Source: Agrobacterium pusense (GTDB taxonomy: Bacteria > Pseudomonadota > Alphaproteobacteria > Rhizobiales > Rhizobiaceae). From it: a DNA stretch of 64,000 bases. The first letter of the stretch is position 1; every line of letters starts with the position of its first letter. Made by a program: the position numbers and the translations under genes. The notes below the pieces were generated by a model. That model was not told the DNA's origin and ran no database searches. It was given only the letters and a program-made list of their open reading frames with translations. The stretch is from NCBI RefSeq assembly GCF_900102105.1, contig NZ_FNBB01000007.1:1-64000 (forward strand). Reading direction: 5' to 3'. Positions 1-64,000 of this stretch are shown in pieces.

Positions 1-304
1 GCAGCTCGATCAGCTTCTCACGTGCTAGCGTCGGACCGAAATCCAGATAGCGTTCGCGGATCAGATCCAGCGCTGCATTGCGAAATTCCTCGCTGTGGCG
101 CCGGTTGCTCGGCCGTGATCGCTTCCTGGAAACAAGACCGGCCGGACCATCCCGGTCGTAGGCTTGCAGCAGCCGATGGACCTGACTTCGACTGAGGTCG
201 AGCCGTCCGGCCGCCTCGACAATGCTCAGGCGTTCGTCACGGATCTTCTGGATGAGTTCGAGGCGATGCAATTCTTTCTGCGACATGGTGATCAAAAAGG
301 ACAT
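1..304 (-). CDS. IS transposase, N-terminal part (ISNCY-like, cut by window edge)
   Basis: This is the first ~100 codons of a transposase reading leftward off the window. I translated it by hand from an ATG at 304; an in-frame ATG at 286 is the alternative start. The protein begins MSFLITMSQKELHRLEL and carries a helix-turn-helix (LSIVEAAGRLDLSRSQVHRL), then a basic linker and a segment resembling the opening of integrase-type transposases (LDFGPTLAREKLIEL). This start is typical of ISNCY-family transposases of rhizobia, which I recognise from memory. The DDE catalytic part lies outside the window, so intactness cannot be judged. Confidence 0.75.
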   Translation of the reverse strand, partial: MSFLITMSQKELHRLELIQKIRDERLSIVEAAGRLDLSRSQVHRLLQAYDRDGPAGLVSRKRSRPSNRRHSEEFRNAALDLIRERYLDFGPTLAREKLIEL

Positions 305-394
305 GACGACTCCGACCGCTCATGGTCTCGACCAGGCTGAAGATCGTCATCCTTGCTCCCAACGTTGGCTTTGACCAGTGCGTCGAGAGGCGAG

Positions 395-428
395 ACTGTC
401 GCATCTCTAACTGGCCCAACTGTCGCAT
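395..428. repeat. Subterminal direct repeats at the end of the insertion sequence
   Basis: The 10-mer actgtcgcat occurs at 395-404 and again at 419-428, a 24-base period, just upstream of the transposase start. Short iterated motifs of this type are common transposase-binding sites near IS ends, so the element probably ends around 428-436. The opposite end is outside the window, so the terminal inverted repeat and target duplication cannot be confirmed. Confidence 0.5.
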
Positions 429-586
429 TACTAAATAGCCCTTACATACAATAATCGCATAAGATAGATTATGGAACTTTTTGTGCTGAATTACCGGGAA
501 TGCCGTAAGCTGTCAGATCGCAGCGCCGTTGCTGTCATCATTGAAAAGCGCCGCTTGTCGCATTGAAAGATCCATATCCAGGTCGA

Positions 587-2368
587 TCATAATTCTCCTG
601 ATGCCTCTCGGCGTCGTAGATCGAGCTCTTCACTGTAGCGTCTCAGCGTGTGACTTTCGGTAAGCAGGCCAACGGGACGATTTTCGATCTTGTCGTTGAC
701 GACGACGAGTGCTTCGCTTTCTGCCGCGTCGAAGGCTGCCGCCGCTTGCCGTGCATTCATGGTCGGCAGCAACACGTCGTTCTTGTAGTGCAGATAGGTC
801 TCGAGGCTGATCTTGCTTGGGTCGCGATCCATCGGATCGGCATAGATTTCCGGCACGAGAACGATCCCGGCATAACGCCCGTCATCGTGGGTCATGATGA
901 CCCGCTGCGTTGAACCGAGCGGGAACTTCTCCTTGAAGGCCGGAAGCCCCATGCTGACATTGGCCTTGCGTATGTCAGCGCGCATCATCTTGCCCACCGT
1001 CAGGTCGCGGATCCAGCCGATGTCATGAGCGCTGCGAATGCTCTCACCGCGCAGGTGAAAACGCCAGGTGGCGAAGGAGTAGCCGAATGTGGTGCGCACC
1101 ACCAGCGATGTGGTGATGACGGCGGCAAGCACGAGCGCCGTAATCTGGAAGTCGCCGGTCAGTTCCAGCGCCAGAAATGTCATTGTCAGCGGACCACCGA
1201 TGATGGCGGCGGCAAAGGCGCTCATGCCGATCACGGCGTAGACGATCGGCGCTGTCGAGCCATAGCCGATATAGGGCGCGCAGAGTGCGAAAATCTTGCC
1301 GAGCAGCGATCCCATGAACAGCGAGGCGAAAAACAGGCCGCCGCGGAAATTCGAACCTATCGAGATCGCGCTGGCCGCCGCCTTCAACAGGAACAATCCT
1401 GCAAGCCCGTAGATCGTCAAGTCGGCATCGATGTTGAGATGCAAGGCTCCATGGCCGCTCGAGAGAACCTGCGGTGAAATCAAGGCCAGCCCACCGACAA
1501 CGATGCCGCCAAGCGTAGGACGCAGCCAGCCAGGAATAGCGCTTTTGCGCGCCGTCTCCTCAATGAAGGACACCGCCTGCATGAGCACGATACCGATTGC
1601 CGCGCACACAACCCCAAGGAAAATAGCCGGCACGTAATCGGCGGGCGTCACGCGGCTGGCATCGACGATATCGATGGAGAGGCCATGGCCGCCAATCAGG
1701 CCGATAACGGTTGTCGCCACCAGCGCCGAAACGATCAGCGGGGCGAGCGTGACGACTGTATAGGTGCCGATGATGAGTTCGATGGCGTAAAATGCGCCAG
1801 TCAGAGGCGCGTTGAAGGCGGCCGCGATGGCGCCCGCGGCGCCGCAGCCAACGAGGATGCGCATGTCCCCTCGCCTCAGTTTCAGCTTGATGCCGATCTT
1901 CGATGCAACGCCGCTGGCAATCTGCGTGTAGCCCGCCTCAAGCCCCACAGATGCGCCAAAACCGTTGGAAACGATGTTCTGCACGCAGACAATGATGCTG
2001 TCCGTGAGCGACAGGCGGCCACCATGCAGCGCATTTGCCTCGATGGGGTCGACCATCGGCTTTTTGCGGGTTTTGGAGAGGATGAAGATGATCAGCCCGA
2101 GCAGGACACCGCCCATGATCGGCCCCACCAGCACGATCTGTCCGGAAAGATCGCTGCTGCTCAGACGTTCGACGCCAAAGACGAGCACATGCAATGCCGT
2201 GCTCAAAGCGCCGATCAACGCCACCAGCAGGCCGGCTGCGATGCCGATGAGCACGGCAAGCGCGACAAGGCCGAGTTCGCCGCGTCGGAACATGGCGCGC
2301 AGGCGGCTGGCGCGCATATTGTCGAAGAAGCTCGCCATACTCGGTGCACGGAAAGGCTTAGTCGACAT
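587..2368 (-). CDS. ClC-family chloride channel/transporter
   Basis: A 593-residue polytopic inner-membrane protein of the ClC family, which moves chloride (or another anion) across the membrane, often in exchange for protons. The helix F region reads GASVGLEAGYTQ, keeping the external gating glutamate, and the helix N region reads FRGGLFFASLFMG. The usual GSGIP motif is not recognisable. After FNAPLTG the sequence continues AIEL where the E. coli antiporter has IIEE, so the internal proton glutamate is replaced by leucine. The last ~130 residues form a soluble CBS-like region. It stands alone beside the insertion sequence. Transport mode is uncertain. Confidence 0.85.
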   Translation of the reverse strand: MSTKPFRAPSMASFFDNMRASRLRAMFRRGELGLVALAVLIGIAAGLLVALIGALSTALHVLVFGVERLSSSDLSGQIVLVGPIMGGVLLGLIIFILSKTRKKPMVDPIEANALHGGRLSLTDSIIVCVQNIVSNGFGASVGLEAGYTQIASGVASKIGIKLKLRRGDMRILVGCGAAGAIAAAFNAPLTGAFYAIELIIGTYTVVTLAPLIVSALVATTVIGLIGGHGLSIDIVDASRVTPADYVPAIFLGVVCAAIGIVLMQAVSFIEETARKSAIPGWLRPTLGGIVVGGLALISPQVLSSGHGALHLNIDADLTIYGLAGLFLLKAAASAISIGSNFRGGLFFASLFMGSLLGKIFALCAPYIGYGSTAPIVYAVIGMSAFAAAIIGGPLTMTFLALELTGDFQITALVLAAVITTSLVVRTTFGYSFATWRFHLRGESIRSAHDIGWIRDLTVGKMMRADIRKANVSMGLPAFKEKFPLGSTQRVIMTHDDGRYAGIVLVPEIYADPMDRDPSKISLETYLHYKNDVLLPTMNARQAAAAFDAAESEALVVVNDKIENRPVGLLTESHTLRRYSEELDLRRREASGEL

Positions 2369-2389
2369 GCTGTTCCTTTTCAGGCGGCG

Positions 2390-3220
2390 TCAGGCGGCTT
2401 CGAGATCGATCTCAATTTCGAAACGCATCTGATCATAAGCCGGTTCAACATGATCAGGCGTTTCCTGCATCACCGTCTCATAATCGAGCGGAATATGCAT
2501 GTGGGTCAAGATCGCCCTTTTGGGTGCCAGTGTTTCGATCCACCCGAGCGCCTGTTCGAGTGACAGATGGCTGGGGTGATAGCGATATTGCAGGGCGTCG
2601 ATGATGAGCACCTCAAGTCCGGCGAGTTTCGGCAGGCTTTCGGCCGGAAAATCGCTGACGTCGGTGCAATAGGCCACATCACCAATGCGGAAACCCAGAG
2701 AATGGACGTCCCCATGCTGTTGCATATGCACCCCAAAGGCGATTGGTCCTCCTGCTCCATCAATAACAACCGGCTCGTTGATATCGGCAATCATATAAGG
2801 CCGGACAATCGGTGGATAATTGCTGCCCGCCGGCGTCTCGAGACAATAGGCAAAACCATCGCGGATGCGCGCCATGGTAATGGGATCGGCATAGATCGGA
2901 ACTCGGCTTTTCTGGAGTGCGAAATAGATGCGCAGATCGTCAATGCCATGCAGATGGTCGGCATGAGCATGGGTGTAGAGAACGGCATCGATAGCCTCCA
3001 CCTTCGCGGCGATCATCTGCTCGCGAAAATCAGGACCAGTATCGATCACAACGGTCGTTTTGCCGCCATCAGGACCGATCTGTTCCACCATGAAGGCCGC
3101 ACGCGTGCGCCGGTTCTTCGGATTATCGGGGTCGCAGGCGCCCCAGTCGCCGTTAATGCGCGGCACGCCGGGTGACGAGGCGCATCCGAGAACCGTGAAG
3201 CGGCGACGGTAGATTGCCAC
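2390..3220 (-). CDS. MBL-fold metal-dependent hydrolase (PhnP-like)
   Basis: A 276-residue metallo-beta-lactamase-fold hydrolase. The metal-binding signature THAHADHLHGIDD is intact, an acidic DTGPDFRE segment precedes it, and further ligands fit HGDVHSLGF and TDVSDF, with a late histidine in LTHMHIP. The layout matches the PhnP / RNase Z-like phosphodiesterase branch, whose members hydrolyse cyclic phosphodiesters. No phn genes are nearby, so the substrate is unknown. It follows tatD with only a two-base gap, so tatD and metG are probably co-transcribed with it. This trio (metG-tatD-MBL) recurs in alphaproteobacteria. Confidence 0.8.
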   Translation of the reverse strand: MAIYRRRFTVLGCASSPGVPRINGDWGACDPDNPKNRRTRAAFMVEQIGPDGGKTTVVIDTGPDFREQMIAAKVEAIDAVLYTHAHADHLHGIDDLRIYFALQKSRVPIYADPITMARIRDGFAYCLETPAGSNYPPIVRPYMIADINEPVVIDGAGGPIAFGVHMQQHGDVHSLGFRIGDVAYCTDVSDFPAESLPKLAGLEVLIIDALQYRYHPSHLSLEQALGWIETLAPKRAILTHMHIPLDYETVMQETPDHVEPAYDQMRFEIEIDLEAA

Positions 3221-3222
3221 GC

Positions 3223-4020
3223 CTACACCCTTGTCATCTTGGAAAAGCAGCGGAAGGCGTTTTCGGTGGTGATCTCGGCCATCCGCTCGAAGGAGATGCC
3301 ATGCACCTCGGCCAGAACCTCCGCGGTATTGACGACGTAGGAAGGCTCGTTGCGTTTGCCACGCCAGCGCTTCGGCGCAAGATAGGGTGCGTCCGTTTCT
3401 ACAAGCAGCCGGTCAAGAGGCACGGTTGCAGCGATATCGCGAATATCCTGCGACTTTGGGAAGGTCAGAATGCCCGAGAAAGACACATATCCGCCAAGCT
3501 CGACACCCGTTTTTGCGAGCTCGGGACCAGCGGAAAAGCAGTGCAGAATGAACGGAAATGCGCCCTTCCCGCTTTCGGAGCGCAGGATGGCGGCCATGTC
3601 GTCATCGGCACTGCGGCTGTGAATGACAAGCGGCAGCTTCGTTCGTCTCGCCGCCTCGATATGGCGAAGAAGGCCGGTCTTCTGGTCTTCGGGCTTCTGC
3701 GTGTCGTAGAAGTAATCCAGACCCGCCTCTCCGATCGCCACGATCTTCTCATGACTTTCGGCAAGCTGCACCAGCTCATCGGCGGAGATATCCAGTTCCT
3801 CATCGGCATTGTTCGGATGGGTGCCGACCGAGCAAAAGACTGACGGATATTTTTCCGTGATCTTCAACAGCTCCGGCAGACGACGCACCCGGGTCGAGAT
3901 CGTCACCATCTGGCTCACGCCGGAGGCATGGGCCCGAGCGATGATGTCGTCGCGCTCCGCCTCAAAATCAGGAAAATCGAGATGGCAATGGGTATCGATC
4001 AGCATCGTGGTCGCCTTCAC
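3223..4020 (-). CDS. tatD: TatD-family metal-dependent DNase/hydrolase
   Basis: A 265-residue TIM-barrel hydrolase of the TatD/YcfH family, which has Mg-dependent 3'-5' deoxyribonuclease activity and is linked to DNA repair and quality control. The N-terminal metal site DTHCHLD is present, along with [10 protein letters not shown], the histidine site [16 protein letters not shown] and the late ETDAPYLAP motif. Its ATG overlaps the metG stop by four bases, implying translational coupling. An inner start at MLIDTHCH, six codons in, is possible. Confidence 0.88.
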
Positions 4021-5567
4021 GCTTCCGGCGCGACATAACGCGGAAAGACTGGCTTCGGAGCTTCCAGTGGTGTCCCCGGCACCAGACGACCGGCTTCGCC
4101 CAACGCCGCGAAGTCGCGCTTGTCGGCTGGCGCCGCAACGAGATCGAGCAGCTTTTCGCAGGAACCCGGCATGATGGGCTGCAGGAGAATGCCGATCTGG
4201 CGCACAACTTCCGCCGTGACGTAAAGCACAGTGCCCATCCGCTCAGGGTCGGTCTTTTTCAGCGCCCAAGGCTCCTGAGAGGCGAAATAGCGGTCGGTCT
4301 CGGAAACGACGGCAATAATGGCGGCTACCGCGCGGTGGATGAGCTGCTTGCCCATCTCCTCACGGCAAATGGCGAGCAGACCGTCTGCAGACGCCAGCAT
4401 CGCCTTGTCTTCGTCGGTGAACGGACCAGGCGTCGGAATCTTGCCGTCGCAATTCTTGACGATCATCGACAGCGAACGGCTGGCGAGATTGCCGATGCCA
4501 TTGGCAAGATCGGCATTGATGCGGGTGGCAATGCCCTCTTCGCTATAGCTGCCGTCCTGGCCGAAGGAGACTTCGCGCATGAAGAAATAGCGGACCTGAT
4601 CAAGGCCGAAATGGTTCACCAGATTGGCGGGATCAACGACATTGCCGAGCGACTTCGACATCTTCTCCCCCTTGTTGAGCAGGAAGCCATGTGCATAAAC
4701 GCGCTTGGGCAGCGGCAGCTTCGCGCTCATCAGGAAGGCTGGCCAGTAGACGGCGTGAAAACGAATGATGTCCTTGCCGATGATATGCACGTCGGCCGGC
4801 CAATACTTCGCCCGCGGTCCGTTCCTGTCTTCGAGGTAACCCGTTGCGGTGATGTAGTTGGTCAGTGCATCGACCCAGACATACATCACGTGCTTCGGAT
4901 CATTGGGAACCTTGATGCCCCAGTCGAAGGTGGTGCGGGAAATCGACAGGTCCTTCAGACCGGATTTCACGAAGGAGATGATTTCGTTACGGCGTTCCGC
5001 CGGACCGATGAAGTCGGGGTTTTCCTCATAGAGCTTCAGCAGCTTGTCCTGGTACTCGGAGAGCTTGAAGAAATAGCTTTCCTCCTCCACCCATTCCACC
5101 GGCGTGCCCTGCGGGCCGTAACGGACGCCATCGGCGCGCACTTCCGTCTCGTCCTCGGCGTAATAGGCCTCGTCACGAACGGAATACCAGCCGGCATAGC
5201 TATCCTTGTAGATGTCGCCGCTCTCGGCCATCAGGTTCCAGATATTGCGCGAGGTCTCGTGATGACGTTCTTCCGTCGTGCGGATGAAATCGTCGTTCGA
5301 GGCGTTGAGCAGCTTGCCCATCTCGAGAAACTGATTGGAATTTCGCTCCGCGAGTTCTTCCGGCGAAACGCCTTCCGCACGTGCCGTCTGCTGCATCTTC
5401 TGGCCGTGTTCGTCGGTGCCCGTCAGGAAGAACACATCCATTCCGTCCAGGCGCTGAAAGCGTGCCATGGCGTCCGTTGCGATCAGTTCATAGGCGTGGC
5501 CGATATGCGGCTTGCCGTTGGGATAGGAGATCGCGGTGGTGATGTAGAATGGTGTCTTGTCTGTCAT
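4017..5567 (-). CDS. metG: Methionyl-tRNA synthetase
   Basis: A 516-residue class I aminoacyl-tRNA synthetase charging tRNA-Met. The HIGH signature is at residues 21-24 ([10 protein letters not shown]), followed by [12 protein letters not shown], and the KMSKS loop ([10 protein letters not shown]) lies near residue 300. The length fits the short form lacking the C-terminal tRNA-binding EMAP-like domain of E. coli MetG. It is the first gene of the minus-strand run metG-tatD-MBL. Confidence 0.95.
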
Positions 5568-5684
5568 GACGGTCTATCGACTTTACGCGCTGTTTTTTGG
5601 ATAGACCGCTCTTAAACCATTGTTCGCAGCAGCGAAAGAAAAAGCTACCGAATTGGTACAATGATATCAATATTGCCGACTATT

Positions 5685-5758
5685 CGTCATCCTCGGGCTC
5701 GAGCCGAGTATTCATTAATTTCAGTGGGTTGTGGATTCCCGTGTCAAACCCGGGGATA
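5685..5758. repeat. Intergenic imperfect palindromic repeat, copy 1
   Basis: The segment starts cgtcatcctcgggctcgag and ends cccgtgtcaaacccgggga, two arms that are roughly reverse complements around a central gtgggttgtgg. It shares the opening cgtcatcctcggg and the gttg-containing middle with the copy at 59636-59722. Repeats of this type (conserved arms cgtcatcctcggg / cccgaggatgacg) are scattered between genes in Agrobacterium genomes as far as I recall. This copy is degenerate, with its right arm cut short. It lies between metG and holB in a 250-base gap with no gene. Confidence 0.6.
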
Positions 5759-5817
5759 ATGCGGCTTAGAGTGGGCCAATCCGAAAAGGCAACTTCGGTC
5801 CTTACGATTTTCCGGCA

Positions 5818-6843
5818 TTAGACGCCCCGGATATCCTCAAGAATGGAAATTACCATCTGTTTCTTGTCGAGATTATAGGCCTGCGCCACGGTGATGCGTT
5901 CCGAGAGCGCCGAAGAAAGCCGTGCCAGCCTTTCCGCAGCAGTGATATCGCCCGTCATGGCCGCCGCGCGCGCGCGCGCCATCAGATCTTCCGTTACATG
6001 TTCCATGAAAAAACCGAGGACGATGTCGCCATCCTTCTGGGCCAGGATCTCGGCGAGCTTGTGCATCTGTTTGCGGGCGCCTGGCCCGTCGGCATTCATG
6101 ACTGCGGCAAGGGCCTCGACAATATCGGAGCCGCCGTAGTTCATCAGCTTCAGCGCCTGCGCAACGCTACCCTTGGAGGCGGCAAGCAGGGCATCGCGCT
6201 TTTCCTCCGAGAGATTTATGCCGAGATGATCGAGCGCCTGCACCATGGCCGAATCCGAAAGCGGCAGCAGCCTGAGCGGCATGCAGCGTGAGCGGATTGT
6301 CGGCAGCAATTTTCCCGGTGCGTGGGAGAGCACGAGAAACATCGCCCTTTTGGGCGGCTCTTCCAGTATTTTCAGGATCGCGTTCGCGGCATTGCGGTTG
6401 AGATCATCGGCGGGATCGATGATGACGATGCGCCAGTTGCCGGTGCCCGAGGTCTGCGAGAAAAAATGCCCTGCCCGTCGCACCTCGTCCACCGTGATGG
6501 CGGATTTCACGCGGCCGGTCTTTTCATCCACGGGCCGGGTGAGATGCAGCAGGTTATGCGAGGCGCCAGCGGTGATCTGCCGGCTGACCAGCGACTGCGG
6601 ATCGGGGTCTGGCAGAAACTCCGGCGCCGACAAAGGATCGGGATGGTTCAGCACATGATTGGCGAAACGGAAAGCGAGCGTCGCCTTGCCGATGCCCTCC
6701 GGCCCTTCGATGAGAATGGCATGATGGCCTTTGCCAGAGCGATAGGACTGCGCGAGAAACGCCTCCGCCTCCTCATGGCCAAAAAGCCTCGTGTTCTGCT
6801 GCGGCGCGATTGCACCGTCGAGAACGCCTTGGACCTCACTCAT
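5818..6843 (-). CDS. holB: DNA polymerase III subunit delta'
   Basis: A 341-residue AAA+-type clamp-loader subunit. It opens with a P-loop-like [13 protein letters not shown] and carries the conserved clamp-loader segments [12 protein letters not shown] and [11 protein letters not shown]; the usual zinc module is not obvious. I chose the ATG at 6843 ([10 protein letters not shown]) because the longer frame would run far into tmk and reads as non-protein arginine/serine-rich sequence. The chosen start overlaps the end of tmk by eight bases, the usual coupled tmk-holB order. Confidence 0.88.
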
Positions 6844-7534
6844 GCGCCCTGCCCGCCTCGGTCCCCAGCTGTTCGAGCAAGGGCTCGACGAAGGACATGA
6901 CATCCTCCGCAACTTTTTCTTCCGGCTGATCGGCATTGACGATGCGGCAGCGACGCGGCTCGGCAAGCGCGATATCGAGATAGGCTTCCCGCCGCTTCTC
7001 GTGGGTTTCGATTTCCTCTTTCTCGAAGCGATCGGGCTTCGCGCCTTCATCCGCGCGCTTTCTGGCGCGGGCAAGTCCTTTTTCGGCAGCGATATCGAAA
7101 ATCAGTGTCAGCTCCGGAACGACGCCATCAATCGCGATGCGCTGCAGCGTCTCGATGAAATCCGGCTCCAGATTGCCGGTCGTGCCCTGATAGACGCGGG
7201 ATGAATCGAGAAACCGGTCGCAGAGCACGATCTCGCCGCGCTCCAGCGCAGGGCGAATGACCTCTTCGACGTGATCGTTGCGCGCGGCGGCGAACAGGAT
7301 GGCTTCCATCCGGACGCCAAAGGGCTCCGCCGCACCGGAAAGGAGAACATGTCTTACGGCCTCCGCACCCGGCGAACCGCCGGGCTCACGCGTTACGACC
7401 ACCTTGAAGCCACGATCGCAAAGCGCCTCGGCAAGCGTGCGAATCTGCGTCGATTTGCCGGCGCCTTCGCCGCCTTCGAAGCTGATGAACAATCCGGTCT
7501 TTTCGGCCAATGTCACGTCCTGCAAGGAATTCAC
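6836..7534 (-). CDS. tmk: Thymidylate kinase
   Basis: A 232-residue kinase that phosphorylates dTMP to dTDP. The P-loop [11 protein letters not shown] sits at residues ~19-29, the DR(F/Y) region reads [15 protein letters not shown], and the lid is rich in arginine ([14 protein letters not shown]). The eleven residues before GLFISFEGG are poorly conserved, so translation may begin slightly later. It overlaps holB and follows the carboxypeptidase-like gene after a ~110-base gap. Confidence 0.92.
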
Positions 7535-7647
7535 GTCAATGTTGAAATGCCTGTTTACAGCATCGGACCGAAATGTGTGAAGCGCTTTTCAGAAAAACCG
7601 GTGCCTGAACAAAAGCATAGGAGAAAAGGCACGTGCTGAACCGCACT

Positions 7648-8820
7648 TCACAGCCAGAACAGCAGAAGTTCCTTCAATGCTCCTGCGGCATTCTGGGTGA
7701 GCGAACCCTTGTTCACCCGGCTCTTCGTATAGAGCGGCACTTCGCGCAATAGACGCTCGCCCGAGAATATCTTCAGCGTTCCGGCATTCGCCCCGACATC
7801 GAGCGGCGCGTTCAGCGGCCAGCGATAGACGATACGTCCGGAGAGGCGTTCCGGATTGTTGACGGGCACCAGGACGCTGACATCGTCCTTCGGAGAAAGG
7901 TCGACATAGGAGGCATCGCCGCCATACACGCTGACGGAGCCAACCACTTCATCCTTGCTGAACAGGCGGCGTTTTTCGAAGGCGGTCAGGCCCCAGTCCA
8001 CCACTCTGCGCGCTTCCTCCTGCCGCGTCTTGTCGTCTGCGATGCCGGCAAGCGCCAGATAGATGCGGCGCCCTTCCCGCTCCGCCGAAACCACGGCGGC
8101 AAAACCGCTGCCTTCTGCAAAACCGAGGCCAAGACCGTCTATACCGCTTCCCGGCATCAGCAACGTGTTCTTGTTGCGCTGGAAAATCCGGTTCCATTCG
8201 AAGTCCGGCTTCGTAAACAACGAGTAGCGGTCGGGATAGGTGTCATGCAGATGCTGGGCAAGGCGCACCATGTCCCTGGCGGTCGTCTGGTTTCCGGAAT
8301 CGGGAAGTCCGGTGGAATTGGCAAACGTGCTGCGGTTCATGCCAAGTTCGCCGGCCCGTGCCGTCATGCGCTTGGCAAAGGCAGCGTCCGATCCCGCCAT
8401 GCCTTCGGCGATGATGATGCAGCCGTCATTGGCGTTCTGCACGATGATTCCGGTCAAAAGGTCATTGATGCCAACGGAGGATTTCAGGGCGGCGAACATG
8501 GTTGACGTTCGCGATGGGGCCCCGCCCGTGCGCCAGGCATATTCCGAAACGGGATAGACCGTTTCCGACGCCAGCTGTCCTCTCGACAGCGCATCCAGCA
8601 CCACCTCCACCGTCATCAGCTTGGCAAGTGATGCGGGCGGAAAGGACTGATCCTCATTTTGGGCAAGAAGCACCGTACCGGTTTCGGCATCGATCATATA
8701 GGCCTGCTCGGCCTTAGCGATGAAGGGCGCTGTCTGCGATTGCGCCGCGCCGGCGCTCAAAAATGCAAAAGCGGCCGCCGCGACGGCCGACAGATAGGAG
8801 CGATGAAAGGTCTTGCGCAT
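7648..8820 (-). CDS. D-alanyl-D-alanine carboxypeptidase-like protein with degenerate active site
   Basis: A 390-residue secreted protein of the PBP5/DacF (peptidase S11) family. The signal peptide ends near AAQSQ (residue ~28). I took the ATG at 8820 because a typical export signal follows. SxxK is present (S64-LA-K67 in PPASLAKLMT). The second motif, SxN in active enzymes, reads N129-A-N131 (VQNANDGC). Where active enzymes have VDG-M-KTG this protein has IDG-L-GLG (KTG replaced by GLG at 231-233). The PBP5 C-terminal beta domain seems present. The fold is clear but catalysis is doubtful. An intact paralogue lies at 12925-14418. Confidence 0.85.
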   Translation of the reverse strand: MRKTFHRSYLSAVAAAAFAFLSAGAAQSQTAPFIAKAEQAYMIDAETGTVLLAQNEDQSFPPASLAKLMTVEVVLDALSRGQLASETVYPVSEYAWRTGGAPSRTSTMFAALKSSVGINDLLTGIIVQNANDGCIIIAEGMAGSDAAFAKRMTARAGELGMNRSTFANSTGLPDSGNQTTARDMVRLAQHLHDTYPDRYSLFTKPDFEWNRIFQRNKNTLLMPGSGIDGLGLGFAEGSGFAAVVSAEREGRRIYLALAGIADDKTRQEEARRVVDWGLTAFEKRRLFSKDEVVGSVSVYGGDASYVDLSPKDDVSVLVPVNNPERLSGRIVYRWPLNAPLDVGANAGTLKIFSGERLLREVPLYTKSRVNKGSLTQNAAGALKELLLFWL

Positions 8821-8891
8821 GAAACCGCCCAGTGCTGTCTGCCACAACCGGCCACCCGCCATGAGAACGGTGCGGCGGTGTCCTTAATCCG

Positions 8892-9980
8892 TTAGCGTGA
8901 CTTCGCCTGCTGACGCTTCACATGGGCGAGGATCGACTCTTCGCTCAAGCCGTCACGATTGACGAGCACGGTGTCGAACACCTTTGCGGTTTTGGATACG
9001 GCGGCGGATTCTTCGGAATAGGCCGCTGCATATTTGGAAGACGGCGTGGGCACACGCAGATAATTGCCGCCTGGAGCCGCTGGTTCCCGCAGGAAGTTAC
9101 CTTCGGGGCGCTCCGCCAGGATCGGGCCGATTTCCGGCAGGATCGCGAATTGTTCGAATGCGGGCTGTACACCGTTGACGAGTGGCATGGCCTGAAGCGC
9201 CGCATTCTTCTTGGAACCAACGAGCGCGGTCTGAGCCGAGCCGGCATAATTCGGGTTCGATGTCGGCGCCGGCACGAAATTCGGCGAGGCCGAAGCAACC
9301 ATCACGCCGGTCGCGATCTGCCCTTCAGGCGCGACGCCCGGCGAACGCGAACCCTTCGGAATATAGGAAGCCATCAGGTAAGGCATGTCATGGCCGTCGA
9401 GCGGCGCACGGCCCGCATATTGAACCCGTACATTTGCCGTCCCCGTCGCCTTCATGTCCAGAAGATCCGCCGTCTTGCTGGAAACGTCGATCAGACGGCC
9501 CTCGTGGAACGGACCACGGTCGTTGACGCGGACGAGCACCGACGCGCCATTATCCATATTGGTGATGCGCGCGTAGCTCGGCAGCGGAAATGTCGGATGT
9601 GCGGCAGAAAGATGTTCCTTGTCGTAAACCTCGCCATTGGCCGTGAGGCGTCCATGGAAGGCAGAGCCATACCAGGAAGCAAGGCCAACCTTGTTGTAGC
9701 CCGGCTCTTCTTTCGGGAAGTAACGGCGGCCCTTGACGGTGTAGGCGTTACCCAGCAGCTCGCGTCCGCCACCCTTCGGGATGTTCTTTCCATCGGCAAC
9801 GCGCGGGCTGGCCTTCACGCCATATTCGGATTCGGAGAAATATTCCTTGCTGCGCTTGGGCTTAGGCTTTGTCTCGGAGGTGGTGGAACACGACGCCGTT
9901 GCAGCGCAAAGCACGGAAATTGCAAGCCACTTCACGCCCGACCTAGCGCTGATGCCTGTTTTCTTGACCGTAGAATTCAA
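8892..9980 (-). CDS. rlpA: RlpA-like septal ring lytic transglycosylase lipoprotein
   Basis: A 362-residue outer-envelope lipoprotein. The signal peptide ends in a lipobox with Cys31 (AATASC). Residues ~90-180 form the double-psi beta-barrel (GLASWYGSAFHGRLTANG, with VNDRGPFHEGRLIDVS), the catalytic core of RlpA enzymes that cut glycan strands lacking stem peptides. The C-terminal half is low-complexity Pro/Ala/Ser-rich and no clear SPOR domain is visible, unlike E. coli RlpA. It lies directly upstream of the carboxypeptidase-like gene on the same strand (71-base gap), a cell-wall pair. Confidence 0.85.
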   Translation of the reverse strand: MNSTVKKTGISARSGVKWLAISVLCAATASCSTTSETKPKPKRSKEYFSESEYGVKASPRVADGKNIPKGGGRELLGNAYTVKGRRYFPKEEPGYNKVGLASWYGSAFHGRLTANGEVYDKEHLSAAHPTFPLPSYARITNMDNGASVLVRVNDRGPFHEGRLIDVSSKTADLLDMKATGTANVRVQYAGRAPLDGHDMPYLMASYIPKGSRSPGVAPEGQIATGVMVASASPNFVPAPTSNPNYAGSAQTALVGSKKNAALQAMPLVNGVQPAFEQFAILPEIGPILAERPEGNFLREPAAPGGNYLRVPTPSSKYAAAYSEESAAVSKTAKVFDTVLVNRDGLSEESILAHVKRQQAKSR

Positions 9981-10295
9981 ATCGTCTGCCCCACGCTGCT
10001 ATTGGCTCGGAGAACCGCACCCTCACTTGCCTCGATATTGCCCCTGCCATCGAAGCACCTAACAGTCGCTTAATCTTGTGCATAACGTGGCGAAAATGCG
10101 AACGACTTTTGCAAATTCGATAAAATTGTAACGAACGTGGTTAATGATTTCTATTTTTTCGGCATGCCCCTCCACGGCGGAATCCGCCCGCCGTCAGTCC
10201 TCCCCTCGCAGCCTCGCAAGGAACAAAGCAGCGGTAACCGCGTTTTCTCCGCGCAAACAAACGAGCTTCCGCCGGTTTCGGCTGAGGGAGGAAAC
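9981..10295. other. Intergenic region between rlpA and a small exported protein gene
   Basis: This 315-base gap separates the divergent rlpA and 10296 genes. It is AT-richer around 10090-10160 (aaattcgataaaattgtaac), plausibly where the two promoters lie. An open frame crosses it from 10137 to the 10296 gene, but its sequence is not protein-like and the gene has a far better start at 10296. No RNA gene or operator was recognised. Confidence 0.4.
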
Positions 10296-10634
10296 ATGAT
10301 AAATTTTATGAAAACCACAGGTCTGGCGATTGGCATCGCCCTGGTATCCTTCGCCGCACCTATGCCTGCCGGTGCCCAGGATATGGAGCTCAGAATCGGC
10401 CCGGATGGCGTCCGTCCCGTCATCCGCGACCGTGATCGGGACATGGACCGCCGGGGTCCTCCACGCATGCGTGGCTGCAGCGAACGCGAAGCCCGCGCCG
10501 CGGCCCGTGAAGCAGGCCTTCGTGATCCCGAAGTCGTGCGCGTCACGCCGGGCCGCGTTGTTGTCGAAGGCTTCACGCGCCGGGGACCGGACCGGATCAC
10601 CTTCGCAAATGAACGAGGCTGTCCGGAAATCTGA
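10296..10634 (+). CDS. Small exported protein of unknown function
   Basis: A 112-residue protein beginning MINFMKTTGLAIGIALVSF, with a signal peptide likely cut after AGAQ. The mature part is charged and Arg/Asp-rich (RDRDRDMDRRGPPRM), then has two cysteines (RGCSERE and ERGCPEI) that could form a disulphide in the periplasm. The start at 10296 is chosen because a strong Shine-Dalgarno (gagggaggaaac) precedes it. It resembles small periplasmic proteins common in Rhizobiaceae, but I cannot name a function. It is followed at once by a terminator. Confidence 0.7.
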   Translation: MINFMKTTGLAIGIALVSFAAPMPAGAQDMELRIGPDGVRPVIRDRDRDMDRRGPPRMRGCSEREARAAAREAGLRDPEVVRVTPGRVVVEGFTRRGPDRITFANERGCPEI

Positions 10635-10653
10635 TCCACTACCGCTGCCTGGA

Positions 10654-10677
10654 ACCCGCCGAAAGGCGGGTTTCTTA
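10654..10677 (+). terminator. Rho-independent terminator after the small exported protein
   Basis: The stem cccgcc / ggcggg with a gaaa tetraloop is followed by tttctt, about 20 bases past the stop codon at 10634. The arms are perfect and the loop is a stable GNRA type. Confidence 0.75.
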
Positions 10678-10757
10678 TTCGTACGGAATGTACGCGATGC
10701 CCAAACGCTGCGGGAACACGCCTCGTCGCGACATTGTAGGAATGATGTTGCGCTTGA

Positions 10758-10847
10758 TGGCAGATGGGGTGGGATTCGAACCCACGGTACGCTCTCACGC
10801 ACGCCGGTTTTCAAGACCGGTTCCTTAAACCACTCGGACACCCATCC
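10758..10847 (-). tRNA. tRNA-Ser (anticodon TGA)
   Basis: Read on the minus strand, the gene begins GGATGGGTGTCCGAGTGG, has an anticodon stem-loop ggtcTTGAaaacc giving anticodon TGA, a long variable arm (gcgtgcgtgagagcgtac, class II as expected for serine), the T arm gtGGGTTCGAATCCCac and a 3' end CCCATCTGCCA with encoded CCA. The first acceptor pair would be a G-U wobble. The gene is 90 nt including CCA. It decodes UCA codons (and UCG by wobble). Confidence 0.95.
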
Positions 10848-10860
10848 ATGGTGGTGAGGC

Positions 10861-10888
10861 TTTATAGCGGTTTGAAAAAGGGCGTCAA
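10861..10888 (-). promoter_or_regulatory. Sigma-70 promoter of tRNA-Ser
   Basis: On the minus strand TTGACG (10883-10888) and TATAAA (10861-10866) are separated by 16 bases. Transcription would start a few bases before the mature 5' end at 10847. Both hexamers are close to consensus. Confidence 0.8.
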
Positions 10889-10933
10889 TCCCGCTCCGAC
10901 AAGCATCGTCTTCCTTCTCTCACAGTTGGCGGA

Positions 10934-11098
10934 TCATTGCCCCGGGGTCGCTGCGGGCGGCAGCAGGGAGCCGTCACCTGAAGGTATCGAAGGGACCTGC
11001 TGCGCTGTATCGAACAGCGTAAGGCTCAAAACGATTGCAACAAGCACCAATAAAAGCGCCACAAAGAGGATTCCGGATTTATCCATGCGTCTGCTCAT
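10934..11098 (-). CDS. Small single-pass membrane protein, 54 residues
   Basis: A short frame found by reading the minus strand by hand. It encodes MSRRMDKSG, then a hydrophobic stretch (ILFVALLLVLVAIVLSL), then a Pro/Ser/Gly-rich tail ending PPAATPGQ. The topology suggests one inner-membrane helix with a periplasmic tail. An inner ATG at 11086 is possible; neither start has a strong Shine-Dalgarno. The protein-like hydrophobic profile is the only evidence. No function is recognised. Confidence 0.5.
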   Translation of the reverse strand: MSRRMDKSGILFVALLLVLVAIVLSLTLFDTAQQVPSIPSGDGSLLPPAATPGQ

Positions 11099-11284
11099 GT
11101 CACGTTACGTTAAAGGAGAATATGTGCAATTCGAGGCAAGCAAAGAATAAAGCGAAAGCCTGTCAAGTTGTCTTACAGATCCGTCAAATTCATCGTTCAA
11201 AAATCTGCGGATTAAGTGAAATTTGTGCATTGGCGTACTGTTTGGGACGGAAGTGGCCTATCGCGTCCGCACCATTGTCTCTTA

Positions 11285-11370
11285 TATCCCACTCATCGCT
11301 CCCGGGCATTGCCCAACTTTCCCCGAGCGATCAACCTGCCCCGCCTCTTTGCGGGGCTTTTTTCTTTTAT
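11285..11370 (+). ncRNA. Candidate structured small RNA ending in a strong terminator
   Basis: Within a ~330-base stretch lacking a convincing gene there are two consecutive hairpins on the plus strand. The first pairs atcgctc (11294-11300) with gagcgat (11325-11331), enclosing a small gggc/gccc hairpin and an unpaired caactttcccc. The second is the terminator at 11338-11357. No upstream coding gene on this strand needs that terminator, so the simplest reading is an independent trans-acting RNA of ~80-90 nt, as many rhizobial Hfq-dependent RNAs are. I could not place a clear promoter, so the 5' end is a guess. Confidence 0.5.
11338..11368 (+). terminator. Strong rho-independent terminator
   Basis: The perfect 7-bp stem gccccgc / gcggggc (11338-11344, 11351-11357) with loop ctcttt is followed by ttttttctttt. 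It is oriented plus-strand and terminates the candidate small RNA just upstream. Confidence 0.85.
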
Positions 11371-11427
11371 GGTCATGACATGATGTGCGGCCGGAGGATG
11401 GGCGACCCTTGACGGCGGGCGCCTCAC

Positions 11428-11655
11428 TCAAACGCCGATGCTGGGCCCGCCATGGCCGTGCCGGCCTTCCCCCTGGAGAAGGTCCTCGAAGAGGTTCAGC
11501 AGCGCCGGCGGCAAGGTATCGGACAACTCGGCGATGATTTCGTTGGCGCGGTTATAGGAGTAGATCGCGCAGAGCGTGAGCACCAGCAGAACGATCCAAG
11601 GCCAGATTGGTTTGCGCCTTTGCGGCGCTCCGTTGGGCTGTTGCGGTAAAGTCAT
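11428..11655 (-). CDS. Small membrane-anchored protein, 75 residues
   Basis: The protein has a polar Pro/Gln-rich N-terminus, one transmembrane helix (WPWIVLLVLTLCAIYSY) and a ~45-residue tail ending in a Gly/His-rich segment (GEGRHGHGGPSIG). It lies 15 bases downstream of the zinc-ribbon gene at 11671-11934 on the same strand, so the two are probably co-transcribed. No family recognised. Confidence 0.65.
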   Translation of the reverse strand: MTLPQQPNGAPQRRKPIWPWIVLLVLTLCAIYSYNRANEIIAELSDTLPPALLNLFEDLLQGEGRHGHGGPSIGV

Positions 11656-11670
11656 GCCGGCACCTTCCGT

Positions 11671-11934
11671 TCAGGCCTTGACGCGCGGCTCGCCTCCCGG
11701 CGCATAGGCGGTTTTCTGCAGGAAGCGGAATATGTTGCCGCATTGGGCGCAGCGGATCATGAAGTCGGTTGGGTCGCCCGAAGGGCGTTCTGCGCGAAAT
11801 CCCCGGGGCATTTCGTCAATGCGGAAATCAACGTCCCGGCGGGTTTTGTCGTCCGACTCGGACGCCTCGGCAAAACCCTGATGGCCACATTTGGAACATT
11901 CGAGTTTCCGGGAATATCTGTCACGCGCTGCCAT
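11671..11934 (-). CDS. Zinc-ribbon-like small protein, 87 residues
   Basis: Residues ~10-16 (LECSKCGHQG) and ~65-73 (IRCAQCGNIFRF) give two CxxC knuckles that would bind one zinc, with a charged middle (EASESDDKTRRDVDFRIDE). I chose the ATG at 11934 (MAARDRYSRKLEC) because sequence before it is not conserved-looking. The function is unknown. Small proteins like this are common in rhizobia next to membrane partners such as the 75-residue protein downstream. Confidence 0.65.
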   Translation of the reverse strand: MAARDRYSRKLECSKCGHQGFAEASESDDKTRRDVDFRIDEMPRGFRAERPSGDPTDFMIRCAQCGNIFRFLQKTAYAPGGEPRVKA

Positions 11935-12065
11935 ATGCCGTCCTTTGCTTGCGCTTATCAGGTAGCAGCGGCAAAACATCATTTCAATGGCGATCGCCGC
12001 GGGTTAAAGCTTTGCCTGTTATTTCCGCGCCGAAAACCCGGCGGACAGAACGAGTTTGAAAGCTC

Positions 12066-12785
12066 ATGCATAGCGACACAGGCTTCCTTTCCTCTTCTCT
12101 CATAAGACGCGTCATCGTCATATGCGGAGCCCTTGCCGCCCTTCTCACTGCGCTCAATTTCGGCATGAAATGGTATGGCGACAGAATTATTCAGGCGGGA
12201 CACACCACGTCGACCGACGAAGTGGAGATCACCATCGGCAACGACCGGCTGAAACTCGCAAAAAACACCCTTCGGAATCCGTCTGATCGTGACAGTGGTG
12301 CACATGAGCGCGCCGACCTCTACCTCACCTGGCCCGACCTTGCGGGGTATCGAGATTCGAATCGTGCCCTTTTCGACGATCCGAAAAATGCAGTCGGGCT
12401 GATTTTCGTTCAGCTGTCGCAAAGCACCATGTCGCAGGACATGTCAGGACGTTTCGAGCCGATTTATACCAGACTTATAGAAGGTGAGCCGACGCCCCTG
12501 AAGCACGGTCTGCTGCTCCATCGGCTGCGCGCTGATTCCGGTTATGGCAAGGAAGTCATATTGACCGGCCGACGCGACGGCGAAAGCGTCTATGTGGTGC
12601 GCTGCCTGCTGCCGCAGACGCCTCAGGAAACAACGGGTAGCGATTGTCAGAGAGATATCCACGTCGGCCAGGACCTGAGCCTGTTCTACCGATTCTCGGC
12701 CAACCTGCTGCCGCAATGGCAGGCGCTAGACGCAGCCGTGACACGCTATGTCGAGAAACGCCTCGTAAAAGACGAAAACCCGTGA
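12066..12785 (+). CDS. Hypothetical membrane-anchored protein, 239 residues
   Basis: The N-terminus carries one hydrophobic anchor (IRRVIVICGALAALLTALNF). The rest looks like a soluble periplasmic domain with two cysteines (VVRCLLPQ and GSDCQRDI) close enough for a disulphide. It has no recognisable enzyme motif. It lies ~140 bases upstream of the carboxypeptidase on the same strand. The real start may be a few codons later. Confidence 0.65.
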   Translation: MHSDTGFLSSSLIRRVIVICGALAALLTALNFGMKWYGDRIIQAGHTTSTDEVEITIGNDRLKLAKNTLRNPSDRDSGAHERADLYLTWPDLAGYRDSNRALFDDPKNAVGLIFVQLSQSTMSQDMSGRFEPIYTRLIEGEPTPLKHGLLLHRLRADSGYGKEVILTGRRDGESVYVVRCLLPQTPQETTGSDCQRDIHVGQDLSLFYRFSANLLPQWQALDAAVTRYVEKRLVKDENP

Positions 12786-12924
12786 CACGGCACGAGACAG
12801 ATCGCGTGTGAAAAGTCGCATTTTATGGAAGGCGGATACCTTTCATAAACCACTTGGTAACGCCATCCCGATAAAGTTTCTACCCGGAGCATTCGGGCGG
12901 GGCGTGTCCGAGCGGAACATAAAT

Positions 12925-14418
12925 ATGCGATTGAAGAGTTCAGCAGTGTTGAAAAGTCTATCTTGGGCACATTCGCGCAAAGCGGGTACAGGGTCTTTTG
13001 TAAGGTTTGTGGCGTTGACACTTGCGGCGGCGTTCATAACCGCAACATCCGTCCAGACCGCAAAGGCCGATCCGAAATATGCGGGCATCGTCATCGATGC
13101 GAAGACCGGCAAGGTGCTTTACGGCGAGGATCCCGACGGGCTGCGTTACCCGGCTTCGCTCACAAAGATGATGACGCTTTATCTGACGTTCGAAGCCCTC
13201 AGTGCCGGACGTATCTCTCTTGATTCCAAGGTGCCGGTTTCGGCGAATGCAGCCAAGGAGCCGCCGTCCAAACTCGGTGTGCGCGCTGGCGGCAGCATTA
13301 CGGTCGAGCAGGCGATCCTTGCTCTCGTTACCCGGTCGGCCAACGACATGGCGACGGCGCTCGGTGAATATCTCGGCGGCTCAGAAGACCGTTTCGCCAG
13401 AATGATGACCGCAAAGGCCCGTGCCCTTGGCATGACGCGCACGACCTACCGCAATGCCAACGGGTTGCCCAATACAGCCCAGATGACCACGGCGCGCGAC
13501 CAAGCCCGCCTCGGCATCGCGCTTCGCCAGCATTTTCCGCAATATTACGGTTACTTCTCCACCCGCACCTTCAATTTCGGCAAGCAGGTGATCGGCAATC
13601 ACAATCGCCTCGTCGGAACCGTGAAGGGCGTTGACGGTATCAAGACCGGTTACACGCGTGCAGCCGGTAGCAATCTTGCCACCTCCGCGCAGCTCGACGG
13701 GCGCTCCATTGTCGCCGTCGTTCTCGGCGGTCGCTCCAGCGCCGCCCGTGACGCCACCATGCGCAAACTGGTTGCAACCTATCTGCCGCAGGCGTCGCGT
13801 GGCGGCAACAGCAACCTGATTGCACAGACGCGTTCCGCCCCGGTCGAAGAGCCGGTCGCTGTGGCCGCCGCCGTTCCCTCTGTCGCCGTCGCCGCGACGG
13901 ATGCCGGCCTACCCAATGCCGGACCCGTTCCGCAGACGCGTTACGAGGAAGCGCCGGTTACCGCCTTTGCTGGCTCCTCTTCCAATGCAGCCGTCAAGGC
14001 GATGGAGGCGGCTACCTGGCAGAAGGGTAAAGATCCCATCCGTCAGGCGCCCTCCGCGCCCGATCGCAAGCTGATAACCAATTCCACCAAGGTCGATAAT
14101 ATCGTCACGGCTTCCACCTCGGCTTCCGCAGCCTCCGTACCTTCCGTTGCGGCAAGGTCTGACGCGCCGCAGGGCGGCTGGGTCATCCAGATTGGCGCAT
14201 CGCCGGACGAAAATTCCGCGCGCGGCCTGCTGCAGAGCGCCCAGGAAAAAGGTGGTGCGGCGCTGCGTTCAGCCAAGCCCTTCACAGTGGCCTACAGCAA
14301 GGATGGCTCCCAGATATACCGCGCCCGTTTCGGCGGCTTCGATGGCCAGAACGCCGCGGTGAATGCATGCAATGCATTGAAAAAGAAAGGCGTCAGCTGC
14401 TGGGCATCCCTTCAGTGA
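12925..14418 (+). CDS. D-alanyl-D-alanine carboxypeptidase with C-terminal SPOR domain
   Basis: A 497-residue periplasmic penicillin-binding protein that removes the terminal D-Ala of peptidoglycan stems. A signal peptide ends near TAKA (residue ~47). All three catalytic motifs are intact: S78-LT-K81, S138-A-N140 and K240-T-G242. A long Ala/Pro/Ser linker (~285-415) leads to a SPOR domain (from ~417, GGWVIQIGASPDENSARG), which binds denuded glycan at the division septum. I start at 12925 because the signal peptide follows. It contrasts with the motif-poor paralogue at 7648-8820. Confidence 0.9.
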   Translation: MRLKSSAVLKSLSWAHSRKAGTGSFVRFVALTLAAAFITATSVQTAKADPKYAGIVIDAKTGKVLYGEDPDGLRYPASLTKMMTLYLTFEALSAGRISLDSKVPVSANAAKEPPSKLGVRAGGSITVEQAILALVTRSANDMATALGEYLGGSEDRFARMMTAKARALGMTRTTYRNANGLPNTAQMTTARDQARLGIALRQHFPQYYGYFSTRTFNFGKQVIGNHNRLVGTVKGVDGIKTGYTRAAGSNLATSAQLDGRSIVAVVLGGRSSAARDATMRKLVATYLPQASRGGNSNLIAQTRSAPVEEPVAVAAAVPSVAVAATDAGLPNAGPVPQTRYEEAPVTAFAGSSSNAAVKAMEAATWQKGKDPIRQAPSAPDRKLITNSTKVDNIVTASTSASAASVPSVAARSDAPQGGWVIQIGASPDENSARGLLQSAQEKGGAALRSAKPFTVAYSKDGSQIYRARFGGFDGQNAAVNACNALKKKGVSCWASLQ

Positions 14419-14500
14419 AGACGTTCCCGCAGGCGGTGCTCTCTGTTTCGAACATCGCCTGTCTCCTCGAATTGTGTAATGAGTAGCGAGGCTTTCCAAG

Positions 14501-14761
14501 ATGGCAGTCAACGAGAATTATTCGGACATTGCGTCTGGCAACGGGCATGGCAGCCTGTCGGTTCTGCATCCCATTCATGAGGCGGCGATGCGTATCGCCG
14601 ATCTCGGTCTCAACCGTTCCAAGGCAAAAACGCGTGATCTCGTGGCGTTGCTGCTCTCGCACGGCGCCCGTGCCTGGCGCGCCAACCAGCCGGAAGCCAG
14701 CATTCACCTGCACGTCGCCCGTCGGTCGGGGCGCTCACCGGTTCATATACGTATTCGCTAA
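14501..14761 (+). CDS. Conserved-looking hypothetical protein, 86 residues
   Basis: A small soluble protein, MAVNENYSDIASGNGHGS, with a helical middle rich in basic residues (AKTRDLVALLLSHGARAWR) and an Arg/His-rich C-terminus. There is no signal peptide. A competing frame at 14529-14840 reads as arginine/cysteine-rich non-protein sequence and was rejected. It ends 30 bases before a bidirectional terminator. The function is unknown. Confidence 0.55.
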   Translation: MAVNENYSDIASGNGHGSLSVLHPIHEAAMRIADLGLNRSKAKTRDLVALLLSHGARAWRANQPEASIHLHVARRSGRSPVHIRIR

Positions 14762-14790
14762 CAGACCGCACCAGACGGAAACCCAAAGAA

Positions 14791-14826
14791 AAACCCCGCG
14801 GCGCACAGGCACCGCGGGGTTTTTGT
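14791..14826. terminator. Bidirectional terminator between a small gene and gyrA
   Basis: The stem aaaccccgcgg / ccgcggggttt with a ~12-base loop is flanked by an A-run on the left and a T-run on the right. It can stop both the plus-strand gene ending at 14761 and gyrA, which ends at 14854 on the minus strand. Confidence 0.8.
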
Positions 14827-14853
14827 TGATCCTGATGTGAAAAACGAGGCGGC

Positions 14854-17646
14854 TTACGCCTCGCTTTCCGGTGCCTCCGGCGTGGTCGGCAGATTGTCAT
14901 CCGCCTCCTCGCCATTGCCATTTTCAGCCTCGTCGTCGCCTTCAGGCTCGTTGATGCGCTCCACGGAAACCACCTTCTCATCCTTCGCGGTCGAGAAGAT
15001 TGTCACACCCTTGGTCGCGCGGCTGGCGATGCGGATGCCGTTCACAGGCACACGGATGAGCTGTCCGCCATCGGAAACCAGCATGATCTGGTCGCCTTCT
15101 TCCACCGGGAAGGCCGCAACAAGTTCACCGATCTCCGACGTCTTCGCGGTATCGGTGGCGCGGATGCCCTTGCCGCCGCGGCCTGAAGTGCGGAAATCGT
15201 AAGACGATGAACGCTTGCCGAAGCCCTTCACGGAAACCGTCAGCACGAATTCTTCGCGCGCCTTCAGTTCCTGGTAGCGCTCCTCACTGAGTTCGCCCTC
15301 TTCCGTTACTTCCTCACCGACGAGCGCGATATCGTCCTCATCCACGCCTGCGGCACGCCGTTCGGCAGCCGAGCGCTTGAGGTAAGCCGCACGCTCCCAC
15401 GGCTCCGCTTCCACATGGCCCACAATGGTCATGGAGATGATGCGGTCGCCTTCGGCCAGGTTGATGCCGCGCACGCCGACGGAATTGCGGCCGGCAAAGA
15501 CGCGTACATCGTCCACGGGGAAGCGGATGCACTGGCCGAGCGCGGTCGTCAGCAGCACATCGTCGCGGTCCGTACAGGTTTCGACGGAGAGGATTTCATC
15601 GCCCTCCTCGTCCAGCTTCATGGCGATCTTGCCGTTGCGGTTGACCTGTACGAAATCGCCGAGCTTGTTGCGGCGAACCGTGCCGCGCGTCGTCGAGAAC
15701 ATCACGTCAAGCGTTTCCCAGGTCGTTTCGTCCTCGGGCAACGGCATGATGGTGGTGATGCGCTCGCCGGGTTCCAGCGGCAACATGTTGATAAGGGCCT
15801 TGCCCTTGGACTGCGGCGTGCCGATCGGCAGACGCCAGACCTTTTCCTTGTAGACGATGCCACGCGAGGAGAAGAACAGGACCGGCGTGTGGGTGTTGGC
15901 GACGAACAGACGGTTGACGAAATCCTCATCGCGCGTTGCCATGCCGGAGCGACCCTTGCCGCCGCGACGCTGTGCACGATACGTCGTCAGCGGCACGCGC
16001 TTGATGTAACCGAGATGCGAAACGGTCACGACCATATCTTCGCGGGCGATGAGGTCTTCATCGTCCATATCGGGACCGCCCTCGACGATCTCGGAGCGAC
16101 GCGGCGTGCCGAATTCGTCGCGGACGGCGGAAAGCTCGTCCTTGACGATCTGCATGATGCGCAGGCGCGATGACAGGATTTCCAGATACTCGCTGATCTC
16201 AGCGCCGATCTTGTTCAGCTCGTCGCCAATTTCATCGCGGCCGAGCGCTGTAAGACGTGCGAGGCGCAATTCGAGAATGGCGCGCGCCTGTTCCTCGGAA
16301 AGGTTGTAAGTCCCGTCTTCGTTGATGCGGTGGCGCGGATCATCGATGAGGCGGATCAGGCTTTCCACATCCTGTGCAGGCCAGCGACGCGTCATCAGTT
16401 CTTCTCGGGCCGAAGCCGGATCGGGAGCATGCCGGATGACGCGGATGACCTCATCGATATTGGCGACGGAAATCGCCAGACCGACCAACACATGCGCCCG
16501 CTCGCGCGCCTTGCGCAGCAGGTATTTCGTGCGACGGCTGACGACATCTTCGCGGAAGGACACGAAAGCACGCAACATGTCGAGCAGCGTCATCTGCTCG
16601 GGCTTGCCGCCGTTCAGCGCCACCATGTTGCAGCCAAACGAGGTCTGCAACGGTGTGTAGCGGTAAAGCTGGTTCAGGATAACGTCTGCATTGGCGTCGC
16701 GCTTCAATTCGATGACGACGCGATAACCCTGGCGGTCGGATTCGTCGCGCAGGTCGGAAATGCCCTCGATGCGCTTTTCCTTGACCAGCTCAGCCATTTT
16801 TTCGATCATAGACGCCTTGTTCACCTGATAGGGAACTTCGGTGATGATGATCTGCTCGCGGTCGCCACGCATCGGCTCGATAGTGGCTCGGCCACGCATG
16901 ATGACCGATCCGCGGCCCGTTTCGTAAGCCGAGCGGATGCCGGAACGGCCCATGATCAGCGCACCGGTCGGGAAATCAGGGCCCGGAATGATCTGCATCA
17001 GTTCCGGCAGCTCGATCGCGGGATTATCGATCAGGGCGATACAGCCATCGATAACCTCTGACAGGTTATGCGGCGGGATGTTCGTGGCCATGCCGACCGC
17101 GATGCCGCCTGCCCCGTTGACCAGCAGGTTCGGGAACTTGGCCGGAATGACGACCGGCTCCTGCAAGGTGCCGTCATAGTTGTCGCGGAAGTCGACCGTT
17201 TCCTTGTCGAGATCGTCAAGCAGCGAATGCGCGGCCTTATCCAGACGGCATTCGGTATAACGTTCAGCGGCCGGCGGATCACCGTCGATGGAGCCGAAGT
17301 TGCCCTGGCCGTCGATCAGCGGCAGGCGGAGCGACCAGTCCTGCGCCATACGCGCCAGCGCGTCATAGATTGCCGAGTTGCCGTGCGGATGGAATTTACC
17401 CATCACGTCCCCGGTTACGCGGGCGCATTTGACGTATTTCTTGTTCCAGTCGATGCCGAGTTCGGACATGCCGTATAGAATACGGCGATGAACCGGCTTC
17501 AGGCCGTCTCGCACATCGGGAAGCGCGCGGGACACGATAACGCTCATGGCGTAATCGAGATACGACCGCTGCATTTCCTCCATGATGGAAATCGGTTCAA
17601 TGCCTGGCGGAAGCTTTCCGCCGCCGGGGGGGCTCTGGTCAGTCAA
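14854..17646 (-). CDS. gyrA: DNA gyrase subunit A
   Basis: A 930-residue subunit of the type II topoisomerase that introduces negative supercoils. The catalytic tyrosine is Tyr130 ([10 protein letters not shown]). The quinolone-resistance region reads [17 protein letters not shown], with Ser91 and Asp95 in the wild-type, quinolone-susceptible state and Asn90 where E. coli has Asp82. The GyrA box ([10 protein letters not shown]) is near residue 560, followed by the beta-pinwheel C-terminal domain and an acidic tail. It is followed by a terminator and preceded by a plausible promoter. Confidence 0.97.
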
Positions 17647-17682
17647 AACGGATCACATTCTCTGTTAAGAATCGGATGGATT

Positions 17683-17712
17683 TTTATAGCGGAAACAGCC
17701 ACGTTAAGCCAA
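17683..17712 (-). promoter_or_regulatory. Probable gyrA promoter
   Basis: On the minus strand TTGGCT (17707-17712) and TATAAA (17683-17688) are 18 bases apart. The -10 ends about 37 bases before the gyrA ATG. The spacing is one base longer than ideal. Confidence 0.5.
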
Positions 17713-17862
17713 TTTCCCGGCGAGTTTTGAACAGGCTTTTGCGTCATTTGCAAGACGAACGCCGCTTTTCATGATTTAGCCGCCCAAATGCGTAGCGCTC
17801 TCTTTCAAAGTGCCCGCGACTTGCGTAGGCTCCGGCCTAAAAACAAAACCAACGGGGAAAGA

Positions 17863-18492
17863 ATGGCCAGCAGCGAAACGCTCATCAATGCGCTTACCAC
17901 ACTTCTGGTCACACTCGATCCGCCTGGGCTTGCGCCCGTCTTTCTGGCGCTGACTGCCGGGATGACCCGTGACCAGCGCAGCCAGGTGGCGTTGCGCGGC
18001 TCCATCATCGCTTTCGGTATCCTTGCCGTCTTTGCCCTCTTCGGCCTCGCAATCCTCAATCTGCTCGGTATTTCGCTGGGCGCCTTCCGCATCGCCGGCG
18101 GCCTCCTCCTGTTCTGGATCGCCTTTGAAATGATTTTCGAAAAGCGCCAGGAGCGCAAGGAAAAGACCTCGGAAATCGCCATTACCAAGGACCATCTCCA
18201 CAATCTCGCGGTCTTCCCGCTGGCCCTGCCATTGATTGCCGGGCCAGGTGCTATTTCCGCCACCGTTTTGCTTGCCGGCTCAATGAAGACCACGGTCGAG
18301 ATGGTGGTGCTCATCCTTATCCTTGCTTTCGCGATGGCTCTCGTTTACGCGGCCTTGATCGTCTCGGAACGGATGGACCGCTTTCTCGGCAATACCGGCC
18401 GCGCCATCCTTACCCGGCTTCTCGGCGTACTGCTGGCTGCACTGTCGGTGCAATTCGTGGTCGACGGGATCAAATCCGCATTCGCTTTCTGA
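17863..18492 (+). CDS. MarC-family integral membrane protein
   Basis: A 209-residue protein with six predicted transmembrane helices. Signature segments are LVTLDPPGLAPVFLALTAGM near the start and FPLALPLIAGPGAISATVLL in the middle. The MarC/UPF0056 family has no settled biochemical function; the old link to antibiotic resistance has been withdrawn. I start at 17863, where ggggaaaga gives a Shine-Dalgarno. Confidence 0.88.
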   Translation: MASSETLINALTTLLVTLDPPGLAPVFLALTAGMTRDQRSQVALRGSIIAFGILAVFALFGLAILNLLGISLGAFRIAGGLLLFWIAFEMIFEKRQERKEKTSEIAITKDHLHNLAVFPLALPLIAGPGAISATVLLAGSMKTTVEMVVLILILAFAMALVYAALIVSERMDRFLGNTGRAILTRLLGVLLAALSVQFVVDGIKSAFAF

Positions 18493-18619
18493 GCCGTCCC
18501 TGCGCGACACCAACGCAATAAATTCCTGCCACCGCTGAAATGCCGGAAAATCCTCCCTTAAATTCAGCTGGCGCTTCGGCTAAAAGACGCGTGTCATTTC
18601 GGATTCGAAAGTTATCTCC

Positions 18620-19768
18620 ATGCGTTCCACGCTGCGCCGCATCATTCCCGATGCCGCACCCGTCAGCAACAGGGAAAGGCTCCGCTCCGCCACAGGCGCC
18701 TTCGTCGGCATACTGCTGACTGGCATTCTCGCCAGTTTCGCTCTTCGTTTCGATCCCACGCTGCCCGCCATGATCGCGCCGATGGGGGCTTCGGCCGTCC
18801 TGTTGTTCGCCGTACCCTCCAGCCCGCTGGCGCAGCCCTGGTCGATCCTGTGCGGGAATTTCGTCTCGGCTTTTGTCGGGGTGACGGTGGCGCTGCTGGT
18901 TCCGGATCCGTTTCTCGCAAGCGCGCTCGCCATCAGCCTGGCCATCGCCGCCATGATGGCGCTGCGCTGCCTGCATCCGCCGAGCGGTGCGGTGGCGCTG
19001 ACGGCGGTTCTGGGCGGCCCTGCCATACATGGCCTCGGCTATGGTTTCCTGTTGTGGCCGGTCGCCGGAAATTCGCTGATCCTTCTTGCCCTGGCCTTCG
19101 CTTACAACAATGCCACTGGCCGCGCCTATCCACACGGTCTGAAGCTTGGCAAGGCCGCGCACGGGACAGCCGATCCGACCCCCATCCAGAAAATCGGCTT
19201 TTCCTCCACCGATCTTGACGACGTGCTGAAGGAATATGATGAGTTCATTGATATCGACCGCGACGCGCTGGAAACCATCCTGCGGAAGACAGAGTTGCGC
19301 TCCTACCGGCGTCGCGCGCTGCATCTCGATTGCGAAAGTGTCATGTCCCGGGATGTGGTCGGCGTCGCCCCTGATGACAGCCTGCGCCACGCGCATGCCC
19401 TGATGCAAAGCCATCATTTCAAGGCGTTGCCCGTCACCAATGACAGCGCCGAAATCGTCGGCATCGTCACCCAGACAGACTTTCTGGAAAAGGCGAGCTG
19501 GAGAAACGGTCGTCCCTCAATCGGTTTCCTGCAGCGGCTTCGCCTCATCCTGTCAGGCGCAAGTGCCCCCAACGATACGGTGAAGGACATCATGACATCG
19601 CCCGTTAAAACCGTGCGGCCGGAAACCCCAATCGAGGAAGCAATCGTCCGCTTTGCGGAGGAAGGATTGCATTATCTGCCTGTCATCGACGCCAGGGGTA
19701 AGATGGTCGGCATCGTGTCGCAATCCGATGTCATGGTGGCGATGCTGGCCGATAAAGTCGCGGCATAG
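18620..19768 (+). CDS. HPP-family membrane protein with C-terminal CBS pair
   Basis: A 382-residue protein. Residues ~20-180 contain about five transmembrane helices of the HPP family, whose namesake motif appears in ALRCLHPPSGAVALTA. Residues ~235-382 hold two CBS domains (VMSRDVVGVAPDDSLRHA and IMTSPVKTVRPETPIEEA), which usually sense adenine nucleotides. Some HPP proteins have been reported as nitrite transporters in photosynthetic organisms. The role here is unknown, but a nucleotide-gated transporter is a fair guess. It stands alone. Confidence 0.85.
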   Translation: MRSTLRRIIPDAAPVSNRERLRSATGAFVGILLTGILASFALRFDPTLPAMIAPMGASAVLLFAVPSSPLAQPWSILCGNFVSAFVGVTVALLVPDPFLASALAISLAIAAMMALRCLHPPSGAVALTAVLGGPAIHGLGYGFLLWPVAGNSLILLALAFAYNNATGRAYPHGLKLGKAAHGTADPTPIQKIGFSSTDLDDVLKEYDEFIDIDRDALETILRKTELRSYRRRALHLDCESVMSRDVVGVAPDDSLRHAHALMQSHHFKALPVTNDSAEIVGIVTQTDFLEKASWRNGRPSIGFLQRLRLILSGASAPNDTVKDIMTSPVKTVRPETPIEEAIVRFAEEGLHYLPVIDARGKMVGIVSQSDVMVAMLADKVAA

Positions 19769-19821
19769 ATTGCGCCGGGCGTCGAAGTGTTCTTCTCTTA
19801 AAAAAACGGCAAAGCCCGATG

Positions 19822-20085
19822 TCAGCGTCTCGCCTTCAAAAGGCGCTGCCACAGTGTGCCACCGAAGAACCGCCCGAGCACGACAAAATAGGCAATGATC
19901 AGCGCAAAGGCGATAAAGGCGGGCGCACCGTTGAGGGCGAAACCTTCGGGCGTTCGCCCTCCCGCTACCGTCGCGACCAGAAATCCGGCGGCGAAAAACG
20001 CCGTCCAGAAGTCGAGAAAAAAAGCGAGGATGATGCGCCAGGTGGCGGGCTGTTTTGGCTGCAGGGTTTCGTCAGTGAAGCTCAC
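19822..20085 (-). CDS. RDD-like small membrane protein, 87 residues
   Basis: The protein has two transmembrane helices separated by a short polar loop. The N-terminal helix begins RIILAFFLDFWTAFFAAGF, with an aspartate inside it as in RDD proteins, and the end is GRFFGGTLWQRLLKARR. It fits a minimal RDD domain. It lies 33 bases downstream of ssb on the same strand, so it may be co-transcribed. The function is unknown. Confidence 0.6.
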   Translation of the reverse strand: MSFTDETLQPKQPATWRIILAFFLDFWTAFFAAGFLVATVAGGRTPEGFALNGAPAFIAFALIIAYFVVLGRFFGGTLWQRLLKARR

Positions 20086-20118
20086 CTCCTGTCACACGTT
20101 TCTTCGTCCCCGGTCCGA

Positions 20119-20655
20119 TCAGAACGGGATATCGTCATCCATGTCGTTGGAGAATCCGCCCGAAGGCTGGTTGCCACCACGGGAAGAACCGCCGCGCGAG
20201 GAGGACTGCTGGTCGTAACCGCCGCCATAGCTGGAGCCGCCGCCGCTGCCATAATCATTACCGCCGCCGAAGTCGCCGCCGCCGCTGCGGCCGCCGCCCT
20301 CACCGCGACCATCGAGCATGGTCAGCGTGGAGTTGAAGCCCTGCAGCACGATTTCGGTGGAGTAACGGTCGTTACCGGTCTGGTCCTGCCATTTGCGGGT
20401 CTGCAACTGGCCTTCGATATAGAGCTTGGCGCCCTTCTTCACATATTGCTCGACGACCTTGCACAGGCCTTCGTTAAAGACGACGACCGTGTGCCACTCG
20501 GTCTTTTCCTTGCGCTCGCCGCTGTTGCGGTCCCGCCAGGTCTCCGAGGTGGCGATGCGCAGGTTGGCAATGGGTCGGCCATCCTGCGTCCGGCGGATTT
20601 CGGGATCAGCGCCCACGTTTCCGATCAGAATTACCTTGTTTACGCTACCAGCCAT
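20119..20655 (-). CDS. ssb: Single-stranded DNA-binding protein
   Basis: A 178-residue SSB that coats single-stranded DNA as a tetramer during replication and repair. The OB fold spans residues ~1-110 ([29 protein letters not shown]). A Gly/Ser-rich disordered linker follows and the protein-binding tip is DDDIPF. I start at 20655 (MAGSVNKV); the extra residues of the longer frame are not SSB-like. It diverges from uvrA, as in many proteobacteria. Confidence 0.96.
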
Positions 20656-20961
20656 CTCGTCATCCTGTCCGCCGGCCATCATGACCGGCAATTGCATTTC
20701 AAAAAATTCGGCACACAATAGCTGCCGCGGCCCGCAAAGGGCACCGCAAGGATGGAACTATCCACAAAGAATAATCTTAAGCTGTGGGGGCAGACATTCG
20801 CGCTTGCAATTCGTTCCTTTTTTGTTCTATTGAATTGCAGATTTCGAGTCAAGCATCGTGAAAAGCTGCGACCGATAGGGAATAGACCTCGACACGTCCG
20901 GCTGCGTCACTACATAAGGACGCGCCGCCATCCAGCCTGTTATTTTTGTCCGAGCCTTGTC
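20656..20961. other. ssb-uvrA divergent intergenic region
   Basis: This 306-base gap holds both promoters. It contains the LexA-type site at 20813-20827 and AT-rich stretches around 20760-20850. An open frame of uvrA extends back to 20752 but lacks UvrA similarity before 20962. No small gene or RNA was recognised. Confidence 0.6.
20813..20827 (+). promoter_or_regulatory. LexA (SOS) box upstream of uvrA
   Basis: The sequence GTTC-N7-GTTC (gttccttttttgttc) is an exact match to the alphaproteobacterial LexA consensus. It lies ~135 bases before the uvrA ATG. A direct-repeat rather than palindromic site is the known rule for LexA of this class. It predicts induction of uvrA, and perhaps ssb, by DNA damage. 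Confidence 0.85.
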
Positions 20962-23883
20962 ATGAGTGAACTGAAGACGATTTCCATCCGTGGTGCCCGT
21001 GAACACAATCTCAAGGGTATCGATCTCGATCTGCCACGTAATAAGCTGATCGTCATGACCGGGCTTTCCGGTTCAGGCAAGTCGTCGCTCGCCTTCGATA
21101 CGATCTACGCCGAAGGCCAACGCCGTTATGTCGAAAGCCTCTCGGCCTATGCGCGCCAGTTCCTGGAAATGATGCAGAAGCCGGATGTCGACCAGATCGA
21201 GGGCCTGTCGCCGGCAATCTCCATCGAACAGAAGACCACCTCGCGCAACCCGCGCTCCACGGTCGGCACGGTCACCGAGATCTACGACTATATGCGCCTG
21301 CTCTTCGCGCGTGTCGGTGTCCCCTATTCGCCGGCCACGGGCCTGCCGATTGAAAGCCAGACGGTCAGCCAGATGGTCGACCGCATCCTCGCTTTCGAGG
21401 AAGGCACGCGTCTTTACATCCTCGCGCCGATCGTGCGCGGCCGCAAAGGCGAGTACAAGAAAGAACTTGCCGAGCTGATGAAGAAGGGCTTCCAGCGCGT
21501 CAAGGTGGACGGCCAGTTCTACGAGATCGCCGACGTTCCTGCTCTCGACAAGAAGTACAAACACGACATTGACGTGGTGGTTGACCGCGCCGTCGTGCGC
21601 CCGGATATGGCCGCGCGTCTTGCCGACAGCCTTGAGACCTGCCTCAAGCTCGCGGACGGCCTGGCGATCGCGGAATTCGCCGACAAACCGCTGCCCGCAG
21701 AAGAAACGGCGGCCGGTGGTTCCGCCAACAAGTCTCTCAACGAGACCCATGAGCGGGTGCTGTTTTCGGAAAAATTCGCCTGCCCCGTTTCCGGTTTCAC
21801 CATTCCGGAAATCGAACCGCGTCTGTTCTCCTTCAACAACCCCTTCGGCGCCTGCCCCAGCTGCGATGGCCTTGGCTCGCAGCAGAAGGTGGATGAGAAC
21901 CTGATCGTACCGGAGCCAGCCCGCACCCTGCGGGACGGGGCCATTGCTCCCTGGGCAAAATCATCGTCGCCCTATTACAACCAGACGCTTGAGGCACTGG
22001 GCAAGGCCTTCGGATTCAAGCTCTCGAGCAAGTGGTCCGATCTTTCGAAGGAGGCGCAGCACGCCATTCTTCAGGGCACTGACGACAAGATCGAGTTCAA
22101 TTACCAGGACGGCGCCCGCTCCTACAAGACAGTCAAGAACTTCGAAGGCATCGTGCCCAATCTGGAGCGGCGCTGGAAAGAGACAGACAGCGCCTGGGCG
22201 CGCGAGGAAATCGAGCGCTACATGTCGGCAGCCCCCTGCCCGGCCTGCGCCGGTTACCGCCTGAAGCCGGAGGCGCTGGCGGTCAAGATCAACAAGCTGC
22301 ATATCGGTGAAGTCACCGAAATGTCGATCCGGACGGCGCGCGACTGGTTCGAGGTGCTGCCGGAAAGCCTGAACGCGAAGCAGAATGAAATTGCCGTCCG
22401 TATTCTCAAGGAAATCCGCGAACGCCTGCGATTCCTCAACGATGTAGGGCTGGATTATCTCAGCCTGTCGCGCAATTCGGGCACGCTGTCGGGCGGGGAG
22501 AGCCAGCGTATCCGTCTGGCCTCGCAGATCGGCTCTGGCCTCACCGGCGTTCTCTACGTTCTCGATGAGCCCTCAATCGGCCTGCACCAGCGCGACAATG
22601 CGCGCCTGCTGGATACGCTCAAACATCTGCGCGATATCGGCAACACCGTCATCGTGGTCGAACATGATGAGGACGCCATTCTGACGGCGGATTATGTTGT
22701 CGATATCGGCCCGGCGGCCGGTATTCACGGCGGCCAGGTGATTGCCGAAGGATCCCCGCAGGAAGTGATGGCCAATCCGAAATCGCTGACCGGCAAATAT
22801 CTCTCCGGTGAACTCGGCGTTGCAGTGCCGGCTGAGCGCCGCAAACCGAAGAAGGGCCGCGAGATCAAGGTTTTCGGCGCACGCGGCAACAACCTGAAGA
22901 ATGTCACGGCCGCTGTGCCGCTCGGTGTTTTCACGGCCGTAACCGGGGTTTCGGGTGGCGGCAAATCCACCTTCCTGATCGAGACGCTCTATAAATCGGC
23001 GGCGCGCAGGGTCATGGGCGCGCGTGAAATCCCGGCCGAACACGACCGCATCGATGGTTTCGAATTCATCGACAAGGTGATCGATATCGACCAGTCGCCG
23101 ATCGGACGCACGCCGCGCTCCAACCCGGCCACCTATACCGGCGCCTTTACGCCGATCCGTGACTGGTTCGCCGGCCTGCCGGAAGCCAAGGCTCGTGGTT
23201 ACGCGCCCGGCCGTTTCTCCTTCAACGTCAAGGGTGGCCGCTGCGAGGCCTGTCAGGGCGACGGGGTGATCAAGATCGAGATGCACTTCCTGCCTGACGT
23301 CTACGTCACCTGCGACGTCTGCCACGGCAAGCGTTATAACCGCGAGACGCTGGACGTCACCTTCAAGGGCAAATCCATCGCCGACGTGCTGGATATGACG
23401 GTTGAGGAGGGCGTCGAATTTTTCGCCGCCGTTCCCGCCGTGCGCGACAAGCTGCAATCGCTCTTCGATGTCGGCCTCGGTTACATCAAGGTCGGACAGC
23501 AGGCCAATACGCTTTCAGGCGGCGAGGCGCAGCGCGTCAAGCTCGCCAAGGAACTGTCGAAGCGCTCGACGGGCCGCACGCTCTATATTCTCGACGAGCC
23601 GACGACGGGCCTGCATTTCCACGACGTCAACAAGCTGCTCGAAATGCTGCATGCGCTGGTGGAACAGGGCAATTCCGTGGTGGTGATCGAGCATAATCTC
23701 GAAGTCATCAAGACGGCGGACTGGATCATCGATATCGGGCCTGAAGGCGGCACGGGCGGCGGCGAAGTGGTGGCCACGGGCACGCCGGAAGACATCGTCA
23801 AGGTGGAGCGTTCCTATACCGGCCACTTCCTGAAGGAGCTTCTGGAGCGCCGGCCGGCCGGAAAACGGGAGGCTGCGGAGTAA
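20962..23883 (+). CDS. uvrA: Excinuclease ABC subunit A
   Basis: A 973-residue damage-recognition ATPase of nucleotide excision repair. It has two ABC ATPase modules: Walker [11 protein letters not shown] near residue 35 with the signature LSGGESQR mid-protein, and [10 protein letters not shown] near residue 660 with LSGGEAQR near 850. Zinc-finger cysteine pairs are visible (CPACAGYR and CEACQGDGV with CDVCHGKRY). I chose the ATG at 20962 ([19 protein letters not shown]), the canonical UvrA start; the SOS box then lies properly upstream. Confidence 0.97.
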
Positions 23884-23939
23884 GCCGCAGCTTTCGTCGC
23901 AAAGGTTCGAAAGGCCGAAGGCCGGAGGAGGAACTAGAT

Positions 23940-24740
23940 ATGTCGACATCAGGCACGATCCGCACCGGTATCGGCGGCTGGACCTTCGAGCCCTGGGAAG
24001 GCACTTTTTATCCCGAAAAACTGCCGAAAAAACGCCAGCTGGAACACGCCAGCCGGCAGCTCACGGCAATCGAGGTGAACGGCACCTATTACAGCAGCCA
24101 GAAACCGGAGACCTTTGCGAAATGGGCATCCGAAGTGCCCGAGGATTTCGTGTTTTCGCTAAAGGCAAGCCGCTTTGTCACCAACCGCAGGGTTCTGGCC
24201 GAGGCAGGTGAGTCGATGACGAAGTTCCTGACGCAGGGGTTGACGGAACTCGGGTCCCATCTCGGTCCCATCCTCTGGCAGTTTGCGCCCACGAAAAAAT
24301 TCGACGCGGAGGATTTCGGTACATTTCTGGCGCTGCTGCCCGAAAAGCAGGACGGGCTCACTCTTCGCCATGTCGTGGAGGTGCGCAACCCGACATTTCA
24401 GGTTCCGGAATTCATCGAACTTCTTGCCAGGCACAAGGTCGCAGTCGTCTGCGCTGACCATCACGATTATCCGATGCTGCCTGACGTAACGGCCGATTTC
24501 GTTTATTGCCGCCTGCAGAAGGGCGAGGACGACATCGAGACCTGCTATCCGAAAAAAGAGATCACGCACTGGGCTGAGCGGGTAAAGACCTATGCCAGTG
24601 GCGGTGTGCCGGACGATCTGCCGCTGATCGCGCCGGATCGGAAGGTTGAGAAGACCCCACGCGACGTTTTCGCTTTCTTCATTACCGGCGGCAAGGTCAA
24701 CGCGCCTAATGGTGCGCAGGAACTGCAAAAGGCGGTCTGA
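23940..24740 (+). CDS. DUF72-family TIM-barrel protein (YecE-like)
   Basis: A 266-residue cytosolic protein of the DUF72/YecE family. The typical opening IRTGIGGWTFEPWEGTFYP and the segment IEVNGTYYSSQKPETFAKW are clear, and VVEVRNPTF is the conserved middle. The fold is a TIM barrel. No activity has been established for the family to my knowledge. A good Shine-Dalgarno (ggaggaggaac) precedes the start, 56 bases after uvrA. Confidence 0.88.
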   Translation: MSTSGTIRTGIGGWTFEPWEGTFYPEKLPKKRQLEHASRQLTAIEVNGTYYSSQKPETFAKWASEVPEDFVFSLKASRFVTNRRVLAEAGESMTKFLTQGLTELGSHLGPILWQFAPTKKFDAEDFGTFLALLPEKQDGLTLRHVVEVRNPTFQVPEFIELLARHKVAVVCADHHDYPMLPDVTADFVYCRLQKGEDDIETCYPKKEITHWAERVKTYASGGVPDDLPLIAPDRKVEKTPRDVFAFFITGGKVNAPNGAQELQKAV

Positions 24741-24746
24741 GCGCTT

Positions 24747-25757
24747 TCAGCCCGCCATGTCTTTCGTGGTGCTGACATCGATGCTGGCGAAAGCGGCCTC
24801 GATGACCTCCGGCCCTGCCCCGGGCCTCGTGGCATCGCTGGAGAGGATTTGCCGGAAACGGCGCGCGCCGGGCATGCCCTGAAACAGTCCGACCATATGG
24901 CGGGTGACGTGGTTGAGACGTCCGCCCGCGGCGATATAATCGGCGGCATAGGCCATCATCGCGTCACGCAGCGCCATCCAGTCCGGGTGGCGGGCCTCCT
25001 CGCCATAGATGCGATGGTCGACGTCGGCAAGGATGGAGGTGTTGTGATAGGCGGCCCGGCCGAGCATCACGCCATCCATATGCTGGAGATGTCCGCTCGC
25101 CTGATCGAGATCGGCGATGCCGCCGTTGATGCCGATAAAGACGTCAGGATTTTCCCGCTTCATGCGATAGACGAGGTCATAATCGAGCGGCGGCACTTCG
25201 CGGTTTTCCTTTGGCGAAAGCCCCTGCAGCCAGGCTTTGCGCGCGTGAACCCAGACCGCGTCCGCGCCCGCCGCAACAACCCTCTTCAGAAAATCAGGCA
25301 GAACCGCTTCCGGCTCCTGCTCATCCACCCCGATCCGGCATTTCACGGTAACCGGCACACTAGCGGCAGCCTTCATTGCGGCCACACATTGCGCCACCAC
25401 ATCAGGCTCGCGCATCAGGCAAGCGCCGAAGGTGCCGGATTGCACCCGATCCGAGGGACAGCCAACATTCAGATTGATTTCATCATAACCGTAGTCCCCG
25501 GCGATCCGCACCGCTTCGGCAAGCTTGGCCGGATCAGACCCGCCGAGCTGCAACGCGACGGGGTGTTCTTGAGGGTGATAACCGAGCAGCCTGTCACGCT
25601 GGCCATGGATGATGGCGTCGGCAACGATCATTTCGGTGTAAAGCAGCGCACGCTTCGACAATTGCCGGTGCAGAAACCTGCACCTCGTATCGGTCCAGTC
25701 GATCATGGGGGCCACGGCGAAGATTTTTTCGCCGCTTGCAAGCGCTTGTCTGTACAT
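24747..25757 (-). CDS. dusA: tRNA-dihydrouridine(20/20a) synthase
   Basis: A 336-residue flavoenzyme reducing uridines 20/20a in the tRNA D-loop. The N-terminal TIM barrel opens with FAVAPMIDWTDTRCRFLHRQ. The catalytic cysteine is in LNVGCPSDRVQSGTFGACLM, and FMN-binding segments (GINGGIAD, MLGRAAY) are present. The substrate-type motifs (PMIDWTD, GCPSDRVQ) mark the DusA subgroup, unlike the DusB at 53273. Confidence 0.93.
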   Translation of the reverse strand: MYRQALASGEKIFAVAPMIDWTDTRCRFLHRQLSKRALLYTEMIVADAIIHGQRDRLLGYHPQEHPVALQLGGSDPAKLAEAVRIAGDYGYDEINLNVGCPSDRVQSGTFGACLMREPDVVAQCVAAMKAAASVPVTVKCRIGVDEQEPEAVLPDFLKRVVAAGADAVWVHARKAWLQGLSPKENREVPPLDYDLVYRMKRENPDVFIGINGGIADLDQASGHLQHMDGVMLGRAAYHNTSILADVDHRIYGEEARHPDWMALRDAMMAYAADYIAAGGRLNHVTRHMVGLFQGMPGARRFRQILSSDATRPGAGPEVIEAAFASIDVSTTKDMAG

Positions 25758-25894
25758 GGATTAACCTCTTTGCGCCGGCTTCTACAGCAAAGGACTGTAA
25801 AAAGCCAGTTTTGCAGGCGAGGCAATTTTGAACTGGAAATCGCGCCGGAATCGCGGGACAAGAATTGCACCCTAAAAGACGACAGGAAATCCAC

Positions 25895-26584
25895 ATGGCC
25901 GCTACCGTCATCCCCGCCTCGAAGCCCGTTCTCCTGCCCGTCGAAGGCACGAGCGATCTGTTCCCTGTACGGCGGGTCTATTGTGTCGGCCGCAATTATG
26001 CCGATCACGCCATTGAGATGGGCCACGACCCCTCGCGCGAGCCGCCCTTCTATTTTCAGAAGAACCCGGACAACCTGCTGCCCGCAGGACAGGATTTTCC
26101 CTATCCGTCGCTCTCATCGAATGTGCATTACGAAGTTGAGTGCGTCGTGGTGCTGAAAAGCGGCGGAGCGGATATTCCGACGTCGGAAGCGCTGAACCAT
26201 GTCTGGGGTTACGCCGTCGGTATCGACATGACACGCCGCGACCTGCAGGACGGGCTGAAGAAGATGGGACGTTCCTGGGAGGGCGCGAAGGCCTTCGAAT
26301 ATTCCGCGCCGGTGTCCCACATCGTCCCAGCGGACAGGATCGGGCATCCCGCAACCGGCGCGATCTGGCTCGACGTCAATGGCGAACGCAAGCAGACGGG
26401 CGATCTCGCCCAGATGATCTGGAAGGTGCCGGAAGTGATTGCAGAGCTTTCCAAGCTGTTCACCCTTGCCGCTGGCGACATCATCATGACCGGCACGCCG
26501 GCTGGCGTTGGTCCAATCGTTCGCGGTGACCGCATAGAATGCGGCGTCGAGGGTGTCGGCACACTGTCGGTGACGGTCGTCTGA
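25895..26584 (+). CDS. Fumarylacetoacetate hydrolase-family protein
   Basis: A 229-residue FAH-fold protein. It begins near RRVYCVGRNYADHAIEMG, the standard opening of the small FAH family, with metal ligands in YEVECVVVL and later GDIIMTGTPAGVGP. Members include acylpyruvate hydrolases and oxaloacetate decarboxylases, so the substrate cannot be told from sequence alone. I start at 25895 after gacaggaaat. The gamma-carbonic anhydrase gene follows 27 bases later on the same strand. Confidence 0.88.
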   Translation: MAATVIPASKPVLLPVEGTSDLFPVRRVYCVGRNYADHAIEMGHDPSREPPFYFQKNPDNLLPAGQDFPYPSLSSNVHYEVECVVVLKSGGADIPTSEALNHVWGYAVGIDMTRRDLQDGLKKMGRSWEGAKAFEYSAPVSHIVPADRIGHPATGAIWLDVNGERKQTGDLAQMIWKVPEVIAELSKLFTLAAGDIIMTGTPAGVGPIVRGDRIECGVEGVGTLSVTVV

Positions 26585-26611
26585 CGCACGAACATAAGGG
26601 AGGACATCGAC

Positions 26612-27145
26612 ATGCCGCTTTACCGCCTTGCCGACCGTGTGCCGCAAACGCCTGCAGCGGATCGCTACTGGATCGCTCCCGACGCCAATGTCATTGGCTC
26701 AGTCACGCTCGGCGAAGACGTCGGCATTTGGTTCGGTGCAACGCTGCGTGGAGACAATGAGCCGATCATCGTCGGGCGCGGCACCAATATTCAGGAAGGC
26801 GTGATGGTTCACAGCGATCCCGGCTTTGCCGCAACGATCGGCGAAATGTGCACCATTGGCCACCACGCTATCGTGCATGGCTGTACCATCGGCGATAATT
26901 CGTTGATCGGCATGGGCGCGACGATCCTGAACGGCGCAAAGATCGGCCGAAACTGCCTCGTCGGCGCCAATGCCCTGGTGACGGAGGGGAAGGAATTTCC
27001 GGATAATTCCCTGGTCGTCGGCTCGCCCGCGCGCGCTATCCGCACGCTTGATGACGACGCCGTGGCGGGGATTCGCCGCTCAGCGGAAAAATACGTCGAA
27101 AACTGGAAGCGTTTCTCGAAGGATCTGGCGATCATCGAAAGGTGA
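26612..27145 (+). CDS. Gamma-carbonic anhydrase-family hexapeptide protein
   Basis: A 177-residue left-handed beta-helix protein with hexapeptide repeats (IGSVTLGEDVGIWFGATL and onward). The metal-binding histidines occur in MVHSDPG and CTIGHHAIVHGCTIG, consistent with a trimeric carbonic anhydrase-type site. YrdA/CaiE-like members are often inactive, so activity is uncertain. It is in a two-gene unit with the FAH-family gene. Confidence 0.88.
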   Translation: MPLYRLADRVPQTPAADRYWIAPDANVIGSVTLGEDVGIWFGATLRGDNEPIIVGRGTNIQEGVMVHSDPGFAATIGEMCTIGHHAIVHGCTIGDNSLIGMGATILNGAKIGRNCLVGANALVTEGKEFPDNSLVVGSPARAIRTLDDDAVAGIRRSAEKYVENWKRFSKDLAIIER

Positions 27146-27184
27146 TCGGGAGCGGGCAACAATACCCATTCCATCTATCGTCCG

Positions 27185-27598
27185 TCAGGCCGAGCACGCG
27201 GCGCAAAGACCGCGGATTTCGATGGTGGTCTTTTCCGCTTTGAACTTGCTGTCCTTCACCCAGCGCTCCAGCCGGTGATCGATCTCGTGATCGTGGAATT
27301 CCGTGACCTGCCCGCAGGACTCGCAGATGGCGAAGGCGACGGTGCCATGGTGACTGGAGCAGCACTCCGCCTGGGTATGGGTGCAGGCGACGAAGGCGTT
27401 AAGGCTCTCCAGCCGGTGCACAAGGCCATATTCCACCAGTTTTTCCAGCGCCCGATAGACCTGCAGCGGCGCGCGGAAACCATCATCGCGCAACTTGTCG
27501 AGGATCATATAGGCGCTGAGCGGCTGATGCGCGTTTGAAAGGGCGTTCATGACCAGCGACTGGTTCTTGGTGAGGTTCTGCTGGGTCTGCGCATTCAT
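27185..27598 (-). CDS. zur: Zinc uptake regulator Zur (Fur family)
   Basis: A 137-residue zinc-responsive repressor. The N-terminal winged helix (PLSAYMILDKLRDDGF, QVYRALEKLVEYGLVHRLE) is followed by the metal-binding half: ACTHTQAECCSSHH, the CxxC pair ICESCG, HDHEID and a C-terminal CAAC. The structural zinc site and the sensory site residues look complete. It overlaps the end of znuB by four bases, so it is made from the znuCB transcript and would repress its own operon through the Zur-like box at 29392-29409. Confidence 0.92.
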   Translation of the reverse strand: MNAQTQQNLTKNQSLVMNALSNAHQPLSAYMILDKLRDDGFRAPLQVYRALEKLVEYGLVHRLESLNAFVACTHTQAECCSSHHGTVAFAICESCGQVTEFHDHEIDHRLERWVKDSKFKAEKTTIEIRGLCAACSA

Positions 27599-28413
27599 GA
27601 CTTGCCTCCTTCATCCGCGGAGCGGGACAAACCCGGCGCCGGCAACAGGCTTATAACGAAGAGGATCACCGCGGCAACCACGATGGATGGACCGGACGGT
27701 GTATCATAGGTGAGCGATCCGAAGAGGCCGCCAACAACGGCAACCGCACCGATCAGCGAAGCCACCACCGCCATTACCTCCGGTGTAGCGGAGAAACGTC
27801 TGGCGGTCGCAGCCGGTATGATGAGCAGCGATGTGATGAGCATGATACCGACCACCTTCATCGCGATGGCGATCACCAGCGCCATCAGCAACGTGAAGAT
27901 CAATTTCGCCCGTTCCGGTTTCAGCCCCTCGGCTTCGGCCAGCTCCGTATTGACGGTGGAGGCAAGCAGCGATCGCCACAGGAACACCATGGAGACGATG
28001 ACAACCAGTCCGCCGCCCCAGATCAGTGCAATATCGCTGCGGGTGACGGCGAGAATGTCGCCGAACAGGAACGAGACGAGATCGATGCGGACCCAGCTCA
28101 TGAAGGCAACGATGACAAGGCCGATCGCCAATGCGGAGTGGGACAGGATGCCCAGCAGCGCATCGGCGGACAGCGCCTGCCGCCGTTGCAGGAAAATCAA
28201 AAGGAGCGACACGGCCGACGCGACCAGAAACACGCTGACAATGAGGTTCAGCTGCAGCAGCAGAGACAGGGCAACACCCAGAAGCGCCGAATGGGCCATG
28301 GTATCGCCAAAATAGGCCATGCGCCGCCAGACGACAAAGCAGCCAAGCGGACCGGCTGTCAATGCAACCCCAATGCCGGCGACCATGGCGCGGACGAAGA
28401 AATCGTCAAACAT
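27595..28413 (-). CDS. znuB: Zinc ABC transporter permease
   Basis: A 272-residue inner-membrane permease of the ABC-3 family with about eight transmembrane helices. Recognisable segments are AGPLGCFVVWRRMAYFGDTM near the start and LEAEGLKP-like AEAEGLKPERAKL in the middle, where the ATPase docks. I start at 28413 (MFDDFFVRAMVAG), eight bases before the end of znuC; the longer frame reads as histidine-tail antisense and is not protein-like. It works with ZnuC and ZnuA to import zinc. Confidence 0.93.
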   Translation of the reverse strand: MFDDFFVRAMVAGIGVALTAGPLGCFVVWRRMAYFGDTMAHSALLGVALSLLLQLNLIVSVFLVASAVSLLLIFLQRRQALSADALLGILSHSALAIGLVIVAFMSWVRIDLVSFLFGDILAVTRSDIALIWGGGLVVIVSMVFLWRSLLASTVNTELAEAEGLKPERAKLIFTLLMALVIAIAMKVVGIMLITSLLIIPAATARRFSATPEVMAVVASLIGAVAVVGGLFGSLTYDTPSGPSIVVAAVILFVISLLPAPGLSRSADEGGKS

Positions 28414-29332
28414 GGCGTTCTCCCTGCCGCTGGTTAAGGTGGGCGTCGTCGTCACGTTCATGGCCGCAGCCGCATTCTCCATGATCATCGTGGCGGTGCC
28501 CGTGGTCATGATGAAGATCATGCCCGTGATGGTGACCATCCTCGGGGTGGCAATGGTCCGTGACCGTGCCATCCGCATGTTGCACCCGGCCATCCGGCAA
28601 ATGGGTGTGATCATGATGGTGACTGTAGACGGCCAGCCCCTTCGCCGCCGCGCCGCCAAACAAGCGCATATATTCCGGACTCTGGCTCACCGCCTGCGGT
28701 GTGCCGCGGCAGCAGACATGGCCGTTGAGGCATATCACCGTATCGGTTTCCGCCATCACTACATGCAGATCATGCGAGATTAACAGAATTCCGCAATTAT
28801 TTGAATTTCTGATATTTTTTATCAGATCATAAAGCGCGATCTCGCCGGAGAAGTCCACCCCCTGCACGGGTTCGTCAAGAACCAGAAGGTCTGGCTTGCG
28901 GGCAATGGCGCGGGCAAGAAGCGCGCGTTGGAACTCGCCACCGGACAGATGCTGCACCTCGGCATTGGCAAGATGCGCGATACCGGTCGCATTCAGCGCG
29001 GCGTCTATTTCGCGGGCGGCGAGCGGTCCTGTCAGTGTCATCAGTCGGCGCACCGAAAGCGGCATTGTCCAGTCGACAGAGAGCTTCTGCGGCACATAAC
29101 CCACTTTCAGACCAGCCTTGCGGGTAACCACCCCCTCGGTTGGTTTGACGACACCAATCGCCATTTTCGCGCTCGTGGACTTGCCTGATCCGTTCGGCCC
29201 AATCAGTGTGACGATCTCGCCCTTGCTGACGGAAAACTCCACGCCGCGCACCAGCCAGCGGCCGTTGCGCTGGACGCCGGCATTGGCAAGGGAGACCAGT
29301 ATGTCGTTACCCGGATGGGCGGAATGAAGCAT
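28406..29332 (-). CDS. znuC: Zinc ABC transporter ATPase with His-rich tail
   Basis: A 308-residue ATPase powering zinc import. Walker A is at residues 45-53 (GPNGSGKST), the signature at 129-133 (LSGGE), Walker B at 149-154 (LLVLDEP) and the switch histidine in LISHDLH. The last 71 residues (238-308) hold 21 histidines plus the motif CGCGH and many Asp/Glu, an acidic zinc-binding tail not found in E. coli ZnuC. It diverges from znuA over the Zur-like box. Confidence 0.93.
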   Translation of the reverse strand: MLHSAHPGNDILVSLANAGVQRNGRWLVRGVEFSVSKGEIVTLIGPNGSGKSTSAKMAIGVVKPTEGVVTRKAGLKVGYVPQKLSVDWTMPLSVRRLMTLTGPLAAREIDAALNATGIAHLANAEVQHLSGGEFQRALLARAIARKPDLLVLDEPVQGVDFSGEIALYDLIKNIRNSNNCGILLISHDLHVVMAETDTVICLNGHVCCRGTPQAVSQSPEYMRLFGGAAAKGLAVYSHHHDHTHLPDGRVQHADGTVTDHCHPEDGHHHGHDLHHDHGHRHDDHGECGCGHERDDDAHLNQRQGERHV

Positions 29333-29391
29333 GGGATTGTCCGTTTGGCGATGTTGCTTACCGCTATCGCATACGTTATAGAGTTACGCAA

Positions 29392-29409
29392 TAAATGTAA
29401 TAACATAAC
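29392..29409. promoter_or_regulatory. Zur-type operator between znuCB-zur and znuA
   Basis: The 12-mer ATGTAATAACAT (29395-29406) has inverted outer arms ATGT/ACAT and is extended by aac on the right. On the other strand it reads gttatgttattacat, which resembles the Zur box reported for rhizobia as I remember it. It lies ~30 bases before znuA and ~60 before znuC, inside an AT-rich divergent promoter region (29333-29436). Confidence 0.65.
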
Positions 29410-29436
29410 TAACATTCTTCAAGTGGAGTGCATTTC

Positions 29437-30456
29437 ATGAAATCGATCCTGATCCCGCTCGCGGCGTCCATGGCAATCGCGGTCGCCGCTTCGGGCGCCA
29501 CCGCTGCACCCGAGGTCGTCGTGTCGATCAAGCCCGTCCACTCCCTCGTTGCGGCCATCATGCAAGGTGTCGGGGAACCACAGCTCATCGTCGACGGCGC
29601 GGCCTCGCCGCATACCTATAATCTCCGTCCGTCGAATGCACGCAAGCTCGAAACGGCGGATGTGGTTTTCTGGGTGGGTCCCGGACTGGAAGCATTTCTG
29701 GAGAAGCCGCTGGAAGCGCTGGCCGCCAAGGCGACTGTTGTGGAACTGGAAGATGCCAAGGGGCTGGAAAAGCTGCCCTTCCGTGAAGGGGGGCCCTTTG
29801 AAGCGCATGATCATGGCGAAGAAGGCCATGAGGCGAATGACGGTCATGCCGAAAAGCCGGACGCGCACGAGCATGGTCACGAGCATGACGGAGGCGGTCA
29901 CGCCGGTCACGACGGTGAGAGCCACGATGACCATGAGCATGGCACCTATGACACACATCTCTGGCTTGACCCCGCCAATGCCAAGGCCATGGCCCAGGCA
30001 ATCGAAACCGCGCTGATCGCGGCCGATCCCGGCAATGCCGCGATCTATCAGTCCAACACAAAGAAGCTGATCGATGATCTCGATACACTTGACGCCGAAC
30101 TGGCCAAAACGGTTCAGCCGGTGAAGGACAAGCCGTTTATTGTCTTCCACGACGCCTACCAATATTTCGAACATCGCTATGGCGTGAAGACGGCGGGGTC
30201 GATCACCGTCAGCCCCGAAACCCTGCCGGGCGCGGATCGCGTCAAACAGATGCAAGAAAAGGTTCGCCAGCTCGGCGCGACCTGCGTTTTTGCCGAACCG
30301 CAATTCGAGCCTAAGCTGGTCTCGGTCATCACCGAAGGCGCGGCAGCGAAATCGGCTACGCTTGATCCGGAAGCGGCAACGCTGGAGCCAGGCCCGGAGC
30401 TTTACTTCAAGCTGATGCGCGGTATCGCCGGGTCGCTGAAGAACTGTTTGTCCTGA
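29437..30456 (+). CDS. znuA: Zinc ABC transporter substrate-binding protein
   Basis: A 339-residue periplasmic zinc-binding protein. The signal peptide ends around GATA (residue ~24). Zinc-binding histidines appear in KPVHSLVA, ASPHTYNLRP, VFHDAYQ, and in the flexible His/Asp-rich loop around residues 120-170 (HDHGEEGHEANDGHAE). I chose the ATG at 29437 (MKSILIPLAA); a GTG three codons upstream is possible. The Shine-Dalgarno is gtggag. Confidence 0.95.
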   Translation: MKSILIPLAASMAIAVAASGATAAPEVVVSIKPVHSLVAAIMQGVGEPQLIVDGAASPHTYNLRPSNARKLETADVVFWVGPGLEAFLEKPLEALAAKATVVELEDAKGLEKLPFREGGPFEAHDHGEEGHEANDGHAEKPDAHEHGHEHDGGGHAGHDGESHDDHEHGTYDTHLWLDPANAKAMAQAIETALIAADPGNAAIYQSNTKKLIDDLDTLDAELAKTVQPVKDKPFIVFHDAYQYFEHRYGVKTAGSITVSPETLPGADRVKQMQEKVRQLGATCVFAEPQFEPKLVSVITEGAAAKSATLDPEAATLEPGPELYFKLMRGIAGSLKNCLS

Positions 30457-30473
30457 TGGGCACCTCATCAAGC

Positions 30474-30499
30474 CCGGCATGGCCAATGCGCCATGCCGG
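30474..30499. terminator. Hairpin between convergent znuA and lacI-type genes
   Basis: A perfect 10-bp stem (ccggcatggc / gccatgccgg) with a six-base loop sits between the stop codons of the two convergent genes. There is no clear T-run on either side, so it may act as a weak terminator or only protect 3' ends. Confidence 0.45.
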
Positions 30500-30517
30500 C
30501 TCGGTCTTGCGTGTGCC

Positions 30518-32071
<1,554 letters not shown>

Positions 32072-34522
32072 ATGATTTCTTCCTCCACGCCCGAAACCGT
32101 CATCGATCTGGCAGGGCTCTGGCGCCTGACATCAGTGGACAGAGATCATACGACCGAGCTTACCGTCCCTGGGGATATCCATACGGCACTCAAAGATGCG
32201 GGCATCATTCCAGATCCCTACCACGGAGCCAATGAAAAGGCCGTGCAATGGGTGGCCCGACAGGACTGGGTTCTTGAGCGAACGTTCATCCTCGATGAGG
32301 CGGACGCAAGCTGGTATCTCGACATCGACTATCTCGACACCGTCGCGATTGTCTTCGTGAACGACGTTCCGGTGCTCAGCGCGGACAATTGCTTCCGTCG
32401 CTACCGCCCTGATGTTTCCCGTGCAGTGCGCCCCGGTGAAAACACCATTCGCATCCATTTTCACTCCAATATAACCGCCGGGGCGGAGCGGCAGGCGCGC
32501 CAGCCGTTTTATATACCCTATCACCCGGGGAATTCGCCTATCGCCAATGGCAATATGCTGCGCAAGCCGCAATGCCATTTCGGCTGGGACTGGAACATCG
32601 CGATTGCGCCACTCGGGCTTTACGGCAAAATCCTGCTGAAACGGCTCGATACGGCCCGGATCGAGCATGTCGTTACCTCACAGCGCCATATCGACGGCGG
32701 CGTCGAGCTGCATGTGGCCGTCACCCTCTTTGCCGAGGGACCGGCAAGCCTGCCGGTTTATCTGTCTCTCAACGATGAAAGGCTGAGGCTCGATTGCGGC
32801 GTCGGCGCAGGCGAAACCGTGGTGCGTCACGTCTTCTTCGTGGAAAATCCGGAGCTCTGGTGGCCTGCCGGCAGTGGCGAGCAGACGCTCTACACGCTGA
32901 TGGTGGAGCTGCCCGATGAGACTGTGACCCGGCAGATCGGCTTCAGGACCATCGAGCTTCTGACCGATAAGGATGAGGCTGGCAGCCGCTTCGCGTTCCG
33001 CATCAACGGCCGGGAAATCTTCTGCCGCGGTGCCAACTGGATTCCCGCAGATGCGCTCTATTCGCTCACCAGCCGGGAAAAGACCGAAGACCTCCTCTGC
33101 TCCGCGGTCGAGGCTAACATGAACATGATCCGGGTCTGGGGCGGCGGATTTTATGAGGAAGACTGGTTCTACGATCTCTGCGACCGTCTTGGCCTGCTGG
33201 TGTGGCAGGACTTCATGTTCGCCTGCAATCTTTATCCCTGCAGCGAGGATTTTCTCGATAATGTCGAACATGAGGTTGATTATCAGGCGAAACGCCTCTC
33301 CTCGCATCCTTCCATCGCGCTCTGGTGCGGCGATAACGAGCTGGTGGGTGCACTGACCTGGTTCGATGAGTCCCGCAACAATCGCGACCGATACCTTGTG
33401 GCTTATGACCGACTGAACCGCACCATTGAAAAGGCCCTGAAAAAGGCCGCGCCCGAAGCACTGTGGTGGCCATCAAGCCCCGCCTCCGGTTATCTCGATT
33501 ATGGCGATGCCTGGCACGCGGATGGTTCCGGCGACATGCATTACTGGTCCGTGTGGCACGAGAACAAATCATTCGACAATTACCGTTCGGTGAAGCCGCG
33601 TTTCTGCTCGGAATTCGGTTTCCAGTCCTACACCTCCATGCCGGTCATCCGCACCTATGCGGAAGACAGGGACATGAACATCGCCTCCCCCGTCATCGAA
33701 CTGCACCAGAAAAATGCCGGCGGCAACGAGCGGATCGCCGGTACGATGTTCCGCTACTTCCGCTTCCCAAAGGACTTCGAGAATTTCGTTTATCTGAGCC
33801 AGGTCCAGCAGGCATTGGCTATCCGCACGGCCGTCGATTACTGGCGCTCGCTGAAGCCGCATTGCATGGGAACGCTATACTGGCAGCTGAACGACACCTG
33901 GCCGGTCGCCTCGTGGTCAAGCCTCGATTATGGCGGCGGCTGGAAGGCGCTGCATTATGCCGCTCGCCGCTTCTTCCAGCCTGTCACGGTTTCGGCTATT
34001 CCCGCGGAGGATGGACGCCGAATAAACTTCTCCATGGTGAACGACACGGCGGAAGACGTCGAGATCGACATGAATATCGTTGCCCTGACCATGGACGGCA
34101 ACCGAGTGCCGTTGAAATCCGCCAACGGCACCTGCACGACCGACAAGGCCGCTACGCTGACCGACATCGACATGAGCAGCCTGCCTGACGGCACCATCCT
34201 TGCCTGGAGCTTCATCGCCTCCAACGGCATGACCGGCGAAGGCCACCATGTGCGCGACACCTATAAAGCGCTGGAACTTCTGCCCGCCGGTCTGACATTC
34301 ACCACCAGCTCGCTGAAAAACGGGCAGTTCGAAATAGATGTCACCGCAAGCGGGCTTGCGCTCTTCGTCATGCTGGAGGCAGATCAGCCCGGGCGTTATT
34401 CCGACAACCTTTTCGATCTCGCCGCCGGCGAAACGCGGCGTATCATCTTCACCCCGAAAGCGGGCGGCGGACAGCCGCACTTCCGTGTCTTCGATCTTCA
34501 TGGCTGCCAGTCCCCGCATTGA
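32072..34522 (+). CDS. Beta-mannosidase (glycoside hydrolase family 2)
   Basis: An 816-residue GH2 enzyme cleaving terminal beta-mannose. The sugar-binding beta-sandwich is N-terminal (LAGLWRLTSVDRDHTTELTV). The TIM barrel carries the acid/base Glu423 in WCGDNEL and the nucleophile Glu514 in FCSEFGFQS. Signature segments RGANWIPADAL and RVWGGGFYEEDWFYD mark beta-mannosidases. There is no signal peptide, so it works in the cytosol on imported disaccharides. I prefer the ATG at 32072 (agggtc as Shine-Dalgarno) over 32057. No sugar transporter is adjacent. Confidence 0.9.
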   Translation: MISSSTPETVIDLAGLWRLTSVDRDHTTELTVPGDIHTALKDAGIIPDPYHGANEKAVQWVARQDWVLERTFILDEADASWYLDIDYLDTVAIVFVNDVPVLSADNCFRRYRPDVSRAVRPGENTIRIHFHSNITAGAERQARQPFYIPYHPGNSPIANGNMLRKPQCHFGWDWNIAIAPLGLYGKILLKRLDTARIEHVVTSQRHIDGGVELHVAVTLFAEGPASLPVYLSLNDERLRLDCGVGAGETVVRHVFFVENPELWWPAGSGEQTLYTLMVELPDETVTRQIGFRTIELLTDKDEAGSRFAFRINGREIFCRGANWIPADALYSLTSREKTEDLLCSAVEANMNMIRVWGGGFYEEDWFYDLCDRLGLLVWQDFMFACNLYPCSEDFLDNVEHEVDYQAKRLSSHPSIALWCGDNELVGALTWFDESRNNRDRYLVAYDRLNRTIEKALKKAAPEALWWPSSPASGYLDYGDAWHADGSGDMHYWSVWHENKSFDNYRSVKPRFCSEFGFQSYTSMPVIRTYAEDRDMNIASPVIELHQKNAGGNERIAGTMFRYFRFPKDFENFVYLSQVQQALAIRTAVDYWRSLKPHCMGTLYWQLNDTWPVASWSSLDYGGGWKALHYAARRFFQPVTVSAIPAEDGRRINFSMVNDTAEDVEIDMNIVALTMDGNRVPLKSANGTCTTDKAATLTDIDMSSLPDGTILAWSFIASNGMTGEGHHVRDTYKALELLPAGLTFTTSSLKNGQFEIDVTASGLALFVMLEADQPGRYSDNLFDLAAGETRRIIFTPKAGGGQPHFRVFDLHGCQSPH

Positions 34523-34644
34523 AACGACGCGGAGAAAGGCATAACCATCCTGTTCGGGAAGACAGGCGTCGCGGCCTGCCCTCATCAGTTCAAATGGTTG
34601 CCGGGTTCTTCGGCAGCCGATCATCAGCAAGTGGAGGAAGACCC

Positions 34645-35676
34645 ATGGTTTGGCAACCGGCCGAAAACCGTTACACGTCCATGAAATATAATCATTGCGG
34701 AAAGACCGGACTGAAACTGCCGGCGATCTCGCTGGGACTCTGGCATAATTTCGGCAACGATACGCCGCATCAGACGAAACAGGCCATCTGCCGCCGTGCC
34801 TTCGATCTCGGCATTACCCATTTCGACCTCGCCAACAATTATGGCCCGCCGCCCGGCAGCGCCGAGACCGCCTTCGGCGAAATCCTGAGGACGGATTTCC
34901 GGGGTTATCGTGACGAGATGATCATCTCCTCCAAGGCGGGTTACAACATGTGGCCAGGCCCTTACGGCGAATGGGGCAGCCGCAAATATCTTATCGCCTC
35001 CTGCGACCAGAGCCTGAAACGCATGGGGCTGGATTACGTCGACATCTTTTATTCTCACCGTTTCGATCCCAACACGCCGCTTGAGGAAACCTGTGGTGCG
35101 CTCGATCAGATCGTGCGTTCGGGCAAGGCGCTTTATGTCGGCATCTCTTCCTACAATTCGAAGCGCACCCGCGAGGCCGCCGCGATCCTGAAGCACCTCG
35201 GTACGCCCTGCATCATCCACCAGCCGAGCTATTCGATGATCAACCGCTGGATTGAAGAAGATGGTCTCGTTGATACGCTGGAGGAACTAGGCATTGGCTC
35301 CATCGTCTTCTCGCCGCTGGCGCAGGGCATGCTGACGACGAAATATCTCGGCGGCGTGCCTGATGGCAGCCGCGCATCGCAGAGCAAGTCGCTCAACCCG
35401 GCTTTCCTCAACGAACGTAATGTCGAGAATATCCGGGCGCTGAACGGCATCGCCGAGCGGCGTGGCCAGACACTGGCGCAGATGGCCATCGCCTGGGTGC
35501 TGCGCGGCGGTCGTATCACCTCGGCGCTGATCGGCGCCAGCCGCGTCGAGCAGGTTGAAGACTGTGTGAAAGCGCTGGACAAACCGGATTTCACGACCGA
35601 AGAACTCGCTGAAATCGACCGCTACGCCAAGGACGCGGATATCAACCTCTGGGCAAAATCTGCCGAACGCGTCTGA
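34645..35676 (+). CDS. Aldo/keto reductase (YghZ-like)
   Basis: A 343-residue NADPH-dependent aldo/keto reductase. The catalytic Tyr/Asp/Lys/His tetrad is visible in ITHFDLANNYGPPPGSAE, IISSKAGY and DIFYSHRFDPNTPLEE. The PPGSAE and MWPGPYGEWGSRKYLI segments are typical of the YghZ subgroup (L-glyceraldehyde 3-phosphate reductase). I start at 34645 after gtggaggaag. It follows the beta-mannosidase by ~120 bases on the same strand and may act on the released sugar or a by-product. Confidence 0.9.
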   Translation: MVWQPAENRYTSMKYNHCGKTGLKLPAISLGLWHNFGNDTPHQTKQAICRRAFDLGITHFDLANNYGPPPGSAETAFGEILRTDFRGYRDEMIISSKAGYNMWPGPYGEWGSRKYLIASCDQSLKRMGLDYVDIFYSHRFDPNTPLEETCGALDQIVRSGKALYVGISSYNSKRTREAAAILKHLGTPCIIHQPSYSMINRWIEEDGLVDTLEELGIGSIVFSPLAQGMLTTKYLGGVPDGSRASQSKSLNPAFLNERNVENIRALNGIAERRGQTLAQMAIAWVLRGGRITSALIGASRVEQVEDCVKALDKPDFTTEELAEIDRYAKDADINLWAKSAERV

Positions 35677-35685
35677 CCGAGGAGA

Positions 35686-35710
35686 GACCGCCCGGTTATT
35701 CCGGGCGGTC
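35686..35710 (+). terminator. Hairpin after the aldo/keto reductase gene
   Basis: A perfect 10-bp stem gaccgcccgg / ccgggcggtc with loop ttatt lies ten bases after the stop. It lacks a T-run (followed by ccaccgtgtc), so termination efficiency is uncertain. Confidence 0.55.
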
Positions 35711-35855
35711 CCACCGTGTCAAGAAACTTCAAAACAAAAGATTAACTTCCGCCTCTAAGCCTTAACAACCATTACATAATTGTAATTTTAAATTCAGTTT
35801 CCGTTCATTCGTTTATTCGTAAGTTCTCCTCATTGAAACACGAGAGGAAACTTCC

Positions 35856-36179
35856 ATGAAAAAGTTCGTCACCATTCTTCTGGCTGCAACCGTTCTCGCG
35901 GCCCCGATGGCTCAGGCGCAGGGCCGTCACGATGATCGCCACCGCGGCGTCACCGTCGAGCGTCATGTCACGAAAAAGGTCATCGTCAAGAAGCACCGTT
36001 GGGATCGTGGTCAGCGCCTCTCGCCAGCAGAGCGTCGTCATTTCGTCGATCGTCGCGATTATCGCCGTTACCGCCTGGCCGAACCGCGCCGCGACCAGCG
36101 CTGGGTGCGCGTTGACAACCAGTTCCTGCTCATCAATGCCGTCAGCGGCCTGATCGTCGGCCTTGCCGCCGCTCGCTAA
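35856..36179 (+). CDS. RcnB-like small periplasmic protein
   Basis: A 107-residue exported protein with a signal peptide ending at AQAQ (residue ~22). The mature part is strongly basic and His/Arg-rich (VKKHRWDRGQRLSPAERR) and ends in a conserved hydrophobic patch (NQFLLINAVSGLIVGLAAA), the layout of RcnB/DUF1236-type periplasmic proteins. RcnB itself helps metal homeostasis in E. coli; the function here is unknown. Shine-Dalgarno gagaggaaac. Confidence 0.75.
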   Translation: MKKFVTILLAATVLAAPMAQAQGRHDDRHRGVTVERHVTKKVIVKKHRWDRGQRLSPAERRHFVDRRDYRRYRLAEPRRDQRWVRVDNQFLLINAVSGLIVGLAAAR

Positions 36180-36201
36180 TTCCAAGCACCGGTGAAATGA
36201 A

Positions 36202-36226
36202 AAAGGCCCGCTTGCGCGGGCCTTTA
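36202..36226. terminator. Bidirectional terminator between RcnB-like gene and gnd
   Basis: The stem aaaggcccgc / gcgggccttt around a short loop lies between the convergent stops, with an A-run on the left and T-rich sequence on the right. Confidence 0.75.
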
Positions 36227-36244
36227 TCTTTATCCAATGGCCGA

Positions 36245-37675
36245 TCAGAAAATATCGGCGCCGCTGCCCCACGGGCCATGCGGCTTGTCCACGCCGTCGG
36301 TGCGTTCGAAGCCATGGGCGCCGAAGAAGTCGCGCTGCGCCTGGATAAGGTTGGCGCTGCCGCGGCCGCGACGATAGGCATCGAAATAGCCGAGTGCAGA
36401 GGCCAGCGCCGAAACCGGCAGGCCCGACAGGGCAGCGTAAGAAACGACGCGGCGTAGCGGCGCATCGGTTTCCTTGACGATAGCGGAGAAAGCCGGCGTC
36501 ACGATGAGGTTGGCCACATGCGGATCCTTGGTAAAGGCCGAGGTGATTTCATCGAGGAACTCCGAGCGGATGATGCAGCCGGCGCGCCAGATGCGGGCAA
36601 TCGTCGGCATCGGCAGGTTCCAGTTGAACTCCTTCGAAGCGGCCGACATGATGGCGAAGCCCTGCGCATAGGCACCGACCTTGGCGGCCAGAAGCGCGCT
36701 TTCCAGATCGGCGATGAAGGCCTTCCTGTCGGCCGGTGCGGCTGCAAGGGCCGGAAGGCCGAAGATCTTCTCGGCAGCTTCGCGCTCATCCTTCTGCGAG
36801 GAGAGAATACGGGCAGCCACGGCCGCTTCGATGGCGGTTGCGGCGACGCCCATGTTCTGCGCCTCGATGACGGACCACTTGCCCGTGCCCTTCTGGCCGG
36901 CCTTGTCGAGGATCAGATCGACCATCGGTTTGCCGGTGATCGGATCGGCGGCGCGCAGAACCTTTTCGGTGATTTCGATCAGGTAGGAATTAAGACGGCC
37001 CTTGTTCCATTCACCGAACACATCGGCGATTTCGGCAGCGCTCATCTTCAGACCGTCACGCAGGATGCCGTAGATTTCCGCGATCATCTGCATGTCGGCA
37101 TATTCGATGCCATTATGGATGGTCTTGACGAAGTGGCCAGCACCATCATTGCCGAGCCATGCCACGCACGGATCGTCATTATATTTGGCGGAGATGGAGG
37201 TGAGCACTTTCTCGACGCGCTTCCAGCTGTCCTCGGTGCCGCCAACCATGATGGACGGTCCATGACGCGCGCCTTCTTCGCCACCCGAAACGCCCATGCC
37301 GATAAAGGTGAGGCCGCTGTCCTTCAGATTGTCGAAACGGCGGATCGTGTCGCGGAAATTCGCATTGCCCGCGTCGATCATGATGTCGCCGTTCGAAAGG
37401 TGCGGCTTCAGGATTTCCATCTGCTGGTCGACCGGATCGCCAGCCTTGATCATGATGATGATCGGGCGCGGAGGACGAATGGCGGCAACGAATTCCTCGA
37501 TGGTTTCGCAAGGGATCAATTGTCCCTGCAACTCGCCGGCTTCAGCGTAGAATTTTCTCGTCGCTTCAGGGGTTCGGTTGAATACGGCGATCTTGTTGCC
37601 CTTTTCGGCGATGTTGAGCGCCAGGTTAGAGCCCATGACGCCGAGACCGATCAAACCGATTTCTGCCTGTTCCAC
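36245..37675 (-). CDS. gnd: 6-phosphogluconate dehydrogenase (decarboxylating)
   Basis: A 476-residue enzyme of the oxidative pentose phosphate pathway converting 6-phosphogluconate to ribulose 5-phosphate with NADP. The NADP-binding fold opens GLIGLGVMGSNLALN. Substrate residues are in MGVSGGEEGARHGPSIM, the catalytic lysine is in GHFVKTIHNGIEY, and the tail has RVVSYAALSG and the C-terminal segment with His. It is full-length for the family. Confidence 0.94.
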   Translation of the reverse strand: MEQAEIGLIGLGVMGSNLALNIAEKGNKIAVFNRTPEATRKFYAEAGELQGQLIPCETIEEFVAAIRPPRPIIIMIKAGDPVDQQMEILKPHLSNGDIMIDAGNANFRDTIRRFDNLKDSGLTFIGMGVSGGEEGARHGPSIMVGGTEDSWKRVEKVLTSISAKYNDDPCVAWLGNDGAGHFVKTIHNGIEYADMQMIAEIYGILRDGLKMSAAEIADVFGEWNKGRLNSYLIEITEKVLRAADPITGKPMVDLILDKAGQKGTGKWSVIEAQNMGVAATAIEAAVAARILSSQKDEREAAEKIFGLPALAAAPADRKAFIADLESALLAAKVGAYAQGFAIMSAASKEFNWNLPMPTIARIWRAGCIIRSEFLDEITSAFTKDPHVANLIVTPAFSAIVKETDAPLRRVVSYAALSGLPVSALASALGYFDAYRRGRGSANLIQAQRDFFGAHGFERTDGVDKPHGPWGSGADIF

Positions 37676-37802
37676 GGATGTGCCTCCATCTTGCTTTTTG
37701 GTGGTCGTGTTGTGGCACTGTAATCACCAAACGGCAAGGCTGGGCGCGACTGAAACGATTAAATTTTGATGACGCAAATCAGCTTTGCATATTTGCGGCA
37801 GG

Positions 37803-37976
37803 TCACGGCCTATTCGAAATCGAGGATCGCGGCCGGTTATCACCATCGTCCAGTGCCCGCCAGGCGGCCCCATCCATGTCCTCATACTGGCCCGAACGCA
37901 CGGACCAGAGGAAGGCAAAAAGTCCGAGTGCACCTAATAGCAGCGCAACGGGAATGAGATAGATCAGCATGTTCAT
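37803..37976 (-). CDS. fixS: cbb3 oxidase maturation protein CcoS/FixS
   Basis: A 57-residue membrane protein read by hand on the minus strand: MNMLIYLIPVALLLGALGLF, then WSVRSGQYEDMDGAAWR and a polar tail. The transmembrane helix followed by SGQY(E/D)D is the CcoS signature. It is needed for cofactor insertion into the cbb3 terminal oxidase. Its ATG overlaps the fixI stop (ATGA). Confidence 0.9.
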   Translation of the reverse strand: MNMLIYLIPVALLLGALGLFAFLWSVRSGQYEDMDGAAWRALDDGDNRPRSSISNRP

Positions 37977-40264
37977 GTCAGTTGCGCCCCCTCGCCCGCA
38001 AACCCGGTCTCTGGTTCATTCCGACGACCGGCGGATTCAACCGATCCGGCGAGGCGCAATGCGTTGGCGACGACGATCAGCGACGATGTCGACATGGCGA
38101 TAGCCGCGATCATCGGCGTCGCATAACCAGCAATCGCGATCGGCACGGCAATGATATTATAGCCGATGGCAAGCGCGAAGTTCTGCCGGATGAGCTTTCC
38201 GGCCTGCTGCGACGTCTCGATCGCGAAAGGCACGGCATCGAGGTCCTCCTGCATGAAAACAAAATCGGCGGCCTGCCGGCCGATATCGGCCGCGGTGGCG
38301 GGCGCCATCGAAACATGTGCGGCGGCGAGCGCCGGCGCATCGTTGATACCGTCTCCCACCATCAGGACTTTGTGCCCTTCCCCGGTAAGCGAGGCGCAAC
38401 GCGCCGCCTTGTCCTTCGGCGACAGGTCCGCGCTCCAGTTGGCGATCCCCAGCCGGTCGGCCATGGCGCTGACAGCTGCTGCCCGGTCACCCGAAACGAT
38501 TTCCTGAGCCAAACCCCGCACCGACAGGCTGCGCAATGCCGCAGCCGCACCTGCGCGCGGATTGTCATCGAAACCGAAGCTCGCCAGAAGGCGGCCATCG
38601 AGTGACAACACCACCTCCGACCGCGCATTGCCGTTGTCGGCACCCTCATCATCCGGGCACGCGAAACGGCGGTTACCGAGCCGATAGGTTCCCACACCAG
38701 TCTTCGCCTCGACGCCCGAACCCGGGATTTCATGCACCGTCTCATACGCCGGCAAAGGGCCGCTGTAGGCGGCATGCAGAGCTTTTGAGAGGGGGTGGCG
38801 GGAATGGGCAGCAAGTCCTGCCGCAATTGCCATGGTGGCGGGCTTTACCTCGCCCGTCTCGACCAGTCGCGGCCTGCCGATGGTCAATGTGCCGGTCTTG
38901 TCGAACAGTACGGTATCGATCTCCGCCAGTCGCTCCATGGCCGACCCTTCCTTGACCATGATCCCGTGCCGGAAAAGCCTTCCCGCGGCCACCACCTGCA
39001 CGACGGGAACGGCAAGGCCGAGCGCGCAGGGGCAGGTGATGATGAGAACCGCGATGGCGATCAGCATCGCCTGCTTCCAGTCGCCACCGAAGAAACCCCA
39101 TCCGAGAAACGACACAAGCGCCAGAAGATGGACGACGGGCGAATAATAGCTTGCGGCCCGGTCGGCAATACGGCGGTAACGCGCTCGCCCACCTTCGGCC
39201 GCCTCCATCAGACTGATGACCTCCGACAGGAATGAATCCCTGGCCGAGGCGGTCACCCGGGCCACCAGCGAACCGGTAAGGTTCAGCGTACCCGCCTGCA
39301 GGCTGTCACCCGCCGCAACACGCCGTGGCGCGCTTTCACCATTGACGATCGACATGTCGAGATCGCTGCTGCCACTCTCGACCACCGCGTCCACCGCCAC
39401 ACGGTCTCCTGCCGCTATCGCAATCGACATTCCCGGCTCGATATCAGCAAGCGGGCGGTATTCGCGTGTTCCGTTCTCACCGAGGACGGTCGCGCCCCGT
39501 GGCGAAAGCCGGGCGAGCCCGGCAATCGCCGAACGAGCCTTGTCGCGCATGATATGATCGAGCGTGCGGCCGATCAGCAGGAAGAACAGCAGCGACACCG
39601 TCGCATCGAACCAGGCATGTTCACCGTGGTGGATCGTCTCCCACAGCGAAACGGCATAGGACAGCGTGATGGCCAGTGCGATCGGCACGTCCATGTTTGT
39701 GCGGCCGTGTTTCAGCGCGCTCCAGGCCGACTGATAAAAGAAACGCCCACCGTAGATCAGCGCCGGGGCGGCGATCATCGCCGAAATCCAGTGAAACATG
39801 TCGCGCGTCGCCGCATCCGCGCCGGACCAGACGGAAACGGACAACAGCATGATATTGGCCGAGGCAAAGCCGCATAGCGCAACCGCCCTGATCAGCTGCG
39901 AACGCAACGCGTCGGAAGCGTCCTGACCACTGGCGAAAAGATGCGTGCGGTATCCCGTCGCCAGAATGGTGCGGGCAAGGTCGGCGGGATCGGTCCTGAC
40001 ACCCTCGACCTCTTCTCTCCAGACAATCGCAATACGCTTGGACGAAAGGTTCAACCGCGCCCGCTCCACCTGCGGCAAGCGGCCGAGCGCGCTCTCCACG
40101 GTGGTGATGCAGGCGCCGCAATAAACATCCGGCACGCTGAGATCGGTCTGGCGGAGACCCTGCCCGAGATCACGGCTTGCCAGCATCAGCTCCTCTGACG
40201 ACGGTGGATTGACCGGATCGGCAAGTTGCAGCGATCCTTCTGTCCCCGGTGCACAACAGCTCAT
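37973..40264 (-). CDS. fixI: Copper-translocating P-type ATPase FixI/CcoI
   Basis: A 763-residue P1B-type ATPase exporting copper toward cbb3 oxidase assembly. An N-terminal metal-binding domain has VYCGACITTVES. The membrane CPC motif is in ITCPCALGLA, the phosphorylation site in LFDKTGTLT, and MVGDGINDAPALA is the hinge. I start at 40264 (MSCCAPGTEG), whose ATG overlaps the fixH stop by four bases. Confidence 0.94.
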   Translation of the reverse strand: MSCCAPGTEGSLQLADPVNPPSSEELMLASRDLGQGLRQTDLSVPDVYCGACITTVESALGRLPQVERARLNLSSKRIAIVWREEVEGVRTDPADLARTILATGYRTHLFASGQDASDALRSQLIRAVALCGFASANIMLLSVSVWSGADAATRDMFHWISAMIAAPALIYGGRFFYQSAWSALKHGRTNMDVPIALAITLSYAVSLWETIHHGEHAWFDATVSLLFFLLIGRTLDHIMRDKARSAIAGLARLSPRGATVLGENGTREYRPLADIEPGMSIAIAAGDRVAVDAVVESGSSDLDMSIVNGESAPRRVAAGDSLQAGTLNLTGSLVARVTASARDSFLSEVISLMEAAEGGRARYRRIADRAASYYSPVVHLLALVSFLGWGFFGGDWKQAMLIAIAVLIITCPCALGLAVPVVQVVAAGRLFRHGIMVKEGSAMERLAEIDTVLFDKTGTLTIGRPRLVETGEVKPATMAIAAGLAAHSRHPLSKALHAAYSGPLPAYETVHEIPGSGVEAKTGVGTYRLGNRRFACPDDEGADNGNARSEVVLSLDGRLLASFGFDDNPRAGAAAALRSLSVRGLAQEIVSGDRAAAVSAMADRLGIANWSADLSPKDKAARCASLTGEGHKVLMVGDGINDAPALAAAHVSMAPATAADIGRQAADFVFMQEDLDAVPFAIETSQQAGKLIRQNFALAIGYNIIAVPIAIAGYATPMIAAIAMSTSSLIVVANALRLAGSVESAGRRNEPETGFAGEGAQLT

Positions 40265-40761
40265 TGGCGCCCCCTGACAACGGCGATCCGCGTGCCCTCG
40301 TGCACGATGATCCGGCCGTTCTTGACGGCTGTAATTTCTACGATCCACTGACCCGGCAGCATGTCATGCGGGCCGGTAAAGACCCCTTTGGCAACCGGGG
40401 TCAGCTCCATGTCGAAATTCTGGCGCTCCCCGACGGGCCGGCGAAAATGCGCGATCACCTGATCGGTATCGACCGGGCCGGTATCGGGATGAAAGACCTC
40501 GTAGCGGACCGTCCTTTCGTCCACCGCAAGTTTACCCTTGATGCCGGTCGCCGCCCTCGCCTTGGCTGCTTCCGCCTTCGCGTTGAACTGCTGGCTGGCT
40601 ACATAGGTATTCGGCACGACAAGCCCGCTCCAGCTGTTGACCGCGTTCCAGGCCATCACCATGTTGACGGTGATGACGGTGCCGAAAAACAGCAGCATGA
40701 CGCCCAGCATATGCCAGCCGGTAAAAGTGAAACCGGACGTGTGACGATTGTTCACGGTCAT
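40261..40761 (-). CDS. fixH: FixH-family cbb3 oxidase assembly protein
   Basis: A 166-residue protein with one N-terminal membrane helix (WHMLGVMLLFFGTVITVNMV) and a periplasmic beta-rich domain (VPNTYVASQQFNAKAEAAK). The conserved helix-plus-(V)NTY segment is diagnostic of FixH/CcoH. Its start overlaps the fixG stop by four bases, so translation is coupled. Confidence 0.9.
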   Translation of the reverse strand: MTVNNRHTSGFTFTGWHMLGVMLLFFGTVITVNMVMAWNAVNSWSGLVVPNTYVASQQFNAKAEAAKARAATGIKGKLAVDERTVRYEVFHPDTGPVDTDQVIAHFRRPVGERQNFDMELTPVAKGVFTGPHDMLPGQWIVEITAVKNGRIIVHEGTRIAVVRGRQ

Positions 40762-42341
40762 TTTGTCGCTCCCGGAACGTTGAAAACAGCGTCATAGCGG
40801 GCCGTCTCATGGCCGCCCGTATCGCTGACGATAAACTCGAAATTTTCCGCGGCCCGAGCGACGCGCCCGCCCGGCCGGGTGACGAAGACCTTCAGCGTCG
40901 TCGCTTCATCCGGCTCCACCGTCACCTCAAAGGCACGCGCGGCCGCATCGGGCATACCGTTTATCTTCATCACGGCATCAGGAAGGCCATTGATGGTCAG
41001 GCTCATTGTGCGCGGCTGCGGCACCATGTTGAGGATGCGCACGGTGTAGCCGTTGCGGATGGATCCGTTCGATTCCAGCACATATTGCGGATTGCGGTCG
41101 TGCAGAACATTGAGCGCCAGCCGCTCGCGCGTCACCAGCGCAAACAGCATGCCGATGCCGACAGCCGCCCAGATGGCAGTATAAAGCAGCGTGCGCGGAC
41201 GGAAGATGATGCGCCAGTTGAAGTGGCGCACGCGCTTGCTGAACTTGCCGTCTTCCTCACGCACGTTGGCTGGGCGGATTGCGTGCTGACCGTTGCCGGT
41301 CGCGAGCGCCATGTTGGATTGATACTCGGCAAGCGTGGCATAGGCGATCAGGCCACGCGGCTTGCCGATCTTGTCCATCACCCCGTCGCAGGCATCGATG
41401 CAGAGCGCGCAGGTGATGCATTCCAGCTGCTGCCCGTCCCTGATGTCGATGCCCATGGGACAGACCGCCACGCAAGCGTTGCAATCGACGCAATCGCCGA
41501 CGCTCTCCCCCGCTGCGGCGGCCTTTTTGGCGTGCCGTGAGCGTGGCTCGCCGCGCCAGTCGTTATAGGTGACGACAAGCGAATTCTCATCCAGCATCGC
41601 CGCCTGAATGCGTGGCCAAGGGCACATGTAGGTGCAGACCTGTTCCCGCATCAACCCGCCAAAGACATAGGTCGTGGCGGTGAGGATGGCGACGGTCGAA
41701 TAGGCAATCATGGGCGCCTGGCCGGTGACGAATTCCCGCGCCAGCGTCGGCGCATCGGCGAAGTAGAAAATCCAGGCGCCGCCGGTCAGGGTGCCAATCA
41801 CCAGCCAGATCGCGTGCTTCAACACTCGCTTGCGGAATTTGCCGACTGTAACGGGCGCGGCGTCCAGCTTCATGCGTGCATTTCGGTCACCCTCGATCGC
41901 CCGTTCGACGACGAGAAACAGGTCCACCCACACTGTCTGGGGACAGGTATAACCGCACCATGCACGTCCCACGGCGGAGGTGATGAGAAACAGCCCCAAC
42001 CCCGCCATGACCAGCAATCCCGCGACGAAGAAAAATTCCTGCGGCCAGATTTCGATGAAAAAGAAATAAAAGCGTCGATTGGCGATATCGATCAATACCG
42101 CCTGATCGGGCGCATAGGGGCCACGGTCCCAACGCAGGAACGGCGTGAGATAATAAATGCCGAGCGTGACGAGCATGACAAGCCATTTGAACCGCCGGAA
42201 CCGACCTTCCGCGCGCTTGGGAAAAATCTTCCTGCGTGCTTCGTAAAGCGGTTTGCGCGTTTTTGCGGAATTGACGGCCTCCGCGTCCAGCCTTTCAAAG
42301 GGCTGCTTCTGGCGTTCCTGTCCGGCGCGATAGATGTTCAT
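40758..42341 (-). CDS. fixG: FixG/CcoG, cbb3 oxidase assembly ferredoxin-like protein
   Basis: A 527-residue membrane protein with about five transmembrane helices and a cluster-binding region: CVDCNACVAVCPMG followed by CITCALCIDACD, two 4Fe-4S sites, plus GYTCPQTVWVD and CTYMCPWPR. The C-terminal periplasmic domain has an Ig-like fold (FixG_C). CcoG is a cupric reductase in cbb3 biogenesis. I start at 42341 (MNIYRAGQE); the longer frame would run into the FixK box. It leads fixGHIS. Confidence 0.93.
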   Translation of the reverse strand: MNIYRAGQERQKQPFERLDAEAVNSAKTRKPLYEARRKIFPKRAEGRFRRFKWLVMLVTLGIYYLTPFLRWDRGPYAPDQAVLIDIANRRFYFFFIEIWPQEFFFVAGLLVMAGLGLFLITSAVGRAWCGYTCPQTVWVDLFLVVERAIEGDRNARMKLDAAPVTVGKFRKRVLKHAIWLVIGTLTGGAWIFYFADAPTLAREFVTGQAPMIAYSTVAILTATTYVFGGLMREQVCTYMCPWPRIQAAMLDENSLVVTYNDWRGEPRSRHAKKAAAAGESVGDCVDCNACVAVCPMGIDIRDGQQLECITCALCIDACDGVMDKIGKPRGLIAYATLAEYQSNMALATGNGQHAIRPANVREEDGKFSKRVRHFNWRIIFRPRTLLYTAIWAAVGIGMLFALVTRERLALNVLHDRNPQYVLESNGSIRNGYTVRILNMVPQPRTMSLTINGLPDAVMKINGMPDAAARAFEVTVEPDEATTLKVFVTRPGGRVARAAENFEFIVSDTGGHETARYDAVFNVPGATK

Positions 42342-42397
42342 GATAGGAGTCCGGTTTTTATCTCCTTGCTTTCTCCCATCTCTGCGGTGAAACATCC

Positions 42398-42411
42398 TTG
42401 ACTTGCATCAA
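42398..42411 (-). promoter_or_regulatory. FixK/FNR box upstream of fixG
   Basis: TTGAC-TTGC-ATCAA (minus strand TTGATGCAAGTCAA) matches the anaerobox TTGAT-N4-ATCAA at nine of ten positions. It is centred ~64 bases before the fixG ATG. It predicts induction of fixGHIS under low oxygen by a FixK/FnrN-type regulator, which is not in the window. Confidence 0.8.
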
Positions 42412-42462
42412 ATGACGACAAAGTGGCGCAGCAAGAGGAGCGTGCCGCAAGAGGAGGATGAA

Positions 42463-42867
42463 ATGTCTGTCATGCAGTCGAGAATCATTCATCTGTCTAT
42501 CGAGAAGCCGTGGAGTCACGTCTATGACTTCGTTTCCGATCCGAACAACATGGCTCGCTGGGCTGCCGGACTGGCAGGTGGCCTCAGGCCGGATGGCCAA
42601 GACTGGATCGCCGAAGGCGGACCACTCGGCGAGGTCAGGGTGAATTTTGCGCCAGCAAACGAATTCGGGGTCGTGGATCACGTCGTCACCTTGCCCGATG
42701 GCCTGAAGGTTTATAACGCGCTCAGGGTGACCCCGAACGGCAGTGGCGCCGAGGTTAGTTTCACGCTGCTTCGTCTTGAGGGGATGACGGACGAGGATTT
42801 CAACGGGGATGCGAGGGCTGTCACAGCCGATCTCGAAGCCTTGAAGGCGCTGCTCGAAGAGACGTGA
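42463..42867 (+). CDS. SRPBCC-family protein
   Basis: A 134-residue START/Bet v1-like fold protein (PWSHVYDFVSDPNNMARWAAG is the usual N-terminal strand-helix of the SRPBCC superfamily). Members bind hydrophobic ligands. The function is unknown. I start at 42463 after the strong gaggaggatga. The VOC protein follows nine bases later. Confidence 0.8.
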   Translation: MSVMQSRIIHLSIEKPWSHVYDFVSDPNNMARWAAGLAGGLRPDGQDWIAEGGPLGEVRVNFAPANEFGVVDHVVTLPDGLKVYNALRVTPNGSGAEVSFTLLRLEGMTDEDFNGDARAVTADLEALKALLEET

Positions 42868-42875
42868 TGGAGTAA

Positions 42876-43235
42876 ATGATGACGGAAAATGGCAACGACC
42901 GGCGAATCGACTATGTCGAATTCAACGTGAGCGATATTGAGCGCAGCAAAGCCTTTTACGGCGGCGCTTTCGGCTGGTCTTTCAAGGATTACGGTCCGCA
43001 ATATTGCGAATTTTCCGACGGCCGCCTGACCGGCGGTTTTACCACCACGGCGCCGGTTTCCGCGAAGGGTGGACCGCTGGTTATTCTCTATGCGGCTGAT
43101 ATTGACGATGCCCAGCGGCAGGTGGCGGCGGCGGGTGGCGAGATAACCGTCGCAATCTTCGCCTTTCCCGGCGGACGCCGGTTCCATTTTACCGATCCCG
43201 ATGGATATGAACTGGCGGTCTGGTCTGCGGCGTAA
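42876..43235 (+). CDS. VOC-family (glyoxalase-like) protein
   Basis: A 119-residue single-domain vicinal oxygen chelate protein (RIDYVEFNVSDIERSKAFYG opens the fold; FHFTDPDGYELAVWS closes it). It could be a metal-dependent lyase or dioxygenase-type enzyme, or a binding protein; the substrate is unknown. It is likely co-transcribed with the SRPBCC gene. Confidence 0.82.
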   Translation: MMTENGNDRRIDYVEFNVSDIERSKAFYGGAFGWSFKDYGPQYCEFSDGRLTGGFTTTAPVSAKGGPLVILYAADIDDAQRQVAAAGGEITVAIFAFPGGRRFHFTDPDGYELAVWSAA

Positions 43236-43307
43236 GACGTTTCGGCAAACGTCAACTCTCGGCTTTGCGCGGAAGAATGACTTGGAATAAGGGGCGGCCG
43301 GGAGCGC

Positions 43308-44714
43308 TCAGCGTTCCCAGTCCTCCCGCTCGCGTGTGGTCGTCTTCCCGAGCTTGCGTTCCAGCTCTGCGGCCTGCGCTTCGGAAAGGCGAACATCGAG
43401 GGCAACCGAACCATCCTCGTGATCTTCCCGCCCGTCGACGATGGAATTGCTGTAGACCCAGGAAATCAGCGGCAATTGTTCAACGGACAGGACCACGGTC
43501 GTCTCCGTCAGAACACCGGAGAGGCGTTTCGAAATCTCGTCCATCAGGGCATCGACGCCCTCGCCGGTGATCGCAGAGACAGCACGAATATTGGCGCTGC
43601 CTTCGGCTCTTTGCATGATGGCGTCGTGGGCTTCCGGATCGAGGCGGTCAACCTTGTTCCAGACCTCGATGATACGGTGCTCGGCTTCCTTTTCGTCAAT
43701 GCCGAGATCGCCGAGAATGCGCAGCACATCCGCCGACTGCGCGGCATTGTCCGGATCGGACATATCGCGGACATGCAGGATGAGATCGGCTTCCAGCACT
43801 TCTTCCAGCGTCGCACGGAAAGCCGCGACCAGATGTGTCGGCAGATCCGAAATGAAACCGACCGTATCGGACAGGATCACCGTGCGGCCGTGCGGCAGTT
43901 TCATGCGCCGCAATGTCGGATCGAGTGTGGCGAACAGCATGTCCTCGGCCAGAACGCCCGCACCGGTAATGCGGTTGAACAGCGTCGACTTGCCGGCATT
44001 GGTATACCCGACCAGCGCCACGATCGGATGCGGCACTTTGCGGCGCTTGGCGCGATGAAGCTGGCGGGTTCGCACCACCTGCTCCAGTTCCCGCTCAAGC
44101 TTGACAATGCGTTCCTGAAGCAGGCGCCGGTCAGCCTCGATCTGCGTTTCACCGGGGCCGCCCATGAAGCCCGCGCCACCGCGCTGGCGTTCAAGGTGGG
44201 TCCAGCTTCGAACGAGGCGACCCTTCTGATAGTTGAGATGCGCAAGATCGACCTGCAGCGTACCCTCCTTGGTGGAGGCTCGGCGCCCGAAGATTTCCAG
44301 GATCAGGCCCGTTCGGTCGATAACCTTGGCATTCCAATGCTTTTCGAGATTGCGCTGCTGTACCGGCGTCAGCGGATGGTCGACAATGACCAGGCCGGAA
44401 TTGGTTTCATCCAGAAGATGACCGATTTCCTCGATCTTGCCGGTGCCGAACAATGTCGCCGGGCGTGGCTGGTTGACCGCGACGATGAGCCCCTGGGTCA
44501 CCTCGAGATCGATGGCGAGCGCCAGCCCCTTCGCTTCCTCAAGCTTCGCCTCGACCGAGCGGCCAGCAGCGGCAGGTGATGCAGCCGCGTCGCGGGTGTC
44601 GCGCTGCTTCAGGACCGGCACAAGAACCACGGCGCGCATGTCGTCGCGGTGTTTTTCCTGCTCGGGAATGATCGATTCGTTCGAGGTGTCGCGGGTCGAA
44701 ATGGCAGTCCTCAT
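43308..44714 (-). CDS. hflX: Ribosome-associated GTPase HflX
   Basis: A 468-residue GTPase that binds the 50S subunit and splits stalled ribosomes in heat stress. The HflX N-domain (PRPATLFGTGKIEEIG, GRRASTKEGTLQVDLAHLNY) is followed by a coiled-coil segment and the GTPase (G1 GYTNAGKST, G3 DTVGFI, G4 NKVD). The start is uncertain: the ATG at 44714 is used, but a TTG at 44768 or an ATG near MRAVVLVPVL are possible. It lies directly downstream of hfq on the same strand, the classic hfq-hflX order. Confidence 0.92.
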   Translation of the reverse strand: MRTAISTRDTSNESIIPEQEKHRDDMRAVVLVPVLKQRDTRDAAASPAAAGRSVEAKLEEAKGLALAIDLEVTQGLIVAVNQPRPATLFGTGKIEEIGHLLDETNSGLVIVDHPLTPVQQRNLEKHWNAKVIDRTGLILEIFGRRASTKEGTLQVDLAHLNYQKGRLVRSWTHLERQRGGAGFMGGPGETQIEADRRLLQERIVKLERELEQVVRTRQLHRAKRRKVPHPIVALVGYTNAGKSTLFNRITGAGVLAEDMLFATLDPTLRRMKLPHGRTVILSDTVGFISDLPTHLVAAFRATLEEVLEADLILHVRDMSDPDNAAQSADVLRILGDLGIDEKEAEHRIIEVWNKVDRLDPEAHDAIMQRAEGSANIRAVSAITGEGVDALMDEISKRLSGVLTETTVVLSVEQLPLISWVYSNSIVDGREDHEDGSVALDVRLSEAQAAELERKLGKTTTREREDWER

Positions 44715-44821
44715 CGGGAAAGACGGTTGGAATTCGTCCGCGCCGGCGCGGACGTCAATAGGAAGCAACCGCCCAGCGGCAAATAAGTTCCCGGTGCGGT
44801 TGGTCCATTAAGAAGAGAAGG

Positions 44822-45304
44822 TCAGGACGCCTCGCGTGCAGCGCCTTCTTCGTTTTCGAACATCTGCATCGGCTGACCCGGCATGATGGTCGAAATAGCG
44901 TGCTTGTAGACAAGCTGTGCGTGATCGTCGCGACGCAGAAGCTCGCAGAAATTGTCGAAAGCCGTGACCACGCCCGTGAGCTTGACACCGTTGATCAGGA
45001 AGATCGTCAGCGCAATGTTCTTCTTGCGAACCGTGCTGAGGAACAGATCCTGAAGGTTCTGCGAGCGGTCCGGACCTTCTTCGATTTCGAGTTCCAGCGG
45101 CTGTCCGGGCATGATGGTCGAGATCGCATGCTTGTAAACCAGCTGCGAATGACCGTCCCGGCGCAGCAGAACGCAGAAATTATCGAAGGACGTTATCACG
45201 CCCGTGAGCTTCACACCGTTGATCAGGAAGATCGTCAGTGAAATCTTTTTCTTGCGTACGGTGTTGAGGAAAAGATCTTGAAGGTTTTGAGAACGTTCCG
45301 CCAT
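44822..45304 (-). CDS. hfq: Tandem (two-domain) Hfq RNA chaperone
   Basis: A single 160-residue frame encoding two complete Hfq/Sm domains. Copy A is residues 4-79 and copy B residues 80-155, offset exactly 76 codons (228 bases). The first 66 residues of each copy agree at 58 positions. Both keep NLQD (the E. coli Gln8 region), GVKLTG and the Sm2 signature YKHAIST. Basic rim residues VRKKK / VRKKN are kept. Copy B has Glu121 where copy A has Val45. A short acidic linker (ELEIEEGPD) joins them. Typical rhizobial Hfq is about 80 residues. It is in the usual place between trkA and hflX, under no frameshift or stop. Confidence 0.93.
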
Positions 45305-45488
45305 GGCGCCGCTTCTTTCTTTTTTGCCGGCAGGGATACCGGAAAATAATCAATCAATAATAAGCCGGCCAAATCTCGTCCCCCGTTTGGCCGACCTCAA
45401 ACTCTGGTATCAAATCGTGTCTTGTTCGGCAACGGCGAAAACAGTCGAATGGGTACGAGTATTGACCCGTTTTCTGCCGTCGAAACAG

Positions 45489-46865
45489 TCAGAAATATTG
45501 TATCGAAACGCGGAAAAGCTGTTCCACGTCCCGCACCGCGTCGGCGGAGGCGAACAGTACGACACGGTCTTTCGCCTTGATCTTGGTGCTCCCGTCCGGC
45601 CGGATGACCACGCCATCGCGATATATCGCGCCGATACGGACGCCTTCGGGCATTTCAACGTCACGAAAGGACTGGCCGACAAGCGGTGACGTTTCCAGCG
45701 CCTCCGCCTCGATCACCTCTGCCGAACCGCGCTGCACGGCATAGACGGAACGAATACGACCCTTGCGCACATGCTGGAGAACGCGGGAAATGGTGACCGC
45801 CCTCGGATTGATATAGGCGTCAAGTCCGAGCGAGTCGGCAACCTCGTGAAAGGAGGAACTGTTCAAAAGCGCGAGGTTCGACTTGCAGCCGAGTTGCTTG
45901 GCCATGACCGCAGCCAGGATATTGGTCTGGTCGTTATTGGTCAGGGTGACGATCAGGTCCGCGTCCTGAATGTCGGCCTGCATGAGAGTTTTCTGGTCCA
46001 GCGCTGAACCATGCATGACGATGGTGTGGCTGAGCTGTTCCGATGCGGCAACCGCCCTGTCGCGATCCGCTTCGATAATTTTCACCCGCGTCTTTGGCTG
46101 CAACTCCTCGATCTTGCTGGCAACGAAGTGGCCGATATTGCCCGCGCCCGCAATAACGATGCGCTGCGCCTCCTGCTCTTCGTGACCGAACAGGCTGAGC
46201 GTGCGGCGGGCGTGTTGCCGCTGGCAGATGACGTAGGCAAGGTCGCCGACCCGCAATTGTTCGGAAGAATGCGCCACCTTGAGGAAACCATCCCGGTAGA
46301 CACCCACAACCGTCGCGATGAGGTCTGGAAAGAGGCTGGAGAGTTGCTGCAACGGCGTATTGATGACCGGGCAATCCTCCATACATTCGATGGCCAGCAT
46401 GTAGACCGTGTCGTCCGCGAAACGCACCACGTCGGTCGCGCCCGGAAAGGCGATGCGCCGCAAAACCATCTTGCCGACTTCAACTTCCGGCGAGATCGTC
46501 ACGTCGATGGACATGTTTTCGCGGCTGAAGAGATCGGCATATTCAGGCTTAAGATAGCTCTGGTCGCGGATGCGGGCGATCTTGGTCGGCACGCTGAACA
46601 AGGCATGCGCAACCTCGCAGGCGACGATGTTGATTTCGTCATGCAGCGTCACGGCGATGATCATGTCCGCCTGGTCCGCTCCGGCCTTGGCCAGCATGTC
46701 CGGATGCGCGCCGTGGCCGACGTAACCGCGGACATCAAGCGTCTCTGTGATGGCGGTTATCAAGGACGCGGCGGTATCGATGACGGATACTTCGTTGTCC
46801 TCGCGCGACAATTGTTCGGCGATGCCGTAACCCACCTGCCCTGCGCCGCAAATGATGACTCTCAT
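45489..46865 (-). CDS. trkA: Trk system potassium uptake protein TrkA
   Basis: A 458-residue cytosolic regulator of Trk-type potassium channels. It has two Rossmann RCK-N domains (MRVIICGAGQVGYGIAEQLS at the start; RIVIAGAGNIGHFVASKIEE in the middle) each followed by an RCK-C domain. It binds NAD(H)/ATP. No trkH is in the window, so its channel partner is elsewhere. It sits between ntrX and hfq, the conserved alphaproteobacterial order. Confidence 0.95.
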   Translation of the reverse strand: MRVIICGAGQVGYGIAEQLSREDNEVSVIDTAASLITAITETLDVRGYVGHGAHPDMLAKAGADQADMIIAVTLHDEINIVACEVAHALFSVPTKIARIRDQSYLKPEYADLFSRENMSIDVTISPEVEVGKMVLRRIAFPGATDVVRFADDTVYMLAIECMEDCPVINTPLQQLSSLFPDLIATVVGVYRDGFLKVAHSSEQLRVGDLAYVICQRQHARRTLSLFGHEEQEAQRIVIAGAGNIGHFVASKIEELQPKTRVKIIEADRDRAVAASEQLSHTIVMHGSALDQKTLMQADIQDADLIVTLTNNDQTNILAAVMAKQLGCKSNLALLNSSSFHEVADSLGLDAYINPRAVTISRVLQHVRKGRIRSVYAVQRGSAEVIEAEALETSPLVGQSFRDVEMPEGVRIGAIYRDGVVIRPDGSTKIKAKDRVVLFASADAVRDVEQLFRVSIQYF

Positions 46866-46913
46866 GCTGTCTCTCTGACGGATAATCGGTTACGGCGACC
46901 TAGCCCTGGCCCC

Positions 46914-48278
46914 TTATACGCCGAGAGATTTCAGTTTGCGATGCAGTGCAGAGCGTTCCATGCCGACAAATTCCGCCGTTCGCGAAATATTGCCCCCGAA
47001 TCGGTTGATCTGCGCCACCAGATAGTCTCGCTCGAACATTTCGCGAGCTTCGCGCAACGGCAGCGTCATGATGTGCTGATCGCCCTGAGCCGATATCTTC
47101 GGCAGCATGTCGCCGATATCGGACGGCAGCATGTCAGCAGAGATCGGGGCTTCACCGCCTTCGGGACGCGCCAGTATCATCAACCGCTCGATATTGTTGC
47201 GAAGCTGTCGAATGTTGCCCGGCCAGTCATGGGTCTGAAGAACGGCCATTGCGTCGTCGCCGATCTTGCGCGGACGGATGCCAGCCTGTTCGGAAATCTG
47301 CCGCATGAACATGTCGACGAGGAAGGGAATATCCTCACGTCGCTCGGACAGCGCCGGTACCTTCACCGGCACGACGGCGAGCCGGTGGTAGAGATCCTCA
47401 CGGAACTGGCCCTCGGCGATCAGGCTTTCGAGGTGATGGGCCGTCGACGAAATGATGCGCACATCAACCTTCACGCGCTTGCCGCCGCCCACACGCTCGA
47501 ATTGCTGATCGACAAGCACGCGGAGGATCTTGTTCTGGGTCTCGCGGGGCATCTCGCCCACTTCGTCGAGATAAAGAACGCCACGATGGGCTTCTTCCAG
47601 TGCGCCCACCTTCCGGGGCTGTCCAGGCAGGCCTTCGGTGCCGAAGAGTGCAATCTCCATGCGATCCGGCGTGATCGTCGCGGCGTTAAGGGCAACAAAG
47701 GGACCCGTCGCCCGAGACGACTTTTTGTGGATCATCCGCGCCACCAGTTCCTTGCCGGAACCTGACGGGCCGAGAATCATGATTCGGCTGTTGGTGGGCG
47801 CGACCCGGTCGATGGTCTGGCGCAGCTGCGATACCGCAAGTGACGCACCGACAAGTTCAACCGCATCCCCCGTGCGCTTCTTGAGCTCCTGAACCTCGCG
47901 CTTCAGCTTGGAGTTTTCCAGCGCGCGTTCGGCAATGAGAATAAGGCGGTCAGCCTTGAACGGCTTTTCGATGAAGTCGAAGGCGCCACGCTTGATGGCG
48001 TTGACGGCGGTTTCGATATTGCCGTGACCGGAAATCATGACGACCGGAATTTCGGGATGGCGGCTCTTGATCTCGTCCAGCAGCGCCAGACCATCGAGCT
48101 TCGAACCCTGCATCCAGATGTCGAGGAAGATCAGGCGCGGCACGCGTTCCGAAATGGCAGCCAGCGCGCTGTCGCTGTCGAACGCCATACGCGTTTCATG
48201 CCCCTCATCGGAGAGAATGCCCGCCACGATTTCGCGAATGTCCGCCTCGTCATCCACGACCAGAATATCAGACGCCAT
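46914..48278 (-). CDS. ntrX: Nitrogen-regulation response regulator NtrX
   Basis: A 454-residue response regulator. The receiver domain has Asp53 (RLIFLDIW). The AAA+ domain has Walker A GPSGSGKE and Walker B LYLDEVGEM. Where sigma54 activators have GAFTGA this protein reads GTEGLPGQPRKVGALEEA, so it may not activate sigma54 in the usual way; the same is known for other alphaproteobacterial NtrX. A Fis-type DNA-binding end (NISRTAEFVGMERSALHRKL) follows. It overlaps ntrY by 11 bases. Confidence 0.94.
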   Translation of the reverse strand: MASDILVVDDEADIREIVAGILSDEGHETRMAFDSDSALAAISERVPRLIFLDIWMQGSKLDGLALLDEIKSRHPEIPVVMISGHGNIETAVNAIKRGAFDFIEKPFKADRLILIAERALENSKLKREVQELKKRTGDAVELVGASLAVSQLRQTIDRVAPTNSRIMILGPSGSGKELVARMIHKKSSRATGPFVALNAATITPDRMEIALFGTEGLPGQPRKVGALEEAHRGVLYLDEVGEMPRETQNKILRVLVDQQFERVGGGKRVKVDVRIISSTAHHLESLIAEGQFREDLYHRLAVVPVKVPALSERREDIPFLVDMFMRQISEQAGIRPRKIGDDAMAVLQTHDWPGNIRQLRNNIERLMILARPEGGEAPISADMLPSDIGDMLPKISAQGDQHIMTLPLREAREMFERDYLVAQINRFGGNISRTAEFVGMERSALHRKLKSLGV

Positions 48279-50529
48279 ATGCTGCTTCCTTGTTATTTTC
48301 GCCGCCGACCGCCTCGATATAGGGCAGCAGCACTCTGATCATGGCGCCGTGGCCATGATCGAACTCCGGCGGGGCATCATGGAGTTCCAGATACCCGCCA
48401 TGCTCTTCGATGATCTTCTTGACGATGGCGAGGCCAAGGCCTGTGCCCTTATCCCGCATCGTCATATAGGGTTCGAGAATGCGGTGGCGATTTTCCACCG
48501 GCAAACCGCGGCCATTGTCGATGATGTCGGCCACAAAACGCGAGTTGGTCTCGTCGAAGGACGCGCGAACGAGGATCTTGCCCGGCCGCTTTTCGCCTTC
48601 CACCGCTTCGATGGCTTCCGTCGCATTCTTGATGAGGTTGCCAAAGGCCTGCCCCAGCATGCGGGCATCGAACATGCCCTCCAGCGGGGTGTCACCCAGC
48701 TCCGTCGTGAACTTGGTGTCCGCGGCGCTGATTTCCCGGAGAAACGCTGCGTCCTTCAGGATCGCCCGCAGGTCCGACTTTTCCTTCGTTGGCTTCGGCA
48801 TACGCGCAAAAGCGGAGAATTCATCCACCATGCGGCCGATATCGCCGACCTGCCGGACGATGGTGTCCGTACACTGGTCGAAGACGGCGCGGTCACTTTC
48901 GTCGATCTGCTTGCCGAAACGGCGCTTGATGCGCTCGGCGGAAAGCTGGATCGGCGTCAGCGGGTTCTTGATTTCGTGCGCGATACGCCGCGCGACATCC
49001 GACCACGCCGTCGAGCGTTGCGCGATGACGAGATCGGTGATGTCGTCGAGCGTGATGACGTAGCTGTCACGGCTGTCGCGGGCGTCTTCGCGCGTTACCT
49101 GTACATTCAGCGTTCGTTCCTTGCCACGCCGCATAATGTTGATCTGCTTGCGGAAGTTGCCGCGCGACCAGCTGTTGGCCTCGTTGACGACCTGTTCGAT
49201 CTCAGGCGCGATCTCGGAGAGTTGTGCGCCAATGAGCTGTTCCGACGTTTGTGCGAGGAACTCTTCGCCCGACGGATTGACGATGGTTATCCTGCGGTTT
49301 TCGTCAACGCCGATAACCGCGGCGGTCACGCCTGACAGCACGGCCTCGATGAAACGGCGGCGATCATCGATGTCGTCCTTGGCCTCGATGATCTGCTCCT
49401 GCTGGCTGCGCAGTTCCGACACCATCTTGTTGAAGGTGCGGGACAGGCGCCCGACGTCGCCATCGACGGCGCGAACTGGAACGAGGACATGCATGTTGCC
49501 GGTGGCAACGCTGTCTGCGGCGCTGATGAGAAGGCGGATCGGCCGCACGATACGGTCGGCCACCGCAATGGCCGTCCAGATTGCCGCGAGCAGCACTATC
49601 AGCGCAAAACCGAGATAGAGAATTGCGAAGGCGATCTGCAGCGGGGCGCGGCCTGCCTCCATGGCCTTGTATTCGGCGCGGTTCTCTTCCATCAGCCGCA
49701 TCGCGCCCATCACCTTGGGATCGACCGCACGCACCGTATAAAGGAATGTGCCGCTGATGCCTTCGAGCTTGATGATGGCGCCTACGAGGTTGGTAATACC
49801 GGGCGGGATCAGCGTCGGCTGGCCGGCGGCCGCCTTTTCGAGCGCGTCATGCGGTATCGCGGGAAGGGGCTTTTCCGTCTTGATGTCGGCCTGGGCGACG
49901 GCGTCGCCATCCTCCTGCACGAGAAACGCACCAAGAAGGCCGCGCCCTTTCGCCTGGCGGGTCATAAGATCAACGAATCCGGTGCGGTCGAGATAAAACA
50001 GGGCGCGGTTGCGGTCGAGGTCGGTCGCCATCGACAGGGTCTGCCCCTGGAGGTAACCGGCATTCTCCATCATGTATGCCTGGGCGATATTACTTGATGA
50101 ATCGACGATCGACTGGGTGCGCAGCGAAAACCAGCGATCGAGACCGACATTCAGCGTCAGGCTGGCGAAGATGGCGACGAGCACTGCGGGCGTGATCGCC
50201 ACGATGGAGAAAAGGACGACAATGCGCACGTGCAGACGCGCCGCCGCCCTGCCCTTTTTGCGCGCTTTCAGCAGCCGGTTGATTTCGCGACCGATCAGGA
50301 AGATCAGGCCGATCACGAAGATCGAGTTGATGACGACGGAAGCGATGACCACGTTCGATGTCGGCGCGATTGGCGTGACGCCCAGCAGCACGAAAAGCGT
50401 GATGATGGCGCACACGAGGGCCACGCCGGCGAGCACCAGCCCCGGCAGAGCGAAAGACATCCTGCGATCGGCGACCACCATGCCCGCTGCTTCGTCGGCA
50501 ACGGCGTTTTCGGCGGCGGGTTTCCGCAT
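48268..50529 (-). CDS. ntrY: Nitrogen-regulation sensor kinase NtrY
   Basis: A 753-residue membrane sensor kinase. It has two N-terminal helices and a third after ~60 residues, then a periplasmic sensor region, a helix and HAMP ([17 protein letters not shown]), a PAS domain and the kinase core ([41 protein letters not shown]). It pairs with NtrX in sensing nitrogen or redox state in alphaproteobacteria. It begins ~150 bases downstream of ntrC. Confidence 0.94.
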
Positions 50530-50679
50530 GCACTACTCCCAATCGCTGGCCAGCCAGCGCCACAGTCATGAAGTCAGGCGAGGTTCGCACATATGGGGCG
50601 AATCTCTGTCCTTCCTAGTGTTTTCCAAGCAACACAATGTGGCGAAAATGCAACGACAAATGCGGTCTTGTCAACATTC

Positions 50680-52131
50680 TCAGCTGGGGCGGGAGCTGCG
50701 ATAAACGGAAACACCCAGCTCGCGTATTTTCTTGCGCAGGGTATTTCGGTTCAGGCCGAGAAGATCGGCAGCCTTGATCTGGTTGCCGCGCGTGGCGGTC
50801 AACGCAGCCAGAATCAGCGGATACTCCAGTTCGCGCAGCACGCGGTCATAAAGGCCGGGCGGCGGAAGGCCATCGCCGAAGCTGGCGAAATAGTCCCGCA
50901 TGTTTTCCTCGACAGCCTGCGAGATGGTGAGTGAACCGGTGCGGACCGCCATCTTGTCGAGCGGGCTGTCGGGAACATCCGATTGCAGTTCCTGCTCGAT
51001 GATCTCGCGGGTGATGACTTCCTGCGGATAAAGCGCCATCAGTCGGCGGATCAGGTTTTCCAGCTCGCGCACGTTGCCCGGCCAGGCATAGGCCTTCATG
51101 ACTTCAAGAGCTTCGGTCTCGAAACGCTTGCCTTCCAAGCCTTCCTTCTCGCCCGTCTGGATGAAATGGCGCACCAGATCGGGAATATCCTCGGCGCGGT
51201 CACGCAGGGGTGGCAGGCGCAACGGCACCACGTTCAGGCGGTAATAGAGGTCCTCGCGGAAGAGGCCCTGATTGATCGACTGCTTCAGATCCTTGTTGGT
51301 TGCCGCGACGATACGGACATCGGTACGGATCGGCGTGCGTCCGCCGACCGTCGTATATTCACCCTGCTGCAATACGCGCAGCAGGCGCGTCTGGGCGTCC
51401 ATCGGCATGTCGCCGATTTCATCGAGGAAGAGCGTGCCGCCCTCGGCCTGTTCGAAACGCCCCGTGGAGCGGTTCTGAGCGCCGGTAAAGGCGCCCTTTT
51501 CATGGCCGAAGAGTTCGGATTCAATGAGGTCGCGCGGGATTGCCGCCATGTTGATGGCGACGAACGGACCGTTGCGGCGTTTGCCGTAATCATGCAGCGC
51601 GCGGGCCACCAGTTCCTTACCCGTGCCGGATTCGCCCGTTATCATCAGCGTCAGGTCGGTCTGCATCAGGCGGGCGAGAACCCGGTAGATTTCCTGCATT
51701 GCGGCGGAGCGACCGACGAGCGGCATGCCGTCCTGCATGTCGTCGTCCAGCTTCGCCGGCTTGCGCTTGGGCTCCGATAAAGCCCGGCCAATGATGGCGA
51801 TCAGTTCTGTCAGGTCGAAGGGCTTGGGCAGGTAATCGTAGGCGCCCTTTTCCGAGGCCTTGATGGCGGTCATGAAGGTGTTCTGAGCGCTCATGACGAG
51901 AACGGGAAGGTCCGGACGGGCTTTCTTGATGCGCGGCAGAAGGTCGAAGGCGTTCTCATCGGGCATGACGACGTCCGTGACGACAAGATCGCCCTCACCT
52001 GCCGAAACCCAGCGCCAGAGCGTTGCAGCATTGGAGGTGATGCGCACGTCGTAACCGGCGCGGCTCAGCGCCTGGTTGAGCACCGTGCGGATTGCGGCAT
52101 CATCATCGGCGACGAGGATCGTAGCTGTCAT
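50680..52131 (-). CDS. ntrC: Nitrogen-regulation response regulator NtrC
   Basis: A 483-residue sigma54 activator. Receiver Asp53 ([10 protein letters not shown]), AAA+ domain with Walker A GESGTGKE, the complete GAFTGA loop in [12 protein letters not shown], and Walker [11 protein letters not shown]. The C-terminal Fis-type helix-turn-helix ([19 protein letters not shown]) binds enhancers. Unlike NtrX all activation motifs are present. Its start overlaps the ntrB stop by four bases. Confidence 0.96.
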
Positions 52132-53276
52132 TGGTCATTCCCTGTCGTGTTCGGCAAAGTGCTGTCGTCGAGCGCCACTTCCGGCGAGACGGGCATCAAT
52201 ACGCGGAAAGTCGTGCGGTGGTTCTGGCTGTCGCATTCGACAATGCCGCCATGGGCGCCGATCAGCTTGGCGACAAGCGCCAGGCCGAGGCCCGAACCAT
52301 TCGTCTTGGTGGTGATGAACGGATCGAAAAGATGCGGCAAGAGATCGGCGGGTACGCCCGGGCCATTGTCATGCACGCAGAATTCCAGCGGGAGCGAGAT
52401 GCGCTCCCGGCTGCCGGCAACCGATAGTCGGATCCCGGGACGATAGGCGGTCGTCAGCACGATCTCGCCATCCGACTGATTGGCCACCGCTTCGGCCGCA
52501 TTCTTGACCAGGTTGAGGAAGACCTGCACCAGCTGGTCGCGGTTTGCGTAGACCGGCGGCAGCGACGGGTCGTAATTCTCCGATATCTTGATGTTGCGGG
52601 CGAAACCGGCCTTGGCGATCGCCTTTACATGATCGAGAACCGAATGGATGTTGACCGGCACGCGATCCACCGGCCGCTCGTCGGAAAACACCTCCATACG
52701 GTCGACCAGCGAAACGATGCGATCCGTCTCGTCGCAGATCAGCCGGGTCAGCGCCCGGTCCTCATCCGCAACCGAGGTCTCCAGAAGCTGGGCCGCGCCG
52801 CGAATGCCCGACAGAGGGTTCTTGATCTCATGCGCGAGCATGGAGGCAAGACCGGTGACGGAGCGGGCAGCAGCGCGATGGGTCAGCTGCCGGTCGATCT
52901 TGTCGGCCATAGACCGTTCCTGAAAGACGACGACGACCGATCCAGGCTCGCTGACGACGGGCGCGACATAAAGATCGACCAGCTTGTCCTGGCCGAGACG
53001 CGGCGAGCTCAGATCAACGCGATATTCATTGACCGGCGCGCGGCGCTCCCGCACCTGATCGATCAGGGCAAGCAGCGGGCTGCCGAAGGGGATGAAAGTG
53101 GAAACCCTATAGCGCGCTAGGTGGGAGGCGCTGGCGCCGAAAAAGGCTTCGGCTTCCCAGTTGGCGAAGGCAATAAAACCTTCGGCATCCACCAGAATGA
53201 CGGGATTCTGCACCGCGTTCAGAACCGCCATGGCGAGCGGGTTCGCATCTGCAGGGCTGTGTTTATCAGCGCTCAT
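52128..53276 (-). CDS. ntrB: Nitrogen-regulation sensor kinase NtrB
   Basis: A 382-residue soluble kinase/phosphatase controlling NtrC in response to PII. A PAS domain covers residues ~15-120 and the phosphoacceptor is His149 ([20 protein letters not shown]), followed by ATP-binding boxes ([29 protein letters not shown]). I start at 53276 because its ATG overlaps the dusB stop in the four-base ATGA; the longer frame starts inside dusB. No membrane segment is present. Confidence 0.95.
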
Positions 53277-54289
53277 GCGGCCTTCCTTGCGGCATCTTCG
53301 CTCGCATTTTCGCAAAGGGCGGAACGCAGCAGGTCTGCCACCTCCCCCGTCTCGCGCGATGTCATGATTTTTGCCTTTTCGGTCGTGGCGATACCTGGCG
53401 CGAAACGGTCGAGATACCAGCCGAGATGTTTGCGGGCATGCCGGAGGCCGGCTTCCCTTCCGTAAAATTCCAGCATCATCTCATAATGTTCGACGGCGAT
53501 GGCGGGGATATCCTCTCGATGCGGCGCTGCATGCCCCGCGAGCACCGCCGGCAACCACGGCTGCCCCTGTGCGCCGCGACCGACCATGACGGCGTCCGCA
53601 CCCGACCGCCGCAGAATTTCGCGTGCATCTTCCGCCGTCTCGACGTCACCATTGGCGATCAGCGGCACGGAGATCACCTCACGCACGGCGCGGATGGCAT
53701 CCCAATCCGCCCGACCCTCGTAAAACTGCATGCGGGTACGACCGTGAATGGTAATAAGGCGAACGCCTGCTGCTTCGGCGCGCCGAGCTATATCAGGTGC
53801 GTTAATGCTGTTTTCATCCCAGCCGAGCCGCATCTTCAAGGTCACCGGCACATCGACCGCATTGACAGTCGCCTCGATCAGCGAAAGCGCGTGATCGGGA
53901 TCCCGCATCAGCGCCGAGCCTGAATAACCGCCCGTCACCTTCTTGGCAGGACAGCCCATATTGATATCGATGATACCGGCGCCATTGCCAGCAGCGATCT
54001 TCGCCGCCTCGGCCATGAAATGCGCCTCGCGCCCCGCAAGCTGCACCATGTGCGGAACCATGCCTGCATTTTTCAGCCGCGCCCAGGATTCCCCGCGATT
54101 GGCAACAAGCTCCCGGCTTGCCACCATTTCCGTCACCACGAGGCCCGCTCCGTAACGCCAGGCGAGCTGTCGGAACGGCAGATCCGTCACGCCCGACATG
54201 GGCGCCAGCACAGCCCGATTACGGATCGTGACTGAGCCGATGCTGAACGGTTCTGACAACTCCGGAAGGGCCAAATGATGATCTTTCAT
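53273..54289 (-). CDS. dusB: tRNA-dihydrouridine synthase DusB (NifR3-type)
   Basis: A 338-residue FMN enzyme reducing uridine 17 in the tRNA D-loop. The opening [20 protein letters not shown] and the catalytic [19 protein letters not shown] are DusB-type. It heads the operon dusB-ntrB-ntrC, the classic nifR3-ntrBC unit of Rhizobiaceae and Rhodobacter. A second Dus enzyme (dusA) lies at 24747. Confidence 0.94.
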
Positions 54290-54564
54290 GCAGAAGGGTT
54301 ATTTGCATTATTTTTAGACAGTGTTTGCGCAGTTGCCAAGCACTTTTAGAAGGTTGCACCTTTTATTTGCTGAGCGGCTGCCTGCCTGTTTTGCTGTCGG
54401 CGGCAAATTGTGCAGCTTCGAAAGCGCAGCAACGTCATCTCCTGCGCTTTGCGGGGCTGATGCCCGCCTTATCGGGCTGGCCATCCGGGTTTTGAAACGC
54501 TAGAGCATGACTGTCAACCACGAAGGGTTGCACGCAAAGCATACGACCAATGCAGGAACGTACT

Positions 54565-55752
54565 ATGAAACTCGGCATCGTCATCGTGGCCGCGGGACGC
54601 GGGGAAAGAGCCGGCTCTCCCGAGGAGGGTCCGAAACAATATCGTCCGATCGGCGGCAAGGCTGTGATCGAGCACACTTTGTCGACGTTCCTCCAGTGGA
54701 AGAACGCTTCCCATATCGTCGTCGTGCACCATGCGGACGATACGGCGCTGCTCACTCCGGTTCTCCAGCGACTTGATGCCGGGGAGCGCGTCACCACGGT
54801 TATTGGCGGCGTGACACGGCAGCAGTCTGTTCTGGCAGGGCTGGAGGCGCTTTCCCGCCATGGCCTGAGCCACGTAATGATCCACGACGCGGTGCGGCCT
54901 TTCGTTTCCGTCGATATGCTTGAACGTATTGTCACCCTGCACCGGGAGGGTGCGGGCGGTGTTCTACCCGCCCTGCCCGTCACTGACACGCTGAAACGCG
55001 GCGCGGGCAATCGTGTCACCGACACGGTTTCGAGACAGGGCCTTTATGCCGCACAGACCCCACAGAGTTTCGACTATGACGACATCCTCGCCGCGCATCG
55101 CGCTGCTGCCGCCTCGGGAAAATCGGATTTTACCGATGACGCGTCGATTGCCGAATGGGCGGGTCTGGCAGTAACATTGACCGAAGGTTCGGTCGATAAT
55201 GTGAAACTCACTCTCAAGCGGGATATCGCCATGGCCGATGAAAAGCTCTCTCCTGCAATGCCGGACGTGCGCACCGGGAACGGCTACGACGTACACCAGC
55301 TGGAGGCCGGCGAAGGCGTGACGCTGTGCGGCATATTCATCGAGCATGATCAGAAGCTCAAAGGTCATTCGGATGCGGACGTTGCGCTGCATGCGCTGAC
55401 GGATGCCTTGCTGGCGACCTGCGGCGCCGGCGACATCGGTGACCATTTCCCTCCTTCCGATCCGCAATGGAAAGGAGCTCCTTCCCGCATATTTCTGGAG
55501 CACGCGGCGAAAGTGGTGCGCGACAATGGCGGCACGATCATGAATGCCGATGTCTCGCTGATCGCCGAAGCGCCGCGCATCGGGCCGCATCGGCAGGCCA
55601 TGCGGGAAGCGCTCTCCGACATGCTCGGCATCTCGCTGGAGCGTTGCTCGGTGAAGGCGACGACCAATGAAACCATCGGCTTCGTTGGTCGCAGGGAGGG
55701 GATTGCAGCAATCGCCACCGCCACGGTCGTTTACAAGGGCAGACCGCTATGA
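54565..55752 (+). CDS. ispDF: Bifunctional IspD/IspF enzyme of isoprenoid synthesis
   Basis: A 395-residue fusion catalysing two steps of the MEP pathway: 2-C-methyl-D-erythritol 4-phosphate cytidylyltransferase (residues ~1-225, [20 protein letters not shown]) and MECDP-synthase (from ~235, [15 protein letters not shown] with the metal-binding DxH, and [16 protein letters not shown]). Such fusions are characteristic of many alphaproteobacteria. I start at 54565 where gcagga lies at a good distance; 54550 is possible. The pncC ATG overlaps its stop. Confidence 0.95.
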
Positions 55753-56258
55753 GCCTGTTTCCAGCGGATATTGAAGGGCTCGCACGGCAGATCATTGCTG
55801 ATTTTGCAGCAGACGGTCTCATGGTCTCGACCGCGGAAAGCTGCACGGGCGGCCTGATCGCGGGTGCGTTGACGGAGATTTCGGGCTCCTCTGCGGTGGT
55901 CGACCGCGGTTTTGTCACCTATACGAACGAGGCCAAGATGGACATGCTTGGCGTTGGCGCTGAAACGCTGACGGGCTTTGGCGCGGTCTCGCGGCAAACC
56001 GCACTGCAGATGGCGCACGGCGCCCTGTTCCGGTCACGCGCCGATTTCGCGGTTGCCGTTACCGGCATTGCCGGTCCGGGGGGTGGATCCGCCGAAAAGC
56101 CGGTGGGTCTCGTTCATCTGGCCGCCAAGGCCCGTCACGGCCGGAGCCTGCATCAGGAAATGCGTTATGGCGAGATCGGCCGTACGGACATCCGTCTTGC
56201 AACGGTCAGGACGGCGCTCGAGATGCTGATCGCCCTCCGTCAGGCGGGATTGGTGTAG
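55749..56258 (+). CDS. pncC: Nicotinamide-nucleotide amidase (CinA C-terminal family)
   Basis: A 169-residue single-domain CinA_C protein that removes the amide from NMN. The signature [21 protein letters not shown], then [21 protein letters not shown] is the nucleotide-binding part. The N-terminal pyrophosphatase half of full CinA is missing as usual in alphaproteobacteria. It overlaps ispDF by four bases and overlaps the convergent RatA-like gene by 19 bases. Confidence 0.92.
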
Positions 56259-56692
56259 ATCTTATCGGCGCGGGTCTCGAAAGCTTCTGCGAACATGCGG
56301 AAGGCACGGTCGAACATGGACCCCATGACTGCGCCCAAGAGGCGGTTCTTGAACTCGTATTCGATGAAGAAATGCACGTTGGAGCCGCCCTCGGCAGCAT
56401 CGAAACGCCAGCGATTGTCGAGATATTTGAACGGCCCGTCGATATATTTGACGTCGATTGCCCGTTCCGCGGGATTGAGCAGAACCTGCGTGGTGAAGGT
56501 CTCGCGAATGGCCTTGTAACCCACGGTCATATCCGCCACCAGCAGCGTCTTGCCATCGCGCTCCTTGCGGGAGCGCACGGTAAGTGCTTCGCATAAGGGC
56601 AGGAACTGCGGATACTTCTCCACATCGGCGACGAGGTCGTACATGCGGTCCGGCGAGTGTTTTACAAAACGATGCGTTTCGAACTTGGGCAT
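56240..56692 (-). CDS. RatA/Coq10-type START-domain protein
   Basis: A 150-residue lipid-binding-fold protein. Signature HRFVKHSPDRMYDLVADVEKYPQFLPLCEAL is the ubiquinone-binding Coq10/RatA family opening. Family members are annotated as toxins in E. coli, but in alphaproteobacteria the Coq10 role in quinone handling is the more natural guess. It lies tail-to-tail with pncC, overlapping 19 bases. Confidence 0.88.
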   Translation of the reverse strand: MPKFETHRFVKHSPDRMYDLVADVEKYPQFLPLCEALTVRSRKERDGKTLLVADMTVGYKAIRETFTTQVLLNPAERAIDVKYIDGPFKYLDNRWRFDAAEGGSNVHFFIEYEFKNRLLGAVMGSMFDRAFRMFAEAFETRADKIYTNPA

Positions 56693-56701
56693 GAGCGGCA
56701 G

Positions 56702-57271
56702 TTAATCCTCGATGTGCAGAAGATCAAGAAGGCGGCGGAGTTGTTTTCGGCTTTTCAGCTGCCATACCGGCACATCCGGCCCATAGAGGTCGAAATTCTG
56801 CTCGAAAAGTGGTGCGTGTCGCCGCTCGAAATTCCAGATATAGCGCAGGAATTCGCGGTCCAGTCGCTCAGGGCAGCCCTGCGCCATTTCCGGTCGCGCC
56901 TTGCCGTAGCCTTTCACGATTCGGCTGGTGGCACCCCAGAGACAGAGCCAGCGCGGCATGCGAACCCAGATCACGATATCGGTTCTCGGCAGACGCAGAT
57001 CAAACGACGAGGGATTGCTGCCATCCATCAACCACCGCTCGCCCGCAACGAAGTCCGCGATCCTTTCACGCTGTTCCGCACGCGGGCGCAGTTGCCAGCC
57101 CGGCAGCCAGAAAATTTCCCGGTCCATCGAGATATATTCCAGTCCAAAGCGCCGCACGAGCTTGCGCGAGAGCGTGGACTTGCCGCCGCCGGAACAGCCG
57201 ACGATCATGATGCGTTGCGCGCCAGCGATGATGGCGGCCGCATCATCCGCCTTTTCGAGGTAGTTCGGCAT
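56702..57271 (-). CDS. P-loop nucleoside kinase-like protein
   Basis: A 189-residue P-loop NTPase (IMIVGCSGGGKSTLSRKLV) resembling adenylate-kinase-like DNA topology modulation kinases (FlaR/AdK family), with a later SMDREIFWLPGWQLRPR and arginine-rich lid (RIVKGYGKARPEM). The substrate is unknown. It ends nine bases before the RatA-like gene on the same strand, so they may share a transcript. Confidence 0.78.
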   Translation of the reverse strand: MPNYLEKADDAAAIIAGAQRIMIVGCSGGGKSTLSRKLVRRFGLEYISMDREIFWLPGWQLRPRAEQRERIADFVAGERWLMDGSNPSSFDLRLPRTDIVIWVRMPRWLCLWGATSRIVKGYGKARPEMAQGCPERLDREFLRYIWNFERRHAPLFEQNFDLYGPDVPVWQLKSRKQLRRLLDLLHIED

Positions 57272-57520
57272 ATTCTGAGCCCCATTCGAGCGCTGCGCGT
57301 CCCTCTACCGTCTGGCGATCGCTTTCAATCGATATCCGGGCGGCGCATGGCAGTTACGGAAAATTGACTATTGCAACCCCTTGCGGGGGATTGCTATTTA
57401 TTTGCGACTAATATTACACCCATTGGATGCAACGGCGCTGGAAGCTCCCTATTTCGCCCAGCCTATTCATCCTTGGGTTCAGACCCGATACATAACCGCT
57501 TTGAGCCACTGAGTGAGCCG

Positions 57521-57697
57521 ATGGACGATTTTTCCAACATCATCAACCTTCTCGAATCCGCCAAACAGCTTGCATCGATGAACGGCATGCCTGTGCTCGC
57601 CTATCTGATCGACGTCGCCAAATGCGAGGCGAGAGAAAACAAGCCGGTTCTGCGCAAGCGCAAGCGCGGCGAATCGACCGCCAAGGAAGACTGTTAA
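57521..57697 (+). CDS. Small protein, 58 residues, unknown
   Basis: The chosen ATG at 57521 gives MDDFSNIINLLESAKQL, an amphipathic helix, then GMPVLAYLIDVAKCEARENK and a basic tail (PVLRKRKRGESTAKED). The longer frame from 57371 reads as non-protein sequence before this. It is followed by a terminator. The short helical/basic character fits rhizobial small proteins of unknown function. Confidence 0.55.
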   Translation: MDDFSNIINLLESAKQLASMNGMPVLAYLIDVAKCEARENKPVLRKRKRGESTAKEDC

Positions 57698-57770
57698 TTG
57701 CCGGCGTCTGGCCGACCGATAAAGCCGGCTGGCCCAATCTTCAAGACAATGTCATAATCACCAATGAAAC

Positions 57771-57798
57771 CGGCCGCTTTTCCAGGCGGCCGTTTCTT
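57771..57798 (+). terminator. Rho-independent terminator before the AraC gene
   Basis: The stem cggccgc / gcggccg (57771-57777, 57786-57792) with loop ttttccag is followed by tttctttg. It ends the small gene at 57521-57697 and means the AraC gene cannot start in the TTG that overlaps it. Confidence 0.8.
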
Positions 57799-57821
57799 TG
57801 CCCAATGGAAACGACAGCGTC

Positions 57822-58556
57822 ATGACAGCCGCATCAGCCGACATCAGAACCTACAGACAGGAAAGACCGAAGGAGCGACACGCATTCGTTCAGATCGTTC
57901 TGCCGTTCTCGGGTTGCCTGCGTATCGATGTGGCAGGACGGCAAGATGAGTTGTCCATCGGGCGCGGCGTCTTTATCCACCGCGATCTTCCGCATACCCA
58001 GGAAGCCACGGCCATCAATCATTCGCTGGTGGTGGATATCGATGAATGCGTGATCCCCGAACAGACACTTGAAAAATTCGCTCACGCGCCCTTCCTCGAT
58101 ATTGGGCCTGAGACACGTCAATTGATAGCCTATATGCGCAGCCTGGTTCGAACGGATGGACGCCGCGACGATATTGCCGCCATTTGGGCGCCGCTGCTGG
58201 TTGACAGTCTTGCCAACAACAAGCGCGATATGCGCCAGCGCATGCGAAAGCTGAGCGAAGTCGTGAGGGCCGAGCCCTTCTTTCCGTGGACGATCGAGAT
58301 GCTGGCCTCTTGCGTGACGCTCAGCGACAGCCGCCTGCATGCGCTGTTTCTCGAAGAATTTGGTCTTCCCCCGCATCGGTGGCTTTCCGGGTTGCGCATG
58401 GAGAAGGTGTGCGTCCTGCTCAGCAACTCCGTCATGCCGATTTGCGAAATCGCGCTCAGGGCCGGTTTTTCCGACCAGACGGCACTGACACGGGCCATGC
58501 GCCTTGCGGTGGGAGAGACCCCCGCCGCGTATCGCCGCCGCCACGGCATTCATTAG
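57822..58556 (+). CDS. AraC-family transcriptional regulator
   Basis: A 244-residue regulator with an N-terminal cupin-like domain (DVAGRQDELSIGRGVFIH, HRDLPHTQEA) and a C-terminal double helix-turn-helix: VTLSDSRLHALFLEEFGLPP and ICEIALRAGFSDQTALTRAM. I start at 57822 (MTAASADIR) because the longer TTG start falls in the terminator. The DMT exporter gene follows on the same strand after 84 bases, a likely regulator-exporter pair. Confidence 0.88.
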   Translation: MTAASADIRTYRQERPKERHAFVQIVLPFSGCLRIDVAGRQDELSIGRGVFIHRDLPHTQEATAINHSLVVDIDECVIPEQTLEKFAHAPFLDIGPETRQLIAYMRSLVRTDGRRDDIAAIWAPLLVDSLANNKRDMRQRMRKLSEVVRAEPFFPWTIEMLASCVTLSDSRLHALFLEEFGLPPHRWLSGLRMEKVCVLLSNSVMPICEIALRAGFSDQTALTRAMRLAVGETPAAYRRRHGIH

Positions 58557-58640
58557 AACCGCTCACATTCGTCAGGAGTTTTTGTCAAGACAGCCGCAAC
58601 CGCCTGTGGCACATCGCTGACAAATGTGAATGCGGATGTG

Positions 58641-59576
58641 ATGGACATGAACAGGACTGGTCTCGGTGTTTTTTACGGCATAATGGCGGGTGCGCTCTGG
58701 GGCGGGATATTTCTCGCTCCGAAACTCGTGCCGGATTTTTCCGCCCTGCAGCTTTCCACGGCGCGCTACCTGACCTATGGGCTGATTTCGCTGGTCATCA
58801 TCGGGCCACGCCTCAAACAAGTGTCGGCGCGGTTTGGCGCGCGCGAATGGTTAGCGCTTGGCTGGCTGAGCGTGATCGGCAACATCGCCTACTATGTTTT
58901 CATCTCGACCGCGGTGAAATTGAGCGGCGTCGCCTTCACCTCAATCATCATCGGCTTCCTGCCTGTTGCCGTTACCATCATCGGCAGTCGCGACCACGGC
59001 GCCGTATCGCTGAAGCGGCTGTGGCCGTCGCTTGCCTTCGGCGCGATAGGCATTCTCGGCATCTCATGGCAGTCGCTGACGGAAAACGATGCGGGTCTGG
59101 ATATTTCTCGTGTCATCGGCCTTGCCTGCGCGCTCGGGGCGCTGGCTTCATGGACGGCTTTCGCCGTAGGCAATGCCCGCTGGCTGTCGCGCCTTCACGA
59201 TGTGAGCGCCGATGACTGGAACATGATGACGGGTGTAGTGACCGGCGGGCTTGCGCTGGCGCTCGCCATCCCCGCCTTCGCACTGGGTGGAGAAAGCCAC
59301 AGCACGGGCGACTGGCTGTATTTCGCCGCCATCGCCGCCGGGCTCGGCTTCACCGCGTCCATCCTCGGCAATGCCTTCTGGAACCGTATGAGCCGCATGC
59401 TGCCGCTTACCATGGTTGGGCAGATGATCCTGTTTGAAACGCTGTTTGCGCTGCTTTACGGCTTTCTCTGGGAAGGGCGTGGCCCGACGCTGGTCGAGGT
59501 CCTGGCGATCTGCTCGGTCGTGCTGAGCGTCGTGCTCTGCATGCGGGCGCACAGGCCTGAAAAGGTTGCGGCGTGA
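58641..59576 (+). CDS. DMT-superfamily (EamA) transporter
   Basis: A ~311-residue inner-membrane transporter with ten predicted helices in two EamA repeats (GIMAGALWGGIFLAPKLVPD; ACALGALASWTAFAVGNARW). Such proteins usually export amino acids or metabolites. The start is uncertain between 58626 (GTG) and the ATGs at 58641 or 58647. It is adjacent to an AraC regulator, which probably controls it. The substrate is unknown. Confidence 0.85.
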   Translation: MDMNRTGLGVFYGIMAGALWGGIFLAPKLVPDFSALQLSTARYLTYGLISLVIIGPRLKQVSARFGAREWLALGWLSVIGNIAYYVFISTAVKLSGVAFTSIIIGFLPVAVTIIGSRDHGAVSLKRLWPSLAFGAIGILGISWQSLTENDAGLDISRVIGLACALGALASWTAFAVGNARWLSRLHDVSADDWNMMTGVVTGGLALALAIPAFALGGESHSTGDWLYFAAIAAGLGFTASILGNAFWNRMSRMLPLTMVGQMILFETLFALLYGFLWEGRGPTLVEVLAICSVVLSVVLCMRAHRPEKVAA

Positions 59577-59635
59577 TCGGCCTGAAGGCCAAAAACAGAC
59601 GATTGCATTGATCCACGGCGCCGCGTCTCACGCAC

Positions 59636-59722
59636 CGTCATCCTCGGGAATATCCCAAGGATCTAGTCACCCATCGTCATTTCCATAGGTTGCAGATGCT
59701 CGGGGCAGGCCCGAGCATGACG
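59636..59722. repeat. Intergenic imperfect palindromic repeat, copy 2
   Basis: Starts cgtcatcctcgggaatatcc and ends ggcccgagcatgacg; the outer arms (cgtcatcctcggg / cccgagcatgacg) pair almost perfectly, with the middle containing ggttgcaga. It shares the arms and middle with copy 1 at 5685. It lies between convergent eamA and lipA in a gene-free 200 bases and could form a hairpin in RNA. Confidence 0.7.
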
Positions 59723-59780
59723 ATGGTGATAACATGAAGACTTCAAATCTCAATGCCGTATTGACGAACCTTTGCGTCGC

Positions 59781-60752
59781 TTATTCCGCAGCCGCCAGCA
59801 GCTTCTTTTCGCGTGCCGCACGCAGGCGTTCGAAATCGTCACCGGCATGGTGGGAAGAACGGGTCAGCGGGCTCGACGAAACCATCAGGAAGCCCTTGGT
59901 GTAAGCCACCGTCTCGTAGGACTTGAATTCCTCCGGCGTCACGAAGGCCTCGACCTTGTGGTGCTTGCGGGTGGGCTGCAGGTACTGGCCGATGGTCAGG
60001 AAGTCGACGTCAGCGCTGCGCAGATCGTCCATCAGCTGCAGCACTTCATTGCGCTCTTCACCGAGGCCAACCATGATGCCCGACTTGGTGAACATGGTGG
60101 GATCGAGTTCCTTCACCCGCTGCAGAAGGCGCACCGAGTGGAAATAGCGCGCACCCGGGCGGACCGTGAGGTAGTTGCCCGGAACCGTTTCCAGATTATG
60201 ATTGAAAACGTCGGGCTTTGCGGCAACGACACGTTCCAGCGCGCCGGGCTTCTTCAGGAAGTCGGGCGTGAGGATTTCGATCGTGGTCGTCGGAGAGGCT
60301 GCGCGGATCGCCCAGATCACCTTTTCGAAATGTTCAGCGCCGCCATCGGCGAGATCGTCACGGTCGACGGAGGTAATGACGACGTGGGAAAGTCCCATCT
60401 GCTTGACGGCCTTGGCGACATTTTCCGGCTCATTCATGTCGAGCGGATTGGGCTTGCCGGTCGCGACGTTGCAGAAGGCGCAGGCACGGGTGCATATTTC
60501 ACCCATGATCATGAAGGTCGCGTGCTTCTTGTCCCAGCATTCGCCGATATTCGGACAGCCGGCTTCCTCGCACACGGTCACCAGCTTGTGGCTGCGCACC
60601 AGTTCGCGCGTCTCGTGGTAACCCTTGGAGGTCGGCGCCTTGACGCGGATCCATTCGGGCTTGCGCATCACCTCGGTATCAGGCTTGTGCGCCTTTTCCG
60701 GGTGGCGGATACGCTTTTCGTCAGACGACGTCCTGTCGAGAATAGTGACCAT
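59781..60752 (-). CDS. lipA: Lipoyl synthase
   Basis: A 323-residue radical SAM enzyme that inserts two sulphurs into octanoyl groups to make lipoate. The N-terminal auxiliary cluster is [16 protein letters not shown], the radical-SAM cluster is [11 protein letters not shown]. The C-terminal RSSY is in [15 protein letters not shown] as the conserved RSS end. I start at 60752 ([13 protein letters not shown]) since earlier residues are not LipA-like. Supplies lipoate for PdhC downstream in function. Confidence 0.95.
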
Positions 60753-60854
60753 AAAAACCTGCTTCCATCGCCCTTGGCGATCCAGACATCTTTGGTGCGA
60801 TGCTTTAGAACAATTCCAGAAAAAGCGTAAGCCCCTTCCGGTCACGACGCCTTG

Positions 60855-61103
60855 TCAGCGCCGCACGAGCTTAGCCACGAACAGCAACAGGCTTGCGCCG
60901 ATGAAGGCGGTAACGAAATAACCGAGCCTGCTATCCTGCACGAAAACATCGAAGGTTCGCAGCACCGCAACAGCGACCACCGAACCGACAATGCCAAGGA
61001 CAATGTTCATGAAAATGCCGAAACGCATGTCCATGAGCTTGCCCGCAAGCCAGCCGGCGAGACCGCCGATGATGATTGCTGCAATCCAACCTACACTTTC
61101 CAT
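60855..61103 (-). CDS. GlsB/YeaQ/YmgE-family small membrane protein
   Basis: An 82-residue protein with three transmembrane helices (VGWIAAIIIGGLAGWLAGKL, MNIVLGIVGSVVAVAVL, YFVTAFIGASLLLFVAKL) and Gly-rich packing of the transglycosylase-associated protein family. I start at 61103 (MESVGWIAA). The family is stress-related in several bacteria; the function is unknown. It lies between lpdA and lipA. Confidence 0.82.
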   Translation of the reverse strand: MESVGWIAAIIIGGLAGWLAGKLMDMRFGIFMNIVLGIVGSVVAVAVLRTFDVFVQDSRLGYFVTAFIGASLLLFVAKLVRR

Positions 61104-61160
61104 TCCCACGCTCCCTGAAATAACAGCCCGCCTTAAGGCTGTATCGAGACATATGGGACA

Positions 61161-61185
61161 CCCGGCATGGTTAGACAATGCCGGG
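61161..61185 (-). terminator. Hairpin after lpdA
   Basis: A perfect stem cccggcat / atgccggg with a nine-base loop, about 14 bases after the lpdA stop. There is no strong T-run on the minus strand, so it is a moderate terminator or 3' stabiliser. Confidence 0.45.
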
Positions 61186-61198
61186 CATCACGCGGCAC

Positions 61199-62644
61199 TT
61201 ATGCGTTAAGCACACGTCCATAGGCATCGAGCACGCTTTCCTTCATCGATTCCGAAATGGTCGGATGCGGGAAGATCGTGTGCATCAAATCTTCTTCTGT
61301 CGTCTCCAGATTCATAGCAACGACGAAGCCCTGGATGAGTTCGGTCACTTCCGCCCCGACCATATGCGCGCCGAGCAGCTCGCCGGTCTTCTTGTCGAAG
61401 ATGGTCTTGACCATGCCCTGATCTTCACCCAGCGCGACAGCCTTGCCGTTCGCCGCAAAGGAGAAGCGGCCGACGCGGATATCGCGGCCCTGTTCCTTGG
61501 CCTTGGCTTCGGTGAGACCGACAGAAGCGACCTGCGGGTTGCAATAGGTGCAGCCGGGAATCTTCAGTTTGTCCATCGGGTGAACATTCGGCAGACCGGC
61601 GATCTTTTCGACGCAGATGACAGCCTCGTGCTCCGCCTTGTGGGCCAGCAGCGGCGGACCCGCGACATCGCCGATGGCGTAGATGCCGGGAACGTTGGTC
61701 TTGCCGTAGCCGTCGATGACGATAAAGCCGCGATCGGTCTTCACGCCGGCAGCTTCGAGGCCGATGCCTTCGATATTGGCAACGACCCCAACGGCAGAGA
61801 TCATGCGATCAGCCGTGATCTTTTCGGAAGAACCGTCCTTCTTCTCCAGCGTCGCGGTGACGGAGTTTGCGCCCTTTTCCACCTTGGAAACCTTGGTTTC
61901 CAGATGGATCTTCATGCCCTGCTTTTCGAGCTGCTTCTTGGCGAAGGTGGAGATTTCCGCGTCTTCGACAGGCATGACCTGGCTCATGATTTCGACAACG
62001 GTCACGTCCACACCCATGGTGCGGTAGAAGCTGGCGAATTCGATGCCAATCGCGCCGGAGCCCATGACGAGCAGCGACTTCGGCATTTCTTCTGGCTTCA
62101 TTGCCTCGAAATAGGTCCAGATCAGCTTGCCATCGGGCTCAATGCCGGGCAGCGCGCGCGGGCGGGCGCCCGTGGCGACGATGATGTGCTTGGCTGTATA
62201 AGTACCCTCGCCCAGCGTGTTCTTCGGAACCGGACCCTGCGGCTGCACCACCGGCTTGGTGGACTTGCCGACCACGATTTCGCCCGGCTTGGTGATCTTG
62301 GCTTCACCCCAGATGATATCGACCTTGTTCTTCTTGAACAGGAAACCGACGCCATTGTTCATGCGCGCCGCAATGCCGCGCGAGCGCGCCACGATTGCCT
62401 TGACGTCAGGCTTGATCGAGCCTTCCAGCGTCAGGCCGTAATCCTTGGCGTGGGTGGCGGTGTGCATGACATCGGCTGTGCGCAGCAGCGCCTTGGTGGG
62501 AATGCAGCCCCAGTTGGAGCAGATGCCGGCCAGATGCTCACGCTCCACGACGGCAACCTTCATGCCGAGCTGGGCTGCGCGGATCGCGGCAATGTAACCG
62601 CCCGGTCCCGAACCGATGATGATGACGTCATATGATTGAGCCAT
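61199..62644 (-). CDS. lpdA: Dihydrolipoamide dehydrogenase
   Basis: A 481-residue flavoprotein (E3 of pyruvate dehydrogenase and related complexes). The FAD fold opens VIIIGSGPGGYIAAIRAAQL; the redox cysteine pair is Cys42/Cys47 (ICSNWGCIPTK). NAD-binding LLVMGSGAIGIEFASF follows, and the C-terminal catalytic His is in HTIFPHPTISE. It lies downstream of pdhC, separated by the SGNH hydrolase. Confidence 0.95.
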   Translation of the reverse strand: MAQSYDVIIIGSGPGGYIAAIRAAQLGMKVAVVEREHLAGICSNWGCIPTKALLRTADVMHTATHAKDYGLTLEGSIKPDVKAIVARSRGIAARMNNGVGFLFKKNKVDIIWGEAKITKPGEIVVGKSTKPVVQPQGPVPKNTLGEGTYTAKHIIVATGARPRALPGIEPDGKLIWTYFEAMKPEEMPKSLLVMGSGAIGIEFASFYRTMGVDVTVVEIMSQVMPVEDAEISTFAKKQLEKQGMKIHLETKVSKVEKGANSVTATLEKKDGSSEKITADRMISAVGVVANIEGIGLEAAGVKTDRGFIVIDGYGKTNVPGIYAIGDVAGPPLLAHKAEHEAVICVEKIAGLPNVHPMDKLKIPGCTYCNPQVASVGLTEAKAKEQGRDIRVGRFSFAANGKAVALGEDQGMVKTIFDKKTGELLGAHMVGAEVTELIQGFVVAMNLETTEEDLMHTIFPHPTISESMKESVLDAYGRVLNA

Positions 62645-62701
62645 TGGAAATCCTGCCTTGTCCTATCGGGTCGCGAGCAGCGCCACGACCGGGAATTGTT
62701 C

Positions 62702-63346
62702 TTAAAGTCCGAGCATCATGCGGACGACGGGCTCCAGCCCCCGCCCGATGGCCCGCGTATTTTCAGCATCGAGATGAACGCCATCCACCGGCGTCGTTCG
62801 GGCGACGGAACCCGCATCGAAAAAGCCGCAATCAAGCTCGTCGGCCAGATCCCGATAAACGGACGCCAGCATCGCCGATTCATCGATCGCATCGCGAAAG
62901 ATCGCGCCCATGAACGGATTGGCCGTTTCACACAGCTGTGGCGGTGCGACGATCAGCACGTCAGGCGCTTCCCAGTCCGGCACCTGCCAGATGTGGTTGC
63001 GCGTGAGCTTCACCAGCCGTTCGACACCCTTCATGGCAACGATCGCCGATCCGTGGATTGACGGCTTCAGGTCGTTGGTGCCGAGCATTATAATCACCAG
63101 ATCCAGCGGCGCATGGCTGTGCAACAACGTCGGAAGAACCCGCGCGCCGTTGCGATCGCAATCGGCGGTGTTGTCGTCATAGGCGGTGGTGCGACCACCC
63201 AGACCTTCGTGAATCACATGCACGTCAGGACCGAGCGCCTTCTGTAAGACGCTCGGCCAAAGATCGTCATGGCTGTGCCGGCCACCCGTTTCCGCATTTG
63301 ATCCCCAGGTTAGGGAATCGCCAAAGCAGAGGACCGACTTCACCAT
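62702..63346 (-). CDS. SGNH/GDSL-family hydrolase (arylesterase-like)
   Basis: A 214-residue hydrolase with block I FGDSLTWGS, block III MLGTNDLKP and block V DGVHLDAEN; catalytic Ser, Asp and His are all in place. No signal peptide is visible, so it is cytosolic. It resembles bacterial arylesterases. It is inserted between pdhC and lpdA on the same strand, separated from each by 12 and 57 bases, and shares their transcript if one exists. Confidence 0.88.
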   Translation of the reverse strand: MVKSVLCFGDSLTWGSNAETGGRHSHDDLWPSVLQKALGPDVHVIHEGLGGRTTAYDDNTADCDRNGARVLPTLLHSHAPLDLVIIMLGTNDLKPSIHGSAIVAMKGVERLVKLTRNHIWQVPDWEAPDVLIVAPPQLCETANPFMGAIFRDAIDESAMLASVYRDLADELDCGFFDAGSVARTTPVDGVHLDAENTRAIGRGLEPVVRMMLGL

Positions 63347-63358
63347 CTCACTCTCCGA

Positions 63359-64000
63359 TCAAACCAGCATGCCCATCGGGTTCTCGATGTAGCGCTTGAA
63401 GGCACCGATCAGTTCGGCTCCGAGCGCGCCATCGACGCAACGGTGGTCGGTGGAGAGCGTGACCGTCATGACGTTGGCGATCTTGATCTCGCCATTCTTG
63501 ACGACAGCGCGTTCTTCACCCGCGCCGACCGCCAGGATGGTGGCATGTGGCGGGTTGATGACGGCGGAGAAGCTCTTGACGCCCATCATGCCCATGTTGG
63601 ACACGGCGGTCGTGCCACCCTGATATTCCTCGGGCTTCAGCTTGCGCTCTTTCGCGCGCTTGCCGTAGTCCTTCATCTCGTTGGAGATGGTGGAGAGCGA
63701 CTTCTGCTCGGCCTTGCGGATGATCGGCGTTATCAGGCCACCCGGAATGGAAACGGCGACGCCGACATCCGAATGCTTATGCTTGACCATGGCGCTTTCC
63801 GTCCAGGAGACGTTGGCGTCAGGCACGTCACGAAGCGCCAGCGCCAGCGCCTTGATGACCATGTCGTTGACCGACAGCTTGTAGGCCGGCTTGCCGTCCT
63901 TTTCAGGGGCAGCGGCGTTGAGCTGGGCGCGCAGCGCCAGAAGCGTATCCAGTTCGCAATCGACCGAAACGTAGAAATGCGGAACGGTCTGCTTGGATTC
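63359..64000 (-). CDS. pdhC: Pyruvate dehydrogenase E2, C-terminal part (cut by window edge)
   Basis: The frame is open to the last base, giving 213 residues of the dihydrolipoamide acetyltransferase catalytic domain. The catalytic His/Asp are in STDHRCVDGALGAEL, and HFYVSVDCELDTLLALR, SVNDMVIKALALALRD, and YQGGTTAVSNMGMMGV are standard for this domain. The N-terminal lipoyl and E1/E3-binding domains lie outside the window. It ends in the usual MLV. Confidence 0.93.
   Translation of the reverse strand, partial: ESKQTVPHFYVSVDCELDTLLALRAQLNAAAPEKDGKPAYKLSVNDMVIKALALALRDVPDANVSWTESAMVKHKHSDVGVAVSIPGGLITPIIRKAEQKSLSTISNEMKDYGKRAKERKLKPEEYQGGTTAVSNMGMMGVKSFSAVINPPHATILAVGAGEERAVVKNGEIKIANVMTVTLSTDHRCVDGALGAELIGAFKRYIENPMGMLV

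Follow-up and report, generated by a model that had tools for sequence, protein, structure and literature searches.

The window analysed here is a stretch of 64,000 nucleotides from Agrobacterium pusense, and the gene of interest in it is hfq (Table 1). Read on the minus strand, 44822..45304 is a single open reading frame (ORF) of 160 codons from ATG to stop; the plus-strand reading was discarded as an unrelated frame containing a stop. In a Pfam profile search, PF17209 matched the 160-residue chain twice (202 bits in total; cut-off 27). Each Hfq domain is above the cut-off singly, both stretches are free of stops and, because the two matches score 97 and 109 bits, chance is not a concern. The preliminary description of this DNA had read one uninterrupted 160-codon frame with two full Hfq domains at an offset of 76 codons, and the ORF, the two profile matches (108.9 and 97 bits) and the offset all agree with that reading. 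A profile search of the whole genome (28 contigs, 5.28 Mb) returned no third Hfq match, the two domains of this gene being the sole ones.

Table 1. Features of the two-domain hfq locus (positions in the window)
Feature	Position	Strand	Basis
hfq, two fused Hfq domains, 160 codons plus stop	44822..45304	-	ORF; PF17209 twice
Domain A, N-terminal Hfq/Sm domain	45095..45283	-	PF17209, 108.9 bits, E 4.8e-31
Domain B, C-terminal Hfq/Sm domain	44867..45055	-	PF17209, 97 bits, E 2.5e-27
Linker, residues 70-80	45065..45097	-	tails and starts compared with single hfq
C-terminal tail behind domain B, plus stop	44822..44869	-	MQMFE.EEGAA like single Hfq, 4 extra residues REAS
Leader directly upstream of first ATG, purine-rich run	45305..45329	-	sequence comparison
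hflX, downstream neighbour	43308..44768	-	HflX_C, GTP-bdg_N and GTP-bdg_M Pfam matches
trkA, upstream neighbour	45489..46865	-	TrkA_N (two stretches), TrkA_C
ntrX-like sigma-54 response regulator	46914..48278	-	Sigma54_activat, Response_reg, HTH_8
ntrY, sensor kinase	48268..50529	-	NtrY_N

The linker looks like a former C-terminal tail fused to a former N-terminus minus its Met: at the junction the former tail runs through EEG, and the former start continues from right after the Met. Of the 38 genes in the genus that encode a single-domain Hfq, 14 have a leader identical to this one over all 25 bases. With hflX downstream (the mechanical TTG start of this ORF may sit too far upstream) and trkA, an ntrX-like gene and ntrY upstream, the gene occupies the usual alphaproteobacterial hfq setting. 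Further along the minus strand (37973-42395) lie ORFs that, by eye, we take to resemble a FixI-type cation ATPase, FixH and CcoG/FixG. In a tree built from 2.7 kb of flanking sequence, the window falls in a cluster of 21 rows (100/100), on its own branch of 0.14, with flank identity at or below ~88%.

A tandem of this kind could in principle be an assembly artefact. We found no point in support of this reading, and three observations speak against it: (i) 34 of the 198 core bases are not the same in A and B, (ii) another assembly has the same layout and (iii) the flanks are intact. The other assembly carries a second allele of the full 160-residue protein (P0001) on a contig of 2,844,565 bp, with one linker change, E73K; the contig of the window is shorter, at 243,339 bp, and has E at residue 73, so the second allele belongs to a different assembly. 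A 96-residue gene call that begins at Met65 and is identical to the window thereafter (P0008) occurs on 56 contigs. Given the large contig of P0001 and the 34 differing bases, an artefact is very unlikely indeed, and the earlier view that this is no simple assembly duplication stands. That view had also pointed to blocks of unequal similarity, which we recovered: a single base separates the 39-base blocks 44972-45010 and 45200-45238, and many differences lie elsewhere. The longest run between A and B with one mismatch is 42 bases, matched in 3% of 10000 codon shuffles, and the longest exact run is 26 bases, equalled in 17%; since shuffling yields such runs at these rates, the near-identical block supports gene conversion weakly, if at all.

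The fused Hfq is real and rare in its group. A profile search gave one Hfq match in each of the 38 other genomes of the genus, and all 38 proteins have 80 residues and one domain (one of them, at locus L147, carries a single change, at residue 2). The family sample, in which this genome is counted, comprised 297 genomes: 289 had a match, 8 had none and only this genome had two; with this genome set aside, 288/296 had one match and 8/296 none. In the order sample (397 genomes including this one), 372 had a match and 25 had none, and the sole other genome with two matches (G421, among the 371/396 others with a match) was rejected as a tandem, its two matches being fragments at contig edges. The three samples overlap, so their counts are not additive. 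Also rejected were G116 and G170, with two DNA matches each yet one Hfq apiece, and G825, a family genome from outside these samples whose two Hfq matches lie on different contigs of a genome that is 69% complete. No further tandem Hfq was seen among the sampled genomes of the genus, the family and the order (Rhizobiales). The separate matches of G825, a member of the family Rhizobiaceae, score 109 and 81 bits (L159, L161) and may reflect a paralogue or contamination.

Copies A and B agree at 58 of 66 core residues (codons 4-69), as first counted from the sequence, and differ at codons 14, 20, 22, 37, 39, 45, 51 and 53. The pair Val45 and Glu121, singled out in the preliminary description for a putative place near the proximal pore, is correct as sequence, and its picture of two diverged kinds of domain is supported, here inside a genus where 38/38 other genomes hold a single-domain Hfq. 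Across codons 4-69 of 37 genus genes (locus L150 left out) we counted at least 98 base changes and 0 amino-acid changes. Although hfq is so constrained, the fused gene has changed in both halves, and unevenly: copy A carries 2 replacements relative to the genus consensus, Q19K (shared) and V37I (its own), and copy B carries 8, namely Q19K in common with A and 7 of its own (N14S, K20N, S22A, S39A, V45E, G51D and S53A). More replacements have accrued in domain B than in single Hfq (a rough Fisher test, p 1.4e-5, that counts all 21 silent A-B differences as B's).

Seven private replacements, against none in 37 genus genes, raise the question of whether domain B is a drifting passenger, with the work of Hfq done by A alone. 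Between A and B, dS is 0.92 and dN 0.059, a ratio of 0.064 at which neutral change is rejected (p 2e-10), which argues against drift; if the two copies were separate alleles before the fusion, part of the silent divergence would be older and the dN/dS case for selection after the fusion would weaken. The domain-B protein is identical in both known alleles (the window and P0001), and B retains the residues that bind RNA in other Hfq proteins. We consider the passenger reading quite improbable. On the proximal side, the residues identical in the two domains are Q9/Q85, D10/D86, F43/F119, Y57/Y133, K58/K134 and H59/H135, which we take to form the pocket that contacts U-rich RNA; on the distal face they are F26/F102, G30, K32/K108 and L33, with partners at +76, presumably the contacts for A-rich RNA. 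Among B's changes, those at N14 and K20 fall in the helix-1/rim region and V45E in beta-3.

These observations suggest how the protein may be built. The protein, the only Hfq found in this cell, would be a single chain carrying two Sm-fold domains; three such chains would most likely close into one ring, with A and B in alternating positions around its six Sm folds. The preliminary description had already proposed a pseudo-hexamer of three tandem chains, and that proposal is reasonable. Such a ring would retain the uridine- and A-rich-RNA-binding residues in both domains and would present two kinds of rim and of beta-3 surface. From the sequence we infer the three-chain ring, the alternation of A and B, the RNA-chaperone work and the importance of B's changes; the 35 matching PDB sequences, all of 114 residues or fewer, include no two-domain Hfq.

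There are at least two other possibilities for the product, both of which appear weaker than the three-chain ring. The chain could be cut, or translation could begin internally (for example at Met65), giving single-domain subunits that enter an ordinary or mixed hexamer. Some gene calls do begin at Met65 (P0008, P0009), but such a call in a database may reflect the choice of the gene caller alone, and a purine-rich run like that ahead of Met1 is missing from the 25 bases that precede Met65. A search of both strands for an intragenic promoter gave 1 promoter-like match, at 45138-45111, close to what shuffling predicts (mean 0.4, sd 0.7). As the second hexamer of this match overlaps the Met65 codon, a transcript begun there would lack that start. 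Cleavage had been raised in the preliminary description, and no sign of it was found. We regard cutting or internal initiation as unlikely. Alternatively, the two domains of a chain could enter different rings, yielding ring dimers or larger arrays. This arrangement has no direct support, and the narrow repeat offset of the tandem proteins listed (76-83 residues in 113/113; see below) would suit one repeated geometry, without telling which; linked rings, too, seem improbable.

Two-domain Hfq as such is already known and is common in sphingomonads. When the 160-residue protein was used as a query, a simple scan of the best 120 proteins, drawn from 8000 scored candidates, found two domain anchors in 114, three in 3 and one in 3; one of those with a single anchor (P0032) nevertheless holds two domains. 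Few of these entries carry organism names: among the best 120, 6 of the 7 named organisms are, as we take it, sphingomonads and 1 is a 'Pseudomonadota bacterium'. Of the best 80 loci fetched from named genomes, 77 have two domains in one frame, mostly under sphingomonad names, and the 3 single-domain loci are from Agrobacterium B6, CNPSo 675 and Neorhizobium tomejilense. In a sample of 80 genomes from the order of Sphingomonas adhaesiva, 20 genomes gave two matches, 58 one and 2 none; since 19 of the 80 look tandem, tandem Hfq is common but not universal there. The remaining two-match genome (G716) was rejected, its matches lying on different contigs and the second covering only profile positions 1-38. 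As G716 and G421 illustrate, two matches per genome do not prove a tandem.

Six database proteins deserve separate mention. Three two-domain proteins on contigs of 640-965 bases (P0005, P0006, P0007) pair a near-rhizobial first domain with a sphingomonad-like second domain and may be assembly chimeras. Three others (P0002, P0003, P0004), of 241-246 residues on contigs of ~0.8-1.1 kb, hold three Hfq domains and are either genuine triple fusions or products of misassembly across tandem copies.

In print, a ring of three chains was already raised for Zymomonas mobilis Hfq (ZMO0347) in a passage of a 2010 paper (PMC2877685), and Novosphingobium aromaticivorans is listed with two copies of hfq-like genes in an excerpt of PMC3474761. 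The passages seen of PMC9797736 and PMC3927594 contain nothing on two-domain Hfq. A literature search of partial coverage (few subscription papers; titles and the openings of abstracts) returned no report of a two-domain Hfq in Agrobacterium.

Both domains of the present protein are Agrobacterium-like, and inheritance from a sphingomonad was rejected on these grounds. Domains A and B of P0001 are identical to genus Hfq at 67/69 and 58/69 residues, and the means for the two domains of the 113 other tandem proteins are 50.9 and 35.7 of 69 identical to Agrobacterium Hfq. With no other tandem in the sampled genus, family or order, shared descent with the sphingomonad fusion is not supported; the fusion apparently arose in this Agrobacterium lineage, separately. 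Most likely, hfq would have been duplicated in tandem and in frame, the first copy losing its stop. A hfq tree from all codons groups A with B (93/83), and both copies have K19, where 38/38 genus relatives have Q.

Alternatively, the resident hfq may have recombined with a divergent allele that came from a related bacterium; this route concerns the origin and is compatible with the other readings. A and B show 20-21 silent differences from each other; the best figures against other Agrobacterium, in a comparison with all 38 other genus genomes, are 16-19 for A and 20-21 for B, so that the two copies are no closer to one another than either is to other members of the genus. At 17 of the 21 silent A-B differences both states occur in the genus, and a silent-site tree leaves A and B ungrouped. 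With the nine replacement codons removed, A and B come together in 24% of bootstraps and a constraint that groups them is not rejected (AU p 0.42); because A and B are ungrouped without those codons, the fused gene could instead stem from two divergent Agrobacterium-like alleles. Against this stand Q19K, common to A and B and missing from 38/38 others, the 93/83 grouping in the all-codon tree and the lack of a near donor for B: among 393 other family genomes (37 without a match; 7 of the 38 genus genomes are in this sample), the best match reached 84% near full length or, in one genome, 85% across 182 of the 207 bases. Plasmid and phage donors were likewise rejected. The best of 87 matching plasmid records reached 87.8% protein identity, and in the 15 plasmid matches listed both query pieces fell on one stretch of ~230-250 bases, that is, on a single domain; six phage-collection records matched, all below 60% identity. 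Silent sites alone do not decide between duplication and the fusion of two alleles, and we give the fusion of alleles a substantial chance, short of an even one.

Our best explanation is that the fused protein, the only Hfq found, serves as the Hfq of this cell, that three chains form a ring of six alternating Sm folds and that the fusion arose separately in this lineage, most likely by duplication; we put its probability at roughly 0.65. More tentatively, the protein may be a newly evolved bacterial hetero-Sm ring of three-fold symmetry whose rim and beta-3 surface come in two classes (N14S, K20N, V45E and G51D in B), in which B, released from the extreme constraint that acts on single-copy Hfq, is free to take up a new role with RNA or a partner; this is possible, and on present evidence we would bet against it.

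What is new here is an apparent second, separate origin of two-domain Hfq; the ring idea is already in print. The value of the case lies in that second origin together with the uneven evolution of the two halves. It lends itself as a natural experiment on whether the usual six-part ring can be assembled from three double chains, and the single-domain sisters in the same genus serve as controls for effects of the fusion on subunit count, symmetry and division of labour.

Compared with known systems, the single-domain Hfq proteins of Agrobacterium and other Rhizobiaceae share the locus, the leader and the core residues with the present gene; the 38 genus genes encode 80 residues and one domain, whereas this one encodes 160 residues and two. 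The closest solved sequence is PDB 6gwk (114 bits over residues 2-73), which we take to be from Caulobacter crescentus; its chain of 82 residues has a single domain, and ours has two. The sphingomonad proteins (from Sphingomonas, Novosphingobium, Erythrobacter and related genera, and ZMO0347 of Zymomonas mobilis) are alike in kind, with one chain and two Hfq domains in one open frame. Their repeat offset of 76-83 residues, in 113/113 tandem proteins listed, includes the 76 found here, and in 113/113 the first domain is closer than the second to Agrobacterium Hfq, as in the window; because the 113 were chosen for their resemblance to the query and most presumably descend from one ancestor, they amount to few independent cases. 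The second domain of the window keeps the distal-face Lys at 108; among 48 aligned tandem proteins, a set that includes the window and P0001, at least 90% have Met there, the residue of the sphingomonad-type second domain. A parallel can also be drawn to Sm/Lsm rings, which went from homomeric to heteromeric, and, if the hetero-Sm ring is true, the fused Hfq would repeat, on a smaller scale, the evolution of the eukaryotic Sm/Lsm hetero-oligomers.
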